Origin: Populus alba
Lineage: Eukaryota > Streptophyta > Magnoliopsida > Malpighiales > Salicaceae
Reading direction: 5' to 3'
Length of the DNA stretch: 64,000 bases
NCBI RefSeq assembly: GCF_005239225.2
Contig: NC_133301.1
Span: 5,233,157 to 5,297,156, forward strand
Below the pieces are notes generated by a model. The model was given only the letters and a program-made list of their open reading frames with translations. It did not search any database and was not told the DNA's origin. The position numbers were made by a program, and so were the translations under genes. Below, piece by piece: positions 1-64,000 of the stretch. Position 1 is the first letter of the stretch. Each line of letters starts with the position of its first letter.

Positions 1-404
1 GTTAATCTAGATTTGTGTTGTATAACACTTGGACAACAAATGCTTGGCACTCTCATAGCCCAACCGTATGGTATTACCTACACTTGTGCTATGAAATGAA
101 CTTGATTTGTTGTTAATATAAGTTAGCATCATGAATTCCTAACAATATTTAAAAGTTTGATGTTACATAAATAAGATAATTAATATGATCATATTAACAA
201 TTTATAATGAGATATTAATGACAAATCATTCGATTGGAACCTCCTTTGTCTGTGGTTTTCAGTTTAGTAATAAGAGTTTATACTATACTTAATTGAAATA
301 TCATTCGTGGATCCTCTAACCTTGACATTTGTTTTTATAATTGTTTAATCCTTACATTAATCTTTCATCTCAAAGTTCTCATCAACTTCTTCTTCTTCTT
401 TATA

Positions 405-436
<32 letters not shown>

Positions 437-760
437 TACTACTATTATTGTTGTTGTTGTTGTTGTATTATTGTTGTCTATAATTTATACAATTAATCTC
501 CTTGTGGTTCGACCCCGGTCTTGCTAGGTTATTTATTATTTCGACACTCCTGCACTTGGAAGAAGACATCAATCTTTTGGTTGTGTCAAAGGACACCTAA
601 TGCCACCTCTAGTAAAATTTTTGGGAATAGATGTTGCGAAATTAATAAAACCCTGAACCCCGTTACAATAATCCATCGTCCGCAATCCTTGGGGTGAATC
701 TCGATACATCCATGAACGATCATCCATGATTTATATCGAACCTCTATAAAATTATGATGA
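1..760 (-). mobile_element. LTR-retrotransposon debris (Tat/Ogre-like, non-coding)
   Basis: No reading frame is supported here. On the minus strand around 480-560 the sequence reads GTGTCGAAATAATAAATAA followed by a CCGGGGTCGAACCAC-type stretch. This resembles the conserved border seen in long LTRs of Tat/Ogre-like Ty3 elements. A related stretch (GGTGTCGATCCACGAG) occurs on the plus strand near 57697. No PBS, coding domain or LTR boundary could be placed, so this is a fragment call based on style only. Confidence 0.3.
404..475. repeat. Compound trinucleotide microsatellite (TTA/TTG)n
   Basis: An uninterrupted ATT run passes into ACT and then TTG repeats. It is a simple sequence repeat with no coding role visible. 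Confidence 0.9.
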
Positions 761-1429
761 TAACATGTATTAATTAACTAAGTTAGGTAAATAAACTTGT
801 AAAAATATTGGTTCACCTCAAGATTATCCAACAAACCAATCACAACTTCTCATAAATATTAAATATTCATTTTCATTTATCAACGTACATACAAATTAAT
901 ATATATAAATTTACAGAAATTACAACTCCACAATACCATTGATAAAACTTAAAACGGACCCATTAAGCAAACTATAAATTATTTCAAAACATCACATGTA
1001 ATTCAGTAATTCCATAAAGTTTTAACAATTTACAAAGAAATAAAATCTTACAAAATCTAAAATAAACCATAACAAGTATAAAATTATACATTCATATACT
1101 ACAAGTTTGTTTGAGAAATAACAATAAAACATGTACATCTACTAACAAAATACATATACTAAAAAAAAAAAAAATTGACATTTCAATGTTAAATTTAAAA
1201 AGATAGAAATTACTTGAAAAAAATTGATAAAATCCATCGGTAAATCAAAAACATGGATACTGTAACCACAAAACTTCAAGAAATATAACTTGTTGTGCTG
1301 AGAAGAGGGAGATTTTTTTTGGGGGGGTGGTTGTTTGCAGATGGGGAGAGTTGGGATGAGGAAGAAGAAGGAGAAATAGGGGAGGAGAGGGTCGGCAGAG
1401 TGGGCATATATTAACTTTTTTCGACGGTT

Positions 1430-1822
1430 TCACCGACGGACATATTCTATCGGTGAGTCCGTCAGCTATTCTGACAGAAAAATTGACACGTCATCATACG
1501 AATCCCTCGGTAATTCCGTTGGCATTTTAAACAATGAACCGATCACAATCACCATACGAAGTTGCTGTTTTGAATCCCTCAGTGATTTCGTTGGCAAAAA
1601 TCACCTGCAAAAATCTCAACGTCAGCGAACCGTCTTTTTTTTTATTCTGAACTTTCCGTTCGTAATTCAGTCGGTAACTATCGACTAAATTTTTCCGTCC
1701 GTAGTTACCGACTGAATTACGAACGGAAAAAGTTTTGTTGGTAAGTTCGACCTCAAATTACCGACATAAATATTTCGTCAGTAAATCTGTTGCTATTAAG
1801 CGAATTTCTAGTAGTGATAGTG
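1430..1822 (-). mobile_element. Terminal part of a CACTA (En/Spm-like) DNA transposon
   Basis: Read on the minus strand, the end at 1822 begins CACTATCACTACTAGAAAT, the classic CACTA terminus (a second CACTA lies 6 bp inside). Subterminal sequence from 1430 to 1790 carries many degenerate copies of a CCGTCGGTAATTC-type motif in both orientations, which is how subterminal transposase-binding regions look in this superfamily. A 27-bp perfect inverted repeat sits at 1653-1679 and 1703-1729. The opposite terminus and any transposase gene were not found, so the element is truncated or its other end is too diverged to see. Confidence 0.7.
1653..1729. repeat. 27-bp perfect inverted repeat (hairpin) in the CACTA end
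   Basis: Arms at 1653-1679 and 1703-1729 are exact reverse complements separated by 23 bp. Both contain the CGGTAA/TTACCG subterminal motif of the CACTA end. A transcript would fold into a long perfect stem. Confidence 0.9.
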
Positions 1823-2270
1823 TGTTGGGCTTGTAAAGTAGATCTTTCTCTTTTGAATAATGTGTGTGTGTGTTTAATAGTATGGGCTTGTGTTGTTATG
1901 AACTTTTGAATCTTTTTATATGTTCTTAGTCGTTAATTATAAATCTTCTATAAAATAATTGTATGTAATTGTGTAAATAGATGTAGTTGTGTGAAAGTGG
2001 TATTTTAAAGAAAATGACATCGGTTGAGATGTGATCTAGAATAATTAGATCAAGATATAATGAAAGGAAGTTGATATTTGGTAAATACAAGAGACAATGT
2101 TGATAATTTGGTATGCAAAAGTATAGGAAAAACTCTGTTGAAAATAAAAACAAATACCCTGATTTATAATTGAGGTACATATAATTAATTAAATTTTGTC
2201 GGTTTAAATGAAAAGATACGACTTATTAATTATATTTGATTTGTAAATGGTTGAGGATATTACATTTGAT
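1823..2270. other. AT-rich spacer, nothing recognised
   Basis: A short GT run lies near 1860. No gene, RNA or element boundary is supported. The 84-codon open frame here has low-complexity composition and no family resemblance. Confidence 0.5.
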
Positions 2271-2274
2271 AGAA

Positions 2275-2960
2275 ATTAACCTTCAATCTAACCTAGATAT
2301 CAATTCAAGCCACTTCAAGATTCTTTTAACATTAAGTAATAAAGTGAAATCATTGAGAGCAAATACCAATGTATTATCTGCATAGTATAAATGACTTAAA
2401 TATGTATTATTCCCACAATCAATTCCTTTGAAAAACCCTATTGTTGCGCTTGTAAATAGAACTCACAATCCACCTTCATTAAAAACTCATGTTTTTCCCT
2501 TTATAATCCACCTTCACCCTATAAAGAATACCTTTTTTATAAAATATGAATGTAAATCCATCTAGTCCTGGTTCCTGCTGCCTTCAATCCATCACAATGT
2601 CAAACTGCTTGCTTGACCTCATCGTGATTTCTTGCTCTAATTGTCTTACTTGAATAAAATTAAGTTTACTGAAGCCATGAGACCCTTTGCCATATTTTTA
2701 GCAAGCAGTCTTGAAAAGAATTTTATATTTTTGCGCCAAGCCTGCACTATATTTGTCGTGATTTATGGCTCCATATCGCTTCAACATATTTGGCGACCTC
2801 TCGCTGCTCTGAATTGAGTCGTTGCAATTCATTTATTTCAAATTGTGTAAGCTGTCTATCTTCCCTTTTTCTTTTCTAGTTTCTGAATGCTGCTTTGTAT
2901 TTGTAACAATTTCTTTTCCTGATTCTCAGATTCTCTACCATTTTACAATTTGAACTTTGC
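2275..2960 (-). pseudogene. LINE (L1-type) ORF2 fragment: linker and reverse transcriptase remnant
   Basis: Minus-strand translation, with frame changes and stops, gives the pre-RT linker around 2690-2900 (LTQFEINELQRLNSEQREVA, then KSRQI followed by a CRLG-type motif). It then gives an RT start motif PGLDGFTFIFYKKG at about 2530-2571, and a catalytic-box region reading LYYADNTLVFAL at about 2360-2390. In plant LINE reverse transcriptases that box is F/Y-A-D-D, so the second catalytic Asp is replaced by Asn (codons at 2373-2384). The PGLDGF motif and the YADN box are only about 150 bp apart, where about 450 bp is usual, so an internal part of the RT is deleted. The endonuclease domain is missing. 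It is dead and probably belongs with the ORF1 remnant at 3554-4860. Confidence 0.8.
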
Positions 2961-3553
2961 AGCCAAGTATGCAAGCTTTCAAACCAATCTAAATCTTCAC
3001 CCCCCAATTGTGTTCTAAATGGAGGTTGAGGATTTGATTTAAAAATAATAATAATAATAATTTTTTGAATTATCTTAATATATTAATCTCATAAATAATA
3101 TTTTAAAAATAAAAAATACATATTAATTTAATTTATTTATATAAAAAAATTCTTTAAAAAACAATCAATACTTATATTCATCCACATTCTTTAAGTGTTA
3201 CCTAAAAGCAGGGGATCCTCTAGTAAATTACAAGAGTTAATAAAATTCCTGAAAGCCCTGGACAAACATACACAATCCGCAGCTATTCCAGAAAGAATCC
3301 TTCGTATGTAAATTCATAAAAACCTTACCATGTCGAGCGTCAATCTGCAATTATTGAGCTGCAGTCCAATCCTCAATCTCCCTATCCACCTGTCTTTGTA
3401 TTTCCACCGCCAAAGTTGTCAAATCTTGAACATCTCCAAAACAGAGAATTTGATCTTGAATAGAGTGCAGCTGCTACAAATTTGTAATTATGAATGTAAC
3501 GAAGACTACTTCCATGCTTAATTTCAGAGTCAAGAGAATCCGGTGATCATCAT
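2961..3553. other. AT-rich junction between LINE ORF2 and ORF1 remnants
   Basis: An (ATA)n tract lies near 3044-3061 and AT-rich sequence runs to about 3190, followed by about 350 bp of mixed composition that may be the tail of ORF1. The endonuclease part of ORF2 that should lie here is absent. Confidence 0.4.
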
Positions 3554-4860
3554 TCAGCTGCTGGACGCTGCCGTCGGGAGCCGCGAACCTCTTGTCTCCT
3601 TCCTCCTCCTTGCAAGGACCATTAGATGTAAGCGCGCTTGATTATTAATATTAGAATCAGTTTGTTGGCTCCATGGTAGCAAGAAACACTGATCCTCGGT
3701 AGGTCCTATATATTTGTTTGGGCCTTCACCACAACAACATCCGATGGGCCCTTTCCAGTTGCTGAGAGCTCGATCCTTTCTGTGATTTGAACTAACAGCT
3801 GCTTGAGAAATTTGAATCTCAATATAACGTCTGTAATGGCTGCATCTCTTGATCGCATATCCCATATGTTTATCCAGCAATCAATCACCTCCTCTGTCAT
3901 AGCCTTTCTGTTACTTCTAACGGCTGTCTCTCTTTCCATCACTACTGGACTCTGATCATCATCTTCTTCCCCTCTCATTAGATTGAAGGCCTTCATATCA
4001 TATTTTATAGCTTCAAAAACTGGAAAATGAAGTGTACTGAGTTCCTGTATATTAACAAGAGATAATCAGTTCCATTCAATCGAAGACTGCTATATCACAG
4101 ATTGATTTGATCAAATCCAATGATTCTGCCATAATCCAGGAGAACCCTGTCGATGCTAGTAACATTCCAGCCAATGATTGGTGAGCCAGTGGCTTCAATC
4201 CAAGCAAAGCGGTCTAAAGGACCATCTATCACAATGCAAGGTCTTAACTCATCAAAACAAACACCCCATGGTGCTATATTCAATTCAAAAGCTCCAATCA
4301 TATCATCGTAAGAATAAACAAAAAATCAAAGCTTGATTTATCTCTTGATAATCGATTCCTTCACTCAAAACTCCCAGTTGGCTATTTTTCATCCACGCAA
4401 CATCCTCCTCAGTGGGGTCATGAATGATCAATTGCACAGATAGAGATGGACTATCACTGACCTCTTTGAACTCCTCGACTGCAGAAGAAGGGTCATTTGT
4501 ATTTCCTGCTTGCACTACCGTTGTATAACTTCTTGAGTCTCGTTGTTTAATAGGTACAGGAACACGTTCAACTGATTTGTTGCTCTGGCTGTTTGGCTTT
4601 GGTCCTGCCGATGATTCCTCTATTCGCTTCAAATTTGCTCGCAACAAACCACATATTGCTGAGTTGAAGAACTGGGGTTTTTTTTGTTGTAGTAGTCAAT
4701 TTCATTGAAATAAAACCGAATCCCCAATTTCTTTGATGATTCCTACGGTATATGAACAGTGAAGTCACCTCACCATACTTATTGAAAGTTCTTCTCAGCG
4801 TCTGGTAATCCAGCCATGGTTGAAATCCCTCGAAGTATAGCTGGGTTACTGATCAGGCTG
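3554..4860 (-). pseudogene. LINE ORF1 remnant: RRM plus DUF4283-like domain
   Basis: From about 4850 downward the minus strand encodes an RRM-like start: QLYFEGF (RNP2-like), then TLRRTFNKYGEV and NWGFGFISM (RNP1-like). After a Ser-rich linker follows a segment with WMKNSQLGVL and, at about 4130-4200, FAWIEATGSPIIGWN. This matches the layout of plant L1 ORF1 proteins (RRM, then a DUF4283-type domain with a W.R/E..G.P...W motif). Frames change near 4647, 4300 and 4000, and ORF1 is not continuous. Plant LINE ORF1 proteins bind element RNA in a ribonucleoprotein. This copy is broken, and the order ORF1 then ORF2 on the minus strand fits one degraded element. Confidence 0.7.
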
Positions 4861-4879
4861 TAGTGTTTTGGGGCAGGGA

Positions 4880-6600
4880 AAATACCAAAAATCCCAAAAC
4901 TATTAATTTGTTTAATTAATATTAGAGTATTAGAATTTAATTATAAATTTTAATATTTTAGGGTATAAAACTGCATTTTAAAATATACCATTAGGTATTA
5001 AAGATATAAAAATTAAAAATAAATATGATACTAAAATTTAGATTATAAAACAATTATGATTTAACTCGATAAGATAAATATTTATTCACGAAAGGAGATC
5101 TGTCTTAAATCTTAGACAAGATTAATAGATAAAAACATGACCTAAAAAACAATTAATCAACAATGTAACTTATTTTAGATAAGGTGCATTAGAGGTGATG
5201 CGACTTCCACTAGCACAAAAAATTCTCTTACCCAAACTTTCACAAACTATAGATTTCCTAGTAAGGATAATTCTAAGTAGCATCTTATAAGGCTAGCTCT
5301 CACACTAAGGTTTTTTTTATATTAACTTTTTATTTATTAATAATTTATTTTAATCATGTTATCATTTTATGTTAAAAAACCTTTTATTAAAGAATAATTT
5401 TTAACAAAATTGTAACTCTAAAAGTAAATATACTTCACTTTTAATTTCACCTCAAATATACTAATTAACCTGTATTTTATAAAACAAATTCCAACAGTAA
5501 CATTATCATTGGGAAGTGTCTGATAACATAATGGCAGTAACAGTAGACAAAAAGACAGTGGAGAGGTTATCCTGTAGCTACTTTTCAAGCACAGCTCACA
5601 ATTCATATACAAGGATGATATCATGGTTTTGATTCTTTGTTGGCATTAAATGATGTTTAAGCTACAAAGAATGCATGACAGGTTGCTTTGGATGCTGACA
5701 TCTTCTCGAAACATGGAGGGCTCCTCTCGAATATCTGCCACATTTCGTGTACTGCAATGTTCTTAGGTTGTGGGTTTTATTTAGTCACCTGCGATGAGCT
5801 TATAACGAGTAAAGCATTTTGATCAATAATGGGAAATGGAGAATTAACAATTGTATCATGCCACATGGAATTGAAGGCACACCTTGTGGCCATGCATGCT
5901 TACCAGACAAACATGCTCATACTTTCACATGTAACCTTGTTGCTTTTCGGCTGTTTCTGTCGATGAATCTAGCATGCTAACATGCATACGCATGTGCATG
6001 GATAGAGAGATCTGTGGCATTGTTATGATTGTGTTCCAACCTGAAGAATATACAGAAGATAAACCAAAATCACTACATGTGTCGTTAATCCAATCTGTCT
6101 TCGGTCTGAATCTTGCATCTGTGTCTTGTCAAATAATTAGCAATGGTGCAGATTTTATATATAATCTTGAGAATCTCTTCTTACAAATCTAGGAAAACCT
6201 TGAGGGATAATGGTTAAAGATGAACCTGCATCCAGTCCGTGTGCAGCACACAAAGACGCTGTCATGAAACCCATGCATGTTAGAGCACGAAATGTCAAAA
6301 TATGTTAGTAGCCGCAGATATAATTATAAACACTTATGTTATTTATATTTATGATTTTTTTTTAATTTGACTTTTTTTTTTTTGAAAAAATAAACATAAT
6401 GTAGATCATGTAATGGAGGAAAGAGTAAAATAGCATTACGTTTGCGTTGTCTAACCAGTTGCATATAAGCTCCCATGGCAGTGCTCGAGTAAGGAAAAAA
6501 ATTGCAAATTGTAATGGTGAAGAACGAACCAAGAGCCCTGATGATGCCCTGCTGAATAGGTGATATTAAATGTGATGGATCTGCAAATATGGGGGCATGC
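4880..6600. other. Non-coding interval, nothing recognised
   Basis: The left part (4880-5640) is strongly AT-rich. Between about 5640 and 6310 the composition is more balanced and looks like low-copy sequence, with CATGCATACGCATGTGCATGG-like alternating purine/pyrimidine words near 5980. No open frame has recognisable protein features. It could be untranslated or regulatory sequence, but nothing in it decides this. Confidence 0.4.
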
Positions 6601-6604
6601 CTTG

Positions 6605-6745
6605 TGTTTTAACTGAATGTGTTTTAAAAATATATTTAACATGAAAAATATTAAATTAATTTTTTTAATGTTTTATGATGATTTTAATATAAAAAATTAA
6701 TTATTTTTATATTTTTTAAAATAAAAAATACTTTTAAAAATCAGC
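6605..6745. repeat. Dispersed AT-rich repeat family, copy 1
   Basis: The stretch has the pattern AAAATATTAAATTAATTTTTTTAATG, a TTTTGAT/ATGATTTTAATAT core, then runs of A and T ending AAAATACTTTTAAAAATCA. Near-identical word order recurs at about 18680-18780, 30065-30175, 30340-30480, 30930-31120, 37900-38060 and 62380-62515, which marks a MITE-like or derived repeat family. Termini were not resolved. Confidence 0.5.
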
Positions 6746-7734
6746 ATAAATTACATTATCAAGTACACAATTTTTTTATGCAAAACTGGAGGCAATGGAA
6801 AGTACGTCCGTTATCTTTTTTCCCCGTTAATTAATATTATACTTGCAGTACAATATTTGGGGGGTGACAAGCACAGTTCTTTACACTTGCAGTCCCACAG
6901 GCAGCACCCTGCGACTTGCACTCGTCTCACTCAAATATTTTACTACTTTTAAGGTGATGAATGCGAATCACATTATCTATACTTTAAAATATATAGAAAA
7001 ATTATTGTGCTATTATTGTGTATATAACTGTAAATTATATTGGAAATATAAAGTGTTTGTTATGTTAAATTACAATGTAGATATTGAGAGGACTAGAAGT
7101 GGCATTATTTTTTTTATTTTTTATTTCAAAAACTGCTTTTACATGTTGGATCTGACATTGCTATTGAATCTAAAACTTTTGGATTTAGCTTGGCTGCCAT
7201 ATCCAAGACTCATAAGTGGCACCCACTTGAATTAGTGTTCACGGGTCTAACAAAAACTTTTGAGGCGATGTTATTTTCGGGTATTTATACCGAGTATAAT
7301 ACTAAATTGATAGTCCATACTACACAATGGTTAAGTACGCAAAAAATAATAATAATACTAAGTTCAAGCACTACTGGCTTGTTTTTAAAAAACAAGAAAA
7401 TTTTATTATTTAAGTCGTTGATTCAATTAGGTTTGATAAGCAAGTTTTATTTAATTATGATAAAAAAAATAGACAACCATAATAAATCAAACTAATTAAA
7501 AAAACATGGATACCAATAGCATGTACAAAAAGAATGCTTGAAAATATTTTGGAAAGACTCCTTCTCAATATTCTCAAAAGTTTTCTAGAATCTTATTTGT
7601 TAACAATGCAAGAACTAAATAGAAATTAATATAAAAAACAAAAAACAAAATAGCAACCAACAAAATATTGAATGAAGGGAAATAAAAAAAAATTCAATTT
7701 TAAAAGAAGGATCCATAAAAAGATATGAGTCAAC
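6746..7734. other. AT-rich interval, nothing recognised
   Basis: It contains open frames of 130 and 101 codons, but their composition is that of AT-rich non-coding DNA (Tyr, Lys, Leu, Ile). They overlap each other and show no domain. Confidence 0.5.
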
Positions 7735-8185
7735 TCAAGCAAGTCGGCTAAACCTCGCGACTCAAGTTATAAGAACATAATAATCCAATAAAAGACAAAA
7801 AAATAATAATTAAGAAGCCAAATACTCAAATCAACCGTACGTTGAAGGACAAAATTAAAAAAGATTGATAAAAAAACACAAGAGGGCAAAAGGACTCGAG
7901 ATAACTGGCGCTCTAAACCTATGATTCAAGTTATGAGACTGAGATAACCTTATAAAAAAATAAACAATAAAAACTATAAAGCCTGATTTCTACCCAATAC
8001 AATGTTGAAGAATAAAATAAAAATAATCAATTTAAAAAAAAATGAAAATGATGTCAATCTGAGTCAACCTTCTACACTCGTGACCTGAGTCATAAAATTA
8101 AAATTACCCCTAGAAGTCAAGTAAAAAAAGTTATAAGACCCAACTCTAAATCAACTAAATATTAAACGATGAATTTTTTTAAAAC
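7735..8185. repeat. Degenerate tandem repeat, about 3 units of 130-165 bp
   Basis: Three successive units share the same order of words: GAGTCAAC or GACTCGAG start, CTAAACCT..GA(C/T)TCAAG, TTATGA/TATAAGA, ATAACC, CAATAAAA..CTATAA, then CAACC/CAAT..ACG/TGTTGAA and AAATTAAAAAA. Units begin near 7737, 7895 and 8055. Divergence is high. The unit is non-coding and resembles an old satellite-like or internal transposon repeat. Confidence 0.6.
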
Positions 8186-8189
8186 AAAA

Positions 8190-9779
8190 AAACCAAAATA
8201 AAATAAATAACAATTAAATAAATAAATATCAAATTTAACATAAAAACAAAATAACTTTCCACCTTGCTATTTTGGATGAGTCATAGTGGAAATCAAGGAA
8301 AAGAGAGAAAAAAGAAAAAAGAAGAAGAAAGAAACAGGAGGCAACCCATCAATCCACGTTGCCATGCACTGCTCCAAAGGAAAGGACTTGTTGAGGCGCT
8401 TCCAACTTTACTGTAAAAGATTGAATTTGGTGACCAAAGAAAGCTGCAAAAGCTACACGACAGCTTAACTAATATGCTGGTGTATGTGTTACACGTGCTA
8501 ACAATGTCCTACATGCCCGTTCACTTTAGTCCTCGTATTTATTTTAGTTTTAATTTTAGTCTTTTTAACCTTAATTGTTTGATAAATCAATAAAATTTTA
8601 TTTTATTTTGCTGGAATTCTTTCTCAATATTATGAGATCACCATATCTAGACAACCAAGACAAACCTCTCAAATAACATCAATGTAAAATGATCATATTA
8701 ACCAAAAATAATTTATCTACCCATGTAAATAAGTCTCTAATGATAGGAAAAAATGGGTTAAATATTTGTTAAAGATTTAGTATTGGTCTCCAAACTTCTA
8801 ATATTTTAAACCAATGAAATTAAATTTTATCTTATCACACCAAGAAACAAAATATTTTTTCAATATTACAAGATAATCCTACACATGCATAGAAAATACA
8901 TCGTCAAGACCAATCATAGATTAACAAAATATTAAATTATCAAATTAAAAAAAGTTTGAGTGACCAAAATAAAATAAAATCAAAGAACCAAATAATAATA
9001 ATAAAAAAATCATAATGAATTACTATTGTAATTCACATTAATTACTAAGAGGAGCTCCAATAACGTTTTTAGTAGACTTGGGGTTTTTTTTATTATTATT
9101 TTAATTAGCGATGAAAGGATCCTAAGAAGTTGGTATTTTTTGGACATTTACATTGCACAATATCAGCATGAAAGGATTCTAAAAACTTAGCAGGGCAATC
9201 AAAGGATTACATTCTTTTTTATCTGATAGAATTTTTTTTTTAAAAAAAGTAAAAATATAAAATTAATGTGAAAAATGTATTCTTAATATTGTCCATATTA
9301 AAATTTAATCTTACTTTGATCCAAAAATATTATTTACTGTCAAGTTATCTTTAAAAAAGAAATAAAATGCATTTTAGCATGTATTAAAAATCATATCCTT
9401 TCATTAAATTTAAAAATTAAATTTTAACAAATGTAATGGTTAGTGTAAAAAAGAATAAGAAAATCTCAATTCAATAATAAACTCTAAAACCGACTAATGT
9501 ATTTATATTATAGAGTAAATTAGAAGAGGTGAGCATTGTATTATAGCTCACTCTGGATTGCAATATTTATTTTGAATAATGCATTTTTTTGGTCATTGAA
9601 TTTTTTACCTTTTTAATTTCATCCCCCATGTTACATTGCCATAGTTTTTTTTACATTTATTTGATTTTACATTATCTGTCGTGTACATAATTTTGAGCAA
9701 CATTCAAAGATTAACTGTGCATTAGCAAAATCAAACTTTAATTGTGATTACAAATAGAAATTAAAAGGAGGATCAACTT

Positions 9780-9818
<39 letters not shown>

Positions 9819-11268
9819 AAATTTAGACCCTACTTAGACCCTACTTTTCACTCACAAGATATGTTTGGAAAATAGTTGACCAAGTGACAAGTTATTTTCC
9901 ACTGCAGTTAACATCTCTCCTATTAGAAAACAATGAGAGCAACCGACTTGTCATCTATTCCCTTAAAAGAAGAAAATAAACATAGTCAAGCACGCTTAGG
10001 CTCTTTAATGGCTCGCTAGGCATGTGTGCCTCGCTTGTCAAGCCCAACAATAATTAACCTCTTTTTTTTTTCTTTTTTTTTCCACTTAAATATTAATTAA
10101 TATCCTCTCTTTTACTTTTTAAATTGTATGGCTTAATATTTTTAAATTGTGATTTATATTTTAAAATGTTTTTTTTATAAAAAAAAAATAGAATGCTCAA
10201 AGAGATTATTATAATTTTTATGTAAATCTTCCTTCTTATATTTTATATAAATGAATTATATTTTAATGGTGCGGTTATAAAAATAAAAATCATTTGATAT
10301 TAGTAATGAGGATTAACCACTGGCATAAATTAAATTAAAAGATGTAAAATAAAATGTACTAGGAAGAATCTTCTCTCTTTATTATTTAATTAGCCTTAAA
10401 GCCTTTTTTATTTATAATTTTATTTATTTCTTAATTTATTTTATTAAGCATAACCAACACCCTATTGTTTTCATTTTAAAAAAAAACCATCTATATCATA
10501 CATTTCCTTCTCTTAAGTTAGAATTTAACTTTAAAAAGACCCGTAAAATAGCATTGGTACAATGTTAATTATAGTACACAGTAAAATATTTGAAAGTTGC
10601 TTCATTGTTTACATTAAAAGTGAAGCATCTCTCAATTTTATTTTATTTTTCATCTGTTAAAGAAAAATTAACTTCATCCTCATTTTTTGGTTGAATCCTT
10701 TTATGTTTTTTTTTTCTCCTTTTTTTATTTTGACCTTTTATTTTTATTAAGCCTCATCTTGTTGAGGAAAGTGCATTAAAGTTGAGAGAGAATTTGTTTT
10801 GGATCGATTTTGTATTTTTTAAATTATTTAGGGTGTTTTGAGTTGGTAAATTATTTCATTGACACTATAAAGATGTTTTATAAGGAGGGTTTAGGTGAAA
10901 ATAGATTGAAAATGTCAAAATTTAAAAAGAAAAAATAGAGTTAGATATTTGCATATGCATGTCTTTTACTTTTAGGGAAAAAATTTAGCTTTTCAATTTA
11001 GTATTTAATTAACATTAACAACTTTTTTTCGGTTTATCAATTCATATATTTTTTTAATTTTTTTTATTAAACTTAAATAATATGTTTACTTGTCTTAATT
11101 AAAAAAATATCATAATACTCAAAAATGCATCTACAATATTAACATGTTTTTTTTTATTATATTCCAAATAAAACCAGTATAAATGACACGAGATGATTCA
11201 GAAGTAAAACTATAGATTTTATAATCATAAGATTTTGTTTTATTATATTCCAAATAAAACTAGTATAC
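8190..11268. other. Long AT-rich gene-free interval
   Basis: No coding potential is visible. It includes a (TA)n microsatellite at 9782-9811, poly-T/poly-A tracts, and at about 10795-10990 a copy of a second dispersed family with the words GGGTGTTTTGAGTTGG, AAAATAGATTGAAAA and AGATGTTTT. That family recurs at about 35100-35380 (same strand) and, inverted, at about 47160-47480. Confidence 0.6.
9782..9811. repeat. (TA)n microsatellite
   Basis: About 15 uninterrupted TA units. Confidence 0.95.
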
Positions 11269-11548
11269 TGTTAAAATGTCAATGATCTTGCACAATTTAA
11301 CTGTGAATTCACACTTTATTCAGTAGTATTTCTTTGGCTTAAATAACCATTACAACTTGGAATTATGGGAAAACAAACCACATCTTCTTAGCCGAAGATT
11401 GTGGTAACAGAAAAAACAAAAAATCACAAAACAATGACTAAGTCATAGTCAGTACTAACAAAGCTATACTGACTTGCACTAACAAACTAACTTACTGGCT
11501 CCTGAAAGACAGGAGCTTTATTCTAATCAAAACAACTAGTTTCCAACA
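11269..11548 (-). repeat. 3' LTR of the copia element
   Basis: It is 280 bp, starts TGTTAAAATG and ends TTTCCAACA on the plus strand. It aligns end to end with 15766-16044. Confidence 0.95.
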
Positions 11549-11561
11549 TATCCTCCCCTAA
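11549..11561 (-). promoter_or_regulatory. Polypurine tract
   Basis: The minus strand reads TAGGGGAGGATA directly against the 3' LTR. This is the expected plus-strand primer site. Confidence 0.85.
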
Positions 11562-11584
11562 ACTATACTTGATAACAAGTCAGT

Positions 11585-14500
11585 TTATATTCTTGATACT
11601 TTGCACTCCCACAGATCACGTAGCCTTGTAAATGATTCCAACTTCAAAGGTTTTGTCATGATGTCTGCCACTTGCTCACGAGTACCACAATGAATTAATT
11701 CTACAACACCTTCCTTTACCAAATCATGTAAAAAACAAAATTTCACTTCTATGTGTTTTGTTCTTCCATGGAGAATTGGATTCTTTGATAACTTTATAGT
11801 GGAACTATTGTCACAAAAAATCTTAACACACTTACAGAAAGAGAAACTAAGACTGTTGAGCACTCTTTTCATCCAAATGCTATGACATGCACATGCAACA
11901 GCAGCTACATACTCTACTTCGGTTGTGGAGAGTGTCACCATTGGTTGCTTTCTTGAGCTCCATGCAACTGCTCCTTTACTTAGAAAATAAACATAACTAG
12001 ACGTGCTTCTCCTATCCTCTACATCGCCAACATAGTTACTGTCAGTGTAGACTTTGAGATCATCTTCAGAATTCTCTGCACTTCTTCTATAAAACACTCC
12101 TAAGTTGGTAGTTCCCTTCACATACCTGAGAACCCTCTTTGCTGCTACCATATGTGAGGTTTTAGGATCTGCCATAAATTTGCTTAACATGCAAATGACA
12201 AAAGTAATGTTAGGTCTAGTCACTGATAGATACATTAAGCTGCCAATTATTTGCTTGAACAAGGTTGAATTATCACTGTCTTCTCCACCATCTTTTATCA
12301 ATTTCGTGCCTGACATGATAGGATTTTTTACCGGATTGCAGCCTCCCATTCCAAATCTTTCTAAAATTTCCCCAACATACTTCATTTGACATAGATGTAT
12401 TCCTTCACAGCTCTGTTGAACTTCTACTCCTAAAAAGTACTTCATTTTTCCCAAATCACTCATGTTAAATTCTAGTTTCATGGATTCCTTTAATTTTTCA
12501 CATAGCTCCACATCATTTCCTGTGTAGATTAAATCATCCACATAAAGACTAATAATTAAGCATTTACCTCCATCTGTATGATTAAGAAACAGTGTGTGTT
12601 CATGACTGCATTTCTCAAAGCCTTCCTTCATGAAGAATCCTTCAATTCTACTGTACTAGGCTCTTGGAGCCTGTTTCAAGCCATAGAGAGCCTTTTTTAG
12701 TTTTAAGACTTTATGCTCTTCTCCTTTGCAAACATATCCTTCTGGCTGCTCCACATAGACAGCTTCCTCTAATTCCCCATGAAGAAATGCACTCTTGACG
12801 TCTAGCTAGAAAACTGTCCATCCTTTTCGTGCTGCTAGAGCCAATATCAGTCTTATGGTGTCCCAACGTGCCACAAGTGCAAAAACTTCACTGTAGTCGA
12901 TCCCATGTCTTTGAGCATATCCTTTTACTACCAGGCGTGCTTTTCATTTATCTACCTCTCCCTTTTCATTCAGCTTGGTTCGAAAAATCCATTTTACATC
13001 AATTCTTTTTATCCCTTCTGGTGGACTTACTAGCTCCCATGTCTTATTCTTTTCTATAGTTTCCATTTTCAAATCCATAGCTTTCCTCCATTTTTCCTGT
13101 TTTACTGCTTCATCAAAGTATATTGGATCATCATGTATCATAAAACACATTGAGTCATCAGGAAAACCAGCTCCATGAACATAATCATCCATCCATCTAG
13201 GTGTTCGTTTAACTCTTCCTGTAGAAGAATTATTTTCCCCTGCGTTATCATTTGTTGGTGCAACAAGACCATTTTCCCTTGAAGTGTCACCATCTTCATT
13301 TTCCAGTACCTCAACATTCTCCCCTGTCTCAACATTCTCCCCTGATCCAGTATCATCATTTCCACCTCCTATTTCAATATCATTTTCATCTCCCTTTGTA
13401 CATAAATCATCTCCTTCAATTGATTTCTCATTATAGTCATTGATTTCTCCATCTGTATCTTCCCAGGTAAAGATATCACTCACATCATCATCACTCTTCT
13501 TTCAATTCCAGCCCTCATTCTCATCAAACACTACATCCCTACTAACAATCACCATTTTGGTTTTAGGATCATAAAGCCGATAAGCTTTAGATTCTTCACT
13601 AACACCTATAAACACACATCTATGACTCTTCTCATCTAACTTTGTCCTCCCTCTGTCAGGTACATGCACATTTGCAATGCAGCCGAAAATTTTAAAGTGC
13701 TCAACATTTGGTTTGTTGCCACTCCAACACTCTTCAAGAGTTTTTCCTTTGACAACCACAGTTAGACTCCTATTTAACACATGCAGTCCCCATCGAACTG
13801 CTTCTGGCCAAAATAGTTTAGGCATTTCCTTCTCTAACAGCAGGCATCGAACCATATTTAAGATAGTTCTATTCTTACGTTTTGCCACTCTATTCTGTTG
13901 AGAAGTGTAGGCAGCAGTAAGTTGCCTCTTAATGCCATGATTAACACAAAACACATTGAATTCGTTGGAAGTAAACTCCCCTCCTCTGTCTGTCCTCAAA
14001 CAACATATATCACATTATGATTCCTTTTCCACAAAGCTTTTAAATATGTTAAACATGGCAAAAGTTTCACTCTTCTCGACTAAAAAATAAATCCAAGCCT
14101 TTCTATTGAAATCATCTATAAAGCACAATAAGTACCTTTTTAGATTGTTTGATGTTGGAGTGATTGGACCACACAAATCTGCATGCACTAGTTGAAGCCT
14201 TCTTGAAGCTCTCCACTGACTCTTTTTAGGAATGACTATTCGATGTTGTTTTCCACGATGACACATTGTGCATTCTGTGTTTATTGCTTTGAGTTGAGGA
14301 AGGCCTTTGACAAGTTGCTTGCTCTCTAAGGTTTTAAGACTCTTGTTGTTCATATGGCCATAACGACGATGCCACAGCTCTGATAAGTCATCCATACTTG
14401 TTATTAAACAGTTTGAAGGCTGAGTAATCATAGTAGCTAGTAAAACAAACATCTTAATTGCTGTCATAAGAGTTTGCATAATAAGGCCTCTCGTAGGATG

Positions 14501-15685
14501 ATATATTTTACAAGCCTTATCCTTCATAACAATAGCAAATCCCTTCTCTTGAAGCTGTCCAATGCTTAATAGGTTATTCTTGAGCTCAGGAATGAAAAAC
14601 ACATCTCTTACTACTTGAGTTAGTCCTGCAGTCACAAGTTTAACACTTCCTTTACCCATCACCATCAGTTTTGCTTCATTGCCCAGCTTGACTGAGTGTC
14701 TGAACTGCTCATCCAACTCTATAAACCAATCTTTAGTTCCTGACATATGATTAGAACATCCTGAGTCTAGAAACCAGACCTCTTCTTTGCTTGTTTTCTT
14801 GTCCTGAACGTAAGCCATTAGTAGAAGTTCTTCCTCTTCATCCATCTCAGCATAATGTGCACTCTTTTCCCAACTAGGACACTCATTCTGAAAATGTCCT
14901 AGTTTGTGACATTTATAGCATTCCACAGTAGCTCTGTTGAAACTCTGTCTTCCTCTACCACGGCCACCTCTCCAAACTCCTCGTCCCCTTCTTCCTACTT
15001 TGTCTTCATGAGTAACCTTAAGAACTTGCTCTTCTTCTCCTTGACTTTTCATCCTTTGCTCATGCACCAGAAGACTGCTTTGAAGCTCATCTATAGTCAT
15101 TGTAGTCATGTTGTTAGATTCTTCATTTGAACAGACCATGTAGTTGAATTTGGAAATCATTGATCGAAGAATCTTTTCTATGATCATTGTTTCATTTAGA
15201 TTTTCACCATGAGCCTTCATTTTGTTGGCTATAGATAAAACTCTAGCAAAGTAGGCATTTATAATTTCTCCTTCCTTCATACGAAGAATTTCAAAATCAC
15301 AACGTAATGATTGTAAATGTGCTCTTTTAACCCTTGTTGAGCCTTGAAATTTTTGTTTCATAGAGTCCCAGATTGCCTTTGATGAGCTTCTGTCAAGAAT
15401 GGTTTCAAGCATGTCTCGTTCAATTGCTTGATATAAAAGATTACTTGCCTTCAAATCTTTTAACTTGTTTTCTTCATACTCCTTCCTTTGAACATCAGTG
15501 AGTGGACGACTTTCTGATACTACTAAGGAGAAAGACCGTGCTTCTCCTACGACATCCACCATGATGCCACGATCTATAACATTCCAATACTCTTTGGAAT
15601 GAAGCAGATTCTCCATCAGTTCAGCCCAATGATCATAGTGTCCCATAAACTTAGGCACATAGCCATTGCTGCTTCATTCTGTCAT
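11585..15685 (-). pseudogene. Copia gag-pol polyprotein, one frame with six nonsense codons
   Basis: One reading frame runs from an ATG at 15685 to a stop at 11585 with no frameshift. Order: copia gag (YDHWAELMENLLHSKEYW near the start); CCHC knuckle CYKCHKLGHFQNEC; protease with DSG in WFLDSGCSNHMSG; GAG pre-integrase LWHRRYGHMNNKSL with its His/Cys residues; integrase core (HADLCGP, LRTDRGGEF); reverse transcriptase with YVDD in SLYVDDLIYTGND; RNase H ending VADIMTKPL. In-frame stops lie at codon 4 (15674-15676) and at about 14015, 13499, 12942, 12806 and 12657. The last two sit where CAG (VF-LDVKSAF) and TGG (RA-YS) codons are expected. The integrase motif reads TSQQNRVAKRKN, so the catalytic Glu is Lys. 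The element cannot move by itself. Confidence 0.93.
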
Positions 15686-15750
15686 TTTAAAGAAACACTC
15701 ACTCAAATCTTTCTTTTCACTCTTGTATTCACAATCAGGCCTTGTTAAAA

Positions 15751-15763
15751 GGCTCTGATACCA
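15751..15763 (-). promoter_or_regulatory. Primer-binding site, initiator Met-tRNA type
   Basis: The minus strand reads TGGTATCAGAGCC two bases inside the 5' LTR. This is the complement of the 3' end of plant initiator tRNA-Met and the usual minus-strand cDNA primer site of copia elements. Confidence 0.95.
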
Positions 15764-15765
15764 AT

Positions 15766-16044
15766 TGTTAAAATGTCAATGATCTTGCACAATTTAACTG
15801 TGAATTCACACTTTATTCAGTAGTATTCCTTTGGCTTAAATAGCCATTACAACTTGGAATTATGGGAAAACAAACCACATCTTCTTAGCCGAAGATTGTG
15901 GTAACAGAAAAACAGAAAATCACAAAACAATGACTAAGTCATAGTCAGCACTAACAAAGCTATACTGACTTGTACTAACAAACTAACTTACTGGCTCCTG
16001 AAAGACAGGAGCTTTATTCTAATCAAAACAATTGGTTTACAACA
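15766..16044 (-). repeat. 5' LTR of the copia element
   Basis: It is 279 bp and the partner of 11269-11548, with about eight substitutions and one single-base indel between the two. It carries the element promoter by family rule. No TATA box was singled out. Confidence 0.95.
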
Positions 16045-16049
16045 TATAC

Positions 16050-18420
16050 TTCTTAATGCGTTATTGTGGTCATTATAGGAGAAAATTTATTTCCTCAATA
16101 TATAGAGTGTAGGGGATATTACCTTTACATGGAAGCTTTTTTTTCTTCTTCAAAGTAGCACAATAGAAATAAAATATTAGATAAATAGCATAGTTGAAAA
16201 CTTTATTAAAGAAATAACACAGTTTAACAAGTTGTATACAACATTTGCGATTCTAGTCAATTAAAATGCCAAAAACCTTTTTTTCTCATTTTATTCTCCT
16301 ATCCTTCTCATTTCCTTCCATCACTACCACTGTTCTAGTTTCTCTCTTAACCACAACAACCTCCCTCACTTCAACATAACAAACCACTTGATAGTCTCTC
16401 TGTTTCTCTCTCTCTCTCTACCATGATAGTCTATCTCTCCTCTCACCCACATGGCTTTGCATAAATTCAGCCGCCACAGCCACATTGTGCCACCATCACC
16501 ACCCACTTTCAACAATATCAAGTATATTACACACAACCCTTTATTAATTTGATATTTTTTGTGCTGATTTTTTATTTTAATTATGTTAGGGTTAGGGTTT
16601 TTTAAGTTACTTTAGATATTTATTGAATTAGATATATAGTACATAAATTGAGTTGATATATTAAATTGTTTGGGGAGAAATTGATGAATTAAGTTTTTGT
16701 TGATTATGTTAGGGTTAAAGGTGTTTTTTAGTTTAAAATTTTGTTGAATTAACTATATATTTTGTTAATTAGCTTTAAATTGCTCGAATTGAGTTGATAA
16801 ATTATATTATTTAAGGAGAAATATGATGAATTAGGGTTTCGTTGATTAAAGCTTTGTCAAACTTATATATCTTGACTAATTTGTGAAATCGATAAATTAG
16901 GGTTGGATGTCATTGTGTTGTTTCACATAATGTCTCACATAATTTGATTGCTATGATTTAATGATGGTATTATTTCCAGTACCAATAATAATATTACTTA
17001 TAATGGAGAAATTAATGAATTATGAATTGCTAGATTAAATATGTATCTCTGCAAGCTAAAAAGATCTATATGTTGTCTAATTAGATGAAATTTATTTGAA
17101 ATTAAAATTGACTTTACTTAGAGGATGAAAGTCAGGATACATCATATTCATTATATTGATGCACTCATTTCATGCGTTTGACTTTTTTTTTTTAATAGAT
17201 GAACAACATGTCATTCATTGAAATCAAGATCCAAGTTTTGGGACTCAAAAGCTCAATTTTTAACTTGATTTCACTTGAAAACCCTCCAAAAACTTTCTAG
17301 CAATCTTAATAAACCATTTCAAACCCCAAAAAAACATTTTAATCATTCTAAAAGCTTAAAATCCAATAGAATCAAAACTGACTTTACGAATCCTGGTCTT
17401 TTTATGGTAATTTCAAAGGAAAACATTATCGTTATTGAACTTCTCCTCTCCGACACTAAGTCATTAATATCAAGATTGATTTTTTTGTTATTAGAATATG
17501 GTTGACTGAACTCTCTCTCTTTTTCTTAATTTTTTTTTCTAGTGACTTGCCCTCTCATCTCTCACCATATAGGGATTGAAATGAAAAAAAATAAAGTTTA
17601 AGCATTGAAAAAGAATATATAAACAATAATATGGACCAAGCATAAAAAATTTAATTCAAAGACCATACAATAGTTTTCCACACCCTGTGAATAGTAAAAA
17701 GAAGATTTTTTTCAGTGTTTTGTTGTTTCAATTTATAAAATTAAATCTTATTTGTAATATTGACTTTTAATTTATTGTTGGGCCATTGCTCACCACCACG
17801 AATACACCACGAATACACTAGAGTACTCAAATTAAAATAAATTATAACACTAAAGGTAAAAATATTAATTTTTTTATTTTGAAAAAAGAAAAAGAAAAAA
17901 AAAGGTGGGGGGGGGGGATACCACAGCTTCACGTTAGTGTCGGTGGCTGTAGCTAAGTACAAATTTTCCATCATTCCACCACTAGAGCCTTTCCCCATGG
18001 CTGTTAAAAGCAATGAAAGCTTCATAATATAATAACAAGACTTAAGTATAATTATGATAATTAATTAAAACAGTGGCATGGCCTCAGGTTGAGTGAAAAT
18101 AATTAGTTTAACGAAGACAAGTCACCAGACACCAACTTAACTTAAATCCCAAGTCAATAATTACCCCATTAATAATGAATGCTGTTTTCGAGGTTGGATT
18201 TGGTAAAACTCTGACTAGCTACCACGTTGAGTTGCCTTCCATCAACAACTTTTGTCTTACTTATATTAGTTTTTGTTTTTTCCTTAGAGGGTTTGTTTGA
18301 TAACTTGAGAGCTAGTTTTCTGCCTTCCTTTCCTGTTTTAGCATCAGGACTTAATTTTCAATTGCCTTTCCAAACGGGTCTCTTGTAGTCGTTTACAAGC
18401 AACAATATTTATGTTGCCCA
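16050..18420. other. Intergenic, no gene supported
   Basis: AT-rich sequence. Around 16300-16500 it is pyrimidine- and CCA-rich with a (CT)n run at about 16400-16420, resembling a 5' leader, but no extended reading frame follows. A G homopolymer lies near 17907-17918. Frames at 17275 and 17741 are low-complexity. Confidence 0.5.
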
Positions 18421-18425
18421 ATTCT

Positions 18426-18456
18426 TTTTATTATTATTATTATTATTATTATTAAT
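18426..18456. repeat. (TTA)n microsatellite
   Basis: About ten TTA units, located in a gene-free stretch. Confidence 0.9.
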
Positions 18457-18459
18457 ATG

Positions 18460-19380
18460 GATGTTTGAACCAATATCTACGTATCTCAATTAATCTCACG
18501 AGCCCTTAAGTTAACAACCGTGTAAATCTTTAGTGACTCTAAGATTTATGAAAACTCGAACTAGTGACCTCTAAGAAGCAAATTCAGAACCTGACCAGTT
18601 GAATTATACCCCTCAAGATTTTATATAATCCAATTCTTAATTTATATAGTTGTAATCATTATTTGTCTGTGTGTTCCAGTTATGCTTTTTAATTTTTTTA
18701 AAAAATATTTTTAAATAATTTTTTAATATAGTTTTAAATTATTTTGATATACTAATTTACAAAATAGAAAAATATCCTAAACACAATCTCCAATAGAATA
18801 CCAAATATTAATATTGTAATGTTTTGTTTGATTACAGACCAAGTCTCCTAGAATGAACAGCTTTAGAGTTTGATGTGCTAACTTAACTGGCGGACTGTGA
18901 ATTTAGTTTCAAGACTTTCAGACCGAAGATCATATTCTAACAACTATTTATCAGTGATTTATGAAAAATAATTCAAAAAAGATTAGTTCAAAAAGCCCCG
19001 GTAGGATGAGTGATTAGACATGGCAACAATGCAAATCATCTTGACATGAGAAAATGTTCGCAGTCAAAATTGTAAGAGAGCACCAAGTCACTTTCTTATC
19101 AAACAAAAGCAAAGGGATTGGATTTGCTCCTCAATATTCATCATTTCAAGATTTTTTAGAATCATCAAAGATTTACACAAAAAACTGGTATGAACATCGT
19201 TAATTAAAAAAAAAAAAACACAAGACCACACCCATCATCACGTGTCAAGCACCAAGGCAGAGGCAGACACCATGCCTGTTAAGATGTCCCATTAAGATCA
19301 CAGAAAGGTAAACTGTCCCCAGAGTGAGAAAAAAAACTAAGAGTCAGTAAGCAATAGAGAGAGAAATTAAAGGCTTTGCT
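18460..19380. other. Upstream region of the LEA-2 gene
   Basis: It holds a copy of the AT-rich dispersed family (about 18680-18780) and low-copy sequence from about 18830 on that probably includes the promoter of the gene at 19562. No clear TATA box was found. TTAAAG at about 19367 is the nearest AT-rich word. Confidence 0.4.
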
Positions 19381-19488
19381 TTGCAAGATTCCAACTTTGG
19401 TCTGCAGTTAGCATCCCTTCCTTTGTTGGTGCATTGTCCCTCTCTTCTCTGCCCTTTACATTCCCTCTCTGCACCCTCTCCTTACACC

Positions 19489-19517
19489 CACACACACGCA
19501 CACGCACACGCACACAG
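19489..19517. repeat. (CA/CG CA)n tract in the 5' leader
   Basis: Alternating CACACACGCACACG sequence lies just upstream of the LEA-2 start codon, within the likely 5' untranslated region. Confidence 0.85.
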
Positions 19518-19561
19518 ACGCAACTCTCTTTTGCAAACACTTGGCCAAAAAAGAGAAAAAA

Positions 19562-20395
19562 ATGTCAGAGAAAGTCTTCCCTTCTTCAAAACCAGCAACC
19601 AATGGCACCGCCACTGCTAACACCACCACCACCACCGCAAGCAACCCCCCAAACGCCACAGCAAACAAATCCCACCTATACAACCCTACTTCCCGCCTAC
19701 CTTACCGTCCACAACCCCACACCCGTCGCCATCGTAGCCGTGGTGGACGAAACATCTGCTGTTGTTGCTGTTTCTGGACAATTCTCACCATCCTCTTGCT
19801 CCTCCTCCTCGCTGCCATTGCTGGCACTGCTCTTTACATCCTTTACCGACCTCACCGCCCTACCTTCACCATCACCTCCCTACGCATCCACCGTCTTAAT
19901 CTCACCACCTCTGCTGACTCCTCCATTTCCCACCTTTCCACTCTTCTTAACCTCACTATCATCTCCGGGAACCCCAATTCACATATCTCACTAGACTATG
20001 AACCCTTCACGGTCTCTGCATTATCTGATGGCAATGGTGTGTTTCTTGGTAATGGTTCTTTGCCTGCTTTCAGTTTGAGCAAAAAGAATCAGACAAGTTT
20101 TAGAAACGTTGTGGTGTCTGGGTCGAACGATCTTGACGTCGATGCACTAAATTCTTTGAGATCGGATCTGAAGAAGAAGAAAAGTGCAGATGGATCAGTC
20201 ATGTTGAAGATTGAGATGGATACAAGGGTGAAAATGAAGGTGGGTGGACTAAAGACGAAGGAAGTTGGAATTAGAGTTACTTGTGATGGGATTAAAGGGT
20301 CTATACCGAAAGGTAAAACACCAACGGTTGCTGTTACTACCAAGTCTAAGTGTAAGGTTGATCTAAGAATCAAGATCTGGAGGTGGACCTTTTGA
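19562..20395 (+). CDS. NDR1/HIN1-like (NHL) LEA-2 domain membrane protein
   Basis: A 277-residue intronless frame. The N-terminal 65 residues are rich in Thr, Pro and Asn and end in a basic patch (HTRRHRSRGGR). A Cys cluster (NICCCCCFW, residues 65-72) leads into one membrane segment, about residues 72-96 (TILTILLLLLLAAIAGTALYI). It is followed by YRPHRPTFTITSLRI and an LEA-2 beta domain from about 105 to 245 with several N-glycosylation sites. The C-terminus is typical of the family (CDGIKGSIPKGK, then CKVDLRIKIWRW). Family members are plasma-membrane anchored with the LEA-2 domain outside, and several are linked to pathogen or stress responses. The role of this one is not shown by sequence. 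The start is the ATG in AAAAAAATGTC; longer in-frame extensions begin only with non-ATG codons. Single-exon structure is normal for the family. Confidence 0.93.
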   Translation: MSEKVFPSSKPATNGTATANTTTTTASNPPNATANKSHLYNPTSRLPYRPQPHTRRHRSRGGRNICCCCCFWTILTILLLLLLAAIAGTALYILYRPHRPTFTITSLRIHRLNLTTSADSSISHLSTLLNLTIISGNPNSHISLDYEPFTVSALSDGNGVFLGNGSLPAFSLSKKNQTSFRNVVVSGSNDLDVDALNSLRSDLKKKKSADGSVMLKIEMDTRVKMKVGGLKTKEVGIRVTCDGIKGSIPKGKTPTVAVTTKSKCKVDLRIKIWRWTF

Positions 20396-21129
20396 TGTTT
20401 TTAATTCCTCTTTTTTTTGTTTTTGTTTTTGTTTTTGGTTTTTCCCTTTCCTTTTTCCTTCTGGTTTTATATTTTTTTTGTGGTTTGTAAACTTTCTGAG
20501 AAGCAAGAAAGTGCAAACTATGGATTGAGAAAAAAAGAGATAGAAAATGTGAGTGGGTGAATGAAAGTGATAAAAAGTGTTGAAATTAAGAATTCCTGAA
20601 AAATATTGATTATATTTTGGTGATTGAACTTAATCTTCTGTCTTCTCGGGTGATGTATGCTTAGTATTTTAGCATTAATTGTTACTTCTCTCTCAACAGT
20701 AATTATCCATGTTCTTGATTGAGATTTACCAGTTTTGTGAACACCTTTTGAGCAATAATTTCTGGGCATTAAACCCCTGGAAACGCTCCACGTTTGGAGG
20801 TGCAGATCCCAGAAGAGCAAAATCGGGTGCTGGTGTTTCTTTCACCCAAGGGAAGGAAGGGACGGGCCAATTTTTTGCAAGCTTTTCGTCCATAAATCAT
20901 AAATGACCAAAGGTAGAGTAGAAAATCAAAGTGAAATTTAGAAAAGATCCAAAGGCATGAAATAATGAAGTTGCATAGGACAATCCAAGGACGAGGCGGC
21001 ATTAACTCTTTAAAGAGAATGAGAGCAGACGCTAACTTGTGAGAATATTTCATTGTTTCTTCTTCACTAGCTTGATGTGAGATATAGGTCCAATTCATTC
21101 AATGCAACTTATACTACTCCTCTTTCATG

Positions 21130-21169
<40 letters not shown>

Positions 21170-22190
21170 AAAATCGTAGTTGACCCGTCTTTTCAACCAA
21201 GAGTTCGATTGCCAATATCCCAAGGAGGAAGGAGAAGAACATGTGAAAGAAAGAGTCAAAACGTGAGCACAAATTGCTCGATAGATATCATTAAAAAAAA
21301 AAAAAAAAAACCCGTTACTTTCTGAAATTAAGGAGGAATAAGGTCTTCATTCAGTTTAGATTGAACTTAACTTGCACTCTTGTTAAGCACTCAAGGAACT
21401 ATTAATTTCGTGTAGCTATTTTTTTTTTTTTTTTTATTTTTTCTTAGGACATCTCTTACGTAGAATGTAAAGAGAAAGCCAAACCCCAAAAAACTATTCT
21501 TTTAGCTTATTTTTTCTTCTCAATTAGTAGCTATAATGAAAATAGTAAAAATATCTCTCTTTTCCATAAAAATTATTCTTACAAATTTCTTAAAAAAACT
21601 AAAACCAACAAGCCAATAAACAAATTATAAACAAATTAAGTGAAGCCATGTGAAAAGAAAGTGATTTTAAATTCTTTGAAGAAAAGAGTTAAGCATTTCC
21701 TTGTCTTTCTCCACTACAATTGGTTATTCAAACAACTTTTTTTTTCTATTGAAGTACAAGAGAGAAAAAAAAAGCTATATTTATATTATTCTTTTTGTCA
21801 TATTAATATTTTAGCACTTTAAGATAGCATAGGAGATGGTATTACAATGACATACTGAAATTAAAATTTTCTTTATCGGGATATAGCACACCTAAATTAA
21901 TATATTTATGAAAAAAATTCTTTCATGTTCTCTCTTTTTTTTTTAATTCAATTCAAACCAAGATCAAAACCACTTACAAAAATTCATCAGGTTTCTAAGA
22001 ATTGCAATGTTATTTCATAAATGCACCCATTAGCTAGCTTAGTTGGTTGCAATCCTTTTTCCCACTCAAGAACTCTTGTTGTTGTATTAATCTTTATAAG
22101 GTGCTTTTTTTTTTTAAAAAAAAAAAAAAAAAGCATTGCATAAATATAATTCCCTTAATGGGGCCCAATTTACCTTAATTGCCAACAACA
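20396..22190. other. 3' flank and AT-rich intergenic sequence
   Basis: The first 150 bp after the stop are T-rich and look like a 3' UTR. A less AT-rich block at about 20765-20880 stands out (see findings). (TA)n lies at about 21131-21164, with A/T homopolymers at 21291-21310, 21420-21436 and 22107-22133. Nothing else is recognised. Confidence 0.5.
21131..21164. repeat. (AT)n microsatellite
   Basis: About 16 AT units. Confidence 0.95.
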
Positions 22191-22194
22191 TTAG

Positions 22195-25075
22195 GATTAG
22201 TGACAAGTCTCAACCCCTTGCACCCTGTGAATTTCCTTGAGTTATTGGCACATATCACAATGTAACAGTTTCTAACCCTATCACACAATAGGTATATTTT
22301 TCAATTTATCTCTTTTTTCAATATGACATATTCTCTTCACCTACAAAGCCATAATTTTTTATGCCAATAACTATTTCCCTCACCTTGTCTCTTTAGAGAT
22401 GCCTATTCTCTCGCTAATGGTTATACCTTGACTTGTTTCACTCTTGAAACCTTTCTACTAATAACAAGTAAGGCACAACAACTAAAAACTTAAATATCTA
22501 TATGACCCGAGGTAATGATTCTTCATCATTTTCCAACTTTCACAAGGTAAACTCATATGACCTAAAGTAGGGGGTAAAAGGTCACATGAGACCATTTATT
22601 ACTATCCCTTGTTCTACATACCTCATCATCATACACATACTTCTCATATCATATATTTACTGATTTAAGCATTAAATGGTCTTTTATTTCGACAAGAAAT
22701 TTATTTTGCAGGAAAGCTCATAGACAAATCTAATCACTCCACCAATCTAAGATTAGAGCCATGAGAATCCCAATCCAATTCGAGGTTTTCATGACTTCAT
22801 TTGTAGCTCTAGCTAGTTCATTTCAATTTCACATCCATCTCAAAAAATTCTTGTTATCTTTTGTTTTAATAGATAAAAATAACTTCACACTTTTCCATTC
22901 TTAGAATGGAAAACACAATAGTTAGCTCTATTACCTGCACCACTAGGTGCATATAGACAACTCCAAATTATCTAAGAGAACATAATAGAACAATGTGCAA
23001 AGTAAGCATAAGAACATTTGTACTCTAACTCTATGAAGGAGTCACTTATGTTATAAAGAGCATTCCTCAACAAGCCCTAGCTAAAGAAGTGGCTACCATC
23101 ATCAATTATTTTATGAATGTTGCTTACATGCTTCTTATTGGAAAAAAAAAAAAAATAGATGCGAGATGAGATCAATAATTGCATGAGCTTCTAAGAATAA
23201 CACAAAGTAGAAAATGCTCCACTTTATCATCAAGTATTACATGCTTATCTCTTTGAAGGTTGAGTCTTCGTGAAGGCCATCTTAGACAATTACAAAAATC
23301 TTACAAACCTAAAAGAGCAAATATAAAACTTGGAAAGCATTCTAGAATTTATAACACAAAAAAGTGATGTTATGTGTAAAATTCTCTTGACAACATTCCA
23401 TGGATTTGCTTAGGTTTGGTATCACAACCTTTAGCCTAACTCCATCATTAGTCTGTATGATATATATGTTAAGTTTATCTCTTATTTCAACACTAACATA
23501 CCAATTGAAAAGAACACCATTAAGCTCTTCATTATAAATACAATGAGAATATGAGAGTACTATAGCAATATCCAAGGAAATGCTCAATATAAAGAATCTA
23601 CTCGAACATATTATCACTAAAGCTCTAAACACTAGAGTCTATAACTACTTTTTATGAGAAAGTAAAACAAGTGATAGAAAACCACGTTTGAGTAAAGATA
23701 GTAAGTGTGACCAGACAAAAACACTTTTGTTTCCAGTCATGAATAACAGAATCTCTCCAACATCATTAATATCATACTAAGGCATTTAATAGGAGAACCG
23801 AATGATCTATTTTTGACTGACTAACATTCTTTAAGCTCGTGGCCACACCTCTAACCACCATATATGTTGAGGTATTGGTTGTTAATTGGTAAGGGAAAGG
23901 AATTCCTATGATACCCATATTACATAAAAAGTGGCATAAACACAAGAACTTTAATAACCTTTTCACTTTCATCACGACCACGATCATGATACTAAGGAAC
24001 ATCATGCCCTATAAAAAAGATATATATATATTAATGGCTAAGGGTCACCTCCAATAATTTACAAGAAATGAAATGCAACCTAAATAAATAGGGAAAGATC
24101 CTTATGATGAATTAAATAAGATTATATAATCTTTAGAAATTGTATCTCCATTTTTATGAAAATATTTTGAACTTTTTAATAAAAGTAGTAGTGTTTTAAA
24201 ATTTCTCCAAACTAATTCTTCATGCCTTCAAATAGGTTTTCATGCCTCTAATAAAATCTCTATAATGAGATCTTCATGTCTCCAAGAGAAATCTCAACGT
24301 TTCCATGCAATATCTCTTTATATAATGTTTTAACACTACTTTTACACAAAACATTCTCCACTTTCTATATAATAATGTTCTCTACTATCTCTTTTATTGG
24401 CATCAAACTCATCAAACTTCCATATCTCATATTGGCAAATTAACAAAATTAATAAGAAAGCACATTATCAAAAATCATGAGAAGGTAAAATCACATGTAT
24501 AAAACAATAAGTATTTTTTTTATTTCTATTAGTCAAGTCTTTCAAACCTGAACAATTTAAATGACATAGAGGCAAATAATAGTGCCAAAAAATCAAGTAG
24601 GAAAAAAAAGATCCAAGCAGTAAGATAAGAAAACACTCCTACCACTTAGGCCAAGCTCGAACAATAAAAGACGAAAAACACAAAAAAAGCTCCTGGAACT
24701 CGAGCTAGGCCCAAGCAACAGGAGAAGAAAAACCCTTTTACTAATAAGCCAAAAATAACCAAAAAAATATCCTTGTGAAATAAGGATTTTACATGACAAG
24801 TCCTTTCACCTTGAAAATTCCCAAAAGTCAATGGCACAAACTACAATGCAATATTTGTTAGCCTTTTCACCCAATGGATATTTCCTTTAATAATGACTTT
24901 AATATCTTAAGTATTATAAAGTTCCTTGTTTTAACATGAGACTTGTTTTACAAGAAAGCTTATAAACCAAACAGTCAAATATAGTCACTTCACAAGCCTA
25001 AAATTACAACATTAAAAAATCCAATCTAGTTTGAAGTTTCATGACTTCATCAACTTGTAAGATCTAAAATGCTAC
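22195..25075. mobile_element. Two diverged direct repeats around a non-coding core (old LTR-type element)
   Basis: About 22203-22310 and 24795-24895 share the order GACAAGTC, CACC, TT..CC, AGTTATTGGCACA / AGTCAATGGCACA, CACAATG / TACAATG and CACACAATAGGTATATTT / CACCCAATGGATATTT. About 22700-22800 and 24955-25050 share AAGAAA.TTATTTT, CAGGAAAGCTCATA / CAAGAAAGCTTATA, ATCCAATC/T and TTTCATGACTTCAT. The left copy has about 350 bp of extra sequence between the two blocks. The core has no coding domain. It fits a very old LTR or TRIM/LARD-like element. Boundaries, PBS and target duplications were not found. Confidence 0.5.
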
Positions 25076-25344
25076 TACTGCTAGGAAAATAAAGTAGTTA
25101 GTCAATAAAAAAGACAACAAAGACATAATGATTGAAAAAGTAAATGCATTAAACCACAAAAGGAACAACTCAATCGAATAATAAATTTTGTTGTACTATT
25201 TTATATGGTGTCTTTTAGTAAATCAATTTTCATCCCAATCCCATAATGAGAAGCAATTTGTTAAATTTGGGTGCGCATGGCCTTAATGTGATTGGGATTT
25301 AAGAGAAAGAACCATTCACTATTAAAGCTCAAATACATAGAATT

Positions 25345-25535
25345 CAAAGAAACAATTTATTATCACATTATCTACTTGTGAAGTTGAATATATAGTAACC
25401 ATAACATATGTTTGTCATTTTATATGGCTAAGAAAATTATTAGAGTTTCGAGTGCCATAAAAAAACCTACAAAGATTTATATGGACAATTCACCAACTAT
25501 TTCATTAGCTAAAAATATAGTTATTCATTACAGAA
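25345..25535 (+). pseudogene. Ty1/copia RNase H fragment
   Basis: Plus-strand translation gives SKKQFIITLSTCEVEYI, then VCHFIWLRKLL. After a stop and a frame change it gives KIYMDNSPTISLAKN. This is the conserved S-KKQ...STCEAEY...W...LL...DN.SA..LAKN layout of copia RNase H. Only about 60 residues remain and no other pol domain is adjacent, so it is an isolated scrap. It is not a copy of the element at 11269-16044, since its residues differ throughout. Confidence 0.85.
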
Positions 25536-25562
25536 GTTAGCATTGGATTGTTTTCAGCGACG

Positions 25563-25697
25563 ATGGAGAGTGAGCCAGCAAAATCAGGTGATGAAGGAAA
25601 GAAGAATGAAAAGAAAAAGGGAGTGAGTGATTGGGTGGTGTTACTCGGTGGCAATTTTGGCAGCTCTCGTGACCATCACGTGCTATTGTTCCTATGA
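25563..25697 (+). CDS. Possible 44-residue ORF, unknown
   Basis: The ATG starts MESEPAKSGDEGKKNEKKKG and the frame continues SDWVVLLGGNFGSSRDHHV to a stop. The acidic/Lys-rich start gives way to a short hydrophobic patch. The composition is unlike the AT-rich surroundings. I do not recognise it. It may be a first exon, the remnant of a small membrane protein, or chance. Confidence 0.2.
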   Translation: MESEPAKSGDEGKKNEKKKGVSDWVVLLGGNFGSSRDHHVLLFL

Positions 25698-26059
25698 AAA
25701 AAGACAAAATAATGAGGCCCGCGAAGGAAAAGTTTTTTTTTTTATTATTCAAATGGAAGTGGGCCACTGGAAAAAAATAAAATTGAAAGGGACCAAATGC
25801 AAGTGTCATTGTGTTATATGCACACACAAATGCACTAAGGGTTATTGCAAGTGTCATTTTATTATCAACAATATTTTTAATATTAATTTAAACCAAACTA
25901 AATATTTTTTTATTCATTTTCATTTAATATCAACTTTAATAATAAATTTAATTAAATATATATTTTAATCCAACTAAAACTATTTTATTTAAATCTATAT
26001 TTTTTAAATTATAATCACAAAAGTTAAATACACACTGAAACATTTTCAAGCATTGTTAG

Positions 26060-26636
26060 ATTAAAAGCTTACTATGATGCTAATGAGTTAGCTTTTGGTC
26101 TCTGATTTTCAACTAAATGGAAGCTTGCACTCTCTCTACCAACTCCAGCATGCCTCATCTATCTCAAACAACGCTTATAAAGCAACAGAACTAATGTCCA
26201 AGAACCAGAATAATGTTAGCCAAAGAAGGTTCACCCACAAATGCGATGTTTATAGCCCTAGGGTTATTTTACTCAAGATATTGACAGGGAAAATGCCAAA
26301 CGGAGAGGGAGAAACAAGTTTAGTTAAGTGGGCTCGAAGAGTGGCAAGAGGAGAGTGGACTTGGGAGGTGTTTGATTTTGAGTTGTTGAGGTATAATATA
26401 TGGAGGGGGAGATGGTAGGTCTCATGCAAGTGGCTTTGCTTTGCTTTGCTTGGCTCCATCGCCAAGAGACCGTCCAAAGATGAGCACGGTGCATACGATG
26501 ATTGAAGATATTAGGACAAAGGGTGGTGACCGGAATTCTATTATCTATCAGAAAGCACCATCAATTTCACCAGTGGGAGTTGATTGCTTTATAGAAGAGA
26601 AGTGGCGGCTGTTGTGTTTGCATAATTAAGCTCATA
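26060..26636 (+). pseudogene. Leucine-rich-repeat receptor-like kinase, C-terminal kinase fragment
   Basis: The fragment begins inside kinase subdomain VI/VII and keeps subdomains VII-XI: VSDFQL (DFG changed to DFQ), KATELMS in place of the APE motif, HKCDVYSPRVILLKILTGK, SLVKWARRVARGEWTWEVFD. After a frame change it reads LLCLAPSPRDRPKMSTVHTM. Family resemblance is to subfamily III LRR receptor kinases, many of them atypical kinases. There is a frameshift near 26085 before VSDF, and another at about 26430-26450 where CTTTG is repeated (TTTGCTTTGCTTTGCTTGG). The N-lobe, membrane segment and LRRs are absent. It retains no function as a kinase. Confidence 0.88.
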
Positions 26637-26639
26637 ATT

Positions 26640-29035
26640 AGCAGAAAGGGAGCTGGGATTTGAGATAGCAAACCATGGCCTGGGCTATTTGCAAGTTCTG
26701 TTAGAACAATAACATGTAGATATCATCTAGTTTTCATGTTCTGAATGATGGAAATTATATAGTATATATGTATAAATGCATGATTTCAAGCACTAACAAA
26801 GTAGTAGCAGAACATTTCTTGTTAGCAATTAGAATGCCAGCAGAAATGTAGGCTATCGGGATCTTGTCGTTCTTAGCGACTCTGGAACTGTTTGACATTT
26901 AACACCAGTTTTTTTTGAAACAGAGGATTGAAACTATTGGCACGGTACTGGTTGTTGTTGGGTGCACAGAATGGTCAGTTGTTCCTGAGCCAAAAGATGA
27001 AAAATCTCAGGACACGGCCATTCAAAGAAGGTCATGTTTGTTTGCTTGGTAGTCCTGGGACAGGATTTCAATGTTAATGCTTTCTTACTCGGACGATACA
27101 GGCTTGAATGAGCTTTTAAGAGGTCATGAACAACAAACACAACGCAACAAAACTAGAAGCTGACGTGAGAAGATGTTAACTTGTGGCTATGAATGCAAGA
27201 CAAATCCAAAAAGAAAGGCCACAAAATCACATGGTTTTGACGAACTTGCATGGATGCTTCTTCATGTGGAGCCAATTTTTCCGTCGATCAACGGGTTGGC
27301 ATTGGGGTCCAGAATTCAGGTGGCTCCAAGTAGAAATGGAAAAGAGGGAGATGGCTTTATTCACAGGATCGGTCGGTCCTTCATAATCTTTCAAATGGGT
27401 AGCATTTCTTTCAGCTTTTAAGCAGCAGCTACCTAAACCTCTCCTTACCTTTGTAGGACTCTGAATTCATAAATCCAACAACCATCGATAGCCATTACTT
27501 GATGTTTTCAACTGTACCCAAAACGAATCGTGAAAAAAAAATCATGGGCTACAGCCTAAACAGCGAATACCTTGAGTACTGTGGATATCAACTACAATTC
27601 ACCTTGTGAAACAAACTTTCAAACGAGGCAGGGCTTCATATCAAAGTTAACTTCACTTTCATATACAGAAAATGATCCCCATCAAAAGTGAACTTCCAGC
27701 AGGGTGCGGATTTACAGGTGCAACAGAAATTTAAGATTGTGCTATTCAAGGACATTGCTAAACTCAAATGACTAAATGAGACCATAATCACAGAAGGCAC
27801 GAAACAGTGGAATTCTCTCCTACCAATGTAAAAAAAGAAGCTAAGTTGTGTAACGCAAATCTATCAAACATGTCACAGTATGAATTTCCTGTTGGCACGT
27901 GTCTCTTCTCGGTATATAACAATCAAAATTATAAGAAACCTGAGCAGAGCTACTGCAACAGTTTTCAGTCTAATCTGTCATTTATCAGTTTTCCGAGAAA
28001 ATACCATGGTATCATCCTTTAGATTGTCCACTGCTCGTGCTGGCATGATTTTCCATCGTGTTTTAATCCTCTATGGAACTGAAAACAGAACAAAACAAAA
28101 CTTGCATCAGTAATAACAGCGTATCACATTGGTAAGAAGACACTGATTACCACTAGAGTGAAGCATCTTCTTTTTACAGTGCAAATACATGCTATACTGA
28201 TTGTCCACTCCTATACTGATTATCACATTTCCCTGAGAGTCTCTCTCGGTCAACCAGGGACCTAAAGCCCAAACTACACAACAGAAGTAGTGAGGTAGGC
28301 CACTCTGTAGCAAGACAATGCTCAAGCAGCCCTTTGGGGCCTCGGAAAATAAAACAAGGTCCAAGACATTTTGAACTTGCTATCCAAAAACATGAATAAA
28401 TGAAATGATATTATTTGCATAATATGTGAAAGCAAAAACTTGAGCTATCCTATTCTCTTTGATGCAACACAATTGTAAACTTGGAGGAATACTTGTCACT
28501 AACTCCTACTATCCCAAGTCCAAACCAATTGTTGATGGAAACCATCTGCAGAGGAATCAGTCTTAATCCTTACTAGCTCAGTAGTATTTACTCAATGCAT
28601 TTGCTAATGTGTGAAATAAAACGAAAAACCAGATATAATCTCATTTGAAGTTAATCTGGGTGATTCAAAGCAACATTCTACAAGCAAAACATTTATGGCT
28701 CTTTAAGTAATCATAACCGACACAATCACTCATATTTGCTCCACAGTGAAATGAATGCATGGCCTCGGACTTTGCAAAACAACGTAATTATCTAGTCTTA
28801 TATGCACAGACACAAATTAAGAAGACAACAGTATTTTTTTTTTTTGGAATACTTTACTCTATTATCTAATTACCCTCGTCAATTTTAATTTGGGTTTCAA
28901 ATCTTTTAACATTACAAAAACACATTTATTTCTTGTTAATTGTTTGACACTTGTAACTGTTATGCTTATATATCACCTAATAACTCTTGACATTGACTAA
29001 TAAAAACAGTAAGAATTATATGCATGCACTAATCA
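26640..29035. other. Low-copy intergenic sequence between kinase pseudogene and LBD gene
   Basis: The composition is closer to that of UTR/intron DNA than to the AT-rich transposon debris. Short frames (for example 27173-27421 plus, 28107-28364 minus) show no domain. The interval at 28100-28560 could hold downstream untranslated sequence of the LBD transcript, but no splice or polyadenylation evidence can be fixed. Confidence 0.4.
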
Positions 29036-29041
29036 AGAATA

Positions 29042-29692
29042 TCAAAAACCGTCATCGCTCACATCCTGGAGTGGTTGCTTCCCATGTGCTTTTGAAGAGG
29101 ATGGTGATGATGATGAACGCCTTTCAGGCTTAACAGCAGGCTTGCCAATAGAGAGAGAAATCCCTTGATGAACACCATCAAACAGTTTAGTTTCTAGAGC
29201 AAAACTGGATTCTTGAAGTTGCTGAGGGTTCTGAAGATTCTCATACAAAAAGTTAAAATCTTGATTAAGAGATTGGACAGTATTAGCACTACTGTTTTCT
29301 TGAAGAAAGTCCACAAAGCCTACATTATCAACAACATTGTGGTCTCCAAGTTGTTGTTGCAGGGTGTGAAAGCAGGCCACTTGAGCTTGCACAAACTCAA
29401 GTTCAACCTTGACAGCGTTAATATTCTGCAGCAATCTTGAAATGATGCCAGTACAACCACTAACAGGATCTCTAACTCGAGCATTAGCTTCATAAACCAT
29501 AGATGTAATAGACTCGGGTTTCTGTTCGGGGATTATTTTCTTGAGGTTGTTGACAACATTATGTACCCCAAAAAGCTTGTGAGCAGCCTCAAAATCTTTT
29601 GCTTTCTCAGGAGGAAAAAACGGAGCCAGAGGGCAATCTGGTCTACATCTCCTACGTTGGTGCCTGCAAGCTGCACAAGCAGGCGGTTTCAT
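29042..29692 (-). CDS. LOB-domain (LBD/ASL) class I transcription factor
   Basis: 216 residues in one exon. The DNA-binding zinc motif is complete at the N-terminus: C-X2-C-X6-C-X3-C at Cys6, Cys9, Cys16 and Cys20 in ACAACRHQRRRCRPDCPLAP. The GAS block follows (FEAAHKLFGVHNVVNNLKKI, residues 34-53), with the conserved ARVRDPVSGC (71-80). The last part of the LOB domain (IISRLLQNINAVKVELEFVQ) approximates the LX6LX3LX6L coiled coil of class I proteins. The rest is Gln/Asn/Ser-rich and probably regulatory. Class I LBD proteins act in the nucleus in organ-boundary and lateral organ or root formation, often downstream of auxin. The N-terminus is closest in memory to the LBD22/23/24 group. I give no gene symbol because the exact orthologue cannot be checked. 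Many LBD genes carry an intron; none is needed here. Confidence 0.93.
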   Translation of the reverse strand: MKPPACAACRHQRRRCRPDCPLAPFFPPEKAKDFEAAHKLFGVHNVVNNLKKIIPEQKPESITSMVYEANARVRDPVSGCTGIISRLLQNINAVKVELEFVQAQVACFHTLQQQLGDHNVVDNVGFVDFLQENSSANTVQSLNQDFNFLYENLQNPQQLQESSFALETKLFDGVHQGISLSIGKPAVKPERRSSSSPSSSKAHGKQPLQDVSDDGF

Positions 29693-29699
29693 GAGCTAA

Positions 29700-32600
29700 G
29701 ATCCCGGCAGCTTGAGATGAGAGAGAGATTAACGGGTGTGAAGGAGAAAAAGAAGGAGGAGAGGGGGGGAGGGACTAGGGCTTAACTGACGTACACAATG
29801 TTTTATAAAGATAGAGGGACGTGGCGTGGTGTACGTGTGCTACAGTTTTTGTATTTTGAATGAAATTTATATTTTTGGTTATCTTGATTTTCTCTCTGTG
29901 TTTGTTTTCTTGCTTGCTTTGCGCACCAAGCTTGGAAATCTTGAAAACGGTGCTCAATTTGTGTTCAAAATACCCTATCTCCAACAAGGCAGATATCAAG
30001 TTTTTTGAATCCTGCAAGTGTTACAGGAATTGCTTCTTTGGGTTTATTTAAAATTGTAGAGGCAATAACGGTTTAAAGTATTTTTTATTTTAAAAATTAT
30101 TTTGATATAGAATATCAAAATGATCTGAAATAATATATAAAAAATATTTTAAATAAAAAAATAAAATTTTGAGGACTCTCCCTTCATTGGCACATTTTGT
30201 TCCTTTCCCATGAAGAACTGGAAGTGCTGAAACTCATACATTTTGTCCATCCCATGTATTAACTTTAATTTATGTTCCAACTTGCAGCGTTCATGACTCC
30301 TGTTCAAAACAATTCAGATAAATGTCATCCTGCGGGTGTTTGGTTGTGTTATAATGGTTATCTTTTAAAAGTATTATTTTAAAATAATATATTAAAACAA
30401 TATTTAAAAAAAATAAAATTAATATGTCAAAATAATTCAAAAATATAAAAAAATTAAATTTAAATAAGTTTTTTTAAAATTTTAACCAATCTCTAATTAA
30501 ACGCGGCCGCAATGATGTGGGGAGCTGTTTGTTGCCAAATGCATAGCTTGTTGTCATGTCGTAGACGACATTAGCAGATGTATGGATAAATGCCAGCTCA
30601 TCGATAATGGACCTGCCAACGTAAAAGTATGTACTAGTGTGGTGTGTAAAGTGAATTAGTATGAGCATTTTAAGCCAAATTTGTGCCTTATTATTGTCGT
30701 CAATGTTATTTTCATTCTAATTCTAGGCATTTAAAAAAAAAAAGATTTACTAATTCTTTAGGCAGTTCATTAAATTACGCATGTGGGATATCACTCCAAT
30801 TTTTTTTTTTTTCTTTTTTTATGTTAGGAAAGGGAGCCCAAGACCTGCAAGAAAAAACTAAACGGGTAGAGACCCTAATCTCATCTTCTAGAGGGTATTT
30901 GAGAATGTACCACTTCTTTCGGATATAGAGAATATTTATGAATATAATAATAATTATTTTTTAAAATATAATAAAATAATATTTTTTTTATTTTTTTAAA
31001 ATTATTTTTGATATCAACACATCAAAATGATCAAAAAACATTAAAAACATATTAATTTAAAAAAATTAAAATTTTAATTTTTTTAAAAATACTTTTAAAA
31101 TACAGTGCCAAACACTATTTGAACAACGCCTTTTCAAAAACCAAACGACACATATCAACTTCCTAGTAAACAAACAATAAAATATATGATGAAATTATTT
31201 ATCATTCACCTATATATAAAGCACTGTAAATTACTACAATACTTTTTTTGTTTTTTTTTCCCTTAACTTTTTTTTTAATTACACTTTTATAGGTCTAAAT
31301 TAAAGATTAATTTAGACAAATTTATGGAAAAATAACAAGATTAATAGATATAGAGTCAAAGTGGAAAAAAAAAAAAAAAAGTGTGACGATCTTAAATTAT
31401 TTGAGGTAAAAAATTCACTTTATCCCTTTTGCTTTTTAAATGATAACTTTTTGGTTACTCAATATTTAAAAAACTTGATTTTGGTATAATTTGTTTATAT
31501 TATTATTTCTTACTCTCTAGCTTGAGAAAGGAGATAAATAGCTAGTCCTTAACCAAAAGTTGCTGACACTAACACTATCCTTTTTTCTTTTTTTGTTCAT
31601 ATGTGTATTGATATCCAAAATAAACAAAAATATGTTGCATATTTTTTATTACTAGGTGATTGGAATGCATTGCGTTATGGGTTATATCATTTTTTTAATG
31701 TAAAAAAATTAAGTATTTGCTAATATAGTTTTTAGTAGAAAAAAAAAATACTTGTGGGAGTTAACCTAATGTGACACACTCAACTTGTGAGTCTAAAAAC
31801 AATTTTGGATGACTAGAAAAAATAACAACGAAAATAGACTCTTACAAAATAAAACATTAAAAAAATAAAATAAAAAATATTTATTTGAAACCATAATAAT
31901 TTAATGGAAAGCAAAACAAAACAACTCATGAAGATCTATTTAAAATAAGCTAAATATTGAATAATAAAATTGAAAAAAAAAAATATATATATATATATAA
32001 TATATAAAACAAAATCAAATTATAACATTGAGAAACAAATATATCAAAAAAAACCTAGACATGTGGGTCTGAGTGGCCTATCTCTTTCAGGCCTTAATGA
32101 CAAAAGACATGGGTGTTTTACACCAATTTTTTTTTTTTTTATTTTCTAAACCATAATTTGACCCATAAAAATTTAAATAAACTTGTTTATACACTCAATA
32201 ACCTAAAAAATAGACCAAGAAAAAAAATAATAAACCTAAATTCCAAAACTTCCTAAGGTCATATCTATTTTCCCCACCAATTTAAAGATGAAAAATATTC
32301 AAGTGGAACTCCTCTCTTAACACCAAGATTAATTTTTTAGTGGTTAGATTCAGTGTAAACTAATGTTTTCTCTCATCATTGCCACTACCATAATTCATAA
32401 ACTCTTTCTCCTCTTTTAAACTAAAAATAAAAAAAAAAAAAAAAATTTGTATCAAAATTGAATTTTTAAAATCTATAGATGTTGAAAAGTTTTTATTTGG
32501 GAAGTAGGAGGTGCAAAGTGAATGTTACGCAGCAGCTTTTAAATTGCCATCCATGTTTTTCATGCTTTTCATTTTGGTCCTTTATTTTTTTCAATTTGTC

Positions 32601-34149
32601 CACAAAAAGATCATTTCAATGTAGAAATCATCTATGCCTTTTAGTTCCGGATCCATTAAAGTCCTTTATATATATATATATACATGTAATGTGGTAGTGG
32701 ATTTCTTGACAAGAGTAGTTATAGTTCGACTAGAATAGATCAAGAGGCCGAAGTTTGAGACAAAAACCATGGACCAAGATGATAGAAATTTTGAGAGTTG
32801 CTTATTAGGCTTAGAAGGCCCCTAGACCGAATGAGTAGGTGAATATATGTTGAAAGTTTCTCTTGTTTAGCTTAACTTAACATGAAGTAAAGTTTTTCTA
32901 GCATTAGGCTATTTTCTTTCCTTGTATAAAATAGACTAAGATTTAAGGTCTTAATGAATGATTTTCTTGTTTAAGGCTGATTTTTTGTTTTTTAGGACAA
33001 GAATAGGATGGAAAAGTATTATTTAAGCAAAATATCTCTTTGTAATTTATCAACACAGCCCGATATAATTTCGATATAAGGTCTCTTTCAAGTTTTTAAA
33101 AATCCTATCTTGCTCGCATTATAACTTATGAGTTATTTACAACTTTGTATTTTATCTTTTACGCAACTTATTTTATTATATTTATTATGTTCTTTACAAT
33201 TCCTAAGCTTATTTATCTTCACTATTTTATATACATGTTTATTTTACTCTTAATTTATTTATTACTCGTATCCTTAAACAATCCAATGTTTTTAAATCTA
33301 TAAGCTCAAGACAAACATGTTTAAATCAACTATGCTTAAATTAAAATAAAAAACTACTTAATTGTTAAAATATTTTTAAAAAAATAAATCTTAATTTTGT
33401 TATTGTCATCAAGGATAAAAAATTTGTTATTAAAGCTTTATTACTCCTTACTTATATAACTAGAATATATACAATATGCTTTTCCAAGATTTCAACACCA
33501 CACTTTGGTTTAAATGTACTTCTAAGCCAAGATCTTTGAATAAAAAAAATATGAAACTCAAATATATCTCAATAATATAAATCTAAACTCTAGATTTAAA
33601 AGGAAAATCAAAGTATAAAATGAGAAAAAAACACTAAAATATAAGATGAGAAAAGAGTGTTTGAAAATATAAAAGAATATAGTTTTAAAATTCTATATTC
33701 ACCATTTGTTTTAGTGAATTTTAAAAATTAAAAGGTAGAAAAATCTATAAAAATTAATTTACATCATTAATAATTTTAATTAGTCCATTATAAATTAAGA
33801 ATTAAATATAAAAAAAAATATTCTTTAAGTAGAAAAAATAAAATATTTTTAAAATTAATTTTTTATTAACTCATAATTTATTTAATTAAAACAAATTTTC
33901 AAAGGCAATTATTCAAGTGAATACATGTTTCTGTGCCGATGGTAGTGACTGCTCATACAAGAGTTTCCATAGTCAGGAACATGCAAGAGTTTTGGACTGG
34001 TTAAGTGCCAGATGGTTGAAAATTCTAACAGCTTGGAATTCATCAATTATCAATAATTATGGATTTAATATTGTAATTATTTTTCCTTGGTGCCATTAAT
34101 TGGGATTTTGACCATTTTAGTCACTAATTGAGTACTAATAATGGTAGTA
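29700..34149. other. Gene-free, repeat-rich interval
   Basis: Upstream of the LBD gene (29700-30050) is plausible promoter and leader sequence with a (GAGA)-rich stretch at about 29715-29775. Copies of the AT-rich dispersed family lie at about 30065-30175, 30340-30480 and 30930-31120. From about 32700 to 33100 there is a block with CTTGTATAAAATAGACTAAG and a GATTTTCTTG tail that resembles an LTR promoter region, but no partner copy was found. The remainder is AT-rich with no coding signal. Confidence 0.5.
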
Positions 34150-34453
34150 GTTAGTGGTATAGCTTTGAAACCTGATTCATCTTGTGGGTTAATCCGAGAT
34201 CTAGTCGATTTGGGGTTGAAACTGGATTAGATTGAAGGAAAAACAAAAGAAAAAAAACTCGGTGACTTAGCTGACCCGGCGGATTGACCCAGCAACCCGT
34301 TGACCTGGCAAAACTCAGCCGCAAACCTGTTGACTTTTTTTTTCTTATTAAAACAACATTGTTTTGATTTTTTTTTAAAATGATTCGGCCAATCTGATAA
34401 CCTAAAAAATTCAGAACCTGGTTGTGGACCGGGCGGGTCTTAAAAGTTAGTGG
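34150..34453. mobile_element. Short non-autonomous hAT-like element with 8-bp target duplication
   Basis: The body, 34158-34445 (288 bp), is flanked by the direct repeat GTTAGTGG (34150-34157 and 34446-34453). The left end reads TATAGCTTTGAAACC and the right end, reverse complemented, TTTTAAGACCCGC, a degenerate terminal inverted repeat. The inside is rich in GACCCGG/CCGGGTC-type words (TGACCCGGCGGATTGACCC). The same ends and words occur in the larger element at 56159-57062. An 8-bp duplication is the hallmark of hAT insertion. No transposase is present. Confidence 0.7.
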
Positions 34454-37400
34454 TCTCATGCTGATTCCTAGAGCCATCTCTCACAGTCCATCAATCATAG
34501 CTGTATACAGAATAAAACCAACATCTTGATTTTCAAGATCTCTTCACATTCTTGGCTTCTTCCCAAATTCCAGATCACTCTCCGTTGCCAATTGCCAACC
34601 AAACTGCCCTGTATTTCGTACCTTCACCGTATCATCTAGAAATGAAATCAAAAGAATCAACAGAAGGCCTCTCTTCTGATCTTCTCCGCGAGGCAGACCT
34701 CTTTCAATATGTTGAGAATAGAGATGAAAAGAGAGGGTTCCATTGCCCGCTAGGGGAGACGACGCTGTATGCTTCGATCAACTAATCTAAAATTAAACAG
34801 AACTCCAAAAAAAACCCAACGGAAAAGAGAAATCTCAGTGCTTTCAAAGGTAGAAGAACATGCTGGAACAAGAAACAGAAGAGCGTCAGCAACAAATTGA
34901 TTTTGCACCAGTGAATAGGAATTGGGAAGGCAGAAATTGTTTCAAATGGGGCTATCAAGGAATGATAGCAGATTGATAGAAGATCAGAGTAAAAGAGACA
35001 ATTCCAGTTGACAAGAAAGAAAGGATCGTCTTTAAAAGCTCAATTTCAAAAAGGATTTTTTGACAATTCCAGTTGGCACACGCGCGCGCGCGAAGATTGG
35101 CATGGATTTTTTTTCAACTTGATTTTGTATTTTTTTTACCAATCTTGACATGTTTTGAGTTGGAAGATTGTTTTCTTTTTTTAGGTTATTAGGGTATTTA
35201 TTAGATGTTTTTAGATTAAAATAGGTTGAAAATCTTTTTTTTTAATAAAAAAAAAAGTCTCCATCCTTGATTTTTCAACCTTCTATCTGGTAGCCGGATT
35301 TTGAGTTTTTAAATGACGTGTTATTACATTATTATTTTTTTAAAGGAGCTAACAAAAAAAAAAAAAAAGGCTAGGTATGTATATATGACATTTTCATTTT
35401 ATAGGTCAATCGCAATCGGCTCCCTATGCCAAGTCTCCTAGCTTTTTTTATTTTTTTCAATATTTAGGTGTGATTTTATTAAAAGTTAATTAATTACAAA
35501 TATAATATGTTTATTATATAAAAACAAAATAGCAATGATTGTTTGCTTTTGGTGATTGTATAGTTAAATAAAAATGGTTTTCAAAAACAAAGTTACGAAA
35601 ACTCAGCTAAGTTTATAACTTAAGTCCTATGTTTGACAAGTTAACTTAAGTTGACGAGCGATCGGTTCGATATGTCCTCGTCTCTATATTTTTTAAAAAA
35701 TATATTTCATCTTTAATTTTTTAAGTTAAATTATATTTTTATGAATCATTTAAGTTGTTTTTTAACTTGTCAGATCGACCTAGTCATATCTAATCAACCC
35801 TCACAAGCTTAGGTTAGGCAAGGACTCAGGTTAGGATGTTTTAAGGTTGACTCGCTATAAAAAATTTGATGATGCCGCCAAAGAGTTCCTCATGGCAATG
35901 CACAAGTACGGTGTTATTCTTGTGGGTTTTGATATAATCACATCAAAATTATTAGAATATTTTTCTTTTTTAATTGAAACTTGCTTTGTGATAATGATAA
36001 AATGTTGTCTAAGAAACAAATATTCTAGTAAACAAATAATTCAAAATTATAATTTAAAGAAAAAATTTATGTTCATCAACTCAAAATCAATTCAAGACAG
36101 CACCAAACAAATTATCATTTATCAACTCAAAATCAAACAACACTGAATATCCACACAAGTCTTATTAATTTCATAAACTTATATTCAAAGTTCAAGCTAA
36201 TTCAAATAAACCAACATCAATCCAAGCACAACCCATGAATCAAGATTTATGTTCAAATCGACATAAACTCAACCCTAAATCATCAACCAACATTTAGTAT
36301 TCAATTAGAAATCACAACCCTAAAAATAAACTCGTAATTCAACACAAATTATTGAACAAAAAACACACATGAATTCTAATCAAATAATTTCTAAACAATC
36401 CAAAAATATACACAGCAATAAATATTTTGTTCTAAATTTCAGAATGTTATAACAATTTGTCCAAAAGATATTCTAAGTTTATTAATTAACCTTCTTAATT
36501 AACCTTCTGATATGTTTAGCATGTACAAGAATTAACTAAAATCGGGTCAAAAGAGCAACAGGAATAGTGATGGCGCATGTACCACGTGCCGTCACTGATT
36601 AAAGTGCTAAAACTGATGGATCTGAAGTGGCTCCTTCACCTCTTCCTTTCCCTGCCAACAGTGCTCCTTTATGCTTTTTAAGGAAGGAGATTGAGGCACA
36701 TCAAACCCCCGTCTTCTCTTTCTTCTTCTTCCTTTCTTTTCTTACCGGTTTGTTTTCTATCTATTACCTCACAGTTTTTCTTCTCCTTATTGGTTACTTC
36801 AACAATTAATAGTGGAGGGAAAATAACTGAACTATTGTGGTTTGAGCAGAAATGAGTGGTTGAGGGTCGCTATTGTGTGTTTTTAAGCATATAATATTTT
36901 GTATTGCATGCAATTAAAGGGCAATTAATACAACATATAAGGTTTAGTAATTGCATGCAATTAAAAGATAATTAAAATAAACTGAAAAATCATTATTCTT
37001 TTTATAACAACTCAATAAATTTTTACTTTTTATAAAAATATTCTAACAAAGTTTACTTGTGTTATCATTTAAACCGGTATTTTTATTAAATTTCTTAATT
37101 TTTTAATTTATATAATTATTGTAAACTTTGTCAAATCAAACCTAATTATCAACATTTATTTTTCGTTACTAAATTATAGCTTTTAAATTACATAAAAAAG
37201 CCTCTTAGTTATATATTGTTATATTTCACACTCCATAAAAAAAACAGTCTTAAGTTTATAACTTTACTTTATAATTGTGATTCATAAAAAAATAATTATT
37301 AATTATTAATTAAGAATTAGTGTTTGTCCGGTGCTACAAATACGGTTGCTCTACTTATCTGAGTTATGTTTGATTCCATTTCACTTGTCCTTTTTTATTA

Positions 37401-38589
37401 TTATTATTATTATTAGACAAAATAAAACTCATAATGCATAATTTATTTGAAGGGTTATAGAGATTAAGGTGGAAAGGTAAAAGAGAGTAAAGTGAAGTTA
37501 TTAAATTAGATATAGGCGCTCTTTGTTTTTATATTTTAAAAGTAATTTTTAAAAAATTTTGAATTTTATTTTATTTTTAAAAATTTAAAATTTAGAATGA
37601 TAATCCAAAAGTCTGATAAACCGATATGGAAGCAAAATAACATCCTTTAATTCTTCTATTTCTTAAATTAATTTCTTTTGACACTTAATAATTTGCATTA
37701 TAAAGTAAAAGCTAATGTGCGTAGAATGTTAATTAGGAAAACTAAATTCAATTAATATAAAAATAAATTTGGTTAATGTTCATGCAGTGATCTTTTGATT
37801 TCTAAAATAATCAAAACACATGGAAAAATCCAATAAAAAATTAAGATTATATATTTAGAAAGTGTGGTTCTGATTGCTTTTCAAATTATTTTTTCTATCG
37901 AAATATATCAAAATGATATTTTTTTTTTATTTTTATAAAATTATGTTTAAGATCAGCATATAAAAAAGTTCAAAAATATATAAAATAATTAATTTTAAAT
38001 AAAAAATAAATTAAAGTTTTTGAAAATACAGTTATAATTGTGTTTTTAAACTTTTTTTTTAAGGATGAAAAGAAAATAAGATTATATTTATGAAATTTAC
38101 GATTATGATTACCAAATTAAAAAAAGGGACAGCAACTCATTTTTAAGTGAATGATTGAGTTGTTTTAGTGTTTTAAATAATTTTATTTTTGTGTTTATTT
38201 CAATTGACTATAAATATATTTTGTTTCTATATTTATTCTAATTATTACTTTTCATTAAATATTATATTTTTAACTATATATTTTTTTAATTATTGGTTAG
38301 AGTTGATGATGTAGCGTTGTTAATTGTTTATAATTTACTGCTTTTGTCTTCGGCTTTTATTAGACGTAGCAAATATATAAAATTAATTAGTATGTTAGGG
38401 TTCCTTGATATTTTATGTAAAAATAGTGTTAAACATTAAGAGAAAAAAAAAAAGCGATATAAAACTTTAATTATTTAGATGTGTCATTAAGAATCAGGTT
38501 CTCTTCCTCCCCTCTGGTCTGGGCATCAAATTATATTTCATAGTACTTAAATCAATCCCGATCCCCCCTATCAAAACTCCCAGAATTCC
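34454..38589. other. Intergenic, mostly repeats; upstream region of DENR gene
   Basis: 34500-35080 has balanced composition and a 77-codon frame starting at 34552 with no recognised domain. (CG)n lies at 35079-35093. A second-family repeat copy lies at about 35100-35380, and a GACGAG/ACTTGTCAG repeat at about 35630-35860. 36540-36830 is of mixed composition and unassigned. 36900-38500 is very AT-rich, with a dispersed-family copy at about 37900-38060. The DENR promoter should lie within the last few hundred bases before 38590; no distinct motif was identified. Confidence 0.45.
35079..35093. repeat. (CG)n dinucleotide run
   Basis: CACACGCGCGCGCGCG within otherwise AT-rich plant DNA. CpG-rich runs of this length are unusual where CpG is depleted by methylation. 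Confidence 0.9.
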
Positions 38590-41267
38590 ATGGCAGAGAA
38601 ACCTGAGCCAGTGAAAGTGTCATACTGCCCAACATGCTCTCTCCCTGCAGAGTATTGTGAATTCGGGTCTGATTTCGAGAAATGCAAGCCTTGGCTCATC
38701 AAAAACGCCCCTGAACTCTACCCTGATCTCCTTAAAGGTATGAACTTTTCTTTTCTTTTCTTTTCTTGTTTCAATCTTGAAAACCCAGAAGACCCCTGCT
38801 TGTTTCCTGCTGTAATGACTGATTTTAAGACGCAAAGAATTGATCTTTTCATTTGGGTTGGCAGAGGCTGACGAAAAAGAGGCTGGGAGGGTTTCGGAGC
38901 AACTGCACTCATTTGGAATTTCCTCAATTGGTGCTGATGGGTCAGCTTCTTCTGTTCACTCTGGTAACTTTTGTTTTTTACACTTACCCAGTATGAGATT
39001 TTAATGGGTGTTTGTGTCGAGAAACATTACACGGGGCATGATTTTGTTCTCCAAAATTTTATCTTTTTGTTCATTGCCTTTTCGTTTCAGGAGAGACATC
39101 ATCATCTAAGCAAGAAGAAGTGAAAAGGCTTCCAGGTGGCAAAATCAAGAAGAAAGTAAGGACTTGTTTGTGTGTCTTGGAAGCTTTTCATTCTTTGATA
39201 GCATTGCATTCAAGATTGGCCAAACGCATGTGAAATTTCAATTCAAAAAATTAAATTGTTTTGATAAGTTAACCAGCAATCATCATCGACATGCTTCCGT
39301 TTCAGAAATGAGATTGTGGCTTCCTCTGTAACTTATGATGCTCAATTTGCTTTATTGCATTTGATCATGTATGTGACACATTTGCTTTCTGTGATATTTT
39401 TCACCTCCTCTGTAACTTGGAATCCCAAAGTGGCTTGCATTAGAGGTTTGCTTTTTGTTATATGATGGCAAAGATGTGTGGATGAAGTGAAACTGTAAGA
39501 GCGAAGTGCTTATAGAACACGTTTGTTGGATGGTTTTTGTCTCATTGAGGAAAAATATTAGTGACTATTGGCATTTTAGTTTATGAGATGATTTTGTGCT
39601 GGATTTAATTTTCAACTAAAATTATAATGATCTGGCATTACTGCATGGAATTTTTATTTCACTTTGCATTATGGCCTTTTAGTTTATGAGATGATTTTGT
39701 GCTGGATTTAATTTTCAACTAAAATTATAATGATCTGGCATTACTGCATGGAATTTTTATTTCACTTTGCATTATTCCATATAGGTAAGACAAGAAGTTG
39801 TAATTGAGAAGGTTGTTCGCAACAAGCGCAAAAGTATCACCATTATTAAAGGATTGGACCTATTTGGTAAGCCTGATGCTTTGTTGACTTCAAATCATTA
39901 TCTTGTGGTTTTTTGCGTTGATTACTAATTGCTAAAGTTACTAGTTGTATCTCTTATGATAAATATTTATGTTCAGGTATTAAATTGAGTGATGCTTCCA
40001 AAAAGCTTGGGAAGAAGTTTGCTACTGGAGCATCTGTTGTTAAGGTGCACCAAATGCCTCCTATGATTAACCAAATTCATCACCTTTTGTTCCTCTGAAT
40101 GATAAAACTTTTTATTCCTTGTTCATTTCAGGGTCCAACAGAGAAGGAACAGATTGATGTTCAAGGAGACATAGCTTATGATATCGTGGAATTTATCACA
40201 GAGACCTGGCCTGATGTAATTTCTTCTACCAACCATTTTCCACCTTCTCCTTATCTCCTTCCTGACATCCTTCTTAGTTGTCATTCTTCTTTTAGACATA
40301 GCATGTTTTTGAATTATGAATAAGAAACAAGTCCAAATTCAGTTGACCAAAGATTTGTTCTGTTTTTTTTTTTTTTTGCGAAAAAGGAACTTTTGAGTCA
40401 AAAGCTGATTTGTGGGTGTTTAGTTAATTTTGAAAGACTTTTATTTTGAAACCTCAAGACATTCAAAACTATGGCTTTCAGAGCCAATCCTGAATAGTTT
40501 GATGTTGATGAAAGTTTATACATATGCAAGTGGAGAATTCACTCTTAAGTTCTGCGTTGTCTTACAAGTTTATTTTCTCGCTCTCGAGTTACATGTGATA
40601 ATCTTTGCTTTTGCCAACTTAGTTATAGTGTGATGATGATGCTGAAGAAAGATTACAAATGTCCAATTCTCTTAGGGAAAGATTCATGCTAGTCTGTACA
40701 AAGATTACAGACTTGGCAAGAGTTTCCTTTTGCTCCTATAATGGTTCTGCTACCTTTTGATTCATAAATTATGCTATAGTAATTATGTTATGTGTAGCAT
40801 GTGTTACATTTACATACGTGAAAAATTGCCTATTATTCTTTATTGGATATTTATACAATAAGATCATGTTCATGTTATGTGATTGCTATTTCATTCGAAC
40901 AAATATTTATATTTGTATGAAAAAAAACGATGTTTGAAATTTGCACAATCAAAAGTTGCATAACTAATGCCCATGGCTTTGGTTGGTTTGCAAGCTTCTT
41001 GTGTGCTTTGAATATGAATATCGTTTGTCAATTGTTAGTAGAAGTTTACTGCGTGTGCCTCACTTATGAATAATGGGTTTTTGTTTTCACAGTAGCACTT
41101 CACTGTGTTCTTAAAAACAATCTGTTTAAACTCTAAATTGCCTTCTAAATTCTGTTTTGTATCTCTCTTCCATGCTTAACTGGCTTACATTCCACTGTTT
41201 TTCCTTTCAGGTTCCTGAAACCGCCATTTACTTCATTGAAGATGGGAAAAAGGTTCCAGCTGCTTGA
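38590..41267 (+). CDS. DENR: Density-regulated protein (DENR), SUI1-domain translation factor, 7 exons
   Basis: Exons: 38590-38737, 38865-38963, 39091-39155, 39785-39866, 39977-40044, 40132-40215 and 41211-41267. All introns are GT-AG, and the joined 603 nt give 200 residues plus TGA. The N-terminus carries four cysteines (13, 16, 23, 32) in YCPTCSLPAEYC and FEKC, the metal-binding region of DENR. The middle is acidic and Ser-rich. From residue 105 (VRQEVVIEKVVRNKRKSITI) a SUI1/eIF1-like fold follows, with GLDLFGIKLSDASKKLGKKF, ASVVKGP, DVQGDIAYDIVEFI and the end FIEDGKKVPAA. Length matches the family (about 200). DENR pairs with MCT-1 on the 40S ribosome for post-termination recycling and re-initiation, in the cytosol. 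The frame is intact and all splice sites are good. Intron 3 contains a recent 103-bp tandem duplication. Confidence 0.96.
39574..39775. repeat. Perfect 99-bp tandem duplication (period 103) in DENR intron 3
   Basis: 39574-39672 and 39677-39775 are identical, starting TTTTAGTTTATGAGATG and ending TTTGCATTAT. They are separated by the 4-bp GGCC. The second copy ends 9 bp before the acceptor of exon 4, so the normal polypyrimidine and branch region may be duplicated. Confidence 0.95.
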
Positions 41268-44102
41268 TGTTTGCCTTCCAAATGAAACTCAGATTGATTT
41301 TTGATTTTGAAATGACCCATTTGTAAGCGCCATTGACAGAATGGAACTTCTGATATCCCTTTTGTTTGGATGAGTTCTCACAAAATCAAGTATGTTTAGT
41401 AGGGGGAAAAAATGCAATGGAAGCATGCATTAATGGAGCTGGAGCATCGTATATCTCCAATAGATTCATGAATTTGGATTGAAATCTTTTTATGTTTCTT
41501 TGTGTCGTGTTTGTTGAATCTAACCTATTAAATTCAAATGGAATAGACGTGATATAGTGCAGATATACAAGTAGTGATTTTGTGCCAGCTAGTGCTTTGA
41601 TAGAGCCAATGCTTTGATAGCGAACCTGTAGCTGCGCGCACACATTTTGGGTTACCTCTTCAGCCATGTCAACGAAGGTTGTCACCATTGAGATTCTTCG
41701 TTCAATGATAATATATCCATCTTATTGGATGTGCCCTCAAAGCGTCAAGCTGCCAGCATCAGCTGCTGAAGACATAGCATGAGTTCATCTCAAACTGCTA
41801 TTATAGTTTAGAGTATGCTCCCTCAAAATTCTTTAAAAGATGTAAATCTGACATAGATGGTATTTCTCTTACAATTCTAAAAAAAAAAAAAAAACCCTCG
41901 AATCCACTATTATTATAACTAGAAAATCCACTATTATTATAATTAGAAAACTAGTTAGTGTTTTTTTTTCTTTAACACTTTGTACTCTAGGGTTTGTTTT
42001 CATTTTATTATTGATGAATTTCTGTTTCTATTAAAATAATAAATTGAAGTGACATTTTTTTTTTTTTAACATTGAGATGAAAGTGACAAGGAAATGAAAT
42101 ATTAATTAGTTGGTAGAGGAATCAAAAATTGAGAAAATGAGTATCTATACATGTCAGTAATCTCATAATTGAATGTATTATATAATTCGTCGTAAAGATA
42201 TTATTGAAAGTGACAATTATGAATTTAGACGTTATAAAAGTTAGTGTGTAATTGGATATGTATATAATATAATCGATGTTAAAAGAATTATGAATAAGCA
42301 TATTGATCTCTTTCCTTTATGGAAATCACATACGTATATTTTATAGCTAGTTGTTAAATCATAATGTTAGTTTACTTGCAATGATAAGCATGGATATTGT
42401 CATATGAGTTTAGTTTGAAATGCGAATCATAGTGTTCATTCATATGGAAATGGGAATGATAAGCAAGTATTATTGAATTTGAGTTGAATGTATTCAACAT
42501 TGGTGTTAAAATTTTAATAGACATTACAATTTCTTTTTCTCGTAAAAAATCATGGACATAAGTTTTCTTGATGACTAATAACACCCATAATGCTATATAT
42601 GTTGAAAGTCTATATCACGAAGTGGATTATCGCTAATTGTGTTGTTTCCCTGTTTATAATTTTGTTAGGTACTTTATGTATTATGAATACTTATAATTAT
42701 GCTAACAACTTCACATAGAAATGTACTAAAATGGTATAAGTGTACTTCTAACATTCAATAATTAAGTCTTTTTTGTAATGTATACATGTGTGTATACATG
42801 TCTGTATCCATTTCACATATGTTTTTCTCTAAATAAAAAATAAAAAAAATATAAGATGAATGGTAAAAAGTGATGAAAAAGAATCGAATGGAGAAATAAT
42901 TGAACTGGTGAGTGGTTGAAAGCTACTGTGTGTATATAATAGAGTTATTTGATAACCTAGAGGATTATGTTACAAATTTGATAAGTTGTGTTACCCAAAT
43001 AATTGAATTGTGTTACCCAAAGAGATTAAGAAAATGATGCGACCTCGTGATCACGTGGTCACGCAACCCACAATCAAGATTGAGATCTGATCTTGAAAAG
43101 ACGAAATAGGTCTAATAGGAGTGCGACACAATGAAAACTTGCCCCAAGGCACCAACACTATTGGAATGAGTAAATGACGCCACGAAGCCAGTTAATCTTC
43201 GATAAATCAGATTTAGTTCGTTTAAGAACTAAAGAATGCAAGAATCACTCTCATACGTTAAAACTGAAAAATTCAGAAGTAATAATCATCAAAACTACTG
43301 AAATTTAGGTTATATATGTTTAAATAGTTTTTAAAAGTAACCCTAATGGATCTATCCTTATGGGCTGAATTGACCCCCAAACAAAACTGACCAAAAAACC
43401 CTAAATTGAAAAGCTCATAACCTGATCCAAACAAGCCTTGGACCGTAGCTCAAAACAAAGTTTTAATTAAGCTCAAACATGAAAGAAAATAATAAAAATA
43501 ACTAATATGTCATTAAATACCATCAGCCCTTCTTTCCTTGTGTAGCTAGGATGAATAAGGAATCCTTATAAGAAAAGGATTCTGAAATATTAATGAATCA
43601 TTGTCACACTTGTAGATTATATTGCAGCTCATTAAAGATCTTTGTGGAACTAGAAAATTTCCAAAACCAACTACCACATTCTTGTAGGAAAAGAATCCTA
43701 ACCAAATAGGAAGTCCACAAGTCAAATGAAAGTAAATAACAAAATTCGTATAACCTCTATTGACCAGTATTGCGGTGCCTTCCCGAACTCCGATTGACCT
43801 GAATTTTTAACCTAAGATAGGAAAACATGTCTGGAGAGTTCATATAAAATATTAACCCAATCCAACGGTCGGATTTTGTAATAATTAATTAAGATGATGC
43901 AATTATCATTTTTTTTTATATCTTCCAATTAACTCGTATTTCGATGAAATTAGGCTACATCGATAGAGTTCAACGGTTATGATCAAGTTAATTGAGATTA
44001 ACCGAATCAACATTATTTGGTTTAATATTAAACTTGGTTTAAAACTCAAGTGCTTGATAACTATGTTATAATTAACCCCTGCAGCTTTGAATTTTAAGCT
44101 AT
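41268..44102. other. DENR 3' flank and intergenic sequence
   Basis: 41268 to about 41800 is balanced and probably holds the 3' UTR. From about 41880 the DNA is AT-rich and gene-free. From about 43020 to 44100 the text (ATGCGACCTCGTGATCACGTGG start, later CCTTCCCGAACTCCGATTGACC and CCAACGGTCGGATTTTG) resembles the LTR of a Ty3-type element. No second LTR or coding domain was found, so a solo or partial LTR is only a suggestion. Confidence 0.4.
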
Positions 44103-44465
44103 AACTAATTTTTGTATTCTTGTATTTTAATTCTTCTTTCACCAAGCCAAAAATCTTTTATAAAAGAGATTGTTTCTTTACTTCCAAGGTTGGAATAATA
44201 AAATAAGCACAACATTCAATATTAACTAATTTTCGTATTCTTGTTTTTTAAGTCTTCTTTCACCAAGCCAAAAATCTTTTATAAAAGCGATTGTTTCTTT
44301 ACTTCCAAGGTTGGAATAATAAAATAAGCACAACATTCAATATTAACTAATTTTCGTATTCTTGTTTTTTAAGTCTTCTTTCACCAAACCAAAAATCTTT
44401 TATAAAAGCTATTGTTTCTTTACTTCCAAGATTGGAATAATAAAATAAGCACAACATTCAATATC
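44103..44465. repeat. Three-copy tandem repeat, 121-bp unit
   Basis: Units start at 44103, 44224 and 44345 with AACTAATTTT(T/C)GTATTCTTG and end ACAACATTCAATATT. Units 2 and 3 differ at only a few bases, and unit 1 is slightly more diverged. Each copy contains the TATA-like word CTTTTATAAAAG followed by a C/G-poor stretch and TTCTTTACTTCC. No gene lies immediately next to it. Confidence 0.95.
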
Positions 44466-47400
44466 TTGTAAATAATTAGGGATATCTCTCATTAAAAATT
44501 TACGTAAAATTGCTTACCATTTATTGGCATTGATTTATCATGATATAGTCTAGTAAAGAACATTAGATAATTAGTTAATGTTACACTATGCTGCTAGTCA
44601 AATCAAAAAAAAAAAATTCACGTAAAAAAAATATAAGTGTTGATAATGTGTATTCTATTTGCAAGATTTTTTTTTTTTAATTATGAACTCTAAATGTGAT
44701 GCATATGTTTAGTAAAATAGATTAAGATTTATATACATTAATAAATGTTTAAAAGAGATATTAATACTAAATAAAGACTCAGTCATAAAGTTGAGAAATA
44801 GATATCTTATTTGTAATGTTGAGAGTTCTTCAATTTTTTTTGACATTATTTTTTTATAAGAAGAGTAATAATTTAAATTCCATTCAAATAAACTAACTTC
44901 CTAGTATAAAACCTCCTTTTCTTATTAATATCTCTTATTTCAACATAAAAAGTCTAACTTTTTAATTAATATTCTATATCATTTATTTAATAAAAATCAT
45001 AAGCAACTAGGACCCATATGAAAAATAAATAAATTATGTGATTAAAATAAAGATAAAAAAGATCTCTCTATGTATAAAACTCGAGTTCAGTTTTTGTTTG
45101 AGATCTTTGAGTATAATATAATGTTTGTTTTTTAGACAACATTCAAAGACAAGTTTGAATTATAAAAAATATAAAAATAATATAATGCTTACATATTGTT
45201 GTGGAGAACTTTTTAATAGTGTCATTAGATTTAGTGTAGCAGATTAATCTTAGGATTTCTCAATCCCACTTCTTATTTAATTTAAATTTAAAATTAAATC
45301 ATATGATATGAATTAAAACTAATATGACGGATTATTTTGGTAGGTTTCAAGTTAGCTCAAATGATCATAATTCTAAGGATACACGTGCTAAATGCACAAA
45401 AGATGCAGTGCATTCACGTAATTGGAGCATGCCAATTATATAGATAGGAGTGCTTTAAAATTAGAATCTCATAGAAAAACAATTCAAAACTTAGAAAAAC
45501 AATGGAAGTTGTTGACTTCGGAAACATCATCTTTCCATTCTCTTATAATAATAATTAAATAAAAATTTGCATTCACAAAGCAAGACTCCACACCTATAAT
45601 TACCTTGGAATAACACAATCACAAAGACTTGAATAAGCATTCCGAAGCTGCAAACATCACTATTTTCACCAAGAACACTAGCAGATTCTTCTCCAGCTAA
45701 ACAGCAGCAAACACATCCTCCTTGCATGGCTACCGTAAATTACCAAGTTCACTTACAGTAGAAACCATGGCAAAATTCCTATGTGATGAGGAAGTTGATC
45801 CATCGAGGACCAAAAGATTAACAGTCCCAACAGCAGATAGTTTATAATTCCACCGGTGATAAAGCTACATATTTTCTCGGCCAGGTAAGCTTTATCTTCT
45901 TCAAAACCATGCTAAAACATGCCACTAACGTTAAAGAATAATTTGCGTTACTGGCAGCCTAGACCATTGGCTAACCTGGTCCAGCCCACATCATATATAA
46001 AAAGAGGGCCTGTTTGAGCTGTCTGTCTCCTAACACATCAGGTTCGGCTAGGCCTTAAAACCCCCCGGTACCCGTGTGCATGGCTTTGGGCCTAAAAACC
46101 CCAGTTTATGTTGTTGGGCTAAGCCCAACCAAAAAGTTAAAATAAGGTATTGGTTGGGCCTTAAGATATTTTTTAATGCTTTTGATTTTAGACTAATAAC
46201 ATGTTTAGCAAACACCGTAAGCTTCTTTTTTTTTCTTTAGTTTTAGTGTGTATTAATTTGTGTGTCCAACCAAACAGTCCTTAAAATACTAAAAAATTCT
46301 AATAAATTTAGGAATCATTTTGAAATTATTTGAGAGTTCCTCGCGTGTTATTTTAAATTTTTTGTATAATGTCTATTTATAGACTTACACTGTAAGATAC
46401 AGATTCGATATTAAAAATACCTGATTTTTCTTATAAATTTCAAAAATTCAAGAAACATTCCATTAAGTTTTGGTCAAAATATAAAAAATCTCACAAAGTT
46501 AATTTATTTAATTAATATTCAGAGTATTAAGATTCAGTTATCCACTTTAATCCCTGATGATTGATTCAGGTGTTACCTTAAATACATGTTCAATAAGCAT
46601 AATATAATTCTATTTTTCATATGATTTACAAGTTCATTTACTTTTATCTATCTTGTTATATAAGATTATATGCAATCTAATCTAAATAACTCGAACCTCT
46701 GTATTATACCGAACCCTGTGAAAGCCACGGCCTCCCAGGGAACTGCTGAATGGTCCTGGTTTTAAAGCATTGGTAACAGTGTTATTTGTCTGGAATAACG
46801 ACGTCGCTTTCTCACAAGATCCCATGGCTCCAATGGAAGAGTAGTTAAGTGGGAACAAGCAAGGCATCTTTTTAGAGGGCAAACAGCACTCGCCATGTCT
46901 GGACTTGCTTCCACTATAATCATAGCATCCCCTTTCCATATTGGAGCGAACATTCAAGCCCTCATTTAGGCACTCTTTCTTACATTACTCTCTATATTTA
47001 TCATCTGAGAATTTCCCCCAAGGGATAAAGCCAAATTTGGACCCACGTCGGCACAGAGAATAATCGCATGTTATAGGATATTGCCCCATGAGAGCAGCAA
47101 AGAAACATTTCAGCCCCACAGTTGATCCTACCTTTTTTTTTTCTCTCTACAATAAGGCATAAGACATGTCGTCCATCTTAATTTTTTTTTTTTAAAAAAA
47201 TAAGACGACATGTTATTTGATCTTGCTCTTAGCAGCCAAAAAATCAAAGCTGAAGTTTTTTTTTACTTAAAAACCCGTTTCTCAATCTATTTTTGACCCA
47301 AAACACATATAAAACACTTAAAAAATCATGATAAACCTATCTAGGGGCTCAAAAGACCAAAAAATCATAAATAAATAAAAAATCAAAATCAACCGAACTC

Positions 47401-48559
47401 ATATTTGTTTTTTCTGTAACTTTAAAAGTAAAAAAAAACATAATATGAACTTCTCTCATCAAAAGAAATAATTTGACATAAATATTACTTATTTTGGTGA
47501 TTTAAATTGATGTCAATGACATGTTTCTCTCTCTATTATTAAAATTCAATGACCTCTCTCCCCCCGTTCTCAACCCGAGACTAAAAAATAACAATAACAA
47601 ATTTTTATACCAAAATTGATTTGAAAAATATTAAGATGTCAAAATTATATAATTTACATTTTTTTTTTAGTTTAAAAATCAAAGTGTAAAATTTATAGAA
47701 CACCATCCATGTTTGATATCTTTTTATTTATATCTTTTTTATTTTAATTTTACCATTCTAAAAGAAATTAAAATCATTTGATTTTCAATTAAGACTAAAT
47801 CACCCAAAAAAATAATAAGAATAAAATTAAAAAAAAAAAAAACATTTACAATAAACAGTGAAACCAGTAAAAGAGAAAGTCGCACCTTTTAGTTAGTTTA
47901 ATACTTGATACTTTATTAGTTTTATACTTAATACTTAATGTAGGTATCATGCAACATCAAGTAAATGTGAAGTGGAGGACCCTACAGTACCAAAATTAAA
48001 TCCCCCATGTGCATTCGGGATAGCAAAATGGGGACACAAAACTGGTTTGACCAGACTGCCCACAACTTTTCTGTTGACATCAACAAAATTTCTTTGGGCA
48101 AATCAGTCAAAATACAATAAAGACACGAGCTCTCGGCCAAAGCACCCACTGCAACTGGGCTCTTGTCTTCAACTTTCCCAACCTGGCACCAGCTACGACC
48201 TTCTTTCCCTGACTGGAAGCGAGACCTTGAAACAATAAACACCCAGGAATCGAGAACCCAATTGGCCATTTTTTCCATCTTTCTTTTTTATTTTGTTTTA
48301 TGCCATTATTTTATTACATGAAGTCAATGGGGTTTCAGAGTGTCCATTCACATTATAATGTTGGAGTTCATGAGAATAACAAATAATTAGATTGCTGATA
48401 AATGCGTCAACAAGCAGGAATATTAATTAATTAAGCGAGTAAATTTCAGGTGGAGATCTGATTGATCTACACAATAAAAATCCTAAATTTTCAACAAAAG
48501 CCCCCAAAACAAAACAAAAAATTAAAAACCATCCCCAGAAAACAAAACCAGGTTTGATT
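44466..48559. other. Gene-free interval with scattered repeats
   Basis: AT-rich to about 45350. 45500-46150 is of mixed composition with a 15-bp palindrome TTGGGCTAAGCCCAA near 46113. 46680-46975 holds an unassigned ORF (listed separately). 47160-47480 is an inverted copy of the second dispersed family. 47960-48290 is low-copy sequence that may be the 3' region of the DUF761 gene. No further gene is supported. Confidence 0.45.
46682..46957 (-). CDS. Possible 91-residue ORF, unknown
   Basis: The frame starts MNVRSNMERGCYDYSGSKSR and ends GGRGFHRVRYNTEVRVI. It lies in a GC-richer island amid AT-rich DNA and has a protein-like, Cys- and Ser-containing composition. No signal peptide, membrane segment or known motif is visible. 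It may be an exon of an unrecognised gene, a gene fragment, or chance. Confidence 0.25.
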   Translation of the reverse strand: MNVRSNMERGCYDYSGSKSRHGECCLPSKKMPCLFPLNYSSIGAMGSCEKATSLFQTNNTVTNALKPGPFSSSLGGRGFHRVRYNTEVRVI

Positions 48560-49501
48560 TCAGCTCCCTCTAGTAATCATCTCTTTGTACTTCATGATAG
48601 AATTCATCCTCTGCAACTTCAACTGCTGCTTGAACCTATTAATGAAATCATCGGCTTTAGCATCCACTTCAGTGTCATCAAACTCAGTAGAGGTCTTCCC
48701 TTCTTTCACGGTAGCTGGCCTCCGAGATTCAACCATGTCATCTTCTTCAAAATGGGAAAAAGCAGATTTTGTACTTGCAGATTTCTTCATTTTCTTCGGT
48801 AGCTTCTTGGGTACTTCACCAGAAGTTGGCTTCGTGTCTGACTTGGATTTGCTCAGTTTATTTCCTTGTAACTTGCTGTATATCTCCTCAAGAGTCTGTT
48901 CTTGATCCTCCTCTTCCTCTTCCTCTAGTTGTTCTTGAAGCTGTCCATCAAGCTCTTGTTTTTGGTCATAAATGTGTTGAGAAGTGAAATGGGCTGGCGT
49001 AGTTTCTTGATCTCTGTGGTTATCAGTAATGGTGGGGTTAGTGGGTTCGTGGGATAAGTAATTGTAGAGGTTGATGGACTTGAGCCTCTGCAACATTGAA
49101 GGAGATCTAGAAATAACTGGCTGGTTTTGATTTTGGTGGTATTGATAACCTTGTTGAGGGGTTTGATGATGAAGAGTGAAATGCTGGTCAGATTCTTGAG
49201 GTTTTTCAAAAGTTAAGGTTGTAGGTTCTTGGGATCTATAACTATAAAAGTTGATAGATTTGAGTCTTTGTAGTACAGAAGGAGATCTAGCAAGCTGGTG
49301 GCCATGACCAAGACCAAGACCATGACCATTTTGTGCTTGAACATGTCTTTCTTGTTCTTGATGTTGGTCACTGGGTTTGGGGGTGGCTAGGCTTGAAGTT
49401 ATAAAAATGGTGCCAATCATGAGATTGAGAAGCACAAATAGAACAGTTGGGGTAAGCCAACTATTCATAGAAGCCCAGATTGACATGGATTCTTCAAGCA
49501 T
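48560..49501 (-). CDS. DUF4408/DUF761 protein (A70-like)
   Basis: 313 residues in one exon. The start chosen is the ATG at 49501 (MLEESMSIWASMNSWLTPTV), because DUF4408 proteins of this type begin directly with this motif. The frame stays open 40 codons further upstream, but that stretch is Pro/His-rich and unlike the family. Residues 8-35 form DUF4408 with one membrane segment (TVLFVLLNLMIGTIFI). The middle is Gln/His-rich and contains the block SPSxLQRLKSINxYxY twice, at 73-88 and 133-148. A Glu run follows at 193-199. The basic linker KKLPKKMKKSAST leads to the C-terminal DUF761 (DAKADDFINRFKQQLKLQRM, 280-299). Relatives include the PAMP-induced A70 protein of Arabidopsis. The molecular function is not known. 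Confidence 0.9.
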   Translation of the reverse strand: MLEESMSIWASMNSWLTPTVLFVLLNLMIGTIFITSSLATPKPSDQHQEQERHVQAQNGHGLGLGHGHQLARSPSVLQRLKSINFYSYRSQEPTTLTFEKPQESDQHFTLHHQTPQQGYQYHQNQNQPVISRSPSMLQRLKSINLYNYLSHEPTNPTITDNHRDQETTPAHFTSQHIYDQKQELDGQLQEQLEEEEEEDQEQTLEEIYSKLQGNKLSKSKSDTKPTSGEVPKKLPKKMKKSASTKSAFSHFEEDDMVESRRPATVKEGKTSTEFDDTEVDAKADDFINRFKQQLKLQRMNSIMKYKEMITRGS

Positions 49502-49889
49502 GATTTTAGGCTGGGTGTGAAGAAATGGTGGAGAGAAAGGGAGATGGGGTTTGTTAATCGCTGTGGGAGGAGAATGGAAGGTGAAGTATTGTTCGAGGAC
49601 ATATTTATTGGATGCCCACACTAGTATTTTTTATTTTTATTTTAATTTTTTTATTTTAGGGTTAGGAATGTATTTTAATTTTGAGTTTTTATTTTTATTT
49701 ATTTAGAATCTCGAGGGACACGTTGCAGCATTTGGGAGTCTCTGATAAGTGAACGAAAGGGAAGTGGGTGACTAGATGCAAGTATTTAAGTGTGAGGCTG
49801 TAGTTGTGTTCGTTAAAGGGAAAAAGGGATGGGGACAGGTAAAGATCAAAGAGTAAAAGAGCTCCAACTGGATTTATAAAGCTGGTTTT
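49502..49889. other. Promoter and leader region of the DUF4408/DUF761 gene
   Basis: The 388 bp upstream of the minus-strand start codon include a frame that stays open to 49621 but is not expected to be coding. They also include the candidate TATA box near 49876. The viral fossil begins soon after. Confidence 0.4.
49873..49880 (-). promoter_or_regulatory. Candidate TATA box of the DUF4408/DUF761 gene
   Basis: The minus strand reads TTTATAAA within CTTTATAAATCC, about 370 bp upstream of the start codon. It implies a long leader of about 340 nt. It is a plausible but unproved core promoter. Confidence 0.25.
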
Positions 49890-50339
49890 TGGGGGTAAAA
49901 TTCCACACTGACTTTAACTATGCTGACTTATTCATTACCTTCTTAAAAAATTTCAAACAAAATTACAAAACAGAGTTCATAAAAACCATTCAAAAATCCT
50001 CATTCGACGTCAGAGAAAAGATGTCAAACGAGATATTTAGACTAACTAAAACGATATATTATATATATATATAAGAGTTATTAAAAGTGAAGAAATTAAT
50101 ATTGAAGAAATACCTATAGATGATTTTCCAAAAAAAATATCGAAGATTGAAAAATTTTTAAAGTTAAAAAAAAATCAGATTTATCATAATTTTTTTAATC
50201 TTTTCAAAACTAATTTTACAATAAAAACTAAAAACATAAATATTCAGCTGATAAAACTTTTTAAAATTAATTAACTTTTTTTAAAAAAATTCCTACTAAA
50301 ACACCAAAATTGAAATTATAAATATATTCATATTAATCT

Positions 50340-51010
50340 CGTATAAGTTGGGATCAAACCATTTAGCAAAAAAAATCTAAATACTTTTATTATAATTGTC
50401 CACGGAGATGTAAAATTCCAAAATTTTCATGATTCATTACTAAGTTCTATAGAATCTAGTTTATGTAGTGGTTATGTTTTCTTTGACTGTTAAATAAACT
50501 TTACTATATCCCTAAAAAAAAAAACATTTTACAGAGTATGATTCTACATATCAAAACTCATAACTACAATATACTTGAATAATCATTTCTCATGGCCTTG
50601 ATTTTTAAAACCCATTACAAAACCCTTTTTTTGCCAATAACCATAAATTTTAATCCTAAAAAGCTGAAACCTTACTCCTCCAAATAGACATTTCTAGGTC
50701 AAATATAATTGTACCCAAATATATCAAGTGGAAAAATATAACCATAACAGAAGACTGGATCCTTGAAGGTGTCACCCAACCTAAACTTTTATAACCACCA
50801 CAACCAAATATCCAACTCAAACAAATAACATAATATAGTGATGGTAAAGTTAAATTGTCCTTCCATAGACATTCAACTAGTTTTAGATTCTTAATTGGAC
50901 CTTCTGCATCCAAGTATAATAAATCTTGTAAGAATTTCTGAGATTCTCTGTCATAAACATGCCTTACCACATAAACTCATCTAAGAAATCAACCTTTGAT
51001 ATTCCTAGCA
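50340..51010 (+). pseudogene. Movement-protein-like region of the viral fossil
   Basis: Several broken frames lie here. The best-preserved segment, at about 50670-50780, reads ISRSNIIVPKYIKWKNITI. This resembles the C-terminal part of movement proteins in the petuvirus-like branch. The rest is degraded. The call depends on position, upstream of the coat and pol regions, and on this one segment. Confidence 0.45.
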
Positions 51011-51779
51011 CTAGTTTTTAAAATACAGATTATACTACAAATATGCCTAAACCACTATTTACAAACAATGACCAACCTTCTCCACCAACCTCTCTAACAT
51101 TGTCTTCTATAATAGAGAACATCCAAAATGAGCTGAATATTCTTGAAACAAATTTTGTTATAAACAAAAATATTTTATTCATGATTTTTATCATAACCAT
51201 AACTTTTAAAAGAGATTTTGGTTTTTCAAAAATTGTATGCATCAAAGAACGAAAATACAAAAATGTTTTTATGATTTCGTTGCATTACATAAAATATAAA
51301 TCTTATTCTTTAATTGCTTTGAAATGTATTATGTGTTTGAAAATTATATTACAAATTTATTTGCAAAACAAGCATGTCCCATTACATTTAGAAATAAAAC
51401 CTTCATTTAGGAATTAGTAAACGACACTCCCATTGAGTCTAAGCATCTTCCTCTGAGAAACCTCAAAATTTCACAATAACCAGACAGTAGAAATTGCTCC
51501 TTATAAATCTCCAAATGAAGATGTTACCATCAATACCAAACACATCATCTAGTGAAAAAAAAAAAAACTTTATAAATACCAACCTCAACACCATAGAAAA
51601 GCAATTGACTAAACTTGAAAAGCATATCTAGAAGTCTATAGTCTCTACTATTGAAACTTCATCAAAGCCTATTGACCAAAAACTTAGAAATCCAGTTTTC
51701 AAACCATACTAGGTTACCAAAACTAGTTAAACCCAAATTATATATATAAAAAAAAATATTTTGTCAAAGCTATCAAAGA

Positions 51780-52995
51780 ACATCTCAATCACCTTGAAGC
51801 TTTATCTTCCACCTTAATTGCTCTTAATACATCCCAAATTAGTAACCATTATCCAACCTCCACAAGTCATCTCAACATTATCCAAATAACCAAATCTAAA
51901 CTTCAGATGAAAAAACCTTTCATGAAAAAAGTCCTAAAATCAATAAACTAATTTGGAGAAACCCTAAAACATATGTTGCACCAGATATAGCAATCCAAAA
52001 TGAACCAACCATCATAAACCAACATAGATTCAAAGTCTCTTCCCTCTATGAATGGAACATAGATGGAATATCTTAATACAATATCCTAAACACTTTAAAA
52101 CAAATAACAACAATTGTTAATACTTACAAAACCCAAACTAGAACCCTAGACAAAGCTATAGTTAAACACTTTATAGCTGGTTTTTCTAGCCAATTAAAAG
52201 AATAGTGGAATTACCATCTCACTAAAATACCACATCTTGAAATCTTAAACTCTATCCAAATGACTAAAGACCAAATACCTATCCTTGACTTTAATGAAAA
52301 CATCATTCAAAATACAATTTTAACCATTATCTTAACTATTTTCTTATATTTTGTAGGAGATCTTTCTTATCTTAAAGACAAAAATGTTGAACTCCTTTTA
52401 AATCTTAGATTAAAAAAACTTAGTGATTTTCAATGTTACAAAAATACTTTTTTTACCCATGTCATGATCTAAGAAGACTCAAATCAACCATTCTGGAAAG
52501 AAAAATTTACTTGTTGGTTTACCAACTCTTCCAGGAGAAAGAGTAAAAAATAAAATCAAAGACACATTTGCTACAAAAATCATTCCATATAACCAATTGA
52601 CTTATAATGGGCTTGTTAGCTTTACATAAAAGGGAGGTCTTTAGATATATCAAGACTTTAAACTCCAAAAACACCTTACATGGGAGATGAGAAGATCTAA
52701 ATAGGAACTAGATAGTTTTTTTTTTCAACAATTTGACTTATCTATAAAAAAGACAATTTGTAGTGGAAACTGTTCCAAACCCAATACAAAACTCAATAAA
52801 CTACCTCATAAAAAATCAGCCCACAAATACAGAAAAAAAATTTATACCAAAATTAAGCTTTACTATAAAACGACCAATTAAAACCCACAAAACCTTCTCA
52901 GTAAAAACCCAAACCCAAATTTGACCTTAAAGTCATTACCTATTATAAATGTAGCCAAAAAGGTCATATCTCTAAGTTTTGATAAGTAAATACCA
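51780..52995 (+). pseudogene. Coat-protein-like region with degenerate CCHC knuckle
   Basis: Frames include a segment at about 52350-52520 (DLSYLKDKNVELLLNLR, then KKLSDFQCYKNTFF) and PFWKEKF at about 52490. Near 52940-52980 it reads YYKCSQKGHISKF, a zinc knuckle in which the first Cys is Tyr and the last Cys is lost to a stop. A Cys-His knuckle at the coat C-terminus is normal for this virus family. Confidence 0.6.
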
Positions 52996-53237
52996 AACTC
53001 CATGAACTTCAATTAGATAAAAAAAAGTCACTTATCATATCCAAATCCTTTTGATTAAAGTCATTGATTTTGAGACAAACTCTTCCAATACTTCTGAAGA
53101 ACCCTTCCAAATAGATGAGTTAGCAATATCTAGTTTTGATTTAGAAAATTCAACCCATACCACTTCAAAACAAATTAATGTCTTATTCAAAGATCAAGAA
53201 TTTATTCTGGAAGCTATCAAAAATCTTGATGATCCTC

Positions 53238-53243
<6 letters not shown>

Positions 53244-53270
<27 letters not shown>
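53244..53270. repeat. 27-bp poly(A) run in the viral fossil
   Basis: An uninterrupted A27 run interrupts the region between coat and protease. Confidence 0.9.
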
Positions 53271-53659
53271 CAACCTATCTAGACAAACTCATGAGTAATT
53301 TTGAAACCAAAAACACAACAACCTGTTATAAAAAAGTGTTGTTACCATTAACCAGCACAAATATATATGACCTTACCAAAATCCTTAACAAGAAAAAGAA
53401 ATCTAAACACGTTGCTACTATCCAGAATTATAATTTGAAATCAAAACCTTTAAGACTAAACTACAAAACCTCAAACAAACCTAATAAAAATACTCTATTA
53501 TTTTACAACAGCTTATTACAAAGTTAGAGAGCCAGTTTGATTCTGAACTAGAATCAGAATAACAAACCCTAGACAGTCATGCATTGTCAAATATTCAGTA
53601 AGTTCTTGAAGATTTTTTGCATGTTTTAATTTAAATTACTTCAAAAAAGTATATCATAA

Positions 53660-53935
53660 AAATGACGTTGATCTTTTCAAATGAATTGAAAATAAACACT
53701 ATTATCTTGTTTGATATAGGTGCAAATTTGAATTCTATTAAAGATGAAATAGTTCAAAATGATTTCTACAAAACACTTCTGAAAAACTTTACGCAACAAA
53801 TAATACTAAATTAGTTATTGAATACAAAACTCAAGCATCAGTTTTTAATAATGGATTTTATCTTTAAAATTTCTTTGTTATTACAAATGATATTAATCAT
53901 ATTATTATTCTTGGCACTCTTTTTATTGACATGAT
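53660..53935 (+). pseudogene. Retropepsin-like protease region of the viral fossil
   Basis: NTIILFDIGANLNSIKDEI at about 53696-53752 holds the active-site motif as D-I-G-A (normally DTGA). About 150 bp later a HIIILGT segment occupies the position of the conserved I-L/I-G motif. Several stops lie between. Confidence 0.7.
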
Positions 53936-54327
53936 TATTCTTTACAAAACTTCTCATAAAAGTATTATTTCAAAAAACAATTGTTTGAAACTTGTTTTTC
54001 CTTTCTTAGAAAAACCAAAGACTAGGAATTTAAATTTGATCAAAGCATGTTTTATTCATACTAATCATATCAATGCACTAATCCAAGGAAACCATATTCA
54101 TCTCATGCATCTTAAACACAATGATTTTTACAAAAACAAAATGAAAATAAGTTGCAAAGTCCTGTTTTACAAAAAAAAAAAAAATCAGATTTTCAAAACA
54201 AAATTGAAAAACAAATTGTTCTAATTTACCAAATGCTTTTTGGAAGAGAAAATAATATGTTGTTAACCTTTCATATGATAAAAGTTTTAATGAAAAACAA
54301 ATACCTACAAAAGTAAGACCAATTTAG

Positions 54328-54960
54328 ATGAATGTTGAATTAAAACAACATTGTAGACTTAAAATTCAGAATTTAGAGTCTAAAGGTCTTATACAAAAGT
54401 CTAAGTCACCTTGGTCATATGCAACTTTTTATGTTAACAAAAATTTTGAAATTGAATTAGGCACATCAATGTTTGTTATAAATTACAAACCTTTGAACAA
54501 AGCTTTAAAATGGATCAGGTATCTAATTCCAAACAAAAAAGATTTGTTACAAAAATTACACTCTACATTTATATTTTCAAAGTTTGATATAAAGTCAAGA
54601 TTTTGGCAAATCTGAATTCATCCAAAAAACCATTACAAAATTGCATTCACAATTCCTTTTGGTTCATATGAGTAGAATTTTATATCATTCGGTTTATAAA
54701 ATACTCCCTCGGAATTTCAAAGGATTATGTATGATATTTTTAATTTATATTCAAAATTATGCATAGTTTATATTGATGATGTTCTTATATTTTCCAATTC
54801 CATATAACAATATTTTAAACATTTACCAACATTCTTTTATGTTGCAAAACATAATGGTTTAATTGTTTCAAAATTAAATATTTATCTTTTCAAAACTCGT
54901 GTTCATTTTCTTGGTAATAACATTTTCCAAGAAACTATCAACCTATTAAGAGATCCCTTA
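54328..54960 (+). pseudogene. Reverse transcriptase region of the viral fossil
   Basis: The open stretch at 54328-54612 includes KGLIQKSKSPWSYATFYV and FSKFDIKSRFWQI, followed by a stop. It continues with FTIPFGSYE, a stop, TPSEFQRIMYDIFN and IVYIDDVLIFS, with the catalytic YIDD at 54769-54780 intact. This is the best-preserved domain and the basis of the family call. At least three in-frame stops lie within the domain. Confidence 0.88.
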
Positions 54961-55189
54961 CATTTTCTAGTAAGTTCCTTAACAAAATTCTAGACAAAAC
55001 TCAGCAATAAAAGTTTTTAGAAAGTCTTAATTATGTTTTAGACTTCCACCCTAATTTAAGCATAATAACAAAACCCTTACATGATAGGTTGAGAAAGAAT
55101 CGTATTCTATGGTCTGATGAAAACATAAGAATTAATTGACAGATTAAAAAACAGGTCCAAGAAATTCCTTACTTAAATATTGTCAATCA

Positions 55190-55590
55190 CTTAACTCCCA
55201 AAATGATGGACATAGATGCTGTTGAGTTAGAGTAAGGGGTTATTCTTAAACAAGTGCAAAATAACAAAGAATAACTTCTTTAATTTACATCTGCACACTG
55301 AAAAGATTATCAAAAGAATTATTCTACTATCAAAAAAGAACTTTTTATTATGTTATGCATTACAAAATTCCCAAGTGATTTATTAAATAAAAATTTTCTT
55401 GTACGAATTGATTTCAAATCAGTAAAAAGAGGTTTTACATAAAGATGTTTAAAACATTGCATCAAAACAGATTTTTTTCTCTATGAAAAGCTATACTTAA
55501 TATATTTGATTTTGATATATAATTTATAAAAAGAGATAAAAATTGTATCTTTAATTTTCTAACAAGAGAATTCCTTCAAAATAGATCCTA
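55190..55590 (+). pseudogene. RNase H region of the viral fossil
   Basis: Recognisable segments are QKNYSTIKKELFIMLCITKF and LLNKNFLVRIDFKSVKR, then FLTREFLQ-like words near 55560-55580. The order and spacing after the RT fit pararetrovirus RNase H. Stops and frame changes are present. Confidence 0.75.
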
Positions 55591-56150
55591 GTGTCACCCA
55601 AGTCCAAAGGCAAAGCCCCTCAACAAAATCCAGATTCTCCAAAATCTCAAAACCCTATAAAACTCTTACTACAATTATTTCTTATGCAAAATCAATTAAA
55701 TCTTGGTATGAAGCAGTGACTAAAGATGAGGAGACATAACATTCTTCGCAAATATAAAATTATGTAGAATCCTTATCCAAACCCTCAAAATTACTTTCAG
55801 CTTTACAAAATATAAGCCAACAATCATTGTAGGAAAATAATTCCTCTTAAGTAATTTCAAAATCCAAAGCATGTTCTTCATCTAAAAAACCCCTGCTTCA
55901 ACCTTTTTAAAATACAAATCTTCATGTTCCCAAATAGATTTATCTTAAAAAAATTCAAAAGAAAAATTTGAATCAAAAATAATTTTCATAATGTTTTAAT
56001 TATTGAAAATGGATTCTTCCATCCTGATCCAAATGTAACAACATCAAATATTTTCCCTCTAGGCTAATATTTTAAACCTTGGAATTTTACAAAACCTCAG
56101 CCTTATTACCTGACAATTCTTGAAATCACATGTTCAACTAAATTCAAACA

Positions 56151-57070
56151 CTTTAAACCATAGTTTTTAAACCCGGACCGGCCCGGCGGGTCGACCCGGG
56201 ACCCGGCCGACCCGGGCATGGAACCGGTCCGGGTGGAGGCCAAAACCCGTTTGGGAATTGGCCCGGTCAAACCCGGTTGACCCGGTGGGTCGACCCAAGA
56301 CCCGGTCCACCCGGCCAAACCCGGATGAGACCCGGCCACCTTTTTTTTTACTTTCCCTGTCATATGGTGGATGGTCTGGAATCACACCAAGAATGGGGGA
56401 GAGAGATGCCGTCATAAAGAATCGCGACGAACCTTATCAATACCTGTATGAGCAGGTGTCTCATACCGAGCGACTGTAACAGCCAAGCCGGGACCATCAG
56501 ATAGCTGAAAAACTGATTGAATCTTGCTGTGGAACAAGATTAACACGCGGGTTAGGCACAGATGGTATAGTTCATAGATGTTGTAGAAGCAGAAGTGATT
56601 ACCCTTTCCCAAATGTGGGTTCTCCGTATAAAACAGCACGTTTATTGTCTTTCAATGCACCAGCCAATATTTTACCTGCGCTTGCAGTTCCCTTGTTCAC
56701 CTAATTGAAATTCAGAGCAGAGTGAGTGGTTCCTGATCAAAGGTTTGGTGATGAAAATATGGAAATCAAGCACATAACTATAAAATCCTAGAAAAGTAAA
56801 GCTCTTTGCCCAAACACACAGAGAGAAACAATGATGATGTGGTGGAAACTTAATACCACGGGAGAACAAATAGTAAAAATGAAGAAATTTGCAGAAGCTT
56901 AATCACATGCAAAACAGTTCTTTTATATTGCAACCATATTATAGGTTTTTTTTTATATATAGGTTTTTTTTGGGTTGACCCGGGTTAACCCGGGTCAACC
57001 CACCTGACCCGTGACCCAGAGGATCGACCGGGTCAATGAACGGGTCGGGTTTCAAAACTATGCTTTAAAC
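56151..57070 (-). mobile_element. Pack-hAT: hAT-type element carrying CtpA protease exons
   Basis: The body is 56159-57062 (904 bp). The left end reads CATAGTTTTTAAACCCGG and the right end, reverse complemented, CATAGTTTTGAAACCCG, a terminal inverted repeat with one mismatch. It is flanked by a perfect 8-bp duplication CTTTAAAC (56151-56158 and 57063-57070) that fits the hAT target preference nTnnnnAn. Both subterminal regions (56165-56340 and 56975-57050) are dense in CCCGG/GACCCGGT words. The middle is unrelated host DNA with two CtpA-type exons. The perfect duplication points to a recent insertion, made into the tail of the viral fossil. No transposase is present, so it must be mobilised in trans. 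Confidence 0.9.
56365..56700 (-). pseudogene. Captured fragment of a C-terminal processing protease (CtpA, S41)
   Basis: Exon-like block 1 (56603-56700) encodes [18 protein letters not shown], then [15 protein letters not shown]. It follows an acceptor TTTCAATTAG and ends at a GT donor. The intron (56527-56602, 76 bp) ends CACAG. Block 2 (56526 down to about 56430) continues in frame: KIQSVFQLSDGPGLAVTVAR, then YETPAHTGIDKV. A short disruption follows, then GVIPDHPPYD at about 56365-56395. This is the Ser/Lys catalytic region and downstream segment of plant CtpA, which trims the D1 protein of photosystem II in the thylakoid lumen. The retained intron shows capture at DNA level, not by reverse transcription. 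It is a fragment with no start and cannot make a protease. Confidence 0.88.
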
Positions 57071-57130
57071 TCCACAAAAACCATTTTGAACCTACATATT
57101 CCACTTGTATTAACCAAAACATCTTTTACC

Positions 57131-57298
57131 CTGTTAATTTATTTTTAATATTAATATAATATTAGATTAATGAATCTAGAGTAAAGATAAAATTCACGGG
57201 ATAAAAATACTTTGCAAAAAAAATTATAAAGCAGTTATAATTGTCATAACTCATTTTTGGATTATTCCTCAAAATTTACCCTTTTTTCTTTCAAAATA

Positions 57299-57341
<43 letters not shown>

Positions 57342-58660
57342 GCAAGAGGATTTAATTATTTTTAAGAATTAATTTGGGTCAAATTAAAGGATTTAATTAA
57401 GTGCAATGAATTAATTATACTTTAAATGGGTCAAATTAATTTTTATTAGGGACTTAATTAATGAACAATTAAGTTTGGAAGCCTAATTTAAGCTTAATTG
57501 AGAATATTGGAATTTTCGAGGACCAAACTTAATTTTTATAAAGTTAATTGGTTCAAATTAGGGATAAACTTGCAAGAAAATTAAAAGTTTAGTGTCATTT
57601 AGGGGCTAAATTGAAGAAATTCACAGTCAAGATGTTGCGATGTCACGATCACATAAATTAATTACCCTAACTTAGACAAACAAGATAGTATAAAGCAAAT
57701 AAGGTGTCGATCCACGAGAAAAATCTAATTCAGGTATTTATGCTAGATGATTCAAAGTTGAGAGATTTTGAGGTTATCTAGACCATGCTATGATAAACAA
57801 AATAGAACAATCAAGTTAAATTAAATAAATTTGAAACTTATCAAGAGAAAAATCTTGGTCTCAGGTAAATATCCACCAACAAAAATCAAAATGAATCATT
57901 GAAATGATACGTCAATTTATATTCTGAATATCTATCTTTTTTTAATATTAATCAGTTAACCGATCCGCTAACTTTAATCATTAAACAACCACAATATCCG
58001 TACTGGTAATATAATTTAATAGCAGCCTTAAGAACTAGATAAGTTAATAAATCTAAACAATATAATTATATGTAATTTAGAGAAATGCTATAAATTCAGC
58101 AATCGATTGTGATAATATTCTAAAAACTAAAAAATAAATAGCTTGAAAATAAGGTTTATATTTTTAACAATTAGTTAATTTTTTAATTTTGATAATTTAA
58201 TTTATTTTTTCTAGTCGCGGATAGCTAATTCCTAGAATGACTTGAAAATGTTATTAAAAGAAATCGATTATTTTTTAATGAATTTATGATTGACCTCGCT
58301 GAACTCTTCCTCTGAGCTAGACCCATAAAACCTGGGACTAAATATATTGTCTGAGACAGTTGGGTTTGCAGCCTTGGAAGGTTTTTTTAGGCCTTTTAAA
58401 CTTGAATTTATCAGATTGATTTTTCAAATTTACAAGGATCCAATTGGACACGTCCATTGAAGTACCCCAAGAAGAATCAATGTCTTCCCCAATATCTTAC
58501 ACAAGCACATGATTTCGATCACCAGATGAATAATAATAGCCTGAAAATGATATTTTGTTTGTTCTCCGTATAAACACCAAATGAATATACTGACACAGCA
58601 TGTTCAAAAGTAGCCTTTCTGAAAGCAATCAAATATAATTTCAGGTGAAAAATAAAATTT
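57131..58660. other. AT-rich interval with LTR-like text
   Basis: 57345-57600 is composed of AATTAATTTGGGTCAAATTAA-like words. From about 57630 the text (GCGATGTCACGATCACATAAAT, GGTGTCGATCCACGAG, TTTATGCTAGATGATTCAAAG) resembles a Tat/Ogre-like LTR border like the one at about 480-560. No coding domain is present. Confidence 0.4.
57298..57342. repeat. (AAT)n microsatellite
   Basis: About fifteen AAT units. Confidence 0.95.
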
Positions 58661-58667
58661 AACTCAA

Positions 58668-58869
58668 CAAGGCTTCTTCAAAATCACACAATGCAACAGG
58701 ATCATTTGAAATCTCATCCTTAAACGTTCTTAGTTTCATCTCGTTCCTTGCCCACTATCTTTCGCCTCCTCCCATTTAGAGAAGCATCTCTGTAAACGTT
58801 AGTTAGATCATCTCCACTATATCCCTCCATCCTGCGAGCAACTTCACCACTATTTATATCTGCGGCCAC
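58668..58869 (-). pseudogene. Katanin p60 (microtubule-severing AAA ATPase) exon fragment
   Basis: After an acceptor TTATACAG the minus strand encodes VAADINSGEVARRMEGYSGD, then DLTNVYRDASLNGRRRKIVG and KERDETKN. A frameshift lies at about 58726, after which KDEISNDPVALCDFEEAL follows in another frame. This is the region after the AAA ATPase core of plant katanin p60, where EGYSG(A/D)D is conserved. The ATPase core upstream (Walker A and B) and the C-terminal end are missing. It lies about 410 bp downstream of the galactosyltransferase pseudogene on the same strand. Confidence 0.85.
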
Positions 58870-59281
58870 CTGTATAATAACAATGTTATTCACGTGTACT
58901 CTTTATGGCTGCTCCACACTCATCAAATGGACTCGCATGGTTTCAATAGAAAGAGTAAAGAATATAGAGGGCCTAAATCAAAACAGAAATTTGATTTGTC
59001 TCTTTCGTCCTAAATTTGCAAACATCCATTTGTTGCGCAACATCAAGCCTCTCATGATTCCTTGATTTTCAATTACGTCATGATAATTATCAAGGAAAGC
59101 CATCAACTGATTAATTAAAGAAAAGTATGCTGAGGTCTGCTGAAAATTACATCCAAAGTTTTTCATAGGTTACCATGCAAGAGCAGATTATTAGAAGTGC
59201 ACATTATTAAGATCGCTGACTGGATATATAGATGATGAACACAACAAATCAATGGAAACAAGTTCCATGTAAATGACAGAC

Positions 59282-61835
59282 CTGTTACTTCTAGCAGCAG
59301 CCAATGAAGCCATAACCTCTGCAGAAAAACATATATGGGTCCATAAACATGCAAGAAGTACTCTTTTCCAATCAGATGTCCAGATTTCTCATACCTGAAA
59401 TTGTAAATTACCTAAATCACGTAACCAGCAAGAGCTCATAACAAAAAACTGTACAAAATAATCACAAATCCAACAGTAAAAATAATATGCAATATCTGGG
59501 TACCATTTCTTATGAGGGTCAGTGATAACTGGTCCTTTCTTCATGCATCAGATATAAGTTAGTGAATGGATTATTTCCTTAGCAAGAAGAGTTGCAAGGC
59601 AATCTAACATAGCAGAAATATCAATGTTAATTAATCGCAGTTATCTCACTAATAAATCATTACATATGCTACTATATACCTGGACGCAAATAGAAATCAT
59701 CATCAGCTTTGACATAATAATCTGCTTCAAAAAGCTGAAAGGCTGTTTTGAAATAGGCCAACCTAATGACAGAAGAAAGGTATTAGAAAACTTAAGGTGG
59801 AAAAAGGAACTGTTATGCTTTGTATGGGAGCTTTAGATATCCTTCCTCAACATCTATGAACATGAAATCTTTGTACTTATCCACCTCTTTCTCAAGCAGG
59901 GCCATTTTCTTTGCATCTTTTGAACGTGCTATTACGAACCTAAATGATAAACCAGTAGCTTGCTCCAACTTGCCATGGAGCAGTAGTGAACTTGGCCTTT
60001 TCAATATGATCAGTTCGTAAGAAACCAATTTTTAAGGCAAAGAGTCACAGCAGAATAAAAGAAACTAAGGGAGAAATAGATGAAGAAACAATATAACCAA
60101 ATTATATTTGAGTAAGAAAAATAATGATCTTATTCAAACGATGTTATCGGCTCAGATAGAAATTGATCACATGTAGTCCTTGACCTTCCAAATGAAGATC
60201 TCATAGAGCTGGGATTATCATTGGTCATCATTGCCAGCAAGTTTCTACAACGATATATTTTAGTTGAACAATGTTACAGGATCACAGAGCAAATATAATC
60301 TATGATTAGACCTTCCAATTGAAGATCTCATAGAGTATTATCATCAGGAGGCTCCTCAAGACTCAAAATCTCAAAAGCAAAACAAAAAATCTTATACAAA
60401 CAGTGTTAGAGGCTCAGACAGAAGTCGATAACATCTATTCCCAGACCTTCCAATTGAAGATCTCATAGAGCTGGGATTATCAATGACATCATTGCCAGTA
60501 AGTTACTCAAAACTTAAAAATATAAAAGTAAACCAAAATATTTTAGTCAAACAATGTTACAAGCTGAGAGAAAAAATAATAAACATCTATTACTAGACCT
60601 TCAAATTGAAAATCTCATAAAGCTGAGATGATCAATAGTCAGCATAGCCAGATCCTCAAGATTTACAATTATGAAAATAAAATGAAACATCTTACTAGAA
60701 CAATGTTATAGACTCAGAAAGAAATGGATAACATCTATTCCTGGACCTTCCAATTGAAGATCTCATAGAGCTGGGATTATCAATGACATCATTGCCGGAA
60801 ATTTCCTCTCAACGCTCCATATTTTAAGAGTAAAATGAAATACGGTGTACTCAAACAATGTTATAGGCTCAGAAAGAATTCCTAGACCTTGTATTTGAAG
60901 ATCTCATCGAGCTGGGATTATCAATGACATTATTTCTGAGCCTATAACATAAAATGAAATATCTTTTCGTACAATGTTATAGGCTTGGACATAAGATGAT
61001 AACATATACTCCTGGACCTTCCAATTGAAGATCACATAGAGCTGGGATTATCAGTGACATCATTGCCAGCCAAGTTCCTCTAGACATGAAATTATAGAAG
61101 TACAACTTTACTAGAATGTACAGTAACAGAGAGAGGCATGGTATTCATTTCTCCTCCCATTAATTCATGGCCCCCATTTGGTTCTTCACGAATTGTAATG
61201 AGATGAGGATGCGATTTCCATTTAATAAAATTCAGATTTTGATTATTATGAAATGCAATCTACATGGCTTAAACAGAGTAATTTCCTCAACTTAAAATAC
61301 AATTACTCATTTTTATAGGATTACTTTATACAGCAAGACTCCAAAACAAAACAGAATAGCATATTTATTAATAGATCATCATCACTGTTCTTGATAAAAA
61401 AAAAAATACCTCTCAAAGCTCTCGACTTTCTACGCAAAAGTCATGGTCGACCTCAAAAGTCCATCTGGGTCACAAGGAAACCAAGTACTTCTAAGTGCAG
61501 CCCGGCGATCACCGGATTCAAACCCGGTTTGAGTCCCAACAAACCCAAGAAGTTTAGGCCTGTCAATCAATGCTCCGTCTACCCGAACCAGAATAAAATG
61601 CTCGAAAAGTGTCCTCAGATTTGCCACAACGAAAAACTGGAACAGGTTTGAGCCTGCAGATCTGAGATAGCGATCCCAGAAAGGCCAGTGAGAAGAGATA
61701 TCAGTGAAAACACTAGAAAAGGTAGAGGGCAACGGGTTGAGGGAGGGATAAAGTTGGGTTTTGAGGTTTTGGGATTGTTGGTGGTTGGGATGGCGGAGGA
61801 GAGGATGAGATGTAGCGGTGGGAGAAGAGTGGCAT
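59282..61835 (-). pseudogene. GT31 beta-1,3-galactosyltransferase pseudogene, 3' truncated
   Basis: Five exon-like blocks: 61452-61835, 59817-59968, 59680-59762, 59504-59603, 59282-59394. Block 1 starts at ATG 61835 ([16 protein letters not shown]) and shifts frame at least twice: stem words [18 protein letters not shown] lie in one frame and [25 protein letters not shown] in another. Block 2: EQATGLSFRFVIARSKD to EEGYLKLPYK, with no GT at the expected donor. Block 3: YFKTAFQLFEADYYVKADDD with the DDD metal-binding motif. Block 4: LATLLAKE and CMKKGPVITDPHKKW, with TGA where Gly is expected before CMKK. Block 5: YEKSGHLIGKEYFLHVYGPI, then a 1-bp deletion. Exons for the C-terminal third are absent. 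Functional relatives are Golgi type II membrane enzymes that add beta-1,3-galactose to glycans (probable B3GALT12-14-like group). Confidence 0.88.
60170..61090. repeat. Intronic minisatellite, about 7 units of 130-150 bp
   Basis: Units begin with GACCTTCCAATTGAAGATCTC and ATAGAGCTGGGATTATCAATG at about 60182, 60311, 60445, 60597, 60745, 60887 and 61017. Each continues with CATCATTGCCAG, an AT-rich middle, ACAATGTTATAGGCTCAGA and GATAACATCTATTCC. Copies vary by substitutions and indels. The array fills most of intron 1 of the galactosyltransferase pseudogene. Confidence 0.92.
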
Positions 61836-63080
61836 TTGATTTGGTGGAGAGCCACCGTGTTTGGTTGAACTGGAAGAGCGGAAGTGCGAAACAGGAGTAG
61901 AAGCAGGGTTCTGACTTCTGAGGATGTTGTAAAAAAATTCACAACTAACAATGCTACGCTGTGATTTAATTTATGTATTTATTTTACTGCACACCGAAAT
62001 ATACTTTTTTTAAAAACAAAAATATTCATAAGACTTGTACTCTCAGTCTCAGGGCAGGGCATTTTCAAGGGAGCATGAAGCAGGCTCTGAAATACAAAAC
62101 CCGAGGGCGTTGGATAGTTTTTGCATGGATGCATGGATGTATCTAAAGCTTCCAAACAAAAAGGTCATTAGCTACTTTCACAGGTGAAAAGCAAAAACAA
62201 AAACTCTCAAGAAGCCAAAAGACCAACTGATCCCATTCAAAGAGGTTTTAGAAATGTCCTCGTATTCTGGGAGGAGAGAGTTGTCCGTTTGTAACGAGGG
62301 AGGGGCCGGCAAGTGGGACAAGAATGAAGAAGATTCATATACCTAGAGTAAGCATTTGTTTGTGTTTCTAAAGTGATTTAAAAAAAATATATTATTTTTA
62401 TTTTTTATATATTATTTATTTTAAATTATTTTTTTAATATTTTTATATCATTTTAAAATATTAATATCAAAAATTTATTTTAATATATTTTCAAATAAAA
62501 AAATAACCAAAATACCTCACAAGCTGCTGTTATAAAAGAGTCAGCTATCCATCTCAAGCTCTGTGTTTTCCCATACTGTTTTAGAGGAATAGCTTTTGGC
62601 TCGCCTTACTGGGGATATTTTTTTACTTTTTATAGTTCTTTCATTGCCAGGTTCTTCGTCGTCTCTTTTCTTTGTTTTTTTTTTTTTTTTTTCTCGTCTT
62701 GGTGGGGTTCCTTGATTTGTCACCAGTTGTCTGTCGGACACTTGATAGTTTTTTTAGCTTTACATGCTGTCTTATGCTTTTTTCTTTCGTTGTGGACTTC
62801 TGTTTTTGTGTATACAGAACCTCCTTTTCTTTGCATGTTGATTTTACAGAAAAAGAGACGAGGCTTCAAAATTAAAGCATGCACATAGCCATCTGGATCT
62901 TCTAATTATCGTGCATGCATTTCATTCAAAAATACTTTTGCAAAAGTTAGTACAGAAGACAGTTTGTGGCTTTATATTTTCATATTTCTTAACATGCAAC
63001 TCCAGTTAACCAAGTCAGATTTCCATCCTAACTGTTAACGCATGCAAGTTGCATCAACCACATATGAACCCAGATTGCTG
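61836..63080. other. Intergenic, nothing firmly recognised
   Basis: 61836-62000 would be the former promoter of the galactosyltransferase pseudogene. An AT-rich dispersed-family copy lies at about 62380-62515. TTATAAAAGAG at about 62530 is TATA-like, followed by about 350 bp of T-rich sequence without a convincing reading frame. Confidence 0.4.
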
Positions 63081-63084
63081 CTGA

Positions 63085-63360
63085 CGTAAAATTAGCCATG
63101 CGATGTGTTCGGTACATAGATCAGCCACGAGAACTAGAAGCAAGTGTCATTTGTTTATTTTGCTCTTGAGATCACTAGTGAGAAGAGGTGTGCCCAACAC
63201 AGACGCGGGAGCCCAAGAGTGTGCCCACAACCGAAGCACGAGCCCAAGCACCATGTGTGCACAAGAGATGTGCCGAGGCAATAGCTCAATGCCACGTGTA
63301 CACATGGGTGTGCCCCCAATCGAGGCATGAGTCGAAGCGCCATGTATGCGGTGGGATGTC
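63085..63360. repeat. GC-rich degenerate short tandem repeat next to the LTR
   Basis: Between about 63187 and 63350 the words GTGTGCCC, CGAAGCACGAGCCCAAGC and CACCATGTGTGC recur with variation every 35-50 bp (near 63189, 63220, 63256, 63297 and 63310). It may be leader or LTR sequence of the adjoining Ty3 element. Confidence 0.5.
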
Positions 63361-63669
63361 CTAACGTAGCGGAAGCTAAATAATCTCGAATCCACGAGAG
63401 AGGTTGTGTTCAATGAACAATTTTATTGATGAATGAAAAATAATATGAAAACATCCTTCCTACCTCTGTGCTTTTAAAGAGATGAAAATAGAGTCCTAAA
63501 ATGATTGAGAACTAATAGCAAACAAGTTTGATTTGTTTCCAACACTAACAGCTAATGACAACTAAACGAAATAGAAAATAGAATCCTAACAGGACTGAGA
63601 CTAATCAAATAAACTAACTAACAGTATTAACTTCCAGCTAAACTAGCTAACAGTATTAACTTCCAACTG
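63361..63669 (-). repeat. Probable 3' LTR region of the Ty3/gypsy element
   Basis: Downstream of the pol end on the minus strand there is a TATA-like CTTTAAAAGC (about 63470), a polyadenylation-like AATAAAATTG (about 63420-63430), then CTCTCGTGGATTCGAG, the usual R/U5 style. A short direct repeat CTAACAGTATTAACTTCCA occurs at about 63616-63634 and 63648-63666. The exact LTR ends were not fixed because the partner LTR lies outside the window. Confidence 0.5.
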
Positions 63670-64000
63670 CCTCTTCCTCATGTCCTACATCAATCTCCTC
63701 TTCTTGGAAACAAACTCGTCCCGAGTTATCCGAATACAAAAGCACGTCCTCATGGTATTCCGACAGATCGGCGACATTGAAAGTATTGGAGATGTTCCAA
63801 TCATTTGGTAGCTGTAAGATATAGGCATTGTCATTAATTTTCTTGGTGACTCTGAAAGGTCCATATTTTCGTTTTTGGAGCTTAGTTCGAATTCCAGGGA
63901 ACTGATTTTTTCACAGGTGGGCCATTACCAAATCTCCCTCTGTGAACTCTTTCTTGCGCCGATGTTGGTCTGCGGCAGATTTGTAAGCAGCATTAGCAGT
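63670..64000 (-). pseudogene. Ty3/gypsy pol, integrase C-terminal end (runs off the right edge)
   Basis: From the right edge the minus strand encodes TANAAYKSAADQHRRKKEF, GDLVMAHL, then a TGA where a sense codon is expected, NQFPGIRTKL, KRKYGPFRVTKKINDNAYIL, LPNDWNISNTFNVADLSEYH and an acidic tail. This is the GPY/F module that closes integrase in plant Ty3 elements. The in-frame stop after MAHL marks a damaged copy. The rest of the element lies beyond 64000. Confidence 0.9.

Follow-up and report, generated by a model that had tools for sequence, protein, structure and literature searches.

The feature under study is a 904-bp element in a 64-kb window, by which we mean the whole stretch of Populus DNA that was analysed. 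It is flanked on both sides by the octamer CTTTAAAC and consists of short terminal inverted repeats, GC-rich subterminal arrays, T-tracts, and a core that is a minus-strand fragment of the plant gene CTPA2, which encodes the chloroplastic carboxyl-terminal-processing peptidase 2. A shorter, gene-free relative lies 22 kb away in the same window (Table 1).

The surroundings contain a mixture of coding and repetitive sequences. A minus-strand open reading frame matches the Populus trichocarpa protein cluster BDE02_18G043000 at 91% over its whole length, and proteins of Salix viminalis and Salix dunnii at 85% and 83%, respectively. Further to the left lies an LTR retrotransposon, putatively copia-like from a reading of its ORFs, whose 286-bp repeats are 96.5% identical and surround long minus-strand gag-pol-like ORFs. 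Closer to the element, there is a 95-aa ORF with a match (E 6.5e-13) to 8r0s, a reverse transcriptase chain entitled ‘Enzymatic polyprotein’ that we take to be a plant pararetrovirus enzyme; a Pfam search of this ORF and two neighbouring ones returned nothing at E ≤ 0.01. There thus seems to be a decayed, pararetrovirus-like relict about 1.5 kb to the left of the element, accompanied by further short ORFs in the region from about 50 to 55.4 kb. Three tandem repeats are also present, two of them young and one, to the right of the element, diverged.

Table 1. Features of the element, of its gene-free relative, and of the surrounding window
Feature	Position	Strand	Remarks
LTR retrotransposon	11269..16050		see text
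Gene-free relative	34158..34453	.	296 bp; more decayed; GTTAGTGG directly at both ends
Young tandem repeat	39569..39775		103-bp unit, two copies, 99% alike
Young tandem repeat	44102..44464		121-bp unit, three copies, 94-97% alike
ORF with Populus match	48563..49498	-	see text
Reverse transcriptase-like ORF	54328..54615	+	see text
Target-site duplication, left copy	56151..56158	.	CTTTAAAC, direct reading
Element proper	56159..57062		904 bp
Left terminal inverted repeat	56159..56175	+	CATAGTTTTTAAACCCG; one difference from right repeat
Left GC-rich subterminal array	56159..56340	.	followed by a run of nine T at 56341-56349
Tail of captured exon	56368..56388	-	GVIPDHP, seven CTPA2 codons; clear CTPA2 likeness stops here
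Insertion in exon	56389..56429	-	41 bp; frame shift; TGA at 56414-56412
Captured CTPA2 exon B	56430..56526	-	97 nt; by homology
Captured CTPA2 intron	56527..56602	-	76 nt, GT...AG; predicted (see text)
Captured CTPA2 exon A	56603..56700	-	98 nt; by homology; carries what we take to be the active-site Ser and Lys
AT-rich stretch before exon A	56701..56945	-	ends ...TTTCAATTAG, with AG directly before exon A; presumed extent
Right T-tracts	56946..56954 and 56964..56971		
Right GC-rich subterminal array	56971..57062	.	59% G+C; CpG o/e 0.88
Palindrome	56971..57002		perfect, 32 nt; start of right array
Right terminal inverted repeat	57046..57062	-	CATAGTTTTGAAACCCG
Target-site duplication, right copy	57063..57070	.	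CTTTAAAC, direct reading
Diverged tandem array	60118..61102		unit roughly 135-140 bp, 67-81% alike; self-match offsets 132, 262, 413, 561, and 833 bp

Ends and arms of the element

An earlier note, made from the letters of the sequence, had described inverted ends, a perfect 8-bp duplication, and GC-rich arrays at this locus, and all of them are present where it placed them. The terminal inverted repeats are 17 bp long and identical at 16 of 17 bases, and the copies of CTTTAAAC form an exact duplication around the whole unit. The octamer occurs three times on the plus strand of the window, and two of these occurrences sit exactly at the tips of the element; at the base composition of the window, the probability that two given places share the same 8 bp is about 4e-5. 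A scan of the window for the end pattern with up to three mismatches gave three matches, compared with a mean of 0.55 in shuffled sequence, and three were reached in 2 of 100 shuffles.

The arms stand out from the window background, which has 32% G+C and a CpG observed/expected ratio of 0.47. The left array, computed on 56159-56345, has 67% G+C and 20 CpG dinucleotides (o/e 0.96), and the right array opens with a perfect palindrome. As a single strand, the element is predicted to fold strongly (z -6.1; none of 20 shuffles was as good). We set this fold aside as a sign of function, because inverted GC-rich arms give such folding. The longest stop-to-stop frame inside the element is 102 aa, and no transposase-sized frame was found in its 904 bp, as judged by ORF length, the family search being confined to the protease-like piece.

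The captured CTPA2 fragment

The core of the element carries, as the earlier note had also claimed, two S41 protease exons on the minus strand separated by a 76-bp GT-AG intron. The two exons give 65 codons in a single frame across the intron, and the encoded residues match Peptidase_S41 at E 6.6e-21 and the structure of the photosystem II D1 protease, 1fc6, at E 1.1e-21. Among the best 120 of 817 proteins found at E ≤ 0.001 (871 candidates), plant CTPA2 proteins reach up to 92% identity over the whole piece. The intron is predicted from its GT-AG ends and its exact register with homologous proteins, rather than from the DNA of the parent gene. Its retention indicates that the piece was captured from genomic DNA and not from mRNA. 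The AT-rich stretch that precedes exon A may belong to the CTPA2 intron upstream of that exon; the outer limit of the stretch would be set by comparison with the parent gene.

Three features go beyond what the earlier note reported: the gene-free relative, the 41-bp insertion with its frame shift and TGA, and the seven-codon tail on the far side of that insertion. No source of the insertion was found within the window, where the best local scores were 23, compared with 20-25 for 10 shuffled inserts. Its interpretation as a remnant of a parental intron is not favoured, as there is no AG at its end. A tblastn search of the window with five full CTPA2-type proteins (E ≤ 1) returned the exons, the GVIPDHP tail, and one match of E 0.70 elsewhere in the window that we take to be due to chance. 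That match aside, no other CTPA2 match is present in the window, which covers 56 kb on the left side of the element and 7 kb on its right side.

The state of the captured piece was assessed against 182 listed homologues, namely the best 120 of the 817 proteins, selected for their likeness to the piece, and another 62 from 120 listed of 7196. A scan of genome contigs, from which the best 80 of 585 stretches (402 confirmed) bore bacterial names, many of them cyanobacterial, was used only as a source of a CtpA scaffold for the homologue search. Four residues of the piece are private or nearly so: Gly9, where 181 homologues have Ser and one has Gly; Lys10, where all 182 have Glu; Pro45, where all 182 have Ser; and Gly61, where 168 have Asp and 14 have Asn. 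Residue 10 is, we presume, the active-site Glu375 in D1-protease numbering, with Ser372 and Lys397 being retained. The piece therefore resembles the chloroplast CTPA2 or D1-processing protease of peptidase family S41 in the 65 residues that surround the active-site Ser and Lys and in the register of its exons, but differs from it in being only a fragment, without the PDZ part, in having Lys at the third active-site position, and in having its frame broken by 41 bp. The replacement of the active-site Glu by Lys and the insertion with its stop codon mean that the gene piece is dead and that it is no working protease.

One could still imagine that the element is transcribed and that its CTPA2 piece, as a spliced product or in the form of small RNA, influences the parental CTPA2 gene or becomes part of a neighbouring transcript. 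If so, a transposon would tune D1-protein processing in poplar; this putative role is highly improbable.

Two further residues bear on the donor of the piece. The three named Salicaceae CTPA2 proteins in the lists, P0064 from Populus euphratica, P0068 from Salix dunnii, and P0075 from Salix udensis, have Phe25 and Asp58, whereas the piece has Tyr25 and Ala58, in agreement with other plants (Ala58 in 163 and Tyr25 in 57 of the 182 listed homologues). Outside these three proteins, Asp58 occurs in only one other of the 182, P0261. The chance that six random amino-acid changes would produce both states is about 2e-4, a rough figure that assumes equal rates. Since Tyr25 and Ala58 are absent from the three named Salicaceae proteins, the most economical explanation is a donor that would have been either an older CTPA2 sequence or a different CTPA2 copy, and it may have been a Populus paralogue carrying both residues. 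No P. trichocarpa CTPA2 appears by name among the matches listed in the two homologue lists.

The gene-free relative and the origin of the element

The earlier note had proposed a search for other copies of the terminal repeats; within the 64-kb window, this gave one diverged, gene-free copy with the same ends. Its left end fits the end pattern with three mismatches, and its right end is without the last five bases of the inverted repeat. The flanks of the relative share the 10-bp string AGTTAGTGGT, so that its duplication is 8 to 10 bp long, depending on where the ends are placed. When aligned end to end, the left arms of the two elements are identical at 117 of 190 positions, with 12 gap columns, and the right arms at 57 of 89, with 25 gap columns; none of 500 shuffles was as good in either case, and the T-tracts contribute to both scores. 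Local alignments of the four arm pairs are weak, with 1, 11, 1, and 84 of 300 shuffles being as good. The plan of the two elements is the same: the left T-tract lies 183-191 bp from the left end in the element and 178-186 bp in the relative. Between its T-tracts, the relative has 24 bp by coordinates (one T more if the letters themselves are counted), including AAAACAACATTGTTTT; the corresponding distance in the element is 596 bp or 614 bp, according to the right T-tract chosen. Exact-pattern scans of viral contigs gave no stretch with further copies of the ends or the array, and a protein pattern scan gave 19 matches, none of them a relative; neither scan has any bearing on the poplar genome.

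Inverted repeats and a target-site duplication around the unit, host gene DNA inside it, no transposase by ORF length, and a relative without the gene are features of Pack-TYPE elements. No transposase was found either within the element or tied to it. The terminal inverted repeats, the 8-bp duplication, the CTPA2 piece with its intron, and the gene-free relative together support a Pack-hAT-type element, and we consider it very probable that this is a non-autonomous, hAT-like Pack-TYPE transposon of the Populus genome with CTPA2 DNA acquired by an element of a gene-free family. The label Pack-hAT given in the earlier note is therefore apt as far as a hAT-like, non-autonomous element with CtpA-type exons and an intron is concerned; membership in the hAT superfamily itself is something that we infer from the length of the duplication and the form of the ends. 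The 8-bp duplication CTTTAAAC is as expected for hAT elements, and the GTTAGTGG of the relative fits, with a shared string of 10 bp. The hAT end consensus is YARNG, and the start of the element, CATAG, agrees with it in the A at position 2 and the G at position 5, but not in the T at position 3.

This imperfect start, together with the lack of a transposase, leaves some room for another superfamily, e.g., a Mutator-type element with a short duplication. We regard this as improbable, as the duplication here is 8 bp long, the high-copy hAT families of grapevine combine 8-bp duplications with ends of 8-23 bp according to passages of PMC2528002, and in PMC8903248 every hAT identified from rice and maize has a duplication of 8 bp. 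Hardly any credence can be given to a chance arrangement in which a CTPA2 pseudogene fragment lies by coincidence between two GC-rich repeats that are unrelated to each other. The gene piece is indeed degraded, as such a reading would have it, but the inverted ends and the exact duplication occur at both tips, for which the duplication alone has the chance of about 4e-5 given above, and the relative at 34 kb has a matching plan.

As to the mechanism and the order of events, we infer from this anatomy an ancestor that would have been a member of the gene-free family, with inverted ends, GC-rich arms, T-tracts, and a short core. Most likely, a break in that core would have been repaired by copying the CTPA2 gene with template switching. 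The composite may then have transposed as one unit, thereby creating the 8-bp duplication; alternatively, the capture may have happened in a copy that was already resident. A block that is bounded by T-tracts, lacks inner arms, and takes the place of a short core is what break repair with template switching would give, and the exact duplication fits both in-place capture and later transposition.

Two variants of the mechanism, both compatible with a Pack-hAT, have to be weighed against this course of events. In-place gap-filling, in which the CTPA2 piece is copied into a resident element by break repair without later transposition, is possible, if doubtful. It is the model favoured for the single-copy Pack-TIRs of animals in passages of PMC8277862, where the break-point distance has a median of 4.6% of the element and 190 cases (67.6%) show 1-36 bp of microhomology at a break point; in our element, the replaced part amounts to about 24 bp out of the roughly 300 bp of the gene-free plan. 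Like our element, those Pack-TIRs, as described there, are short inverted-repeat units with captured DNA in which a small stretch was replaced. Unlike it, they have animal hosts and often lie near their parent, with 160 cases (56.9%) within 15 kb in the same passages, whereas there is no parent, and no other CTPA2 match, in the window. Unlikely, in our view, is a tandem insertion followed by re-mobilisation, in which two nearby elements came to flank CTPA2 DNA that was then moved by the outer ends. This is what Gisby and Catoni, in part of PMC8903248, propose for rice and maize Pack-TYPEs of DNA superfamilies, including hAT. However, such an event would be expected to leave inner ends and arms; a blastn comparison of the element with the window (E ≤ 1) showed no likeness to the arms in the stretch that the T-tracts enclose, nor did the end scan reveal an inner end. 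The T-tracts at the limits of the block are in keeping with a short core having been replaced. The inner arms may have been deleted later.

Precedents and relative ages

The earlier note held that gene capture by hAT elements is less described in woody eudicots, which is at odds with the literature. Gene sequences with introns and exons inside Hatvine-6, a grapevine hAT family, were reported in 2008 (passages of PMC2528002), Pack-hAT elements of maize and rice have been in print since 2022 (passages of PMC8903248), and an excerpt of a flax paper (PMC3544724) mentions gene shuffling by maize hATs. A word search of a 2026 review on plant gene capture (PMC13317346) did not find ‘hAT’ as a whole word. 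Among the titles listed in literature searches, which took in few subscription papers, none concerns this element or CTPA2 capture. Hatvine-6, as far as the cited passages go, is similar to our element in being of hAT type in a woody eudicot and in having a variable interior that matches genic introns and exons, but it has a common transposase coding sequence, 13-bp ends, and a 9-bp duplication, whereas our element is below 1 kb, has no transposase, and has an 8-bp duplication. The Pack-hATs of maize and rice, according to parts of PMC8903248, are likewise non-autonomous with an 8-bp duplication and captured coding DNA inside; in contrast to our element, their hosts are monocots, and one set was searched by the core ends of Ac and Bg, not by CATAGTTTT. 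The element is thus another case of a known phenomenon, well preserved but ordinary, which adds a case and not a principle. It is of use as a clean, small hAT-like gene capture in a tree, for which a gene-free relative in the window lets the captured block be placed in the core.

The earlier note also reasoned that, as the two exons read in one frame, the copy is fairly recent. For the gene piece this is not supported, in view of the 41-bp break in the frame, of Tyr25 and Ala58, and of the small number of codons. Only 4.1% of single changes in the 65 codons create a stop, and the chance of finding none is 0.85 at 2% divergence and 0.61 at 6%; at such values, the absence of stops from 65 codons does not prove youth. 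From these features we take the gene piece to be probably older than had been thought. The insertion event may be of fairly recent date.

The comparison of the arms points in the latter direction. Of 105 substitutions between the element and its relative, 65 are transitions, and 53 of these have C or G in the element and T or A in the relative, with 12 in the reverse direction, a bias that follows in part from the element being richer in GC. At the 25 aligned CpG sites of the element, the relative still has CpG at 5 and TG or CA at 9. Both the transition bias and the loss of CpG would fit methylation-driven decay of the relative. The CpG o/e ratio alone does not separate the two elements, at 0.87 in the relative compared with 0.96 and 0.88 in the arms of the element. 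With moderate trust, the gene-carrying insertion can be regarded as probably younger than its gene-free relative, and it is the contrast between this young-looking insertion and an older-looking gene piece that is worth following genome-wide.
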